NCBI GenBank assembly: GCA_013821985.1
Contig: PNJQ01000034.1
Span: 1-39,389, forward strand
Source of the DNA: Opitutus sp.
GTDB taxonomy: Bacteria; Verrucomicrobiota; Verrucomicrobiia; Opitutales; Opitutaceae
Reading direction: 5' to 3'
Length of the DNA stretch: 39,389 nt
Under the pieces are notes generated by a model. It had not been told where the DNA came from. It saw only the letters and a program-made list of their open reading frames with translations, and searched no databases. The position numbers and the translations under genes are program-made. Below, one piece after another: positions 1 through 39,389 of this stretch; position 1 is the first letter of the stretch; the number at the start of each line of letters is the position of its first letter.

Positions 1-1047
1 CTCGGCGAAGTCGGCAAGGGTGCCTACATCGCGTTCAACATTCTCAATCTCGGCCGCTTCAGTCTCGGCGCCGGCACGATGGGCGCGGCGAAGGACCAAT
101 TGCGCGTCGCCGTGAAATACGCCGGCGAGCGCCAGCAGTTCGGCAAGCCGATCGCGTCGTTCGGCATGATTCAGCACAAGCTCGGCGAAATGGCCGCGCG
201 CATCTACGCGATCGAGAGCGCGCTCTACCGCACCGCGAACCAGATGGATCAGGTCAAGGCCACGGGCGAAATGGTGCACACGACCAAGCCCGGCTACTTC
301 CGCGCCATCGAGGAGTTCGCGCTTGAGTGTTCCGCCGTAAAGGTGGCGGGTAGCGAAATCCTCACGTTTGTCGCCGACGAGGCGCTGCAGATCCACGGCG
401 GCTACGGCTTCACTGAGGAATACGCTCCTGCCCGCGCCACGCGCGACGCGCGCATCAACCGCATCTTCGAAGGCACCAATGAAATCAACCGGCTCTTCAT
501 CCCGACCAATCTTCTCCGCCGCGCGGCGAAGGGGAAGCTCGCGCTGATGGCCGCGGCAATGTCCGCCTACGCCGAGGCGCAAAAGGAACCAGCCGCGGAA
601 AAGACCGGCGACGATCTCGCGACCGCGCTCGCGGTGCTGGCCCGCGCCAAGAAGGCGTTGCTGCTCCTCTTCGGCGGCGCGCACCAGAAGTTCGGCGACA
701 AGATCATCCACGAGCAGGAAGTCCTCGCCGTCTTGAGCGATCTGACGATCGAGCTGTTCCTCGGTGAAAGCGCCGTGCTGCGCGCCATGAAGGCGCGCGC
801 GCGTGGCGCCGGTTCCGTCCTCACCGACCTCGCGCTCATCTGGGTGAACGACAGCGTTGCCCGGATGGAAAACCGCGCGCGCGATGCGATCGCCCACATG
901 GCCAGCGGCGACGAGCTGAAGCTGCAACTCGGCCTCGCGCGCAAGATGCTCCGCTGGACGCCGCTCGACACCGTCACCCTCCGCCGCCGCGTCGCCACGC
1001 GCCTCGGCGCCGTGGGCAGTTACCCGGCGTTGTTGGCATCGAAATGA
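1..1047 (+). CDS. Acyl-CoA dehydrogenase, C-terminal part (5' end outside window)
   Basis: FAD enzyme that oxidises acyl-CoA to enoyl-CoA in beta-oxidation and hands electrons to the electron-transfer flavoprotein. The reading frame is open from base 1, so about 350 C-terminal residues are visible and the N-terminal half is missing. The helical C-terminal domain is clear: a RQQFGKPI motif, then IHGGYGFTEEY, then RIFEGTNEINR, whose Glu is at the usual position of the catalytic base. About 200 residues follow that motif, as in the longer (about 600-residue) acyl-CoA dehydrogenases of the very-long-chain type. The next gene encodes an ETF beta subunit, its likely electron acceptor. A REP-like hairpin pair lies 11 bases after the stop. 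Family assignment is firm; chain-length preference is not visible. Confidence 0.93.
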   Translation, partial: LGEVGKGAYIAFNILNLGRFSLGAGTMGAAKDQLRVAVKYAGERQQFGKPIASFGMIQHKLGEMAARIYAIESALYRTANQMDQVKATGEMVHTTKPGYFRAIEEFALECSAVKVAGSEILTFVADEALQIHGGYGFTEEYAPARATRDARINRIFEGTNEINRLFIPTNLLRRAAKGKLALMAAAMSAYAEAQKEPAAEKTGDDLATALAVLARAKKALLLLFGGAHQKFGDKIIHEQEVLAVLSDLTIELFLGESAVLRAMKARARGAGSVLTDLALIWVNDSVARMENRARDAIAHMASGDELKLQLGLARKMLRWTPLDTVTLRRRVATRLGAVGSYPALLASK

Positions 1048-1058
1048 TCGAAACCAGA

Positions 1059-1112
1059 TAGGGCCGTTGCCCTCAACGGCCCTCGGAGGGCGCTTGAGGG
1101 CAAGCGCCCCTA
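1059..1112. repeat. REP-like inverted hairpin pair (BIME-like), copy 1
   Basis: Two near-perfect hairpins face each other. The first has a 9-bp stem GGGCCGTTG/CAACGGCCC with loop CCCT. The second has a 9-bp stem GGGCGCTTG/CAAGCGCCC with loop AGGG. The second unit read on the minus strand starts with GTAGGGGC, and the first on the plus strand with ATAGGGCC, so the whole block is one imperfect palindrome. The loops are complementary to each other. There is no T-run, so it is not a standard terminator. The layout matches REP pairs moved by RAYT transposases. Confidence 0.75.
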
Positions 1113-1139
1113 CCGCCAAACCTCTATTTGATTCTCCGC

Positions 1140-1892
1140 ATGAAGATCCTTGTTCCCCTCAAACGCGTGCCCGATCCCGACACGAAGATTCGTGTCGCCG
1201 CGAACGGCGCCGGCATTGAAACCGACGGCGTGAAGTTCGCCGTGAATCCCTTCGACGCGATTGCGCTCGAGGAAGCGCTGCGCCTGAAGGAAAAGGGTGC
1301 GGCGACCGGCGAGATCGTCGTCGTGACGATCGGGGGCGACGAATGCGCCGAGCAACTCCGCTCCGGTCTCGCGATGGGCGCAGACCGCGCCATCCTCGTA
1401 AAATCCGCCGCACCGCTCGACTCGCTCGCGGTCGCGAAGGTCCTCGTCGGCGTCTATAAGAAGGAACAGCCCGGCCTCGTCCTCATGGGCAAGCAGGCGA
1501 TCGACGATGACTCCAGTCAGGCGGGCCAGATGCTGGCGGCGCTGCTCGGGGTCGGGCAGATCACGTTTGTCTCGAAACTCGAAGTATCCGGCAGCACCGC
1601 GAATTGCCACCGCGAGACCGATGCCGGCATCGAAACTGTCACGGTGACGCTGCCGGCGGTGCTCACGGCCGACCTCCGCCTCAACGAGCCGCGTTACGTG
1701 TCTCTGCCCGGTATCATGAAGGCGAAGAAAAAGCCGCTCGAAGAAACGACGCCCGAGGCGCTCGGCGTTTCCACGGCGAGCCGCACGCGCATCGTGAAGA
1801 TGGAACGGCCCGCGGGCCGCAAAGCTGGCGTGAAGGTGAAGACCGTGGACGAACTCATCGCGAAGCTGCGCGACGAGGCCAAGGTGCTTTAG
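1140..1892 (+). CDS. etfB: Electron transfer flavoprotein beta subunit
   Basis: Small subunit of the FAD- and AMP-binding heterodimer that carries electrons from acyl-CoA dehydrogenases to the quinone pool. The protein has 250 residues, the normal length. It begins MKILVPLKRVPDPDTKI, which is typical of EtfB, and holds the family segment GKQAIDDDSSQAGQMLAALL in the middle. The ATG at 1140 is preferred over an upstream TTG at 1128 because family members start at this methionine. No Shine-Dalgarno sequence precedes it. It follows an acyl-CoA dehydrogenase and ends at a strong terminator. The partner etfA is not downstream; it may be upstream of the window or elsewhere. Confidence 0.93.
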   Translation: MKILVPLKRVPDPDTKIRVAANGAGIETDGVKFAVNPFDAIALEEALRLKEKGAATGEIVVVTIGGDECAEQLRSGLAMGADRAILVKSAAPLDSLAVAKVLVGVYKKEQPGLVLMGKQAIDDDSSQAGQMLAALLGVGQITFVSKLEVSGSTANCHRETDAGIETVTVTLPAVLTADLRLNEPRYVSLPGIMKAKKKPLEETTPEALGVSTASRTRIVKMERPAGRKAGVKVKTVDELIAKLRDEAKVL

Positions 1893-1914
1893 CGCGCCGA
1901 CGTTTTCACCACCC

Positions 1915-1945
1915 GGCGCCGGCGCATGTCCGGCGCCTTTTTTTT
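1915..1945 (+). terminator. Rho-independent terminator after etfB
   Basis: An 8-bp perfect stem GGCGCCGG/CCGGCGCC with a 7-base loop is followed by eight T. It lies 22 bases after the etfB stop and separates etfB from the secreted protein downstream. Confidence 0.9.
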
Positions 1946-2184
1946 GCGTTACCGGCCGATCCGCCTTCCGGGCTCGCATGCTTGCATTCATCCGCCGCCC
2001 CAAATACCGGCGGCGCGCCCCGGTGCCTATCGGCTCTGTTGGCTTAGAGCAACTTGGGGGTGAATGTCCCGTTCGTCACAGCGGCGGAGCAGTTGGTCAC
2101 AGCCCGCTTTCGTCGGCTCGGGCAGGGTTTAGTTCGGGTCTCATCTAGAGAATTTTCACTAGAACCTGAACCCACACAGACCCC

Positions 2185-5166
2185 ATGTTAACTCGAACGC
2201 TCCGCGTGCTCGCCCTCTTTTGTTTGGCCGCCACGCTCGCTCATTCCGCCGATACGGTGGAGCTCCTGCCCGGTAAAATCACCGGATCGATCCAACTCAC
2301 GTCCGAAACCGTCACCAACGGTTCGGTTTCTGCCTCCGCCACTGACGGCTCCGGCTCGGCGTCCTCGTCGTTCAGCGGCGAGTCGTTTTCGATCGTCGTG
2401 CCGGCGGGCAAGACCTGGAAGCTGAATTTCAACCTGTCGCTTGCGACCGCGAACAACTCGTCGTCGCAACTCTCGATCAACACCGCCGAGAACATCACGG
2501 TCGGTGCGAACGAAATCGTCACGCAAAACTACGTCATCTCCACGGCGCGCGTCGCCGCGAACGTGCAAGTCGCCAACGGCACGTTGTCGAGCTACGGTTA
2601 CTTCCAAGCCTACGGCACCGCGACCTCCAGCGGCGAGAGCGTGAGCTTCTCGTCCTACTCCCAGGGCAGCGGCCTCCTCACGGTGCTGCCGGCCTCCGGC
2701 GTCACGGTTTACGGCACGGCGTATCTGCTCAGCACGGCGAATCAGTCGTCCACCGTCGCGTTGCCCGGCACCTCGGTCGATGTCCCGGTCGGCGGCACTG
2801 CCGTCACTTGGAACGTCGATGCGGCGTTCATCTCGAGCACGGTGCAAGGCGCGCTGACCCTCAATGGCGGCCCGACGGTTTCTTCCGCGCAAGTCTATCT
2901 CTACGGCCCGAGCGGCTCCAGCTACGGCGCCTACCTGAATGGCAACGGCACATTCCAGTTCGATAATCTCAAGGCCGGTTCCTACAGCGCCTATGCTTAC
3001 GCGAATTTCCCGGAGAGCTCCCTCTATCTCTACCGCAATCTCGATGTGGCGGAAGGCGCGGTGACCGCGCTCAACTTCAACTACGACCTCGCGACCGCTC
3101 GTGTGGACCTCAACGTCACCGGCTTCCTCGCCGATGCCTCGCTCTACGGCAGCCTCTACGGCAGCGGTCCGGACAACTCCTCCGGCTACGCGCAACTCAA
3201 CTCGTCCCGCTATTTCGCCCCGGTCGTCACGGCGGGCGCGTGGGCGTTCTCGCAAGTTTCGCTCAGCGGCAACGATACCAACGGCTATTTCTCGCTCTAC
3301 AGCTACGACCAGACGCGCGCGTCCAATCCGACGACCTTTGCCGCCGGCGATAATCCGACTCTCGCGCCGTTCAGCCTCAATACCACCGAGGCCGAGTTCA
3401 CGTTCGACGTCGTCGAAGCCGCCGGCGCGACGAGCGAAACGCTCATCTCGAACCCGAGCATCCAAGGCTACACCTACAAGTATGACGCGAACAGCCAATA
3501 CATCGGCTACTCTTCCATCAACGCGCAGTCCTACGCCTACGGCCAGGCCAAGCCGCGCGTGCGCGTCGTCGGCGAGCCGGGCACCTACACCTTCCAGGCC
3601 TACGGCTATGTGGACGGCTCGAACGTCAGCTTTGGCAACTTCACCATCGAGCTGAAGACGCCGCTGCCCACGCCGGTCGGCACGAACGTGACCGTCACGC
3701 CGGGCGCGGGCGTCACGCTCGAGTTCGACAATGTCACGACCGCCGGTGTCACCACCGTCTCGCAACTCCCGGTCGGCCCCACGCTGCCGGCCGGTTACTC
3801 CAACCTCACCAGCGACGGCGCGAAGATTTACTACAGCGCCAGCACGACGGCCACGTTCAATGGCTACATCGACGTCACCATCAGCTTCGATCCGTCCACG
3901 GTCGCCGCCGAACTCGAGGCCGGGCTCCACCTTTTCTATTACGACAAGCCGTCCGAGACCTGGATCGATATCACGACCAGTGTCGATACCGTGAACAACA
4001 CCATCACGGGTGTCGCGCCGGGTCTCTCGACCTTCGCGATCGGTCTGCCGCACGCACCGGTCATCGGCACAATCACGGTGCCCGTCGGTGGCATGACGGA
4101 CACGCCGCTCGCGTTCACTGCCGCGTTTACCGACGCCGACTCCGGCGACGTGCACTCCGCCGTCTGGTCCTGGGGCAATGGCGCCGGCAGCAACACCGGT
4201 GTCGTCGCTGCCGCCACCGGCACGATCCTCGGCGAGCACACCTTCACCACGGGCGGCACCTATGAAGGCACGCTGACGCTTACCGATGCCACCGGCAACG
4301 TCGTGACGAAGAACTTCGTTTACTCCGTCACCGGCAACACGCCGGTTGATACGACCGCTCCGGTCATCACCACCAGCGGCAACATCACGGTTGAAGCCAC
4401 GAGCGCCAATGGCGCGGCGGTGAATTTCACCGCGTCCGCCACGGACGCCACCGACGGCTCGGTCGCAGTTTCCACGTCCGCCGTTTCCGGCGCCACGTTT
4501 GCGCTCGGCACGACGACGGTCACCGCCTCCGCGACCGACGCCGCCGGCAATGTCGCCAACACGTCCTTCACGATCACGGTGGCCGACACGATCGCTCCGG
4601 TCATCTCCGGTCTCTCGAACCTCGTGCTCGAAGCCACGAGCGCCGCTGGGGCCACCGCGACCTTCGCGGCGACCGCCACCGACGCCACCGGCGCGACGCT
4701 GAGCTACAGCACCGCGTCAGGTTCCACGTTCGCTCTCGGCACGTCGACCGTCACCGTTACCGCCACCGACGCCGTCGGCAACAAGAGCACCGCGACCTTC
4801 ACGGTCACCGTGCGCGACAGTGTCGCCCCGACGATCAGCAGCGTGAAGACGAACGTCGCCAGCCTCTGGCCCGCGAACCACAAGATGGTCGCCGTGACCG
4901 TCACGGCCGTCGCAACCGACCTTGGCGGCGCCGTTTCCTATCGCATCACCTCCGCCACGAGCAGCGAGCCCGACAACGGTCTCGGCGACGGCGACACCGC
5001 CAACGACATCCAGATCACCGGCGCGATGACGCTGAACCTCCGCGCTGAGCGCTCAGGTTCCGGCAACGGCCGCACCTACACGATCACGGTCGAAGCGAAG
5101 GACGCTTCCGGCAACACGAGCACCCAGACCGTCACGGTCTCGGTGCCGAAGAGCCAGGGCAAGTAA
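2185..5166 (+). CDS. Large secreted protein with PKD and HYR-type domains
   Basis: Predicted exported protein of 993 residues, function unknown. A signal peptide covers about residues 1-22 (basic start, LALFCLAATLA core, cleavage near AHS-AD). Residues 23-600 are Ser/Thr/Gly/Tyr-rich beta-structure that looks like repeated carboxypeptidase-regulatory-like or filament-type modules. A PKD-like domain lies at about 622-715, two HYR-type modules at about 721-797 and 798-874, and a related terminal module at about 875-993. HYR and PKD modules are Ig-like folds common in adhesins and extracellular enzymes. No catalytic domain, PEP-CTERM, Por-type or membrane anchor is visible at the C-terminus, which ends in SVPKSQGK. 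It is a single-gene transcription unit bounded by terminators. A surface or matrix role is an inference. Confidence 0.85.
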   Translation: MLTRTLRVLALFCLAATLAHSADTVELLPGKITGSIQLTSETVTNGSVSASATDGSGSASSSFSGESFSIVVPAGKTWKLNFNLSLATANNSSSQLSINTAENITVGANEIVTQNYVISTARVAANVQVANGTLSSYGYFQAYGTATSSGESVSFSSYSQGSGLLTVLPASGVTVYGTAYLLSTANQSSTVALPGTSVDVPVGGTAVTWNVDAAFISSTVQGALTLNGGPTVSSAQVYLYGPSGSSYGAYLNGNGTFQFDNLKAGSYSAYAYANFPESSLYLYRNLDVAEGAVTALNFNYDLATARVDLNVTGFLADASLYGSLYGSGPDNSSGYAQLNSSRYFAPVVTAGAWAFSQVSLSGNDTNGYFSLYSYDQTRASNPTTFAAGDNPTLAPFSLNTTEAEFTFDVVEAAGATSETLISNPSIQGYTYKYDANSQYIGYSSINAQSYAYGQAKPRVRVVGEPGTYTFQAYGYVDGSNVSFGNFTIELKTPLPTPVGTNVTVTPGAGVTLEFDNVTTAGVTTVSQLPVGPTLPAGYSNLTSDGAKIYYSASTTATFNGYIDVTISFDPSTVAAELEAGLHLFYYDKPSETWIDITTSVDTVNNTITGVAPGLSTFAIGLPHAPVIGTITVPVGGMTDTPLAFTAAFTDADSGDVHSAVWSWGNGAGSNTGVVAAATGTILGEHTFTTGGTYEGTLTLTDATGNVVTKNFVYSVTGNTPVDTTAPVITTSGNITVEATSANGAAVNFTASATDATDGSVAVSTSAVSGATFALGTTTVTASATDAAGNVANTSFTITVADTIAPVISGLSNLVLEATSAAGATATFAATATDATGATLSYSTASGSTFALGTSTVTVTATDAVGNKSTATFTVTVRDSVAPTISSVKTNVASLWPANHKMVAVTVTAVATDLGGAVSYRITSATSSEPDNGLGDGDTANDIQITGAMTLNLRAERSGSGNGRTYTITVEAKDASGNTSTQTVTVSVPKSQGK

Positions 5167-5192
5167 GCCAACGCGATTAGGTTTTTAATTCC

Positions 5193-5225
5193 GAGCCGGC
5201 CGTGCAAACGGCCGGCTCTTTTTTT
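5193..5225 (+). terminator. Rho-independent terminator after the HYR protein
   Basis: A 10-bp perfect stem GAGCCGGCCG/CGGCCGGCTC with loop TGCAAA is followed by seven T. It starts 26 bases after the stop codon of the large secreted protein. Confidence 0.92.
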
Positions 5226-5289
5226 GCGGGTGCAAGCCGAGACTCGCCTCGCCCTTCCCGGGGGGGCACGGAATCCGGCGAACTATTCC

Positions 5290-6039
5290 TCAGCTCGGGC
5301 TATAATCTCCGCTCAGGTTCGTTCGGTCCGCCGGCTTTCGCGCAACAATTTGAAAGGCCGAAGCCAACACATCTGAGGTGAGCGAGGAATGTTGAGCTCG
5401 CCACGCGAGGAGCGGTAGGAGGACATACCGCAGCATTCTGAAGAGCAGGGTCCGTCGCAACGCGAGCCATTCATGCACGATCCAGTGGAGGGTGTGATAA
5501 ACGGTAAATATCGACTTCACCTCCACGATTTCGAATCCGTGGTGGCGGAACAATCTATCTAGCCCGTCTCGTGTGTAGCGCTGAAAATCCGTGGGCGACA
5601 TGTGCTCTGGTTGCAAGAACGGCACGCTCGCCACAACCAAGCCACCGGGCTTTAGCACTCGAAAAAATTCCGGCACGATCTCCTCGGGGTTTTCCACATG
5701 CTCAAGCACGCCGATACAGAGGATCGTGTCGAAGGTAGCGTCCGGTCGCGGAATGCTGTGCAGCGGACTGAAGATATGAATGTTGGTTCGTTCTTCGACG
5801 CCATAGCGGAGGTCCTGATTGACCAGCTGACCGTCAACGAGGTGCGAAACATCCCGCCAGCCCGCCCCCGCATTCAAGACGAGACCGCGTAGTCGTCCCT
5901 TCGCCCGATGCTCGATCAGCTCGTAATCGATCGGCGGCCAAATCCTGCGCTGCGAGGTCAGTCCGTTCAGTTTCTTTCGCAACACGGCTCCATCCAGCGG
6001 AGGATTTCGCCGGTGTCGACGGGAAATATCCGCCGCCAT
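5290..6039 (-). CDS. Class I SAM-dependent methyltransferase (type 11)
   Basis: Predicted methyltransferase of 249 residues; the substrate is unknown. The SAM-binding motif I appears as LVLNAGAGWRD, motif II as FDTILCIGVLEHVENPE, and the post-motif as VLKPGGLVVASVP, as in the UbiE/type 11 family often found among glycan or lipid biosynthesis genes. The C-terminal third has a hydrophobic stretch (RMLRYVLLPLLAW). The start is taken at the ATG at 6039; an in-frame TTG at 6051 would add four residues. The gene stands alone between unrelated genes, and its DNA is visibly less GC-rich than its neighbours, which hints at later acquisition. It converges with the secreted-protein gene. Confidence 0.8.
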   Translation of the reverse strand: MAADISRRHRRNPPLDGAVLRKKLNGLTSQRRIWPPIDYELIEHRAKGRLRGLVLNAGAGWRDVSHLVDGQLVNQDLRYGVEERTNIHIFSPLHSIPRPDATFDTILCIGVLEHVENPEEIVPEFFRVLKPGGLVVASVPFLQPEHMSPTDFQRYTRDGLDRLFRHHGFEIVEVKSIFTVYHTLHWIVHEWLALRRTLLFRMLRYVLLPLLAWRAQHSSLTSDVLASAFQIVARKPADRTNLSGDYSPS

Positions 6040-6097
6040 TACTGTCGACAACTGCAGCGGCGATTACTCGGAATTGAAGTCAGGCCGGCCTCGCTGG

Positions 6098-7291
6098 TCA
6101 CTCCGGCCCGAATGCCTGGATGCCGGTTTGCGCACGACCGAGGATCAGCGCGTGAATATCGTGCGTGCCTTCGTAAGTGTTCACCGCCTCGAGATTCATC
6201 ACGTGACGGATGACGTGAAACTCATCCGCGATGCCGTTGCCGCCGTGCATGTCGCGCGCGAGCCGTGCGATCTCCAGCGCCTTCCCGCACGAATTGCGCT
6301 TCACGAGCGAAACCATTTCCGGCGTGCAGCGGCCTTCGTCCATCAAGCGGCCGACGCGCAACACCGCCTGCAGGCCGAGCGCGATTTCCGTCTGCATGTT
6401 TGCGAGCTTCAGTTGGATCAATTGGTTCGCGGCCAGCGGGCGGCCGAATTGTTTGCGGTCGAGCGTGTATTGCCGCGCCGCGTGCCAGCAGAACTCCGCC
6501 GCACCGAGCGCGCCCCACGCGATGCCGTAACGCGCCTTGGTCAAGCAACCGAGCGGGCCTTTGAGGCCGGTGACGTTGGGCAACAGATTCGCTTCCGGCA
6601 CGAATACGTCTTCCATCACAATCATGCCCGTCGGCGAGGCGCGGAGGGAAAATTTTCCTTCGAGCTTCGGACCCGAGAGACCTGGCATTCCTTTTTCCAA
6701 AATGAATCCGCGGATAATACCCTCGTCGTCCTTCGCCCAGACGATGAACACGTCGGCGATCGGCGAATTGGTGATCCAGGTTTTCGTGCCGCTGAGTTTG
6801 AAGCCGCCGGGCGCCTTGCGCGCGCGCGTGGCCATTGCGCCGGGATCGGAACCTGCGCCCGGTTCGGTGAGACCGAAGCAGCCGACGAGTTCGCCCGACG
6901 CGAGGCGCGGCAGGAAGCGCTGACGCTGCTCCTCGTTGCCGTAGGCGTGGATCGGAAACATCACGAGCGACGACTGCACGCTCATCACGGAGCGGTAGCC
7001 GGAATCGACGCGTTCCACTTCACGCGCGATGAGACCGTAGGCGACGTAGCTGACGCCGGCGCAATCGTAGCCGTGAATGGTGGCGCCGAGCAGGCCGAGT
7101 TCACCGAAGCCGGTGATGATGCCGCGGTCGAATTTCTCGTGGCGGTTCGCCTCGATGATGCCGGGCATGAGTTGCCCCTGACAGTAATCGCGGGCGGAAT
7201 CGCGCACCATGCGCTCTTCCTCGGTGAGCTGGTCCTCAAGGTGGAACGGGTCTTCCCAGCGAAACGTCGGCTTCTTGGCGGGTGTGGTCAT
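6098..7291 (-). CDS. gcdH: Glutaryl-CoA dehydrogenase type acyl-CoA dehydrogenase
   Basis: FAD enzyme expected to oxidise and decarboxylate glutaryl-CoA to crotonyl-CoA in lysine/tryptophan catabolism, passing electrons to ETF. The chosen ATG at 7291 gives 397 residues, the family length; the frame is open further upstream but without family sequence. Landmarks are [33 protein letters not shown], the [13 protein letters not shown] helix, and the ending [19 protein letters not shown] with catalytic Glu at about residue 374. That ending is characteristic of the glutaryl-CoA dehydrogenase branch. The gene is monocistronic by position. No Shine-Dalgarno motif is seen. Substrate is inferred from the subfamily signature and has not been shown for this gene. 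Confidence 0.88.
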
Positions 7292-7358
7292 GGGAGAATG
7301 GACTCGCGAACGTAGCGCACGCGCGGTGCGGTGCAATCTCCGAGCCGCCGCCGGGCGT

Positions 7359-9839
7359 TCAGCGGCGGCGCAAGGCGCGGATGCCCATCAGCGCGGCGAG
7401 GGTGAGTGCGGCCAGCGAAGACGGTGCGCCCCCGCCGCCGCCTCCACCGCCGGAGAGTGCAGGTGAGGGCGTCGGAGTCGGCGTGGGGGTTGGGGTCGGC
7501 GTGAGCGTGGCAGCGGCGGACAAGTTGAGCGTGGTCACGACGCCGTTGCCCGTGATGCGCCGCAGGGCCGCGTTGCCGGTGTCGGCAACGAAGACGTTCC
7601 CGGAGGCATCGAAGGCGAGGCCTTGGGGTTGGTTGAGATAGGCGCCGGTGCCGGTGCCGTCCTGCATCCCACCGATGCCGGGGAGACCGGCGAACGTGCT
7701 GACAACGCCCGCTGGGGTGATGCGGCGAATGGTGGAATTGCCGGTGTCGGCCACGAAAAGATTGCCGGAGCCGTCGATGGCGAGGCCGGTGGGGCGATTG
7801 AATAGGGCTCCCGCGCCCGTGCCGTCATCGGCGCCGCTGACGCCGGCGAGTCCGGCGAAGGTGGTCACGCTCGTGCCGCCGGCGGCGAAGCGGCGGATCG
7901 TGTTGTTGGTGGTGTCGGCGACGAAGACGTTGCCGGCGGCGTCAACCGCGACGCCCGAAGGCGAGTTGAAGCGAGCGGCGGTTCCGGTCCCATCCGCCGT
8001 GCCGCTTTGGCCGGCGGTGCCGGCAACGGTGGTGACGGTGCCGTTCGAGCTGACCCGGCGGATCGTGTGGCTCAGCGTGTCGGCCACGACGAAGTTGCCG
8101 CTGGGCTCGTGGGCGACGGCCTGCGGGCCGTTGAGTCCGGTGGCGAGCGTTGTGACCGCTCCGGCGGTGGTGGCGGTGCGGAGGGAACCGTTGCCCGAGT
8201 CGGCGAGGCGCAGCGTGGAGCCGGCGAGGGCGAGCCCGCGCGGCTGATTGAAGCGGGCGGTCGTGCCGGAACCGTCGGCTGCGCCGGAACTGCCGCTCGA
8301 TCCGGCGAGCGCGCTGACGACGCCAGCGCTCGTCACGGCGTGCAGAACGTTGGTCGACGGATCGGTGACGTAGAGGTTGCCGGCACTGTCCACGCCCAAG
8401 CCGACGGGCTGGGCGATGACAATTGGGTTCACGGTGAGCGTAATGGCGGAGCTGGTCGTGGAGCCGGCGGAATTCGTGACGACAACGGTGTAACTGGCGG
8501 CATCGGCCGAGGAGACGGACGGAAGCGTGAGGGTGGAAGAGGTGGCGCCGGCGAGGGCGGTCCCGTTGCGCCGCCACTGGTAGCTCAGCGGTCCGGTGCC
8601 GGACGCGGTGGCGCTGAGGCTGACGGTGTTGCCGGTGGTGGCGACTTGGGAGGTGACGGGCACGGAGACCGAGGGCGCCGTGCCGCCGGGCGATGACGTC
8701 GCGCTGGCGCGGCTTACGCGGTCAGTCGTGCGCTTGAAGGCGGGCCACGGCGCGGACGTCGCCAGCGCCTGGCCGCTGCCGCGGATCGAATAGAGCCGGC
8801 GATCGGCCGAGCCGACGTAGATCGTCCCGTCGCCGGCGACGACGGGAGACGAGTCCACGAAGTCGCCGGTGGTGACGCGCCAGCGTTGCGAGCCGTCGGC
8901 GTTGAGCCCGTAAACATAGAGGCTGGCGCCGACGATGAGCGAGCCGTCGGCGCGCAGCGCGGCGCTGGAATAAATCTCGGCCCCGAGATTCGCGCGCCAG
9001 ACGAGCGAGCCGCTGGCGGCACTGATGGCGTAGAAATAGCCGTCCAATGAACCGACATAAACGGTGCCGCCGACGCTCACGATCGGCGAGGCGGCGATGG
9101 CCGCGCCGGTGGCGTATTCCCAGCGCTTCGCGCCGGTGGCGCCGTCGAGCGCGTAGAGTTTGCCGTTCGCGCTGCCGACGAACACGGTGCCGTCGGCGCC
9201 GAGGGCGGGCGAGGAGGTGACATTGTCGCCCGTGTCGAATTGCCAGCGCAACGCGCCGGCGGCGGTGAGCGCATAGACGTTGTTGTCGTAGCTGCCGAAA
9301 TACACGGTGCCGTCGCTGCCGATCGCGGGGGCGGAGTCGATCCAGTCGGCGACAAGGTAGGTCCACTTCCCGGTGCCGTTCGGGTTGACGGCGTGAAGCG
9401 TGCGGTCGCCAGACCCGATGTAGATGGTGCCGTCGGCGGCGACGGCCGGCGAAGACGCGATGAACCCGAGGGCTGTGTAGCTCCAGCGGGTGGTGCCATT
9501 GGCCGGATCGATGGCGTAGAGTTTGCCGTCCCACGAGCCGACGTAGATCGTGCCATCGGTGCCGATCGCGGGCGACGAGCTGATCCAGTCCGTGGTGCCC
9601 GAGAACTGCCAGCGGAGCGAACCGTCGGGTCGGATGGCGTAGAGACGGCTTTGCGTGGACGTGGCGGGTTCGTTGCCGACGTAGATCGTGCCGTCGCTGG
9701 CGAGCGCGGGCGAACTGCCGATCGGGCCGGAGGTGAGGAAGGACCAAAGGGTCGAGCCCTCCGCCTGAGCTTGTGCGGCGCCGGGGAGCAGGCCGCCGAG
9801 CGCGGCGACGCCGAGAATGGTCCGAAGAAAGGTTCTCAT
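7359..9839 (-). CDS. Secreted double beta-propeller protein with Ig-like domain and Gly-rich C-terminal anchor
   Basis: Predicted exported protein of 826 residues, function unknown. A signal peptide covers about residues 1-25 (cut near AAQAQA-EG). Eight PQQ-like blades follow (about 34-365), each with an SSPA-x-DGT-(I/V)YVGS pattern, forming a complete eight-bladed propeller. An Ig-like domain lies at about 385-465 and six NHL repeats at about 470-770, each with GLAxDxxGNxFVADTxNxxIRR. The tail is a TP-repeat linker, an eight-Gly run, a hydrophobic helix and a final RRR, like GlyGly-CTERM sorting signals. The start ATG shares one base with the kinase stop (TGATG), so it is third gene of a coupled operon and is expected to work with the kinase and outer-membrane protein. 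A ligand-sensing or scaffold role is inference. Confidence 0.87.
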
Positions 9840-11170
9840 CACGGGACGGAACGAAGAGGAAAGGAAATGCGGAGGCGGAAGCAGGCGCCTCCGGCTGGGA
9901 GACCCTCGTGCGCCAATTCCGCGCCGAGATGCAACGCGAGCTGGCGGCAAATCGCGAGACCGATTCCGGCTCCGTCGGCCTTGGAGCTGAAAGTCGGCTC
10001 GAAAAGTCGGGTGGCGACCGCCGCCGACAGGCCGGGACCGTTGTCCTCGATGCGGAAAATCCACGCGGAGGCGTCCTCGTCAGCCCGCAGCGCGACGCGG
10101 CCGGTGTTGGCGGGCGCGGCCTCGACGGCATTGCGGGCGAGATTGCGGAGAATGGCGCCGGCGAGGGCGGCGGTGCGGTGGTCGAGCGGTCGCAGGGCGG
10201 CCGGCTCCAAATCGAGGGTGACACCGCGCGCGGCGGCGAGTTCGGCGACGTCGCGCGCCACGAGGTCGAGCAGTTCGCGCGGCGAAACTTCGTAGGCGAG
10301 GCCGGATTTTTCCTCGCGCAGGAGGGTGACGACATCGTCGACCATCTGCCGGATGCGGCGGGCGGCGGCGCTGGCCTCGCGGAGGGTTGCGGCGCTTTCG
10401 GCGGCCGGCGCGCGCTCGAGGGTGGCGAGGCCGGCCACGGGATTGCGGAGCCCGTGCACGAGGTGCGCGGCGAGCGCGCCGAGGGCGGAGGTTTTGGCGG
10501 CGAAGGCGAGTTCGCGATTCGCGTGGAGGAGGTCTTCGGTGCGCGCGCGGAGCGTCGCCTCGGCACGGGCGAGCTGCCGGAACATCAGGTTGAGCACGAG
10601 TGCGAGCGTGGCTCCGGTGACCAGCCAGACGATCAGCGCCTGCTGGGCGAGGCGCCGGTCGAGCGCGGCGAACTCGCGCCGGACGGCGGCGCCGTCGATC
10701 CAGAAGCGGACCGCACCGGTCACGTCCGGCGAATCCGGCTCGTGGAGCGGCACCGTGATCTCGAGAGGTTTCTCGTCGCCGGCGAGCAGCCGGGCGAGCG
10801 GCTCGCGCCGTCGCAGTTGCGCCCAGTCCTCCACCGACGGTGCGGCGATGCCGAGCGCGGCGCCGACACCGGAGGTCGCTTGGCCGTCGGGCGTGAAGGT
10901 TTCGACCGCGATGACGTTCGGCAGGCGCGTGGCGGCGAGGGTGAGCAGCGCAAATTCGCGGTCGGACGCGGCCAGGCCCAGTGAACCGACGCGCTCCTGC
11001 TCGAGCGCGCGTTGCCAAACCGTGATCGCGTGGAGCGTGGCGGCCTCGCGTGCGAGGGTTTGCGCGCGCAGGCTTGCGCGTTGTCCGGCCGCGAGCAGCG
11101 CGAGCGCGACGGCGAGGCCGGCAAGCGAGGCGCCGAGAAGCCACGCGCGTGTCGGGCGGAGCAGGCTCAT
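9839..11170 (-). CDS. Membrane sensor histidine kinase
   Basis: Two-component sensor of 443 residues. TM1 spans about residues 8-28 and TM2 about 176-198, enclosing a periplasmic sensor region of about 145 residues with no recognised fold. A short coiled linker leads to the H-box AHLVHGLRNPVAGL (phosphoacceptor His near residue 239). The ATPase core shows the N-box NLARNAVEA, the G1 box IEDNGPGL and the G2 box GAGIGLAICRQLA. The start ATG overlaps the stop of the upstream outer-membrane protein by ATGA, and its own stop overlaps the propeller gene. The likely partner is the sigma-54-type regulator at 12964-14391, the only response regulator in the window. The signal sensed is unknown. Confidence 0.92.
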   Translation of the reverse strand: MSLLRPTRAWLLGASLAGLAVALALLAAGQRASLRAQTLAREAATLHAITVWQRALEQERVGSLGLAASDREFALLTLAATRLPNVIAVETFTPDGQATSGVGAALGIAAPSVEDWAQLRRREPLARLLAGDEKPLEITVPLHEPDSPDVTGAVRFWIDGAAVRREFAALDRRLAQQALIVWLVTGATLALVLNLMFRQLARAEATLRARTEDLLHANRELAFAAKTSALGALAAHLVHGLRNPVAGLATLERAPAAESAATLREASAAARRIRQMVDDVVTLLREEKSGLAYEVSPRELLDLVARDVAELAAARGVTLDLEPAALRPLDHRTAALAGAILRNLARNAVEAAPANTGRVALRADEDASAWIFRIEDNGPGLSAAVATRLFEPTFSSKADGAGIGLAICRQLALHLGAELAHEGLPAGGACFRLRISFPLRSVP

Positions 11171-12309
11171 GGCGCGGCGCCCAAGCTGTCCCAGCTCACC
11201 CGCACACCCGCGTAGACGGTGTGAACCGTGAAACGGGAGCGATCGTCGTTGGAGCGGGATTGCTCGCGCTCGAGGTGAAGGAATCCGGCGAGGCGCTCGG
11301 TGAACCGGTGGGTGATTTCCCAGGAAAGCCGAAGCTCGTTCTTGCGGCGGATGGCGGGATTGATGCCGACGCCGATGAACTGAACGGGGAAGCGGTAGCG
11401 GTTGGCCTCGGCGAGAAATTCGTTTTCCCACGGCGCGGTTTTCCAGCTGAGGCCGGCGCGGGCCGTGTCGCGGTCGTAATCGAAATAACCGGTGCCGTTG
11501 TCGCGGCTCCACTGGCGCCCGAGCGCGGCGGAAAAGCGGAGATTCTTCGCCGTGTCGAAAATCTGGAGCCACTGGAGCAGGCCTTCGGTCTGGCGGGTTT
11601 CCAGCTGGGTGCCGGGCAGTGGGCGGCCCGCGACCGTGACTTGCGGGCGCGAGTCGTGATCGCGCAGGCGCCGGGTGACAACGGCGCTCAGTTCGGACCC
11701 GTGACCCCAGGCGCGACCGAAGGCGAAGGAACCTTCGGTGTCACGGTAGCCGTCGAGGTCGTCGCGATAGGTGTCGCGGCGAGCGAGAACTTTCGCCTCG
11801 AACCAGAAAGGGGCGAGCGTCCAGCGCGCGCTCGGGCCGGTCGCGAAGCCGGTGACGCGAAGCTGCGCCGTGGATAGCTCGGTCTCCGTCACGGAAACAT
11901 CGAGCACCTGATCCAGGTGGTAGGCTTGGAGGAACCAGACGGCCTTGAGGGCGGTGCTCGGTTGCCAGCGGGCTTCGCCGGCGAAGATGGCGGTGCGTTC
12001 GCGGTCGGTGATTTCGCCGGAGAGGTAGCGGTTCTCCAGCAGGTTGAGGTAGGCGTAGCCATCGAAGGCGCCGGCCGGAACGCGCAGCGTCATCACGTCG
12101 ATTTCGGCGCGCAGGAGCGGACTGCGCTCGGGTCGCGTGGGACTCAGCAGGAGGTTGTCGCGATACCCGCCGGCGAGACTGGCGTCGATCGTGGTGCTCC
12201 AGGTGGGCAGCTCGGGCAACTCAGGCCACTCGGATGGCGGGTTGGCCGCGAGGGTGGTGGTGCTGGCGGCGAGGACCCAGCAGGTGAGGCGGAACGGGAG
12301 GGGGCGCAT
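11167..12309 (-). CDS. Predicted outer-membrane beta-barrel protein
   Basis: Exported protein of 380 residues, family not recognised. The signal peptide is about residues 1-21 (MRPLPFRLTCWVLAASTTTLA, then ANPP). The rest is built of alternating short strands rich in Trp, Tyr and Arg, for example GYAYLNLLENRYLSG, WTLAPFWFEAKVLARRD and RFTVHTVYAGVRVSW, as expected for a transmembrane barrel of 14 or more strands. The barrel-closing strand seems to end at VRVSW; seven more residues (DSLGAAP) follow, created by the ATGA overlap with the kinase gene. First gene of the operon with the kinase and propeller protein; its start lies 59 bases from the upstream terminator. A porin, sensor or assembly role cannot be told apart. 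Confidence 0.72.
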   Translation of the reverse strand: MRPLPFRLTCWVLAASTTTLAANPPSEWPELPELPTWSTTIDASLAGGYRDNLLLSPTRPERSPLLRAEIDVMTLRVPAGAFDGYAYLNLLENRYLSGEITDRERTAIFAGEARWQPSTALKAVWFLQAYHLDQVLDVSVTETELSTAQLRVTGFATGPSARWTLAPFWFEAKVLARRDTYRDDLDGYRDTEGSFAFGRAWGHGSELSAVVTRRLRDHDSRPQVTVAGRPLPGTQLETRQTEGLLQWLQIFDTAKNLRFSAALGRQWSRDNGTGYFDYDRDTARAGLSWKTAPWENEFLAEANRYRFPVQFIGVGINPAIRRKNELRLSWEITHRFTERLAGFLHLEREQSRSNDDRSRFTVHTVYAGVRVSWDSLGAAP

Positions 12310-12367
12310 GGGTGCGTCTCGAAGAGACGATGGCGAGCGAGGGCGCGCTACGTGGGTCAGTGAAATA

Positions 12368-12400
12368 CAAAAAGACACCCCTCCGCAAGCGGGGGTGTCT
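12368..12400 (-). terminator. Rho-independent terminator after the small secreted helical protein
   Basis: Read on the minus strand, AGACACCCC pairs with GGGGTGTCT around a 10-base loop and is followed by TTTTTG. It lies 26 bases past the stop of the 12426-12815 gene and separates it from the outer-membrane protein, kinase and propeller operon, which must therefore have its own promoter between about 12310 and 12367. Confidence 0.88.
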
Positions 12401-12425
12401 GCGTTGAATAAAGGAGCAGGGGAGA

Positions 12426-12815
12426 TCAGCCACCCGGAGGCGGCGTGGGGCGTGCCTGGTCGCGACGGGCCTTGATGGCATCGCGGATGGCCTTGGCGAG
12501 GTCGCGCTGGGCCGCGTGGGTCTCGCGCATGAGCTGCTGGAGCTGGCTGCGGATGGCATCGCGCTGCTCGGGGGTGGCGTTCTTGAGTTGCTCGAGGAGC
12601 GTCTTGCGCTGGTCGAGAATGGTTTGGATCGCGGCACGGTTGGAATCGACGATGGCTTTCAGGGTGGCGCCCATGGCCGGATCCATGCGGGGCGCAGTCG
12701 GCTGCGAACCGGTGGCCGGGGGCGTGCTGACCGTTCCACCGACCATTTGTGCGCTCAGCGAGGTGGCGGCGAAGCCGAGAGTCGCGAGGGTGACGAGAGT
12801 GCGGAGTAGTTTCAT
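12426..12815 (-). CDS. Small secreted helical protein
   Basis: Protein of 129 residues, family not recognised. The signal peptide is about residues 1-23 (MKLLRTLVTLATLGFAATSLSAQ). A short Pro/Thr linker leads to a charged, heptad-like helix (about residues 50-120, ILDQRKTLLEQLKNATPEQR and on) and a PTPPPGG tail. The general look recalls periplasmic Spy/CpxP-type or Heavy-metal-sensor-type helical proteins, but the LTxxQ motif is not present, so no family is claimed. A sigma-54 promoter match lies just upstream, leaving a leader of only about four bases before the ATG, and two dyad sites lie further up. It is the best candidate direct target of the adjacent regulator. It is monocistronic with its own terminator. 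Confidence 0.75.
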   Translation of the reverse strand: MKLLRTLVTLATLGFAATSLSAQMVGGTVSTPPATGSQPTAPRMDPAMGATLKAIVDSNRAAIQTILDQRKTLLEQLKNATPEQRDAIRSQLQQLMRETHAAQRDLAKAIRDAIKARRDQARPTPPPGG

Positions 12816-12829
12816 GGTGCCGGTGGGAT

Positions 12830-12846
12830 AGCGAGTGTGGTGCCAA
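12830..12846 (-). promoter_or_regulatory. Sigma-54 (RpoN) promoter match
   Basis: Minus strand reads TTGGCACCACACTCGCT. Against the RpoN consensus TTGGCACG-N4-TTGCW it keeps the -24 GG and -12 GC with exactly 10 bases between them and differs only at the G after GGCAC and one T. The predicted start of transcription is about 12819-12820, four to five bases before the ATG at 12815, so the transcript would be nearly leaderless. The adjacent gene encodes a sigma-54 activator, which supports it. Confidence 0.65.
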
Positions 12847-12921
12847 CGGACGAGGATGTCCGCGTAAGTCGCTGGCCGGGCGCGGCGAATATTTTTTCGG
12901 CGGAGGAACGGCGCATTGCGA

Positions 12922-12939
12922 CTGGGAAATGGTTCCCAG
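12922..12939. promoter_or_regulatory. Dyad site 1, candidate enhancer for the sigma-54 activator
   Basis: CTGGGAAATGGTTCCCAG is an 18-base dyad with 7-bp arms. Its centre is about 110 bp upstream of the predicted sigma-54 start site, a usual distance for enhancer sites of NtrC-type activators. It lies in the noncoding gap right after the activator gene. Confidence 0.55.
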
Positions 12940-12953
12940 CCGCAGAGCTGCCG

Positions 12954-12971
12954 TTGGGAAGATTTACCCAG
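12954..12971. promoter_or_regulatory. Dyad site 2, candidate enhancer for the sigma-54 activator
   Basis: TTGGGAAGATTTACCCAG is an imperfect 18-base dyad that matches site 1 at 13 of 18 positions when read on the minus strand. Its centre is 32 bp from that of site 1, about three helical turns, so both would face the same side of the DNA. It spans the stop codon of the regulator gene. Confidence 0.5.
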
Positions 12972-14391
12972 CCGCCGAATCAATGCCATCGCCACCGTTC
13001 TGGCCTTTGAGGCGATAGCGCAAGGAATCGCGTGAAACGCCGAGGAGGCGCGCGGCGGCCGAGACGTTGCCGCCGGCTTGGTCGAGCGCCCGGCGGATGA
13101 GGAGGTCGATGGCCTGCTCGAGCGAAAAGCCCTCGGCGGGGAAATTGAAATGCTCGTTCAACCAACCGGCGCCGGCGGGTCCACCGGCGGACTCGAGCGC
13201 ACGGAAAGTGAGGCCGTCGTCGGGGTGAAAAACGAGCGCGCGCTCGATCTCGTGCGCGAGTTCGCGGACATTGCCGGGCCACCGGTGCGCGCGCAACCGC
13301 GCGGCGCCCGCGGGAGGAATCTCGGGCGCGGTGCGTCCGTATTTCGCGGCGATGCGCGCGGCGAGTTCCTGGGCGAGCGGCACGATGTCGTCGCCGCGGT
13401 CGCGGAGCGGCGGGAGTTTGACGCGGAAGAGATCGAGGCGTTGCAGCAGATCGGCGCGGAAAGCGCCGGCGCGGACCCGTTCGCGGAGATCGGCGTTGCT
13501 CGCGGCGACGATGCGCACGTCGACGGGGCGCGTGCGGTTCGAGCCAACGCGGCGGATGACGCGGTCCTCGATCGCGGTGAGAAGTTTCGCCTGTGTTGGC
13601 AGCGCGAGGCTGGGGATTTCGTCGAGGAAGAGCGTGCCGCCCTCGGCGGCTTCCATCAGGCCGATGCGTGTCGCCGCGGCGTCGGTGAATGCGCCGCGCT
13701 CGTGGCCGAAGAGTTCCGACTCGGCGAGCGCCTCGGGCAACGCTGAGCAGTTGATCTCGATCAACGGGCCTTTCGCGCGCGGACCCCGGTGGTGCAGCCA
13801 GCGGGCGATCGTGGTCTTGCCGGTGCCGGTTTCGCCTTCGATGAGCACCGGCGGCGGCGTCTCCATGCTCTGCGTGTCGGCGGCGAGAATGCGCTGGAAT
13901 TGCAGCTCGATGCCGCGGAGGCTGTCGCCGAAATGCAGCTCACCGGACGCGGGGCGGGAGCCGCGGTCGCCGGCGGAGGAGGCGCGAAACTCGTCGGCGC
14001 GCGCGCGCCGTTTTTCGCGCCAGGCGCGCGCGAGGCGCAGCGGGAGTTCGTCGGCATCGAAGGGTTTCGAAAGATAGTCGGACGCGCCGAGTTTCAACGC
14101 CTCGACCGCACCGGCGATGCCGCCTTCGGCCGTCATCACGACGACGACGGTGCCGTCGGCGAGCGGGCCGCCGGGACGGAGTAGATCGGGGCCGCGGCCG
14201 TCGGGCAGGTTGACGTCGAGGAGCGCGAGGTCGAACGCCTCGGCGCGCGCGAGGCGCTCGGCGTCTCGCACGGTGGCGGCGCTGGCGACCGTGGCGCCTT
14301 GGGACTTGAGCACCGCGGCGAGACGGCGGGAGAGGAGGGGTTCGTCCTCGAGCAGCAGCACTTGGAGACCGTTGAGCGCGGCATTCACGGT
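12964..14391 (-). CDS. Sigma-54-dependent response regulator (NtrC family)
   Basis: Transcription activator of 475 residues. An N-terminal receiver domain (about 8-120) has acidic residues 14-15, phosphoacceptor Asp near 58 (ALLDVNLPDG) and the conserved Lys in SKPF. The AAA+ domain follows with Walker A GETGTGKT (about 185-192), Walker B GGTLFLDEI (about 250-258) and RWPGNVREL near 370. The sigma-54-contacting loop reads GAFTDA instead of GAFTGA. A Fis-type helix-turn-helix ends the protein (GGNVSAAARLLGVSRDSLRYRL). The GTG at 14391 is chosen because it starts seven residues before the receiver fold; a TTG at 14430 is possible. A TATAAA box lies upstream at 14499-14504 on the minus strand. 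Its likely kinase partner is encoded two genes downstream. Confidence 0.93.
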   Translation of the reverse strand, partial: TVNAALNGLQVLLLEDEPLLSRRLAAVLKSQGATVASAATVRDAERLARAEAFDLALLDVNLPDGRGPDLLRPGGPLADGTVVVVMTAEGGIAGAVEALKLGASDYLSKPFDADELPLRLARAWREKRRARADEFRASSAGDRGSRPASGELHFGDSLRGIELQFQRILAADTQSMETPPPVLIEGETGTGKTTIARWLHHRGPRAKGPLIEINCSALPEALAESELFGHERGAFTDAAATRIGLMEAAEGGTLFLDEIPSLALPTQAKLLTAIEDRVIRRVGSNRTRPVDVRIVAASNADLRERVRAGAFRADLLQRLDLFRVKLPPLRDRGDDIVPLAQELAARIAAKYGRTAPEIPPAGAARLRAHRWPGNVRELAHEIERALVFHPDDGLTFRALESAGGPAGAGWLNEHFNFPAEGFSLEQAIDLLIRRALDQAGGNVSAAARLLGVSRDSLRYRLKGQNGGDGIDSAAG

Positions 14392-14534
14392 CGGGTTTGA
14401 AGCACGCCGCGTTCGACGCGGCGACAGCAAATCAGCGGGCGACGCGGGCGAGCGTTCCGGGTTCTTGAAAGGGTGTCAGCGTCGCGGCGGGCCGCGCGTT
14501 TATACCGTAATACGATATGAACGTTCTTGGGACG

Positions 14535-14936
14535 TCAGCGGGAGGCGCGGTAGGCGGCGATCACGGGGTAGTCGGCGGCGGCGAGGTCGTAGCGCGTGAG
14601 GTCGTCGAGTTTCACCCACGCGATCGCCACGTGCTCATGCGGATGCGGCTCAAGGGAACCGGTCTCGATCGCGCATACGAACGGAATCATCTCGATCACG
14701 ACGCGCCCGTAGTCGTGCACGAACGGCGGCAGCGCGCGCGTGAGGCGGATCGCGCAGCCGAGTTCCTCGCGGATTTCGCGCACGATCGCATCCGCGGCGG
14801 CCTCGCCCGGCTCGACCTTGCCGCCCGCGAATTCCCATTTCAGCGGCAGAAGTTTGTGCGGCGGCCGCTGCGCGAGCAAGACGAGTCCGTCGCGTTCGAT
14901 GACGGCGCAGACCACGGGAACGGGGGGCGAGGACAC
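14535..14936 (-). CDS. Nudix hydrolase, MutT-like
   Basis: Nucleotide pyrophosphohydrolase of 133 residues. The complete Nudix box is present: GGKVEPGE, then REIREELGC, matching GX5EX7REUXEEXGU. The segment VVCAVIERDGLVLLAQRPPHK followed by WEFAGGKVEPGE is typical of the MutT/CTP pyrophosphohydrolase branch that clears 8-oxo-dGTP or related nucleotides. The GTG at 14936 is chosen because it sits just before the first beta strand and gives the normal family length; the open frame further upstream has no family sequence. It is divergent from the small membrane-protein gene at 15056. The exact substrate cannot be read from sequence. Confidence 0.88.
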   Translation of the reverse strand: MSSPPVPVVCAVIERDGLVLLAQRPPHKLLPLKWEFAGGKVEPGEAAADAIVREIREELGCAIRLTRALPPFVHDYGRVVIEMIPFVCAIETGSLEPHPHEHVAIAWVKLDDLTRYDLAAADYPVIAAYRASR

Positions 14937-15055
14937 AGCCCGAGAAAAGTCGAAATGGCGGACGGCACAACGCCGGACGCAACCTGCAATCAAACTTCCG
15001 CTTTGTAGCCGCCGGACGAATTCCGCGCTTGGCTGCGCTTCGATCCGCCCCCTAC

Positions 15056-15283
15056 ATGGACGCGATGTCGGACAAGGAACCGGTGATTGAGCTGGAGCCG
15101 AGGAATCCATTCTCCTGGAGAGTGGTCGTGGCCTTCCTCGCGGCCTGGCTGGTGGTGCTGGCGCTGGCCTGGGTGTTGAAAAACAGCCTGCTCCGCCTGC
15201 TGCTGCCGCTTATCGGGACACTGTTCGTCGTCTATTTGGGAGTCTGCACTCTGCTGCTCCTGCGTCATCGCAACCGCCGTTAA
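15056..15283 (+). CDS. Small two-helix membrane protein
   Basis: Protein of 75 residues, family not recognised. After a charged N-terminus (MDAMSDKEPVIELEPRNPF) there are two hydrophobic helices (about VVVAFLAAWLVVLALAWVL and LLLPLIGTLFVVYLGVCTLL) and a basic end RHRNRR. An ATG at 15065 is an alternative start. It ends 9 bases before the SPFH protein gene, so the two are probably co-transcribed, and it may be a membrane partner of the SPFH protein. The position and codon pattern support a real gene. Confidence 0.65.
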   Translation: MDAMSDKEPVIELEPRNPFSWRVVVAFLAAWLVVLALAWVLKNSLLRLLLPLIGTLFVVYLGVCTLLLLRHRNRR

Positions 15284-15292
15284 TTCGCCCCT

Positions 15293-16456
15293 ATGAAGCA
15301 AATCATCTCCCTCGTGGCCGCCGGGATCATTGTCATCGTCGTGCTCCTCGCGAGCGTGTTCATCGTCGATATCGTCACCGTCGAGGGCAACGAAATCGGC
15401 GTGAAGGAAACGTGGGACGGCGGCGTCGAGGCCCAGCCGCTCCAGCCGAAGACTTACGTGCTGTTCCCGGGATTCACCCAGAAGGTTTTCATCTACGACA
15501 TGTCCTCGCAGGTCTTCGTGATGAACGACCAGGCGAATGAAACCTTCGGCGAAGGACGCCGGCGCGACAGCTACCTCGTGCAATCTTCCGAAGGCCAGGA
15601 CATGCGCATCTCGCTCAACATCCGGTGGCGTCGCGATCCGGCTTTCGTGGTGGAGATGCACAAAACCGTGCGTGGCAACGTGGAGGAAAAAGTCCTGCGT
15701 CCCGAACTGATGCGCGTGGTGAAGGACAAAGCCACGACCCGCACGGCGCTCGACGCCTACTCCGGCGAAGGGCTCGTGAAGTTGCAGAGCGACATCTCCA
15801 CCGCGCTGATGGCGTCCGATGCGGAACTCCGCAAACGCGGCGTCATTGTCGAAAATTTTGTCATCGAGCACATCGGCCTCGACCCGGCCTACGTCGAACA
15901 GATCAAGGCTCGTCAGGTTGCCGTGCAGGAACGTCTCCGCGCCATCGAGGAGACCCGCGCGGCCGAAGCCAAGGCTGACCGGGCGAAGGCCGAGGCGCAG
16001 GCGGCATTTGAGAAGGCGGTGGTCGATGCGAAGCGCGACAAGGAAGTCGGCATTCTCATGGCGCAGAAGCAGGCCGAACAGCAGGTGCTTGATGCCACCG
16101 CTGCGGCCAAGCGCGTCGAACTCGCGGCCGAAGCCGACAAGAATCGCAACGTGCTCGCCGCGCAAGGTGAGCAGGAGGCGGCATTGTTGCGCGCCCAGGC
16201 GATTCAAGCGCTCGGCAAGGCCGAGGCTGAAGCGACGCGACTGAAGCTGAGCGCCTATTCCGCCGAAGGCTCCGAGGCGTTCGTGCGCATCGAGGTGGCG
16301 AAGTCGATGAGCGATGCCTTCAAAAATATTTCCGGCTATCTGCCGCAGGACATGACGGTGAATCTGCTGAGCGATTCGTTCCTGCGCGCGGTGGAATCCG
16401 TGGTCGGCGGCAAGGTCGCTCCGCCGGTCCCTGCCAATCAAACGCCGAACCGCTGA
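15293..16456 (+). CDS. SPFH/Band 7 (prohibitin-like) membrane protein
   Basis: Protein of 387 residues expected to form large membrane-attached ring assemblies like prohibitin, HflK/HflC or flotillin, which scaffold membrane domains or control proteases. One N-terminal transmembrane helix covers about residues 5-27 (AAGIIVIVVLLASVFIVDIV). The Band 7 domain spans about 28-210 with the prohibitin-like segment GVIVENFVIEHIGLDPAYVEQI. A long Ala/Glu/Lys-rich coiled coil (about 210-320) leads to a short C-terminal region. It follows a small membrane protein by 9 bases. There is no neighbouring hflK, NfeD or protease gene, so which SPFH subgroup it belongs to is open. Confidence 0.88.
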   Translation: MKQIISLVAAGIIVIVVLLASVFIVDIVTVEGNEIGVKETWDGGVEAQPLQPKTYVLFPGFTQKVFIYDMSSQVFVMNDQANETFGEGRRRDSYLVQSSEGQDMRISLNIRWRRDPAFVVEMHKTVRGNVEEKVLRPELMRVVKDKATTRTALDAYSGEGLVKLQSDISTALMASDAELRKRGVIVENFVIEHIGLDPAYVEQIKARQVAVQERLRAIEETRAAEAKADRAKAEAQAAFEKAVVDAKRDKEVGILMAQKQAEQQVLDATAAAKRVELAAEADKNRNVLAAQGEQEAALLRAQAIQALGKAEAEATRLKLSAYSAEGSEAFVRIEVAKSMSDAFKNISGYLPQDMTVNLLSDSFLRAVESVVGGKVAPPVPANQTPNR

Positions 16457-16522
16457 TCCGGGGCGCGCGCCTGATTGCCCGTTCGTTCTCCGGCTCGTCT
16501 TTCGCCGCGGCGGGGGCGAATA

Positions 16523-16538
16523 TTGCACGGGCGTGCAA
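16523..16538. promoter_or_regulatory. Perfect 6-bp dyad upstream of a small membrane protein
   Basis: TTGCACGGGCGTGCAA has perfect 6-bp arms and a 4-base centre. It lies between the SPFH gene and the 16572 gene and is followed by CTTTTCC, so it could be an operator or a weak terminator. Confidence 0.35.
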
Positions 16539-16571
16539 CTTTTCCGACCGGCGCGGTGTTCTTTCAGCACC

Positions 16572-16850
16572 ATGAAAACTTTCCTCAAGATCCTCCTCGT
16601 CGCGGCTCTTCTGCTCGTGGCGATCAAACTCGGCCCGGTGATCTTCGTCGGCGCGTTGATCGGACTCTTCGCCGCCGCGGTGCTCGGAGTCGTCGGTCTC
16701 TCGCTCCTCGTGGCGCTGCTCGCCGTGCTCCTGGCTTTTGCCCTCGCGCTCGCGCCGATCTGGATTCCCGTTCTGGCTATCATCGGCCTCGTGAGCCTCT
16801 TCAAGCGCAGCAACGGCAACGGCACGATGCCCCCGCCGGTCGCCGCCTGA
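16572..16850 (+). CDS. Small hydrophobic membrane protein
   Basis: Protein of 92 residues that is almost entirely hydrophobic from residue 4 to 75: three membrane-spanning segments rich in Leu, Ala and Val, then a short polar tail (FKRSNGNGTMPPPVAA). The family is not recognised. It resembles the small membrane proteins that often sit beside SPFH or phage-shock genes, but this is only a likeness. The ATG at 16572 is chosen over an upstream in-frame start at 16533 because it starts with the MKTF signal-anchor pattern. A strong terminator follows 36 bases after its stop. Confidence 0.68.
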   Translation: MKTFLKILLVAALLLVAIKLGPVIFVGALIGLFAAAVLGVVGLSLLVALLAVLLAFALALAPIWIPVLAIIGLVSLFKRSNGNGTMPPPVAA

Positions 16851-16885
16851 GAATTTTCTGCAAGCAAACAGGGGTAAAGCAAATG

Positions 16886-16920
16886 AAGCGGCGGTCCGGG
16901 TGGACCGCCGCTTTTCTTTG
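16886..16920 (+). terminator. Rho-independent terminator
   Basis: A 12-bp perfect stem AAGCGGCGGTCC/GGACCGCCGCTT with a GGGT loop is followed by TTCTTTG. It ends the SPFH and small membrane protein region. Confidence 0.88.
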
Positions 16921-16964
16921 TCCGGTTTCTTGATTCCCCGCATGCAGCCTGCCTGACTGCGCGC

Positions 16965-17669
16965 GTGTCGAAATCCCAGCCGAGCCCGCCGACCTACGTT
17001 TCGCGGATCAGTTTCGTCGGTCGGAGCACCGGCGCAGTGAAGGCCCTCGCCGGTTTTCGCAAACAGCACCACACCGTGCCCGATGCGATCAATGCCGCGA
17101 CGGTCGGCTTCCTGGCCAAGCTGTGCGCTGGCGAACTGGCGACCGAGGCGGAACGCACCTTTCGGGACGTGCGGACCGCGTTCGGTTACAAGCGCGCGGA
17201 GCTTTCGCTCGAGGTGACGAGTTCGGAGGCGGTGCTCGCCGCGCGCGACTTTGCCTTTTCGCTGCACTATACGCTCGCCGACTACAATCCGGCGGAATTC
17301 ATGCTCACGCGGACACTGCAGGATTTCCGCACGCCGGAAACATTGGCGCGACCGGAGTTCGATACGCTTTTTGCGGGCCAGTTTTCCTCACTCGTCTTCG
17401 AGCTCGTGCGCGGCGTCCGCGTCGAAGCAGTGATCGATGCCGTCGAAGCACTCGAGCGAGGCTCGCCGCTCAGGGTGACTTATCCGTCCGACTGCGCCCA
17501 TTGCGAGCTGACGGTCGAGGGCGTGAATGCGCAGGTGTGGTGCAACGGAGCGACGTTGGAGATGCAATTCCCGCGCCGTGGATCTCCGCGGGAACTCGCG
17601 CAGCAATTCGAAGCCGTGCGTTCGGCCTTCGCACTGACGAAGGATCGGGTGCTCGCGGGATTGCTGTAG
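16965..17669 (+). CDS. Conserved-looking hypothetical protein
   Basis: Soluble protein of 234 residues, family not recognised. It has no signal peptide or membrane helix. Visible parts are a basic N-terminus (VKALAGFRKQHHTVPDAINA), a helical region, a segment with paired aromatic residues (FAFSLHYTLADYNPAEFML) and a C-terminal part with a CAHC pair and a Cys in QVWCNG. The start codon is GTG at 16965. It lies after a terminator and before a REP-like element, so it is a single-gene unit. Coding is supported by length, codon pattern and the absence of a better frame on either strand. No function is proposed. Confidence 0.75.
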   Translation: MSKSQPSPPTYVSRISFVGRSTGAVKALAGFRKQHHTVPDAINAATVGFLAKLCAGELATEAERTFRDVRTAFGYKRAELSLEVTSSEAVLAARDFAFSLHYTLADYNPAEFMLTRTLQDFRTPETLARPEFDTLFAGQFSSLVFELVRGVRVEAVIDAVEALERGSPLRVTYPSDCAHCELTVEGVNAQVWCNGATLEMQFPRRGSPRELAQQFEAVRSAFALTKDRVLAGLL

Positions 17670-17730
17670 CCGGGCGGTCCACCAACGCCGGATAGCTTGG
17701 GCTGAGTTAACAATCGCGCCGCACAGGTTA

Positions 17731-17793
17731 GCTGGTGGGAGGGGCTTTATGCCCCGACGAAGCACGAACATCGCCGCATAAATTCCTCCCAGC
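17731..17793. repeat. REP-like inverted pair (BIME-like), copy 2
   Basis: The plus-strand unit GTGGGAGGGGCTTTATGCCC continues with CGACGAAG. Read on the minus strand from the far end, the second unit is CTGGGAGGAATTTATGCGGC and continues CGATGTTCG. The two are near copies in inverted orientation. The first has a GGGC/GCCC stem. It sits between the unrecognised gene and the mdh terminator. A solo related unit is at 18967-18987. Confidence 0.65.
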
Positions 17794-17814
17794 GCCGGAC
17801 CTCAGCGAGCAGAC

Positions 17815-17848
17815 AAAGCAAAAAGCGGCGCCGTTTCTGGCGCCGCAA
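17815..17848 (-). terminator. Rho-independent terminator after mdh
   Basis: On the minus strand an 8-bp stem GCGGCGCC/GGCGCCGC with loop AGAAAC is followed by TTTTTGCTTTG. It lies about 70 bases past the mdh stop. Confidence 0.9.
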
Positions 17849-17917
17849 GATTGGCTGCGGGAGTTTAGGCCGTCCTTCGCCGTTGGCTTCGGACGGCAAG
17901 TGATCCGGCGGAGCGGA

Positions 17918-18901
17918 TCACTTGATCATATCCGCCACGAACGCGCGCTCTTCGGCGAGCTCCTTGTTGGTGGCGGCGAGCTTCGATTTCGCGAAGTCGT
18001 CCATCGAGTAGTGCGTGAGCACTTCGTAGGAACCCGGCGTCGTCGTGCGGACCGGCACGCCGGCCCAGACATCGGCGTCGAAGCCGTAAACGCCATTCGA
18101 TTTCACGGCGACGGAGTGAATCGCTCCCGGTGTCATGAGGTCGCGCACGTGATCGACGAGCGCATTCGCCGCCGAGGCGGCGGACGACGCGCCGCGCGCG
18201 GCGATGATCGCCGCGCCGCGCTTGCCGACGGTTTCGCAGAACGGGCCCTGGAGCCAGGCGCTGTCGGTGATGACGGACGTCGCCGGTTGGCCGTTGATCG
18301 TCGCGTGCGCGAACGCCGGAAACATCGTCGGGCTGTGATTGCCGTAGATGAAGATGTTTTTGACCGCGGTGAGATCGACGCCGGCTTTCTTCGCGAGCTG
18401 CGATTGGGCGCGGTTTTGGTCGAGACGCACCATGGCGGTGAAACGCTCCGGCGGGAGACGCTTCGCCTGCGAGGCCGCGATCATGCAGTTGGTGTTCGCC
18501 GGATTGCCGACGACGGCGATGCGCGCGTCCGCGGCGGCGACAGCGTCGATGATCTGGCCCTGGCCGATGAAAATCTTGCCGTTGTCCTTGAGCAGATCGG
18601 CGCGCTCCATGCCCGGGCCGCGCGGCTTCGCGCCAACGAGCAGGCACCAGTTCGCGTCCTTGAAGCCCACGGCGGGATCGGAGGTTTGAACGATACCCTT
18701 GAGCAGCGGGAACGCGCAGTCGTCGAGTTCCATCGCGACGCCTTCGAGCGCCTTCAGCGCCTTCTCGATCGGTGCCTCGATGAGCTGGAGGATCACCGGC
18801 TGGTCGGGTCCGAACATCGCGCCCGACGCGATGCGGAAGAGGAGGGAGTAACCGATTTGGCCGGCGGCACCGGTCACAGCGACACGAATGGGAGCTTTCA
18901 T
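17918..18901 (-). CDS. mdh: Malate dehydrogenase
   Basis: NAD(P)-dependent oxidation of malate to oxaloacetate in the TCA cycle. The protein has 327 residues, the normal length of the cytosolic-type (type 2) enzymes. The Rossmann motif is [14 protein letters not shown]. Substrate arginines are in [13 protein letters not shown] and [14 protein letters not shown], and the catalytic His is in [10 protein letters not shown]. The ATG at 18901 is chosen because the Rossmann strand begins at once; the upstream in-frame codons are not family sequence. No Shine-Dalgarno is seen. A hairpin (AAGTGATCC/GGATCACTT) spans the stop codon, before the main terminator. Its leader contains a REP-like unit and a strong terminator-like hairpin, described separately. 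Confidence 0.96.
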
Positions 18902-18966
18902 AGGGTGGTGGCAGTTAAGCCGCGACCGCAGCGAGCGCACGACGGAAGTTCTGCGACCGAGCCTTT

Positions 18967-18987
18967 GTAGGAGGCGAAATGCCCCGG
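18967..18987 (+). repeat. Solo REP-like unit upstream of mdh
   Basis: GTAGGAGGCGAAATGCCCCG closely resembles the plus-strand unit of the 17731 element, including the GTAG head. No inverted partner is seen nearby. Confidence 0.45.
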
Positions 18988-19040
18988 ATTAACGTTTCGT
19001 CGCAGGACGTGAACTCGGGAGTTCTCGAATGTGGGCAAAG

Positions 19041-19115
19041 AAAAGGCGGGCCGCCTACCCCTAAGCGGCCCGCCATTGCTTTCTTAGTTACCCCAAAACT
19101 CCCGCTAGGCGGGAG
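19041..19115 (-). terminator. Tandem terminator-like hairpins, minus strand, upstream of mdh
   Basis: Minus strand: first CTCCCGC/GCGGGAG (19099-19115) followed by TTTTGGGG, then GGCGGGCCGC/GCGGCCCGCC with a 10-base loop (19045-19074) followed by TTTTCTTT. The second is a strong intrinsic terminator. No protein gene lies directly upstream of it on that strand, so it should end a small RNA or act as an attenuator before mdh. Confidence 0.65.
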
Positions 19116-19251
19116 AAGCGAAAAGTTAGATTGCACTACCGGTAGGTTGTTCCGACGGTTCGTCAACGTTCCCGCTGAAGCGCGATAAATGATCCTTTTG
19201 CCAACCGGGTCGTCGCGCGAAAAATCAGTCGTTTTGAAGGACTCCGAGACA

Positions 19252-20148
19252 ATGCGATTCAGCCACTTACAAAGCGCATCAGCCGTGTTACGAATTAGCG
19301 GGCCTGATGCTAATACATTCCTCAACGGCCAATTCACCCAGGAATTGCGGATTTCTCCGGGCCAATTCGCGTATGGATTGTGGCTGAACCAGAAGGGAAA
19401 AGTGCTGGCGGATAGCCATGTCCTGCGGATTTCGGCGGAGGAACACTTGGTCTTCGGTGCCGAGGCCGACGTCGCGGCGCTGCGGCAGCGGCTCGAAGAC
19501 TACTTGATCGCCGACGAGGTCAACGTGGCGGATGAAAGCGGCCAATGGTCCGCGACGCTCGCTTGGGGTCAGGGGGCCGCGGCAGCGCTGGCGTCGCTCT
19601 TTGGAAGCGAAGTCGGCGCGGGCGGGTTTGTCCGGGCTGGCGAGGCCTTCGCATTCGCGGCGAACGGGCAGATTGATCGATTTTGGATTTTTTATCCGCA
19701 CCACGGCGCCGCGGAATGGCGGGCGCGTCTCGCTGCGGCGGGAACGGAGGTCCATGCCGTTACTGCCGCACGAGACCGAATCGTGGCCCGCGTCCCGGCC
19801 GTGCCGGCGGACATCGGTCCCGAGGATTTGCCGAACGAGGGCGGCCTCGACGCGACAGCGATCGCGTTCACAAAAGGCTGCTATCTCGGTCAGGAAGTGA
19901 TGTCGCGATTGAAGAATCTTGGGCAGGTGCGCCGGCGGTTGCACGTCGTGCGCGGACCGGGCGAGGTGCCGCTGGCGAAGACCGCCCTCTTCCAAGGGGA
20001 GAAGCGCGTGGGCGAAACACGCTCGGCGGCTCGCGACGGAGACCGCTTCGTGGCGTTTGCGATGCTCTCGCTCGTGAATCTCAATCCGCAAGCCCCGCTC
20101 CAACTCGGTCAAGGCGGAGCACCGGTCGAAATCGTGCGCCATGGATGA
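19252..20148 (+). CDS. ygfZ: YgfZ/GcvT-like folate-binding protein
   Basis: Protein of 298 residues related to the glycine-cleavage T protein. YgfZ proteins bind tetrahydrofolate and support assembly or repair of iron-sulfur enzymes such as MiaB. The family signature K-G-C-Y-x-G-Q-E is present as FTKGCYLGQEV with Cys near residue 210, followed by RLKNLGQVRRRL. The N-terminal segment SGPDANTFLNGQFTQEL matches the family opening. The ATG at 19252 is chosen at this opening; an upstream in-frame ATG at 19189 would add 21 residues with no family likeness. A weak GAAGGA lies about 15 bases upstream. Its last 8 bases overlap the next gene. Confidence 0.88.
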   Translation: MRFSHLQSASAVLRISGPDANTFLNGQFTQELRISPGQFAYGLWLNQKGKVLADSHVLRISAEEHLVFGAEADVAALRQRLEDYLIADEVNVADESGQWSATLAWGQGAAAALASLFGSEVGAGGFVRAGEAFAFAANGQIDRFWIFYPHHGAAEWRARLAAAGTEVHAVTAARDRIVARVPAVPADIGPEDLPNEGGLDATAIAFTKGCYLGQEVMSRLKNLGQVRRRLHVVRGPGEVPLAKTALFQGEKRVGETRSAARDGDRFVAFAMLSLVNLNPQAPLQLGQGGAPVEIVRHG

Positions 20149-20368
20149 ACTCGCGAAATTGACCGAACTTTGTCGCCGCCTCGGCGCGAATGACGATGCG
20201 CAAGCCGGCACGATGGCGCGACAACTCCTCAGGCGCGCCGATCAACTGGCCCTCGAGCGCGGCCTCACGCGCGAAGCGGCCATGCAGCACTTGCTCAGCG
20301 TGCTGGTGCATGGACGCCGCGGCGAAGTGCCGCCAGGGTTTCCGTCGGCTCCTCCTCGGTCAGAATAG
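20141..20368 (+). CDS. Small helical protein coupled to ygfZ
   Basis: Protein of 75 residues, family not recognised. It is acidic then basic, predicted all-helical (MDELAKLTELCRRLGA, then ARQLLRRADQLALERGL, then REAAMQHLLSVLVHGRRGE), with a Pro-rich tail. Its ATG lies inside the last codons of the ygfZ-like gene in another frame, so translation is likely coupled. Its end overlaps the convergent prepilin peptidase gene by 9 bases. The overlap layout and codon pattern support a real gene. Confidence 0.6.
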   Translation: MDELAKLTELCRRLGANDDAQAGTMARQLLRRADQLALERGLTREAAMQHLLSVLVHGRRGEVPPGFPSAPPRSE

Positions 20369-21271
20369 GAAACGCACGCTCTCGAAGTAGCCGTCCACCA
20401 TCGGTTGCAGCCAAAAGAAATAGAGCAGCGCACCGAGTCCGAGCATCGGTCCAAAGCTGACGTGCACGCCGAGTCCGACTTGATCGGTCGGCTGGCCGTC
20501 AGGGGTCTCGAGCCGCGCGCCACCCGCCGCGCGGCCGGAAAATTTTTGCCAGACCAGTGCGCAAGCAAACCAGATACAGCCGATAATCGCGCCGCCGAAC
20601 ATGGCGAACACCGCGCCTTGCCACCCGACGAACGCGCCGAGCGCGCCGAGAAATTTCACATCACCAAACCCCATCGCCTCCTTCTTCAGGACCGCTTCCG
20701 CGACGAGCGCGATCCACAACACGAGACCGGAACCGACAAACATTCCGAGCACGGCATCGACGCCCGCCCGCAGACTGGCGAGAAAGAAGAACTCGTGCGC
20801 CTGATCATGCAACCCCGGCAACAGCAGCGACACTGCGATCCCCGCCACGCCGCCGCCAACCGTGAACGCATCGGGAATGATCATGTGGTCGTGATCGATG
20901 AACGTCGCGCACAGCACGATCGACACGAGCACCATGCCGCCGAGTGCCTTGGCCGGTGGGAACAGCATCCAACACGCGACGAACAACACCGCCGTCACCA
21001 GCTCGATTGCCGGATAACGAAAACTGAATTTCCGCCCGCAGCAGCGCGCGCGTCCGCGCAAGATCAACCAGCTCAGAATCGGAATGTTGTCGTGCCATGC
21101 GATCGGTTTCCCGCAGCCACAATGCGAACCGGGATGCACGACCGACTCGCCTTTTGGGATCCGATAGATGCACACATTCAGAAAGCTGCCGATGCACGCG
21201 CCGAACACGAACGCGCAGACCGGAAAAAACCAGGGGAACGCCAGTGCGACTTCGTGCAGCGTCGCACTCAT
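20360..21271 (-). CDS. Type IV prepilin peptidase (A24 family)
   Basis: Membrane aspartyl protease of 303 residues that removes the leader of type IV pilins and pseudopilins and usually methylates the new N-terminus. The N-terminal domain has GACIGSFLNVCIYRIPKGES, then a Cys region, then WHDNIPILSWLILRGR and FRYPAIE. The peptidase aspartates are in CATFIDHDHMIIPD and EAMGFGDVKFLGALGAF. About eight transmembrane segments are visible. The zinc cysteines are unusual: HCGCG and RCCG instead of two CxxC pairs. The start ATG overlaps the aroE stop as ATGA. No pilin genes are nearby, so it probably serves a pilus or secretion system encoded elsewhere. Confidence 0.92.
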   Translation of the reverse strand: MSATLHEVALAFPWFFPVCAFVFGACIGSFLNVCIYRIPKGESVVHPGSHCGCGKPIAWHDNIPILSWLILRGRARCCGRKFSFRYPAIELVTAVLFVACWMLFPPAKALGGMVLVSIVLCATFIDHDHMIIPDAFTVGGGVAGIAVSLLLPGLHDQAHEFFFLASLRAGVDAVLGMFVGSGLVLWIALVAEAVLKKEAMGFGDVKFLGALGAFVGWQGAVFAMFGGAIIGCIWFACALVWQKFSGRAAGGARLETPDGQPTDQVGLGVHVSFGPMLGLGALLYFFWLQPMVDGYFESVRFLF

Positions 21272-22191
21272 GGGTTTTGCCCTCCGCCCGCCGTCGCGAG
21301 CGCGGCCTGTCGCATCACATCGGCTGGCCCGTCCTTGCCCGTCCACATCGCCAGCGAGCGCGCTCCTTGAAACACGAGCATGCCCAAGCCGTTCGCGTGC
21401 ACGATTCCGAGTTCGGCTGCCTGACGCAGCAGCGCGGTGACCGGCGGGTTATAGATCATCTCGTAAACCACAGCGGGCCGGGGCAGCCGGTGCAAGTCCA
21501 CGGGTGATTGGCTCGCGTCGCGCAATCCCGCGGCGGTCGCGTTAATCACGATCGCATTGGCGGGCAGCGTGGAATCGGGCTGGGCGAAAACAAATCCGTG
21601 CAGGCCGGCGCCGCTCGCCAGCGGAGCGAGGTGGGCGAGCAAGGCGTCGAGGCGCTCGCGCCCGCGATTGCCGATCCAAAGCGACGCAACTTGATCGCGC
21701 AGACACTGCACCGCCGCGGCCCGCGCCGCTCCACCCGCACCGAGGAGAATCACGTCGCGCCCGCGCAATTCGACCCCAAGGTCCGCGCGCAACGCGTCGC
21801 TCAGACCGCCCCCGTCGGTGTTCGACGCGCGCCAGCCGGTCTCGGTGCGCACGAGGGTGTTGGCCGCGCTGGCCGCGCGCGTGAACGCATCGGCGCTCTC
21901 CGCGTGGTCGAGCACGATTTCCTTGTGCGGCGTGGTGAAATTCAGCCCGCGAAAGCCTTTCGCGTGCGCGACCAGCAACGCGTGCCCCAAATCCTCCGGG
22001 GCGATGTCGAACTTCGCGTAGCGCCACGCGGCGAACTGGGCATCCTCGCACGCCAGCGCGGCGAGCGCCGCCGTGTGAATGACCGGACTGAGCGAGTGAG
22101 CGACGGGGTGGCCGAAGAGTCCGACGCCGACCTGCGTGGCCGGCCACGCCTCAAGGTCGGCGAGCGAAAGAGTGGGGTGGAAACTCGACAT
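21268..22191 (-). CDS. aroE: Shikimate dehydrogenase
   Basis: NADPH-dependent reduction of 3-dehydroshikimate to shikimate in aromatic amino acid synthesis. The protein has 307 residues, slightly longer than usual at the N-terminus. The substrate site reads PVAHSLSPVIH; catalytic Lys is near residue 90 (NFTTPHK) and Asp near 126 (SNTDGGG). The NADP motif is LLGAGGAARAA at about 150. The ATG at 22191 is chosen 15-20 residues before the first strand; the long open frame upstream overlaps the preceding gene and is not family sequence. It is third in a minus-strand operon and is coupled to the prepilin peptidase gene by ATGA. Confidence 0.94.
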   Translation of the reverse strand: MSSFHPTLSLADLEAWPATQVGVGLFGHPVAHSLSPVIHTAALAALACEDAQFAAWRYAKFDIAPEDLGHALLVAHAKGFRGLNFTTPHKEIVLDHAESADAFTRAASAANTLVRTETGWRASNTDGGGLSDALRADLGVELRGRDVILLGAGGAARAAAVQCLRDQVASLWIGNRGRERLDALLAHLAPLASGAGLHGFVFAQPDSTLPANAIVINATAAGLRDASQSPVDLHRLPRPAVVYEMIYNPPVTALLRQAAELGIVHANGLGMLVFQGARSLAMWTGKDGPADVMRQAALATAGGGQNP

Positions 22192-22211
22192 CACACGCGG
22201 CCGCCGGCCGC

Positions 22212-23156
22212 TCACGGGCTCGCGTGCCGCTCGTAGGTCGTCTCGAACTCCGTGACGAACTCCGCGAACAATTTCGCATGGACCGGATCGTCCGCGACCG
22301 TGAAGTGGTTCACGAGATTGCGGCACATCCGGCACAGCACCTCGCGCACGGGTGTCGGCGCGAGATCCGCGAGCTGCGGGGTGTGGTTCAGCGCGCGGAT
22401 GCGCTCGAACACGTCTTCCGGCGCGAGCAGCATGCCCGCATTGAACGCATCGACGAAGAACGGACCTTCGGGCTCGTAGCCGCCGACCAGGAAATGTCCC
22501 GGCACGCCCACCGCCTCGAGTTCGAGGCCGACGCGCTGTGCCACGAGCAGGTAAATGATCGAGAGCGAAATCGGGATGCCGAGTCGCCGCTCCAACACTT
22601 GGTCGAGAAAGCTGTTCCGCGGATCGGCGAAGTGGTCGCTGTTGCCGCGCAGGCCGTATTCCTCGAACAGCACGCGGTTGATGATTTTGCACTGCGCGCG
22701 CATCGTCGCGGCTTTCGGCAACAGTTTGACGACGCGCGCCGCGAAGGCGTCGAGCTGCGTGCTGAACGCCGCAATGTCGAACGCCGGGTTGACGGTGCGA
22801 TTGAGCAGGATCACGCCGGTCTCGAGTTCGTAGTTCATCGACTGGATAAACCCACGGAACTCGGCGATCGGATCGGAGAATTTCAGCTCACGCAGATACC
22901 ACGTCGCGCTCACGGCAGTCGCGCCGCCGGCGCTGCGCGCCACGTCCTGCAAGAGAGCGCGCGCCTCGTCGCCGAGCGAGGTGAAATGAGTGAGCAACGA
23001 TTGACGCACGGCGGGCGCCGGATCGTCGAGCAGCGCGGTGAGCGCGGTTTTTTCGGCGGGCGTGAGTTTCCGCGATTCCACGGCGCAGAGCGAAGCCGAT
23101 TGAAGCCGCGTAGCAACCGCGGAAATTTTGCGGCCGGCGCCGCGCGTGTCATTCAC
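22212..23156 (-). CDS. SirB1-family (transglutaminase-like) protein
   Basis: Protein of 314 residues with the SirB1/transglutaminase-like N-terminal fold. Family landmarks are INRVLFEEYGLRGN, DPRNSFLDQVLERRLGIPIS, SLSIIYLLVAQRVGL and AVGVPGHFLVGGYE. The enzymatic Cys of true transglutaminases is not present in this family and its biochemical role is not settled. A helical N-terminal extension of about 90 residues resembles HEAT-like repeats (DPAPAVRQSLLTHFTSLG). The start codon is GTG at 23156, three bases after the yggS stop; a nearby ATG at 23152 is out of frame. Twenty bases separate it from aroE. It belongs to the yggS to prepilin peptidase operon. Confidence 0.85.
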   Translation of the reverse strand: MNDTRGAGRKISAVATRLQSASLCAVESRKLTPAEKTALTALLDDPAPAVRQSLLTHFTSLGDEARALLQDVARSAGGATAVSATWYLRELKFSDPIAEFRGFIQSMNYELETGVILLNRTVNPAFDIAAFSTQLDAFAARVVKLLPKAATMRAQCKIINRVLFEEYGLRGNSDHFADPRNSFLDQVLERRLGIPISLSIIYLLVAQRVGLELEAVGVPGHFLVGGYEPEGPFFVDAFNAGMLLAPEDVFERIRALNHTPQLADLAPTPVREVLCRMCRNLVNHFTVADDPVHAKLFAEFVTEFETTYERHASP

Positions 23157-23159
23157 GCG

Positions 23160-23867
23160 CTATTCGCGCGGACCGAACAGTGCCGTGCCGACGCGGATGA
23201 TCGTGCTGCCCTCGGCGATGGCATCCGCGAAATCACCGGTCATGCCCATCGAGAGCTCCGGCAGCGGCACCGCGCAGCGCGCGGCGAGGTCGTCGCGGAT
23301 GCGGCGGAGGTTCGCAAAAGTGCGGCGGGCGTGCGCCTTCGTTTCGTCCGGCGTCGCGCCGAGCGGCGCGATCGTCATGAGGCCCTCGACGCGCAGGCTC
23401 GGCTGCGCCAGCGCGGTTTCGAGGAGCCGTGGCGCGTCTTCCGGTTCGGCGCCGAATTTTGCGGGATCGTTGCCGGCATTGATTTGGAGCAGCACCGGCA
23501 GCACCTTGCCCTGGTCCGACGCGGAGCGGGCGAGGTGTTTGACCAGTTTCTCACTGTCCACACTTTGGATGCGGTCGAAGTGAGCGGCAGCGAGCTTGGC
23601 CTTGTTGGATTGGAGATGCCCGATTAACTCCCAACGCAACGCGTCCCCGACGGCGGCGCGTTTGTCCACGGCCTCCTGGACGCGGTTCTCGCCGACCGCG
23701 GGCAACCCGTAGCGCACCACATACTCCGCGGCCGCCGGTGGGTGCGTCTTGGTGACGGGCAACAGCTTGACTGAGGCCGGGTCGCGACCCGCGGCGCGGC
23801 AGGCGTCTTGCATCAGTCCGCGCAGCTTATCCGCTCGGGCCCTGAAGGTCTCGAAATCGATAAACAT
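23160..23867 (-). CDS. yggS: YggS-family PLP homeostasis protein
   Basis: Pyridoxal-phosphate-binding protein of 235 residues that keeps PLP and amino acid pools balanced; it has no known catalytic activity. The PLP lysine is near residue 40 in KLLPVTKTHP. Other landmarks are GENRVQEAVDK, WELIGHLQSNKAK, QSVDSEKLV and SMGMTGDFADAIAEGSTIIRVGTALFG, matching the family closely along its full length. First gene of the minus-strand operon yggS, sirB1-like, aroE, prepilin peptidase. It is divergent from the LysR-type gene; only 69 bases separate the two starts. Confidence 0.95.
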   Translation of the reverse strand: MFIDFETFRARADKLRGLMQDACRAAGRDPASVKLLPVTKTHPPAAAEYVVRYGLPAVGENRVQEAVDKRAAVGDALRWELIGHLQSNKAKLAAAHFDRIQSVDSEKLVKHLARSASDQGKVLPVLLQINAGNDPAKFGAEPEDAPRLLETALAQPSLRVEGLMTIAPLGATPDETKAHARRTFANLRRIRDDLAARCAVPLPELSMGMTGDFADAIAEGSTIIRVGTALFGPRE

Positions 23868-23893
23868 TTATGAGGGCTGCTTTTAGGTTGGAT

Positions 23894-23908
23894 TGCTGAT
23901 TAGGAGCA
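23894..23908. promoter_or_regulatory. Short dyad in the yggS/lysR divergent promoter
   Basis: TGCTGATTAGGAGCA is a TGCT-N7-AGCA dyad that also contains a T-N11-A pattern, as seen in LysR-type operators. It lies in the 69-base gap between yggS and the LysR-type gene, so autoregulation is possible. A TATAAAT box is next to it on the minus strand (23910-23916). Confidence 0.35.
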
Positions 23909-23936
23909 TTTATACGAGTCCGGCAAAAGCGCCGCC

Positions 23937-24848
23937 ATGCAAATCGAAAACTTCAAGATCTTCGCTGACTTGGTCGAGACCAAGAGCTTCTCCAAAGCTG
24001 CGAAGCTGAACGGCATCACGCAGTCCGCCGTCAGCCAGCAAGCGCGCTCGATGGAGCGGAATTTCAAGACGCTGATGATCGACCGGTCGCAAAAGCAGTT
24101 CAATCTGACGCGCGAGGGGCAGCGGATCTATGACGCAGCGAAGGAGATCCTGCATGTTTACGAGAAGCTGCTGAGCGAGTTGCAGGAGATGAAGAAGGTC
24201 ATCAGCGGCACGATCCGCATCTCGACCATCTACTCGATCGGCCTCCACGAGCTGCCGCCCTACATCAAGAAATTCCTGCACGACTACCCCTCGGTCAACG
24301 TGCGGATCGAATACCGGCGCTCGAACCTCGTTTACGAGGACATCCTGCACAATTCCGTCGATTTCGGCCTCGTGGCGTTCCCGCAAAAACTCCGGCAGAT
24401 CGAGACGATCGCGTTCCGCAACGACCGGCTCGTGCTCATCACGCACCCGAATCACCCGCTGGCCAAGACGACCGACGTCGATTTGAAGACGCTGGCCGGG
24501 CACAAGTTCATCGGCTTCGACCCCGACATTCCGACGCGCAAGGCCGTCGATCAGATTTTCCGCGACAACAAGCTCGAGATCACGCCGGTGATGGAGTTCG
24601 ACAACATCGAGACGGTGAAGCGCGCGGTGGAAATCGATCACGGCATCGCCATCGTGCCGCACGCAACTGTTATTCAGGAAGTCCGGCAGGGCACGCTCGC
24701 CGCGGTGCCGTTCAAGGGCAAGGAGTTCACCCGCCCGCTGGCCATCCTCCACCGCAAGGGCCGCGTGCTCACGCCGGCAATGAAGAAGTTCATCGAGACG
24801 CTCAGCTCCGCCGAGCAGCAGGCCGAGGCCGCCGCGCGCACCGCCTGA
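23937..24848 (+). CDS. LysR-family transcriptional regulator
   Basis: DNA-binding regulator of 303 residues. The winged helix-turn-helix occupies about residues 1-65 (FKIFADLVETKSFSKAAKL, then ITQSAVSQQARSMERNF). A linker helix and the periplasmic-binding-like effector domain follow (about 92-290), with GTIRISTIYSIGLHELP at its start and VKRAVEIDHGIAIVPHATV near its end. The effector is unknown. It is divergent from yggS, with a dyad between them. It is followed, 51 bases after its stop, by a thioredoxin-like gene that could be co-transcribed. Confidence 0.92.
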   Translation: MQIENFKIFADLVETKSFSKAAKLNGITQSAVSQQARSMERNFKTLMIDRSQKQFNLTREGQRIYDAAKEILHVYEKLLSELQEMKKVISGTIRISTIYSIGLHELPPYIKKFLHDYPSVNVRIEYRRSNLVYEDILHNSVDFGLVAFPQKLRQIETIAFRNDRLVLITHPNHPLAKTTDVDLKTLAGHKFIGFDPDIPTRKAVDQIFRDNKLEITPVMEFDNIETVKRAVEIDHGIAIVPHATVIQEVRQGTLAAVPFKGKEFTRPLAILHRKGRVLTPAMKKFIETLSSAEQQAEAAARTA

Positions 24849-24899
24849 GTCGGGGGGGAATTTCGGGAACAAGCTGGCCGGTTCGAGCCTCTCTTCTCC

Positions 24900-25400
24900 A
24901 TGCGCTCATTCTTTCGTTCGATTTTACCAGTGCTCGTTGTCGCGTTCGCGCTGACTGCGTCGTCCACGTTGCATGCTCAGCTCTCGAACCTCGGCAAGGC
25001 ACCGGAGTTCAAACTCCAAACGCTCGACGGCAAGGAGCTCACTGCAGCCTCGCTCAAGGGCAAGGTAGTGGTCGTGGACTTCTGGGCGACGTGGTGCGGA
25101 CCGTGCATCAAGGAGATTCCGGGTTATATCGAGCTGCAGAAGAAATACGGCCCGCAAGGACTGGTCATCGTCGGCGTTTCGCTCGACCGCAAAGGTCCCG
25201 CACAGGTGAAGGCCTTCGCGGAGAAAATGGGCATGAACTACCCGCTCGCGATGGGCGACGAGGAGATCACAGAGGCCTTCGGTGGCTTCACCGCGATCCC
25301 CACGACGTTCCTCATCGATCGCGACGGCGTCATCCGCCACAAGAAGACGGGTTTGATGGCGCACGACGAATACGAGGTGCTCGTGAAGGGCGTGCTCTGA
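24900..25400 (+). CDS. Secreted thioredoxin-like protein (TlpA/ResA type)
   Basis: Exported thiol-disulfide oxidoreductase of 166 residues. The signal peptide is about residues 1-26 (cut near LHA-QL). The thioredoxin fold follows with FWATWCGPCIKEIPGY, active-site cysteines near 66 and 69, and the cis-Pro region TAIPTTFLIDRDGVI. The TLDGKELTAASLKGKVVVVDF opening is typical of the AhpC-TSA/TlpA branch. Such proteins reduce periplasmic disulfides, for example in cytochrome c maturation, but no such genes are nearby. A REP-like element begins directly after its stop. Confidence 0.92.
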   Translation: MRSFFRSILPVLVVAFALTASSTLHAQLSNLGKAPEFKLQTLDGKELTAASLKGKVVVVDFWATWCGPCIKEIPGYIELQKKYGPQGLVIVGVSLDRKGPAQVKAFAEKMGMNYPLAMGDEEITEAFGGFTAIPTTFLIDRDGVIRHKKTGLMAHDEYEVLVKGVL

Positions 25401-25496
25401 AGTGGGGCCGGCATCCAGCCGGCCTGAGGATTATCCGGCGCAAATCGCGCCCCTGAACTCGCGTGGAAGGTGGGACGGCTGAAGCCAGCCCCACTT
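25400..25496. repeat. REP-like inverted pair (BIME-like), copy 3
   Basis: Unit 1 on the plus strand begins AAGTGGGGCCGGC and has a GGCCGGC/GCCGGCC hairpin. Unit 2 on the minus strand begins AAGTGGGGCTGGC and has a GGCTGGCTTCAGCC hairpin core. The two are near copies in inverted orientation, separated by about 46 bases. Unit 1 begins right after the stop codon of the thioredoxin-like gene. Confidence 0.7.
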
Positions 25497-25532
25497 TGCC
25501 GTTGAAGCTAGGCCCTGCCGTCCGGCTTGCTG

Positions 25533-26426
25533 ATGGGCGTGACGCTCCCGGTCCATCTTCTGATTCCGCTCGCCTGCGCGTTTGTCTATGTGATCGCCGC
25601 GCTGACGATCAAGCGGGCGGGCAGCTTCGGGGTTGGCGTGTGGCGGACGAGCTTCGTGGCGAATTGGGCGATGTTTCTCGTGTTCGTGCCGTGGTGGTTC
25701 GCCTTCGGCGGCACGGTGCATCCGCTCGCCGAATACTGGCAACCCGCGGTGACGGGGCTGTGCTTTCTCGGCGGGCAGATTTTCATATTTCTCGCGATCA
25801 GCAAAGGCGACATCTCGGTGACGACGCCGGTGATGGGCTCGAAAGTCATCATCGTTGCGCTCTTCAGCAGCCTCCTGCGCGTGGGCGAGGTGCCGTTGAA
25901 ATGGTGGATCGGCGCGGCGCTCAGCGCGGCCGCGGTGGCGTTGCTGCACGCGGGCGAACGCGCCGGGCGACACCGGCACGTCGGCGCGACGGTGTTGCTC
26001 GCGACCTTGAGTGCGGCATCCTACGGGCTTGGTGACGTCCTGATGCAGAAGTGGGTGCCGACGTGGGGCACGGCGAGTTATTTCCCGCCGATGTTCTTGT
26101 GCGTGGGCCTCTACTCGTTCGCGTTCGTCCCGTTCTTCAGTGCGCCGCTGCGCGCCTTGTCCGGCGAGGCGTGGCGCTGGGTCGGCATCGGGGCGCTGCT
26201 GATGGCGGTGAACAATGCCGGGATCGTGCTCACGCTCGGCATCTGGGGCGGCGCCACCGCGGTGAACATTGTCTATAGCGCACGCGGACTGATGAGCGTC
26301 CTGCTCGTGTGGGCGATCGGACACTGGTTCGCCAGCACCGAACAACACCTCGACGCGCGCGTCCTGCGCTTCCGGCTGATCGGCGCAGCGCTGATGGTCG
26401 CGGCAATTGCGCTCGTGCTAATTTAG
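25533..26426 (+). CDS. EamA/DMT-like multi-spanning transporter
   Basis: Integral membrane protein of 297 residues with about ten hydrophobic helices in two halves, the layout of the drug/metabolite transporter superfamily (EamA). Typical features are the segment AISKGDISVTTPVMGSKVII in the first half and NNAGIVLTLGIWGGATAVNI plus VYSARGLMSVLLVWAIGHWF in the second. The substrate is unknown. The ATG at 25533 is chosen; a TTG six bases upstream is also in frame. Its end overlaps the convergent TPR gene by 9 bases. Confidence 0.85.
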   Translation: MGVTLPVHLLIPLACAFVYVIAALTIKRAGSFGVGVWRTSFVANWAMFLVFVPWWFAFGGTVHPLAEYWQPAVTGLCFLGGQIFIFLAISKGDISVTTPVMGSKVIIVALFSSLLRVGEVPLKWWIGAALSAAAVALLHAGERAGRHRHVGATVLLATLSAASYGLGDVLMQKWVPTWGTASYFPPMFLCVGLYSFAFVPFFSAPLRALSGEAWRWVGIGALLMAVNNAGIVLTLGIWGGATAVNIVYSARGLMSVLLVWAIGHWFASTEQHLDARVLRFRLIGAALMVAAIALVLI

Positions 26427-27161
26427 CCGCGCCAGCGCGTCGCGCGCGCGTTGCTTGGCGGCTTCGTCGTGTTTGCCGCGGACGGGCATGGCCAGGCCGC
26501 GGGTCCAAACGGTTCGCGCGCGATCCGGTTGACCGGCGGCCGCGGAAGCGAAACCCAGTTCGAGGACGTGATTCAAATTATCCGCCTCCAAGGCCACGGC
26601 GCGTTCGAGGTGCGTCACCGCTTCCGTGACGGATGCATCCGGCAGACCACCATAAAACATGCGAACGAAGAACCGCGCGGTGGAGCCGAGCTCGGCGACT
26701 TCGCGGTGCCAGCGCCCGAGGACGTGATGCGCCCACGCATAGTTGGGATCGAGTTGGAGGGCGCGCTCGGCTTCCTCGCGCACGAGTCGTGAGTAGCGCA
26801 CCTTCGAGCGGGTGTCGCTCAATGTCGCCAGCTTGCCGTGGCAGACGGCGAGGGAGAGGACGTTGATAGCGCTGGTCGGGTCGGCCTGCACGGCGCGCTC
26901 GGCCCATTCGAGCGCCATGCGGGCGTAGCGCTTTTTGCTCTCGAGGTCCGGCTGATCGACGACGAGATCGGAATACTGTTGGGCAATCTTTTGCAGGATG
27001 AACGCATCATCCGGTTGCGCGCGATGCATCTGGAGGAAGAGCTCCAGCGCGCGCGCGGAATCAAGGCGCGCTTCCGCCGCGAGCGCCTCCTCGCGCCAGG
27101 ACGGCGCGGCAACGACCGCACTGGTCAACGCGAGCAAGAGGAGAAGAGACACCCAGCGCAT
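26418..27161 (-). CDS. Secreted TPR-repeat protein
   Basis: Exported protein of 247 residues. The signal peptide is about residues 1-19 (MRWVSLLLLLALTSAVVAA). The rest is helical with tetratricopeptide repeats: RALELFLQMHRAQPDDAFIL, RMALEWAERAVQADPTSAIN, EEAERALQLDPNYAWAHHVL and THLERAVALEADNLNHVLEL. The segment AWAHHVLGRWHREVAEL followed by FFGG-like FYGGLPDAS resembles the regulator-of-microtubule-dynamics TPR group found in many bacteria. It probably binds partner proteins in the periplasm. Single gene, convergent with the transporter. Confidence 0.83.
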   Translation of the reverse strand: MRWVSLLLLLALTSAVVAAPSWREEALAAEARLDSARALELFLQMHRAQPDDAFILQKIAQQYSDLVVDQPDLESKKRYARMALEWAERAVQADPTSAINVLSLAVCHGKLATLSDTRSKVRYSRLVREEAERALQLDPNYAWAHHVLGRWHREVAELGSTARFFVRMFYGGLPDASVTEAVTHLERAVALEADNLNHVLELGFASAAAGQPDRARTVWTRGLAMPVRGKHDEAAKQRARDALARLN

Positions 27162-27238
27162 GAGAGGGACTACGTTCCACCTGGACGTCCGGGTGCGGCG
27201 GGTTTGCGTTTAAAGGAATCTCGGATGCAATCCCGGGC

Positions 27239-27667
27239 ATGAGTGCGACTCCGGTGATTGAAGGCATCGTTGAAACCGTCCTCTATACGGACGATCTTCC
27301 GCGCGCGGTGACATTTTATCGCGATGTGCTCGGGCTTCCGCCCATCGCGGGCGATGGGGTGCGTTTCCGGGCACTGAAGGTCAGCGGACGCCAGGTGCTC
27401 CTGCTGTTCAGGCGCGGAGCCACCAGTGAGCCGATGGCAGTGCCGAGCGGAGGCACGATTCCGCCGCACGACGGTTCCGGTCCGCACCATCTCGGCTTCG
27501 CCATTACCCATGATGCCTACGAGCCGTGGCTCGCCCGGTTGCGCGCGGCGGGCGTCGCGATCGAGAGCGAGGCGAAGTGGGACCGGGGTGGACGGAGCCT
27601 ATATTTTCGCGACCCGGATGGCCACATGCTCGAGCTGCTCACACCCGGCCTGTGGCCGAATTATTGA
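27239..27667 (+). CDS. VOC-family (glyoxalase/bleomycin resistance) protein
   Basis: Protein of 142 residues with the two-module vicinal oxygen chelate fold. Landmarks are LYTDDLPRAVTFYRDVLGL, PHHLGFAI and SLYFRDPDGHMLELLTP. The second-module His and the C-terminal Glu ligands are present; the first-module ligand position, often His, reads Glu (GIVETVLY). Members include glyoxalases, dioxygenases and antibiotic-binding proteins, and the activity cannot be told here. Single gene; it converges with the lipid cluster, with only three bases between the stops. Confidence 0.9.
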   Translation: MSATPVIEGIVETVLYTDDLPRAVTFYRDVLGLPPIAGDGVRFRALKVSGRQVLLLFRRGATSEPMAVPSGGTIPPHDGSGPHHLGFAITHDAYEPWLARLRAAGVAIESEAKWDRGGRSLYFRDPDGHMLELLTPGLWPNY

Positions 27668-27670
27668 GCT

Positions 27671-28690
27671 TCACCGTTTGCGGAAAAGGTAGTGGCTGAC
27701 GTGCCACTCGAGGCCGCTGCGGAAATTCCAGAGCTCCGCGCAGGCGAGGTAGAAGACGCGCCAGTAGTTCCACCACCGCGTGGCGTGGGCGGCGCCGTAG
27801 GTTTGCGCGAAGAGTGGCATGATCTCGGCGCGGTGGGCATCCATGTTCTGCAGCCAATGCTCGGAGGTGCGCGCGTAGTGCGTGCCGTTGACCTTCCAAT
27901 CTTCGACCAGTTGCAGGTTTTCCTGAAACTGCGCGAACAGGTCGTGCGAGGGCATCATGCCGCCGGTGAAGAAATATTTGCTCATCCAGTCCGTCTCGTC
28001 GCGCACTTCGAAGTGATACGGCGTCGTCGCATGCACGAAGACGTGCGCGAAGAACATTCCTCCGGGTTTCAGCCACCGTGCGACGCGCGCCATCAGCTCC
28101 GGCCAGTTTTTCATGTGCTCAAACATCTCCACGGAGACCACGCGGTCGAACGCACCAGCCTCGGCGGCGAAGTCGTTCATGTCGCACGTGACTATTTCGA
28201 CGTTGCGCAGCCCGCGCTGCTCCGCGGCGCGGAGGATGTGCTCGCGTTGCGTGCGCGAGTGCGAGACGCCGGTAATGCGCGATTGCGGAAAATGTTCGGC
28301 CATCCAAAGCGTCAGTGAACCCCAGCCGCAGCCGAGCTCGAGGATGCGCTGGCCGTCCGCGATCCGGGCGCGCGAACAAGTCAGCGCGAGCATCCGCTCC
28401 TCGGCTTGCGCGAGCGTGTCGTCATCGCGCTCATAGAGGCATGAGGAGTATTTCAAACGCGGACCGAGGCAGCGTGCGTAGAAGGCGGTCGGCACTTCGT
28501 AGTGCTGCTCCTTTGATTCAGCGGTGTTAATCGCCACCGGCATCGCGCGCAGTTGGTGGGCGAATTGCGCCACGCGGAGCACCGGCGCCGGGTGATGGAT
28601 CTCACGGAGCCGTTGACGCAAAAGCCGGCGGATGCCGATGCGGATCAGCCAGTCGGGCACCAAGTCGCGGGAAAGCAGAAAGTCGATCAT
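27671..28690 (-). CDS. Cyclopropane-synthase-family SAM methyltransferase, second copy
   Basis: Methyltransferase of 339 residues of the cyclopropane-fatty-acyl-phospholipid synthase family, a branch with the motif EQHYEVPTAFYARCLGPRLK. The SAM site is ILELGCGWGSLTLWMA. The bicarbonate-binding residues known from E. coli Cfa have counterparts: Cys84 (YSSCLYE), Glu191 (EMFEHM), His216 (FAHVF) and Tyr272 (HYART). Its ATG overlaps the stop of the DUF1295 gene as ATGA. It shares little sequence with the other family member at 31131-32423, so the two are not a recent duplication. Substrate probably a lipid acyl chain; this is inference from the family. Confidence 0.88.
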   Translation of the reverse strand: MIDFLLSRDLVPDWLIRIGIRRLLRQRLREIHHPAPVLRVAQFAHQLRAMPVAINTAESKEQHYEVPTAFYARCLGPRLKYSSCLYERDDDTLAQAEERMLALTCSRARIADGQRILELGCGWGSLTLWMAEHFPQSRITGVSHSRTQREHILRAAEQRGLRNVEIVTCDMNDFAAEAGAFDRVVSVEMFEHMKNWPELMARVARWLKPGGMFFAHVFVHATTPYHFEVRDETDWMSKYFFTGGMMPSHDLFAQFQENLQLVEDWKVNGTHYARTSEHWLQNMDAHRAEIMPLFAQTYGAAHATRWWNYWRVFYLACAELWNFRSGLEWHVSHYLFRKR

Positions 28691-29478
28691 GAGGAAGAAC
28701 GGGGAAACCACGGCACGAACGCGCTCGTGCGTTGTTGGTAGCGGCGGTAGGCATCGCCCTTCGAGCGGAGCGACTGCTCCTCGGTTAGCGGAATTCCGGT
28801 GACGCGCAGCAGCAGGTAGAGAATCGCGAGTGGCGCACTCAGCGCGAGCCAGCCCCACGGCGAGGCAATCGCGATGAGCGCGTAGGCGACCCACACGAGC
28901 CACTCGAAGAAATAATTCGGATGCCGGCTGTAGCGCCACAGCCCGGCGTCGCACACGCGCCCGCGATTGGCCGGGTCGCGCTTGAAGGCCGCGAGTTGCG
29001 CGTCGGCGATGGTTTCGCCGAGCAACGCGAGCACCCACAGCGCGAGGCCCGTCCACTCGACGAGGCGAAACCCGGGCGCGGAATCAAGCGTGGGCAGAAG
29101 GAACGGCACCGACAAAAATACGACCGACGCCGCCTGCAGTTGAAAAAAACCAAACATCCGTGGCGCGAAATTGCCGACCCAGTCGCGACGCAGCTGCACG
29201 TAGCGACCGTCTTCGACCGGGTGGTGAGCGGCCACGCGGCGCAACAGGTGCGTGCCGAGGCGCAGCGACCAGATGCCGACCAGAGCGGCGATCACCGCGC
29301 GGCGTGGCCCCCAGCCGGGCCCCGCCCACGCGTAGAATCCTGCCGTGAGCGCGAAGGCGTAGGACCACGCGACGTCAACCGTGCCGTAATTGTCCAACCG
29401 GCGCGCCCAGACGTAGAGCAGCGCGAAGCCTGCGCAGAGCGCGAGGAGCGCGGTGAGGGCGAGTGGAAGGGTGGTCAC
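28687..29478 (-). CDS. DUF1295 / steroid 5-alpha-reductase-like membrane protein
   Basis: Integral membrane protein of 263 residues with about seven helices. The C-terminal signature GLWRYSRHPNYFFEWLVW, followed by TGIPLTEEQSLRSKGDAYRRY, marks the DUF1295 family, which is related to steroid 5-alpha-reductases and isoprenylcysteine methyltransferases. A redox reaction on a lipid is plausible. Start codon GTG at 29478. Coupled by ATGA to the cyclopropane-synthase-family gene downstream. DUF1295 genes are often found with COG2907, DUF1365 and cyclopropane-synthase genes, as here. Confidence 0.88.
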   Translation of the reverse strand: MTTLPLALTALLALCAGFALLYVWARRLDNYGTVDVAWSYAFALTAGFYAWAGPGWGPRRAVIAALVGIWSLRLGTHLLRRVAAHHPVEDGRYVQLRRDWVGNFAPRMFGFFQLQAASVVFLSVPFLLPTLDSAPGFRLVEWTGLALWVLALLGETIADAQLAAFKRDPANRGRVCDAGLWRYSRHPNYFFEWLVWVAYALIAIASPWGWLALSAPLAILYLLLRVTGIPLTEEQSLRSKGDAYRRYQQRTSAFVPWFPRSSS

Positions 29479-29584
29479 AGCTCAGCTACGTGCCACCTCG
29501 GCGCCTGGACGCCGGGGCAACACGTTTGGCGCGAAATGGGCGAAGCGAGTTGCGAAAATCCGTCCAGCGACCTTGGGTTTTAAC

Positions 29585-30166
29585 ATGAGTTGGCGCTTGG
29601 CCGCAGTCGTTTTGTCCGGGTGGCTGGCCGCGGATATGTCCGCGACGGAGGAGCGCGACCTGTTCGTTTTTGTCGAAAGCGGTGTTTGGGACATCTCAGA
29701 CGACGGCCTGCCTTTTCGCGCCGGCGTGATTCTCCCGTCGCACCACGATCCCCTCAGTCGCTTCCTGAGAATGCGCGAGCCGCGCTGGGTGCTCGCCGTC
29801 GGCTACGCGCTGATTCCCGACGTCTACGACGAAGGCACCGGCCAACTCAGTGCCGCCGGTGGAAACGGATTCCTGGTGGGTGCGGCGCGCGAATGGGCCT
29901 GGGAATTGCCCCGCGTGCTGGGCGAGCGCGCGAGTCTCGCCCTCGCGATCGATTTCGGCCTTCACTACGCGACGCGCACGCTGCCTCCCAACGGCACTCA
30001 TGCGAACTTCCTCGTTTCGCCCGGGCTCAGTTGGGAAAGCGCGCCGGATCCGGGCCGTGCGCGCTGGCATGTTGGACTGCGTTGGTTCCACCTTTCCAAC
30101 GCCGATGTCTTCGGACGCAACGCGGGCTACGACGGAATATCGCTGCGCTTCGGCCGGAGCTGGTGA
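29585..30166 (+). CDS. PagL-like lipid A 3-O-deacylase
   Basis: Outer-membrane beta-barrel enzyme of 193 residues expected to remove an acyl chain from lipid A. The signal peptide is about residues 1-19. Beta-strand segments follow, and the C-terminal signature RWFHLSNADVFGRNAGYDGI matches the PagL/acyloxyacyl hydrolase pattern with His169 and Ser171 as the likely catalytic pair, ending in an Arg-Phe-Gly strand and Trp. It is the only plus-strand gene in the lipid cluster. Its 3' end overlaps the convergent DUF2062 gene by 40 bases. The ATG at 29585 is chosen at the signal peptide. The identification rests mainly on the motif and size. Confidence 0.78.
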   Translation: MSWRLAAVVLSGWLAADMSATEERDLFVFVESGVWDISDDGLPFRAGVILPSHHDPLSRFLRMREPRWVLAVGYALIPDVYDEGTGQLSAAGGNGFLVGAAREWAWELPRVLGERASLALAIDFGLHYATRTLPPNGTHANFLVSPGLSWESAPDPGRARWHVGLRWFHLSNADVFGRNAGYDGISLRFGRSW

Positions 30167-30651
30167 TCGACCGCAGCGACTGGAGCCAGTTTTCGCAGCA
30201 GAGGCCGGAATGCGAAGTAGCAGGTTGCCACCAGCACCGGCGCCACCAGCAGCCACGCGGTGAGGGCGTGCAGACCCATGAGGCCAAAGCGCGTCCAAAA
30301 CTCGCGCGGTGCTTCCGTAAAGATGCGCGCGATCTCCGGCGGATCGACCGGCACGGGCGCCGCGCCATAGAGCATTTGTCCGAGCGCGACGAAGAGCGGA
30401 ATCCCCGCCAGTTGCACCGGCCACAGCAGTTGGTTGAGGATCTGAATGATTGGTTGATTCAGTCGCAGGGCGAGTGCGGCGACGAAGCACAGCGCGGTCG
30501 TGAATCCGAGAAAAGGAAACACGCCGCACGCCAAGCCCAGGCCGAGTGTGAGGGCCAGCTTCTCGGGCGTGACGCCTTGCGTCAGCTGCGTGCGGATCGG
30601 ATCGGCCATGCGGCGCCGCCAAAACGAGCCGTGTGGCGGAAGCGGATTCAC
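30127..30651 (-). CDS. DUF2062 membrane protein
   Basis: Protein of 174 residues of the DUF2062 family. The opening FWRRRMADPIRTQLTQGVTP followed by EKLALTLGLGLACGVFPFLG is the family hallmark. Three to four membrane helices follow. The function is unknown; members often accompany lipid or glycan genes. The start is GTG at 30651, which overlaps the stop of the upstream gene as GTGA and restores the full RRR motif; the ATG at 30606 would cut it off. Its last 40 bases overlap the PagL-like gene on the other strand. Confidence 0.85.
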   Translation of the reverse strand: MNPLPPHGSFWRRRMADPIRTQLTQGVTPEKLALTLGLGLACGVFPFLGFTTALCFVAALALRLNQPIIQILNQLLWPVQLAGIPLFVALGQMLYGAAPVPVDPPEIARIFTEAPREFWTRFGLMGLHALTAWLLVAPVLVATCYFAFRPLLRKLAPVAAVDHQLRPKRSDIPS

Positions 30652-31046
30652 GCCAGGAGATAGACCGCCACGGAGGCAGCGGTCAAACACCCTGCAAGGA
30701 CCACGTGACCTTCGTTGCGCCGCGCGAACACGCCCGCGAGTTGCCCGTCCGCAGGCACCGCGAACAACTCGCGCAGCATGTAGGCGGCGATCGCGAAATT
30801 GCCGAGCAGCATTAGCGCCACAAACCACAACACGCGCGCCGCGGCCGAGCACTCCTTCCACGCCACCCACACGAAGAAAGCCAGGAACGCGAAATACGCG
30901 TCGGCGAGCGTGGCCACTACCCACGGGTCGCGAATGACCGGCCCACGCGCAAAGGCGCCGAGCGATTGCTGCAGTGACGCAGTGCCGGTGAACCATAGCA
31001 TCGCGAGAATGATGGCGGCGAAGAGGAGGCGGAGGAACCAGATCAT
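30648..31046 (-). CDS. DUF1475-like membrane protein
   Basis: Protein of 132 residues with four membrane helices. The segment DPWVVATLADAYFAFLAFFV followed by WVAWKE resembles the DUF1475 family of unknown function; this is recognised with moderate certainty. It is downstream of the cyclopropane-synthase-family gene, from which a REP-like element separates it by 84 bases, and coupled to DUF2062 by a GTGA overlap. A role in the same lipid pathway is suggested only by position. Confidence 0.75.
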   Translation of the reverse strand: MIWFLRLLFAAIILAMLWFTGTASLQQSLGAFARGPVIRDPWVVATLADAYFAFLAFFVWVAWKECSAAARVLWFVALMLLGNFAIAAYMLRELFAVPADGQLAGVFARRNEGHVVLAGCLTAASVAVYLLA

Positions 31047-31060
31047 GGGGAGTGGGGCAA

Positions 31061-31130
31061 GGTGGGGCGCGGACGAAGTCCGCGCCGTGGCAGGTCCAAA
31101 TGCGGCGCGGAGCGGAATCCGCGCCCTACC
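31061..31130. repeat. REP-like inverted pair (BIME-like), copy 4
   Basis: Unit 1 (plus) begins GGTGGGGCGCGGAC and forms a perfect 9-bp hairpin GGCGCGGAC/GTCCGCGCC. Unit 2 (minus) begins GGTAGGGCGCGGATT and forms an 8-bp hairpin GGCGCGGA/TCCGCGCC. Unit 2 begins directly after the stop codon of the cyclopropane-synthase-family gene. It lies inside the probable operon and could modulate expression of the two downstream membrane-protein genes. Confidence 0.72.
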
Positions 31131-32423
31131 TCAGAACGACAGATTGTTCGGGCGCGTGTGCACGGTTTGCACGACGGAGATGTTGCGCAGGGCGAAGGCG
31201 GCTTCGCAGTAGCAGAGGTAGTAGTGCCACTTGCGAACGAATCGCTCGTCGAAGCCCAGCGCACGCACGCGTTCGAGTTTGCCTTGGAACGCATCGCGCC
31301 ACGTGCGCAGCGTGCGCGCGTAGTCGCGGCCCATGTCTTCGAGGTTGTGCAAAACGAATCCGCCTTCGCGGGCGAGCAGGTCGTTGAGGCGATTAGTCGA
31401 TAGCAGCAGCGAGCCGGGAAAAATGTGCTTTTGGATGAAATCCACGCCGCGACGGAACGAATCATAGCGCGAATCGGGGCACGTGATGAATTGCAGAGCG
31501 AGCAAGCCGTCGCGCTTCAGCAGCCGCGAGCACGCGGCGGCGTAGTCGCGGAGGTAATCGTGGCCGACGGCTTCGAGCATTTCGATCGAGACGATCTTGT
31601 CGAAGTGACCGGTGACATCGCGATAATCCTGCAAGCGCACCTCGATGCGGTCGCTCAGCCCGGCGGCGGCGATGCGCTGCACGGCGAGATCGTGCTGCTG
31701 TTGCGAGATCGTGAGCGTCGTCACGCGACAGCCGTAGTGCTGCACGGCGTGCAGACTCCAGCCGCCCCAGCCGGTGCCGATTTCGAGCACGTGATCGGTC
31801 GGTTGCAGGCGGAGCTTGCGGCAGAGCGCGTCATTCTTGGCGGTCTGCGCCTCGCGCAACGAGGCGTTGGCTTTTTCCCAGCGCGCGGACGAATACATCA
31901 TCGTGTCGTCCAGCCAAAGGGAGAAAAAGTCGTTTGAGAGATCGTAGTGCTCCGCGATGTTGCGCCGTGCGACCTGACGCGAGTTCGGCCGCAGCAGGTG
32001 GCCAATGCGATTGGCGGCGCGGAGAAAATTCAGCGCGAGCGTCTGCGCCCGCTGCGAACCGGAAAGCGTGGGCGCATGGTCGAGGTTCAAAATGAACCAG
32101 CCGATGACCGCGGTGAGGTCGGGCGTCTCCCAATCTCCGTCGATGAACGCCTCGGCGAACCCGATGTCGCCGCTGAGCAGACATTTTGCAAAGAACTGCG
32201 GACGCCGCACGTGGAGACGCGCGACGTTGAGCACGTGAGGCGCGACTTCGACTGGCGCGACGTGGGGCTCGCCGAATTCGCAGACGTGGCCGTCCGGCAG
32301 TTCGATCAACAGGCGCCCGCGCCGCATGTCGGCGAAGGAACCGAGCACGGCGCGCTCGGCAAAACCAGTTGAGCGGGCGGATGAATGAAGGGTGGCAGTA
32401 GCGGCCTTGGCGGACGAGCTCAT
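31131..32423 (-). CDS. Cyclopropane-fatty-acid-synthase-family methyltransferase, DUF1365-linked
   Basis: Lipid methyltransferase of 430 residues. Landmarks are HYDLSNDFFSLWLDDTMMYS and the SAM site VLEIGTGWGGWSLHAVQHYG. Compared with E. coli Cfa, Glu284 (EMLEAVG) and Tyr368 (RDYART) are kept, but the bicarbonate Cys is Ser179 (YSSA) and the bicarbonate His is Gln311 (LALQFIT). This may change the outcome from a cyclopropane to a methyl-branched or methylene product. The ATG overlaps the DUF1365 stop as ATGA. Acts on membrane phospholipid acyl chains, probably those made by the desaturase upstream. Family firm, product open. Confidence 0.9.
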   Translation of the reverse strand: MSSSAKAATATLHSSARSTGFAERAVLGSFADMRRGRLLIELPDGHVCEFGEPHVAPVEVAPHVLNVARLHVRRPQFFAKCLLSGDIGFAEAFIDGDWETPDLTAVIGWFILNLDHAPTLSGSQRAQTLALNFLRAANRIGHLLRPNSRQVARRNIAEHYDLSNDFFSLWLDDTMMYSSARWEKANASLREAQTAKNDALCRKLRLQPTDHVLEIGTGWGGWSLHAVQHYGCRVTTLTISQQQHDLAVQRIAAAGLSDRIEVRLQDYRDVTGHFDKIVSIEMLEAVGHDYLRDYAAACSRLLKRDGLLALQFITCPDSRYDSFRRGVDFIQKHIFPGSLLLSTNRLNDLLAREGGFVLHNLEDMGRDYARTLRTWRDAFQGKLERVRALGFDERFVRKWHYYLCYCEAAFALRNISVVQTVHTRPNNLSF

Positions 32424-33265
32424 GACTTGGAGGCGGGAACGAGAGACGAATGCGGGCGATGGAGATCGCGCTGGGCCTCGGCGCGGGCGGCTTTCGCATA
32501 CCAAGGAAGTCGCTTCAGCCAAAGGCGCAAGGCGTGCCAGTGGATCAGCGCGATGACGCGCAGCGTGATGAGCGGGTATTTGACGGTGAACCACGCCAGG
32601 CGCGCATCGGTGAGTGCGGCGCGCGGACCGTGCAGCGTGCTCGTGAGCGTGCGCGCGCCGCCGACGTAGTCATCGATCTGCACAGAGAGGCGATCACCCG
32701 GAGCGCGGAGCGTGAAGTCGAACTCGACATCAACGTCCGAAAATGGCGAGACGTAGAAATGTTTCGGGGCGCGGAGGCGAAACGTGTTTGCGCCCGCGCG
32801 TTCGGCGACGTGGAACGCTTTCATCTCGCGAAACGTGTTCGTGACCTCCGCGATGGTCGTGACGAGGGCTCCGGTGCGGTCGAAGCAGAAGTAGAACGAA
32901 ACCGGATTGAACAGGTAGCCCGCGACGCGCGGCAAGGTGACGAGTTGCACGCGCCCATCGGTGAGATCGAGGCCGCGCTCCGCGAGGTAGGCGAGCACGC
33001 GGGACTTGAGATTTGGGATATTGGATTCGCGATTTTCTCGCTGCCCGTTGTCGGCTTGGTGTGGCTGTTCGTGGGTGGGAAAAAAATCGTGTTCGCGAAG
33101 CCCGTAGAGATTGGGACGGTTGACGGAAAAGAGTCGCAGGCGGGAGTGCAGCGCGGCGAGTTCGTCGAGGTCGAGCGCGAAGAAGAACAGCCGGTATTCG
33201 AAGCGATGCACCTTCGGTGCGAACCGATGGTGCAGCACGCGGCATTCGTAGAGACAGGAGTTCAA
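32420..33265 (-). CDS. DUF1365 family protein
   Basis: Protein of 281 residues of the DUF1365 (COG3496) family, almost always encoded with COG2907 flavoproteins and cyclopropane-synthase-family enzymes. Landmarks are SCLYECRVLHHRFAPKVHRF at the start and PRVAGYLFNPVSFYFCFDR, plus KAFHVA and KHFYVSPF later. The role is unknown; a lipid-related enzyme or partner is likely. The start is TTG at 33265, the only in-frame start near the conserved opening. An extra stretch (about residues 68-90, QADNGQRENRESNIPNLKSR) sits between conserved segments and is encoded by unusual AT-richer DNA. It follows the FAD gene by 48 bases and is coupled to the methyltransferase. Confidence 0.88.
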   Translation of the reverse strand: MNSCLYECRVLHHRFAPKVHRFEYRLFFFALDLDELAALHSRLRLFSVNRPNLYGLREHDFFPTHEQPHQADNGQRENRESNIPNLKSRVLAYLAERGLDLTDGRVQLVTLPRVAGYLFNPVSFYFCFDRTGALVTTIAEVTNTFREMKAFHVAERAGANTFRLRAPKHFYVSPFSDVDVEFDFTLRAPGDRLSVQIDDYVGGARTLTSTLHGPRAALTDARLAWFTVKYPLITLRVIALIHWHALRLWLKRLPWYAKAARAEAQRDLHRPHSSLVPASKS

Positions 33266-33313
33266 CGCAGAGGCTACGACCGAGGCACCGAGGCAGATGC
33301 GGCAAATGGCGGG

Positions 33314-34648
33314 TTAGGCGAGGACCGGCTCCACGGAGGACCGCTTCTGCGCCGGAGGAGCGGTCCACGGATCACGGGCGAGAAGTTGGCGGGAGAGGTT
33401 CACGGCCGAGAGGAATCCGTCTTCGTGGAAGCCGTAGCGCGTCCACGCGCCGCAGAAGAACGTTTCGGTGCCGCCCGTTGCGTCAGCGTTGAGCCGGGGA
33501 ATCTCGGCCTGCGCGCGCACGGCGCTGAGGGTAAACAGCGGGTGTTCGTAGGCGATGGTGCGCAGCACGCGGCGCGGGTCCACGGCGTCGGGGCGATTGA
33601 TCGAGACGAAGTAGTTTTCGCGGTCGGAGACGCCCTGAAGTTGATTCATCCAGTAGATCGTCATGGGCGCGATGCGGCCATCGGCGTCTCGGCTGATCGA
33701 GTAATTCCACGCCGACCACGCGAGTTTGGTGCGGGGCATCACGGACGCGTCGGTGTGCAGCGTGGCGACGTTCGGCTGATATTGGAATTCGCGGAGCAGC
33801 CGCGTCTCGTCGGCGGTGGGATCGGCGAGGAGGGCGAGCGATTCGTGGCCGTGCGAGGCGAGGATGACCTTGTCGAAGCGTTCGACGTGGCCGTTGGCGG
33901 TCGTGAGGAACACGCCGGCGTGCGTGCGCCGGATGCGCACGATACGTGCGTCGTGCCGGATGCGTTCACGCCATGGTGAGGTAAGGCGCGTAACATATTC
34001 GCGCGCGCCGCCATCGACGGTCCACCACTGGTGTTGCGTGTGGAGTCCGAGGAAGCCGTGGTTGTGGAAAAAGCGCAGCAGCGTGCGCGCGGGGAATTGC
34101 AGCATCTTTTCCGGCGGCGTGGACCAGACCGCGCTGCTCATCGGCACGACGTAGAGGTTGAGAAACTCGGCGCCGTAGCCGCGGCGCGCGACATACTCGG
34201 CAAGCGTGCAGTCGGCCCAGGCCGGATCATCGAGCGCTTCGATGGCTTCTCGGTTGAAGCGGTCGATTTGGCCCAGCATCCGATAGAACGACGGGCGGAG
34301 GAGATTGCGCCGCTGGCAGAAAAGGTGATTGAGCGAGGAGCCGCTGAACTCGAGGCCGGTGTCTTCGTGGCGGACGCTGAAAGACATGTCGGTCTTTTTG
34401 ACCGGCACTTGGAGTTCGGCGAAGAGGCGCGTGAGCTGCGGGTAGGTCTCGTAGTTGAAGACCATGAAACCGGTGTCGATCGGCACGGCGCGGCCGGTGC
34501 CGGTTTCGGCGACCGTGACGGTGTTGGTGTGACCGCCGGTGTAGCGGTTTTGCTCGAACAACGTGAGGTCGAATTCGCGGTGGAGAAAATGCGCGCAGCC
34601 GAGACCGGAAATACCGGTGCCGACGATCGCGAGGGTGGGGCGGGGCAT
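33314..34648 (-). CDS. FAD-dependent oxidoreductase (COG2907, amine-oxidase fold)
   Basis: Flavoprotein of 444 residues. The N-terminal dinucleotide site is LAIVGTGISGLGCAHFL followed by the acidic strand end LTLFEQN and GGHTNTV. Other family marks are VPIDTGFMVFNYETYPQL, VPMSSAVWSTPPEKML and, near the end, FFCGAWTRYGFHEDGFLSA. COG2907 proteins are conserved next to DUF1365 and cyclopropane-synthase genes. In Rhodobacter sphaeroides, homologues belong to the singlet-oxygen (RpoE/ChrR) response and have been tied to fatty-acid modification. It is the first gene of the FAD, DUF1365, methyltransferase unit. No RpoE/ChrR pair is in the window. Confidence 0.9.
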   Translation of the reverse strand: MPRPTLAIVGTGISGLGCAHFLHREFDLTLFEQNRYTGGHTNTVTVAETGTGRAVPIDTGFMVFNYETYPQLTRLFAELQVPVKKTDMSFSVRHEDTGLEFSGSSLNHLFCQRRNLLRPSFYRMLGQIDRFNREAIEALDDPAWADCTLAEYVARRGYGAEFLNLYVVPMSSAVWSTPPEKMLQFPARTLLRFFHNHGFLGLHTQHQWWTVDGGAREYVTRLTSPWRERIRHDARIVRIRRTHAGVFLTTANGHVERFDKVILASHGHESLALLADPTADETRLLREFQYQPNVATLHTDASVMPRTKLAWSAWNYSISRDADGRIAPMTIYWMNQLQGVSDRENYFVSINRPDAVDPRRVLRTIAYEHPLFTLSAVRAQAEIPRLNADATGGTETFFCGAWTRYGFHEDGFLSAVNLSRQLLARDPWTAPPAQKRSSVEPVLA

Positions 34649-34848
34649 CGAATTGCGAATTGGGAGTGCGGAATGCGGATTGCGGATTGGCGCGGCGGCC
34701 GTCGGGCCGGACGGTGCCGTGTTCGCAGTCGTTACGGTTCGCTGCGGTGCGCGGACGCATCGCGATGGCGCGAAGATGAACGCGTGGGGCGGCGACGCGG
34801 GTGGCGTGTCGGCTCACTTGCGCTCGCGGCACCATTGTTGGCGGGCAC

Positions 34849-34876
34849 GAAAAAGCCCCGCGGGGCGGCGGGGCTT
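34849..34876 (-). terminator. Rho-independent terminator after the desaturase
   Basis: On the minus strand a 7-bp stem AGCCCCG/CGGGGCT with an 8-base G/C loop is followed by TTTTTCG. It lies 59 bases past the desaturase stop and makes the desaturase a separate unit from the FAD-gene operon. Confidence 0.82.
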
Positions 34877-34934
34877 CTGGAGGGTGACGCAGCGTGGGCG
34901 GGGCGTCGTGGGAGCTGTCCGGTCGAGGCTCGGC

Positions 34935-36095
34935 CTACTTTTGCTCGGTGGCGGGCGGGTGTTGCGTGAGTTCGCTCACGTCCTTGTGGACCGCGGGACC
35001 GTCTTTTTTCTGCATTTGCGTGGCGACTTCGGGCGAGTTGACGGTCGCCATCGCGATCGCGGCGGCGGTGGGCACGACGCGGCGCAGGGTGTTGATCTCA
35101 TCCTGCACGGAGGAGAACGTGACGCGGTGGATCGTGTCGGCGTGCGCGTTGCGTTCGGCTTCGTCGTAGATGGATTTCGGCACGGGCTTGAGGCCCCAGA
35201 TGAAGCCGGTCCACGAGAGGAGCTTCAGGCCGTAGTAAGTCGGATCGATTTCCCACCAATAGAAACCGTTGCGCGTCGAGGACTGGTAGCGGTGGTGATT
35301 GTTATGCCAGCCTTCTCCGAGCGTGATGATCGCGAGGATGAAACTGTTGCGCGAGTCGTCGGTCGTGTGGAAGCGGCGCTTGCCCCAGAGGTGGGTGAAG
35401 GAGTTGATCGACGCGGTGCCGTGGAACAGCGCCGTCGTGCTGATGAAGAAGCCCCAGATGAGCAGCTGCGGGCCGCTGGTGCCGAGACCGGGCGCGAAAC
35501 GCTCGAGCAGCATGCCGAGACCGAGGAGGCTCGCGGCGAACACGACGGGCACGACGATGTCGAAACGGTTCAACCAGACGAGCTCGGGGAATTTCGCGAG
35601 GTCCTTCACCTTCGAGTAATCGGTGGGAAAGTTGCGCTTCGAGGTGATCCAGCCGATGTGCGACCAGAGAAAGCCGTGAACGTGCGGCGAGTGGGCGTCC
35701 TCTTCCTCATCCGAATGCTGATGATGGTGGCGGTGATGATACGCCCACCAGAGCGGGCCGCGTTGGACGGTGGTGCCGGTCCAGAGCGCGAGGAGAAATT
35801 GGCCGAAGCGCGAGGTGCTGTAGGTCTTGTGCGAGAAGTAGCGGTGAAAAATTCCCGTCACGGCAAACATGCGCGCGACGTAGAGGAAGACCGCGGCCCA
35901 CACGGCGAACCAGCTCCAGCCGACCCAAATGACGCCGAGGCAGCCGAGGTGGAGGATGACGAACGGGATGCAGCGGACGAGGTTTACGCCGTCGGGCTGT
36001 GCGCGGATGGATTCGGGGGTTTCGAGCGTGTAGTCGGAATCGACCCACTGAATGAGCGAGGCGCCGAGGCGGCGGAGGGAAGCGGGAAAAGACAC
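34935..36095 (-). CDS. Acyl-CoA / acyl-lipid delta-9-type desaturase
   Basis: Membrane di-iron enzyme of 386 residues that introduces a cis double bond in saturated acyl chains. The three His boxes are present: HRYFSH (84-89), HHRHHHQHSD (120-129) and EGWHNNHHRY (about 270). Membrane helices lie before and after box 2. The C-terminal 80 residues are an extra soluble, Ala/Lys-rich tail. Start codon GTG at 36095. It lies upstream of the lipid-modification operon on the same strand but has its own terminator. Its product, an unsaturated chain, is the expected substrate of the methyltransferases. Confidence 0.92.
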   Translation of the reverse strand: MSFPASLRRLGASLIQWVDSDYTLETPESIRAQPDGVNLVRCIPFVILHLGCLGVIWVGWSWFAVWAAVFLYVARMFAVTGIFHRYFSHKTYSTSRFGQFLLALWTGTTVQRGPLWWAYHHRHHHQHSDEEEDAHSPHVHGFLWSHIGWITSKRNFPTDYSKVKDLAKFPELVWLNRFDIVVPVVFAASLLGLGMLLERFAPGLGTSGPQLLIWGFFISTTALFHGTASINSFTHLWGKRRFHTTDDSRNSFILAIITLGEGWHNNHHRYQSSTRNGFYWWEIDPTYYGLKLLSWTGFIWGLKPVPKSIYDEAERNAHADTIHRVTFSSVQDEINTLRRVVPTAAAIAMATVNSPEVATQMQKKDGPAVHKDVSELTQHPPATEQK

Positions 36096-36210
36096 AGGCG
36101 AGCGATTTTAAAAAGTGAGCGGCGAACCAAGTGCGGGTGGCCGGAATCTGCAAGCCGGGTTTGCGTCCTCTGGAATCTTTCGCGGCGGAAGTAGCGGGTG
36201 GGAGAAGGTG

Positions 36211-36242
36211 AAAACAAAAACGCCGCGCTCGAGGCGCGGCGT
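36211..36242 (-). terminator. Rho-independent terminator after the Ala-rich repeat protein
   Basis: On the minus strand an 8-bp stem ACGCCGCG/CGCGGCGT with loop CCTCGAG is followed by TTTTGTTTTC. It lies 26 bases past the stop of the Ala-rich repeat protein. Confidence 0.9.
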
Positions 36243-36267
36243 CGGAAGAGAGGGATACTGATGCGAA

Positions 36268-37188
36268 TTACTCGCTGCCACCGCTGCGGGTGGACGTGTC
36301 GAGGACTTCCGTCACCGGCGGCGTCTGTTGCGTCGGCGTCTGCGTCTGCGTCGTCGGAGTGTTCGCGGCGTTCGTGACGGTGTTGCCAATATCCGCGATG
36401 ATAGTCGGCGCAGCGGTGACGACGGTCTGGTTTGTGATGATGCTCGTAACGGAAGTCATGACCTGGGAGGTCGCAGCGGGGGCCGCGGCGACCACGGAGG
36501 GGGTATTGGCGACGACCGTGGAATTCACCGCGACCTGAGCGACGACCACCGGCGCCGCGGCAATGACCGAGGCGTTATTGGCGACCGCGGTGGCGGCGAC
36601 GGCGATGCCGGCAGCGGCCGCGGGGGCGGCGGTCATAACGGCCGGTTGAGAGGCGGCCATGGACGAGTTCGCCGCAACCTGAGCGACAAGGCCTGGGGAC
36701 GCGGCGATGACGCCGGGGTTCGAGGCGACGGTCATCGAAGAAGTGGCGACCTGAGCAGAAACCGCGGGAGCGGCGGCAGCGACGGCGGGCTGGGCAACGA
36801 TGGCCGAGGCGGTCTGCGCGACGGCGGCGGCGGCGGCGGGAACTGCGTTCATGACGGCCGGCGCGGAAGCGATGGTCGCGGCGGCGGCGGCAATGGCGGC
36901 CGATCCGGCGGGATTGCTCGTCGTGGTGGCGGTCGCGGCCGTGGCGGCAGCTTGCGCGATGGCGGCGGCCTTGGCCGGAGAAACATTGGCGGTCAGCGCG
37001 ATGATCGCGGCGCCGTCACCGGCGGCGACGGCATCGTTGATGGCGGTCTGCTCGGCGTCGGTCAGCTCTTGGGCGGGAGCGTTGCCGCCGCGCTGGGTAT
37101 TATTCCCCTGGGCGAAAGCGAGAGGTGTGGAAACGGCGAGGGCGAAAGCGGCCAAAATCGCCAAGGTGCGGGTAAGTGTGATCTTCAT
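36268..37188 (-). CDS. Secreted Ala-rich protein with seven 24-residue repeats
   Basis: Exported protein of 306 residues, family not recognised. The signal peptide is about residues 1-27 (cut near AFA-QG). Residues 28-108 are Ala-rich and helical. Residues 109-276 are seven tandem 24-residue repeats in perfect register: each begins xP(A/S)V, has a second Pro at position 9 (AAP), often AQVA at 13-16 and ends VAN/VAS. The C-terminal 30 residues are a Thr/Gln/Pro-rich tail ending TRSGGSE. The repeats suggest an elongated helical-hairpin or solenoid rod. A structural or adhesive surface role is inferred only from architecture. A sigma-54-like promoter lies about 55 bases upstream. Confidence 0.8.
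   Translation of the reverse strand: MKITLTRTLAILAAFALAVSTPLAFAQGNNTQRGGNAPAQELTDAEQTAINDAVAAGDGAAIIALTANVSPAKAAAIAQAAATAATATTTSNPAGSAAIAAAAATIASAPAVMNAVPAAAAAVAQTASAIVAQPAVAAAAPAVSAQVATSSMTVASNPGVIAASPGLVAQVAANSSMAASQPAVMTAAPAAAAGIAVAATAVANNASVIAAAPVVVAQVAVNSTVVANTPSVVAAAPAATSQVMTSVTSIITNQTVVTAAPTIIADIGNTVTNAANTPTTQTQTPTQQTPPVTEVLDTSTRSGGSE
36361..36864 (-). repeat. Seven tandem 72-bp coding repeats
   Basis: Codes for residues 109-276 of the Ala-rich protein. Each unit is exactly 24 codons. The units have diverged at DNA level, so the array is old and is kept by selection on the protein. There is no insertion or deletion between units. Confidence 0.8.
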
Positions 37189-37240
37189 GGTCAGCGGTGG
37201 GTTCGAAGTCGAACGATGCGGCAATGTCTGAGTGGATTAA

Positions 37241-37257
37241 AGCAAATTCTTTGCCGA
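37241..37257 (-). promoter_or_regulatory. Sigma-54-like promoter upstream of the Ala-rich gene
   Basis: Minus strand reads TCGGCAAAGAATTTGCT. The -24 GG and -12 GC are 10 bases apart and the -12 half TTTGCT is perfect, while the -24 half is degenerate (CGGCAA instead of TGGCAC). The predicted start of transcription is near 37230, giving a leader of about 42 bases. No copy of the 12922-type dyad was found upstream. Confidence 0.4.
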
Positions 37258-37274
37258 CATGCGTCTAGGCACAC

Positions 37275-37340
37275 TTAGCTGTCAGGCTCGGTGGCGACGA
37301 GCAGGGAGAGAAGAGCGAGGATGATGACGGAAATGAGCAT
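37275..37340 (-). CDS. Candidate 21-residue membrane micro-protein
   Basis: The ATG at 37340 opens a 21-residue frame: one hydrophobic helix (MLISVIILALLSLLVATE) with an acidic end (PDS). It starts eight bases after the stop of the 35-residue micro-ORF upstream. Single-helix proteins of this size are known in bacteria, but nothing other than hydrophobicity and position supports this one. Confidence 0.3.
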   Translation of the reverse strand: MLISVIILALLSLLVATEPDS

Positions 37341-37348
37341 GGGTCAGG

Positions 37349-37456
37349 TCAGACCTTGAGAAACGGAAGACTGTAAAGAGTTTCGCCGGCACCTCCAATA
37401 CGCCGAACGGCTAGGCTGAGTTGCGCGGAAAGGTTGAAAAGACGCCAGATGGCCAT
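37349..37456 (-). CDS. Candidate 35-residue micro-protein
   Basis: The ATG at 37456 opens a 35-residue frame beginning MAIWRLFNLSAQLSLAVRRI and ending LPFLKV, with an amphipathic-looking N-terminal half. It is followed closely by the 21-residue micro-ORF. No family is recognised and no ribosome binding site is seen, as for most genes here. Confidence 0.3.
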   Translation of the reverse strand: MAIWRLFNLSAQLSLAVRRIGGAGETLYSLPFLKV

Positions 37457-37613
37457 GTCGGCAAGGTAAACCGTCCGATTATTAGCGTCATCGCCGCGGG
37501 TGGGCACGTTTGGCGTGTCCCTGGGTGCCCCGTGAGCACGAAAATGGAGACGATGGGCACGCGATTGGTTCCGCGCGCTCGCTTTTCGCCCGCAGACGGG
37601 TAAATTCGCGGCC

Positions 37614-38153
37614 ATGAAAGTCACCCGCCTTGCTTTCTCCCTTCTGTGTTCCCTTGCGGTGATCGGCCTCGCTTCGGCGACGGCGGCGGATGCACCTGCC
37701 GCGGCCGCCCCCCGGGCGGTCGCTGAATACGTTGCGCCCGAAAATTTCACGGATTTCCGTGACGGAATCTTTGCCTCGGAAAAGGGGCGCCAGCACCTGA
37801 TGGAAGCGTTGAACGACCACTTGGTCTGGCTCGGCCGAACTTACATTCCCGTGGGCCAGCGCTTGGAATTGCGTTTCACCAACATCGACCTCGCCGGCGA
37901 TTTTGAGCCGTGGCGTGGGCCCAGCTTTGACGACATCCGCATCGTGAAGGATATTTATGCGCCGCGAATGGAATTCGATTATCGCCTCGTCGATGCCGCC
38001 ACCGGGGCGGTGGTCCGCCAGGGCTCTGAGAAAATCTCTGATCTCGGCTACTTGATGAGTTCTGCCCAACTGCCGACGCACGATCAGCTGCGCTACGATA
38101 AGCAGATGCTCACCGACTGGGCGCGCCGGGAATTCAGACGCGCGAAAAAGTAA
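37614..38153 (+). CDS. Secreted DUF3016 protein
   Basis: Exported protein of 179 residues. The signal peptide is about residues 1-25 (cut near TAA-DA). The rest matches the DUF3016 pattern: YVAPENFTDFRDG at the start, then LGRTYIPVGQRLELRFTNID, then LAGDFEPW, DIRIVKDIYAPRMEFDYRLV and ISDLGY. The function of the family is unknown; it is periplasmic and about 160-180 residues long. Single gene. Confidence 0.82.
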   Translation: MKVTRLAFSLLCSLAVIGLASATAADAPAAAAPRAVAEYVAPENFTDFRDGIFASEKGRQHLMEALNDHLVWLGRTYIPVGQRLELRFTNIDLAGDFEPWRGPSFDDIRIVKDIYAPRMEFDYRLVDAATGAVVRQGSEKISDLGYLMSSAQLPTHDQLRYDKQMLTDWARREFRRAKK

Positions 38154-38263
38154 GCTTCCTTTCGAGTCGTGCCGCGGTCTGTCGCGGGAATCAATGCGGG
38201 CGCCGTTGAGTTGCGGCGCCTTTTCGTTTTGACCGGTATGCCTTGCCGCAGTGTCGTGAGCGG

Positions 38264-38773
38264 GTGAGCGAAAACCCTTCGAACGCCGGCGGCGCCGGGC
38301 CCGATCCTGCCTCGGCCCGCGCCGCGAGCGCCAACGGGGAACCGGGCGCAACCGATCCGCAGTTCGTTTACTCGAAATTCGAGTCCGCGATGCAGGTGCG
38401 CCCCGACGACATCGACATGTATCAGCATGTGCATAGCAGTCGCTACATGGACTACGTGCTCGCGGCGCGTTTCGACCAGATGGAGCGCTGCTACGGAATG
38501 CCCATGTCGGAGTTTCAGAAACAAGGCTTCGGCTGGTTCATGGCGGGCACGCAGATGCGGTTCAAGAATCCGCTCGGACTCGGCGACCGCTTCATCGTGC
38601 GCACGTGGATCGAGAAATTCACCCTCATCGGTCTGCGCGTGCAGTTCGAAATCGATCGCCAAGCGGATGCACGCCGCTGTTGCGACGGATGGTTCGATTA
38701 CGTGATGGTGTCACTGGAGACCGCGCGCGCGGTGCGAATTCCGGAGTTTATCCGCGCCAAATACAGCATCTAA
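38264..38773 (+). CDS. Hotdog-fold acyl-CoA thioesterase (YbgC/FadM type)
   Basis: Predicted thioesterase of 169 residues. The 4HBT motif is PDDIDMYQHVHSSRYMDYV, with Asp in the catalytic position, followed by the GWFMAGTQMRFKNPLGLGDR strand pair, which typifies the YbgC/FadM group. The substrate is probably an acyl-CoA. The first 40 residues are a Gly/Ala-rich leader of low complexity; the GTG at 38264 is chosen, but a start closer to the fold cannot be excluded. No close functional partner is adjacent; the lipid cluster is 2 kb away. Confidence 0.85.
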   Translation: MSENPSNAGGAGPDPASARAASANGEPGATDPQFVYSKFESAMQVRPDDIDMYQHVHSSRYMDYVLAARFDQMERCYGMPMSEFQKQGFGWFMAGTQMRFKNPLGLGDRFIVRTWIEKFTLIGLRVQFEIDRQADARRCCDGWFDYVMVSLETARAVRIPEFIRAKYSI

Positions 38774-38989
38774 CCATCTCCCGGGGAGCGGTTAGGTAGC
38801 TTTCCGGTGGAAATCGCCTTGCGTTCGATGCGGGCCGATGCGTTCTTCTCCGCCGTTCGTTTAGAGTTTTCGCGTTAAGTGACAGGATCTGGTGAGTCGT
38901 TGGCTGAGCTGCTTTGGCTTAAGTGATGATTTGAAACCCACAGTGGGAACGGACTGGCAGCATACGAAGGCCCTCAACGACATCATCAA

Positions 38990-39388
38990 ATGAGCAACTC
39001 CAAACTCTACGTCGGCAATCTCTCCTTCCAAACGACGGAAGATGCCCTCCGCTCGCACTTCGAGCAATTCGGCGCGGTCACTGACATCTACGTCGCAATG
39101 GACAAATTCACGGGCCGCCCGCGCGGTTTCGCGTTCGTCACGATGGGCACCGCCGATGAGGCCAAGGTCGCCATCGAGAAGACCAACGGCGTCCAACTCG
39201 ACGGCCGTCCCCTCCAGGTTAACGAAGCCCGTCCGAAGGAAGACCGTCCGGCTGGCGGCGGCTTCGGTGGCGGCGGCGAGCGTCGCGGCTTCGGCGGCGG
39301 CGGCGGTGGCCGTGGCGGTTTCGGCGGCGGCCGTGGTGGCCGTGGCGGCGATCGCGGTGGCTTCGGTGGCGGTCGCGACCGTTACTAA
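38990..39388 (+). CDS. RRM-domain RNA-binding protein with Gly/Arg-rich tail
   Basis: RNA-binding protein of 132 residues. A single RRM covers residues 4-80: RNP2 is KLYVGNLSF and RNP1 is [10 protein letters not shown], with the usual aromatic residues. The C-terminal 45 residues are Gly-rich with RGG-like boxes ([17 protein letters not shown]), as in the small cold- or stress-responsive Rbp proteins of cyanobacteria and other bacteria. The gene is complete, its stop lying at the end of the window. Its 216-base leader has a short hairpin (CCCAC/GTGGG) at about 38937 and no recognised riboregulator. A post-transcriptional role is likely. Confidence 0.93.
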
Positions 39389-39389
39389 G

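Follow-up and report, generated by a model that had tools for sequence, protein, structure and literature searches.

A candidate sigma-54 enhancer circuit in Opitutus whose layout recurs in related bacteria

Between a gene for an NtrC-type regulator and a gene for a small secreted protein, a stretch of DNA from an Opitutus species (39,389 nt of contig PNJQ01000034.1, referred to here as the window) carries what resembles a sigma-54 promoter preceded by two dyads. The question that this locus raises is whether these parts form a working regulatory unit and, if so, what it controls. A sequence-only reading had proposed an enhancer-dependent circuit beside the regulator gene, and the conserved layout of dyads and promoter described below supports that proposal. 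The barrel and kinase genes downstream, the terminator-like hairpin, and the repeated occurrence of very short predicted leaders go beyond that reading. As related bacteria share this layout, the locus looks like a real, undescribed envelope-response circuit. Judged from sequence, its control region probably switches on the gene for the small secreted protein together with those for an outer-membrane barrel and for the regulator's own sensor kinase. A local enhancer-dependent sigma-54 circuit, with the small periplasmic protein taking part in an envelope response, is the best explanation of the locus, and we hold it with considerable confidence.

The genes and their order

On the minus strand the order is NtrC-type regulator, dyads, sigma-54 promoter, small secreted protein, hairpin, barrel, and kinase. 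The window belongs to a 3.74-Mb draft genome that is 79% complete. Searches of the family, three in number and taken to cover the same 120 genomes, located the small protein in 19 genomes, the barrel in 24, and regulators scoring at least 499 bits in 22, with a split regulator gene in a 23rd. These high-scoring regulators and the split gene (of G068) define what is called group A, to which later loci were added by hand, the grouping being made without a tree. Wherever the small protein was found, a group-A regulator and the barrel are present as well (19 of 19 genomes, lists copied by hand), and in each of the 21 group-A loci that were fetched whole the order runs from regulator to barrel to kinase, with an ORF for a small secreted protein between regulator and barrel. 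The module is nevertheless patchy, since the barrel is absent in seven of 12 congeners, two of which are less than 90% complete. Of 288 genomes searched across the phylum, 12 gave a barrel match, and six of the 12 belong to the window's own family.

The regulator (12964 to 14388, minus strand) consists of a receiver, a sigma-54 AAA+ domain, and a Fis-type HTH, as assigned by Pfam. The corresponding models all score above cut-off (Sigma54_activat 195.2, Response_reg 76.4, and HTH_8 41.3 bits), which bears out the NtrC-type activator that had been placed directly upstream of the small gene. Its GTG start at 14388 was inferred from the alignment, the ORF itself opening at 14430. Residue D60, presumably the phospho-acceptor aspartate, is invariant in all 26 aligned regulators. 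The same 26 share a G[AS]FTDA loop in place of the sigma-54-contacting GAFTGA, and GAFTDA is given among the variants that would retain activity (PMC4641369). The sensor histidine kinase (443 aa; 9839 to 11170, minus strand) scores above cut-off for HATPase_c (64.4 bits) and below it for HisKA (21.7 bits, cut-off 26.9), and its ATG overlaps the stop codon of the barrel gene. Regulator and kinase were also considered as NtrC, AtoC, Zra or Prs equivalogs, an assignment rejected on scores far below the cut-offs.

A sigma-54 circuit was expected to go together with an rpoN gene in the genome. The evidence here is mixed: no rpoN was found in the window's own 79%-complete draft, and all 12 congeners carry the gene. 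As rpoN was found in 54 of the 57 genomes searched, these 12 congeners among them, its absence is more likely due to the incompleteness of the draft.

The small protein (129 aa; 12426 to 12815, minus strand) is predicted to consist of a signal peptide, a low-confidence linker, and a helical hairpin formed by helices 46-79 and 82-121 of the AlphaFold model, with pLDDT of about 86-93 over most of the hairpin. It had been described as unrecognised and it stays so: no Pfam or NCBIfam model scores above cut-off, the sub-threshold Pfam hits of the alignment are scattered, each in one of 20 members, a comparison with PDB sequences returned nothing below E 0.09, and Foldseek gave no hits at E ≤0.001. 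The hairpin was dismissed as evidence of kinship, its shape being too common. Repeated helical units can be made out by eye in the small protein of some relatives, L110 among them.

If +1 lies 12 nt beyond the C in the -12 GC, transcription of the small gene is predicted to start at 12819, leaving a leader of 4 nt (12819-12816). This matches the leader of about four bases that had been noted as odd, and as a sign of either a leaderless transcript or a wrongly placed start. Since very short predicted leaders recur in several lineages, a misplaced start codon would seem less likely on sequence grounds. For 20 group-A promoters, with start codons picked by eye, the predicted leader is at most 14 nt in nine, two of these being 1 nt with GTG starts. 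In the congeners L220 and L221 it is 3 and 4 nt, and in L219, by a hand count, 4 nt; the leaders of L217 and of both small-gene copies in L218 are predicted at 25-30 nt.

Folding places an intrinsic-terminator-like hairpin (12373-12400) with a T-rich tail behind the small gene, at 12365 to 12400 on the minus strand. The hairpin has a free energy of -16.6 kcal/mol, and in the shuffle test it reached -16.9 against -16.8 for the best of 25 shuffles; a stricter terminator scan did not list it because its loop is too long for the scan rule. Hairpins of -15 kcal/mol or stronger before a T-rich tail, within 110 nt after the small gene, occur in 24 of 31 loci versus 27 of 775 shuffles, the seven without one being L093, L099, L100, L101, L102, L106, and the congener L217. 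Each of the two small-gene copies in L218 has its own hairpin, and among the sister-group loci that were folded (L119, L120, L124, L125, and L126) only L125 has one of such strength. The simplest reading is that most transcripts would end after the small gene and that some would continue into barrel and kinase.

The barrel (380 aa; 11167 to 12309, minus strand) is an outer-membrane beta-barrel by predicted structure (16 strands, pTM 0.76). Its structural matches are generic and porin-like, with TM-scores of about 0.4-0.5, and weak DUF481 hits were obtained for six of 18 members. The ORF list also contains a minus-strand ORF of 901 aa (7359-10064) with apparent PQQ/NHL-type repeats, the tail of which is glycine-rich, hydrophobic, and arginine-rich and resembles a C-terminal sorting signal.

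Taken together, these parts suggest the following mechanism. The kinase would phosphorylate the regulator, which, by what is known of its family, would occupy both dyads, three DNA turns apart, oligomerise, loop to the -24/-12 promoter, and open it by ATP hydrolysis. The first gene to be transcribed would be that of the small secreted helical-hairpin protein, and the hairpin behind it would pass only part of the transcripts into barrel and kinase; it is proposed that much of the small protein would therefore be made, and that the kinase would receive weak positive feedback. In the periplasm the small protein would act as a chaperone or as a feedback partner of the kinase in an envelope response, which, by analogy with ZraP beside ZraSR, is its most likely role.

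The circuit might be right and this last step wrong, in that the small protein could instead plug or otherwise partner the barrel, or belong to a surface structure, an alternative we regard as unlikely while giving it real weight. It draws on the presence of the barrel in every one of the 19 small-protein genomes, on the porin-like size of the predicted 16-strand barrel, a part that the Zra system lacks, and on the repeated helical units of L110 and other relatives. Neighbouring genes, however, travel together for many reasons, and a terminator between the small gene and the barrel speaks against the two proteins being made in equal amounts. The role as chaperone or feedback partner is preferred. 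A more specific picture, that of an undescribed Verrucomicrobiota module in which kinase, GAFTDA-type regulator, 16-strand barrel, and small protein make up a single feedback loop spanning the envelope, with near-whole-turn enhancer spacing, an enhancer often set in the coding end of the regulator, and a near-leaderless mRNA in several lineages, is offered tentatively and is rather less likely than not.

The predicted promoter and the dyads of the window

The RpoN-like site that had been read on the minus strand is present as described: positions 12846 to 12830 read TTGGCACCACACTCGCT, with the GG and GC 10 nt apart. The sigma-54 promoter consensus is TTGGCACGNNNNTTGCW, and 11 of its 13 specified positions agree with the site. 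The element was identified by promoter scoring and by comparison with relatives, where the TGGCAC-like context and the 10-nt GG/GC spacing recur ahead of the small gene. By its score alone the site is at chance level across the window, where one site of score ≥11 was seen against 0.95 expected, and eight of score ≥10 against 7.45 expected, in random sequence of the window's length and dinucleotide make-up; within any one stretch of 160 bp, read on one strand, 0.0019 would be expected. Although the score does not exclude chance, chance is set aside because of conservation. The interval from regulator to kinase contains exactly one site of score ≥10 in 19 of 21 loci, the others being L106 with three and L110 with none. 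A scan of positions 11000-15300 found no sigma-70-type promoter.

The two related dyads also lie where they had been reported. The distal dyad, CTGGGTAAATCTTCCCAA, spans 12954 to 12971 (minus strand, -125 from the -24 element), and the proximal dyad, CTGGGAACCATTTCCCAG, spans 12922 to 12939 (minus strand, -93), their centres being 32 bp apart. The distances to the start codon, earlier put at about 110 and 142 bp, come close to the measured ones, which are 107 and 139 bp from the edges and 115.5 and 147.5 bp from the centres. The distal dyad overlaps the stop codon of the regulator (12964-12966), a feature absent from the earlier description. A genome-wide search for the dyad, which the sequence-only reading had called for, found TGGGNANNNNTNCCCA at three places in the 3.74-Mb draft, two of them the window dyads and the third inside an ORF that looks ribulose-phosphate-epimerase-like; the reversed control pattern has no occurrence in the same draft.

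The spacer between dyads and promoter was searched for further signals. An A stands at -39 from the start of the -24 element in 87% of 31 promoters, with no motif around it. An IHF-like site was rejected, as perfect matches to the consensus occur in only four of 31 promoters. Nor is a positioned spacer motif claimed: the motif search scored 40.5 for 28 promoters against 29.5-37.2 for six shuffles that were run with fewer starts, and the positions were scattered. The promoter of L219 (score 9) was picked by eye and is included in the spacer-motif and IHF-type analyses and in the 39-promoter analysis given below.

Geometry of the putative enhancer in related loci

Conservation of the dyads in relatives that keep the regulator and the small gene had been named as one point on which the proposal would turn, and the dyads are conserved in group A, in congeners, and in a distant family. 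In 23 of 26 group-A loci, the window included, dyad sites at least 70 bp upstream of the predicted start occupy fixed places: they are 30-33 bp apart, and 89-94 bp separate the start of the nearer dyad from the -24 element; L093, L097, and L107 miss this geometry. The rule takes the two best-scoring dyads within 200 bp before each promoter, and in 3,100 shuffled regions the same geometry arises with a frequency of 0.0006, the distance ranges having been fixed after the loci had been seen, so that this is not a blind test. The 26 loci are not independent (L098-L100 with L131, and L107 with L108), and some are near-identical. L128 is very likely on the same contig as L217, and L132 and L144, whose contigs match those of L104 and L098 in length, were treated as their duplicates. 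Of the loci from the family search, the 26 do not include L110, which has no promoter of score ≥10, or L094/L095 (G089) and L105/L127 (G065), in which the module is split over contigs. From the second set, in which 20 of 80 loci were examined, L134, L136, L137, L138, L140-L143, L145, L157, and L182 were not carried into the 26, and L139 was counted with the sister group. By another measure, at least two TGGG-N8-CCCA cores (at most one mismatch in eight) precede 27 of 39 promoters versus 0.5% of shuffles.

Two loci separate the dyads from their usual surroundings. In L090 the regulator and the promoter lie about 5.3 kb apart, and the dyads (at -123 and -92 of the promoter) stay with the promoter and far from the regulator gene. 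L218 carries two copies of the small gene, both of them preceded by a separate pair of dyads (-123/-90 and -122/-91) and a separate promoter. This congener (G004:C110:1-9500) thus repeats the whole set in tandem, from the dyads through promoter and small gene to the terminator hairpin.

The spacing may be kept near whole turns of DNA, three in one group and four in a sister group (L119, L124, L125, L126, and L139), in which the dyads are 42-43 bp apart, about one turn more. These five loci have other, sometimes repeated, helical small proteins before a barrel gene. A clear dyad pair was seen in group B in L119, L124, L125, and L126, the remaining 12 of 16 loci being without one. L136 has dyads 42 bp apart and no promoter of score ≥10. 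Another, distant family (f40, L232-L236) has its genes arranged as regulator, barrel, kinase, and small gene, and a -24/-12 site precedes the small gene in all five loci. Dyads 33-34 bp apart can be read in all five, the nearer one of L233 ranking third by score, and the fixed core rule finds two cores in four of them. The assignment of small proteins in f40 is based on position, signal peptide, and composition, as they have no sequence match to that of the window at E 1. In a sixth relative (L237) the dyads are 23 bp apart. The window's own genome also contains a paralogous regulator, 55% identical (L111; G000:C42:29777-31123). Behind its gene come a -24/-12-like site, a single dyad (TTGGGTGCAGTTCCCAAA), a secreted ORF, an ORF of 503 aa, and a kinase; L111 would be a sister circuit with other targets.

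It could be argued that the dyads serve another DNA-binding protein or act in repression, with the regulator acting elsewhere or through the sites of a different activator. L134 and L137, whose regulators are 54% and 57% identical, have neither a dyad pair nor a promoter in place, and so keep a related regulator without the dyads. Yet dyads, promoter, and this group of regulators co-occur, the pattern has hardly any occurrence outside this promoter in the window's own genome, as expected of a local regulator with one target, and the distances fit those reported for NtrC sites (PMC7408454), so we consider this alternative improbable. That the -24/-12 match and the dyads are accidents of a GC-rich sequence, or side effects of how the regulator's coding region ends, is very improbable indeed: a score such as that of the promoter is expected about once per window, and the distal dyad overlaps the regulator stop codon in 14 of the 26 loci (hand count) and lies inside its coding end in L107 and L108, but the pairs persist 5 kb from the regulator gene in L090 and before the second small gene of L218, and shuffled regions hardly ever reproduce the geometry.

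If the enhancer-dependent circuit is real, a phylum that offers few genetic models would gain a compact sigma-54 system. Its binding motif is predicted, its enhancer geometry differs by about one DNA turn among relatives, and selection on enhancer spacing and helical phase would be directly testable. Two protein families of unknown function would be gained, along with an envelope response common to distant members of the phylum.

Comparison with known systems

No description of the module was found in a search of openly licensed literature, which is weak evidence of absence; a survey of sigma-54 regulons that includes Opitutia (PMC12316311) does not appear to mention it.

In its control region the module resembles the NtrC enhancer of glnA, where two dyad sites also lie far upstream of a sigma-54 promoter. 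The glnA sites are at -108 and -140, and the centres of the window dyads fall close to -112 and -144 relative to the predicted +1. Unlike glnA, however, the window has the half-site TTGGG where NtrC sites have TGCACC, the target genes differ, and there are no nitrogen-related genes among the four of the module. A review places the NtrC sites of glnA at about 90 and 140, and describes a two-site NtrC system of another organism as face-of-the-helix dependent (PMC7408454).

Regulator and kinase belong to families related to those of PrsK-PrsR of PEP-CTERM systems (TIGR02915 278.2 bits and TIGR02916 70.1 bits), and these scores are far below the cut-offs for PrsR/PrsK identity (502.6 and 300). No PEP-CTERM model is among the hits of the small protein.

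The closest parallel in organisation is ZraP-ZraSR of E. coli and Salmonella, whose sigma-54 regulator acts on the neighbouring gene for a periplasmic chaperone and on the genes of its own two-component pair (PMC7657598). The direct targets of ZraR are zraP, zraSR, and little else, and a role in envelope stress has been proposed (PMC7657598). In both systems a sigma-54 regulator and a kinase accompany the gene for a small periplasmic helical protein, which in the present case they would control. In contrast to ZraP-ZraSR, the regulator gene of the window lies upstream and in the same direction, the kinase gene ends the target operon, and a barrel is added. The components themselves do not detectably match those of the Zra system: none of 20 small-protein members matches a ZraP/Spy/CpxP-type Pfam family at E 0.01, ZraP (3lay) ranks 41 in Foldseek with E 1.8 and no PDB chain falls below E 0.09, and the regulator and kinase score 259 and 72.6 bits against ZraR and ZraS cut-offs of 760 and 479. 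Membership is not supported, and it is by analogy that the module of the window would work like ZraP-ZraSR.
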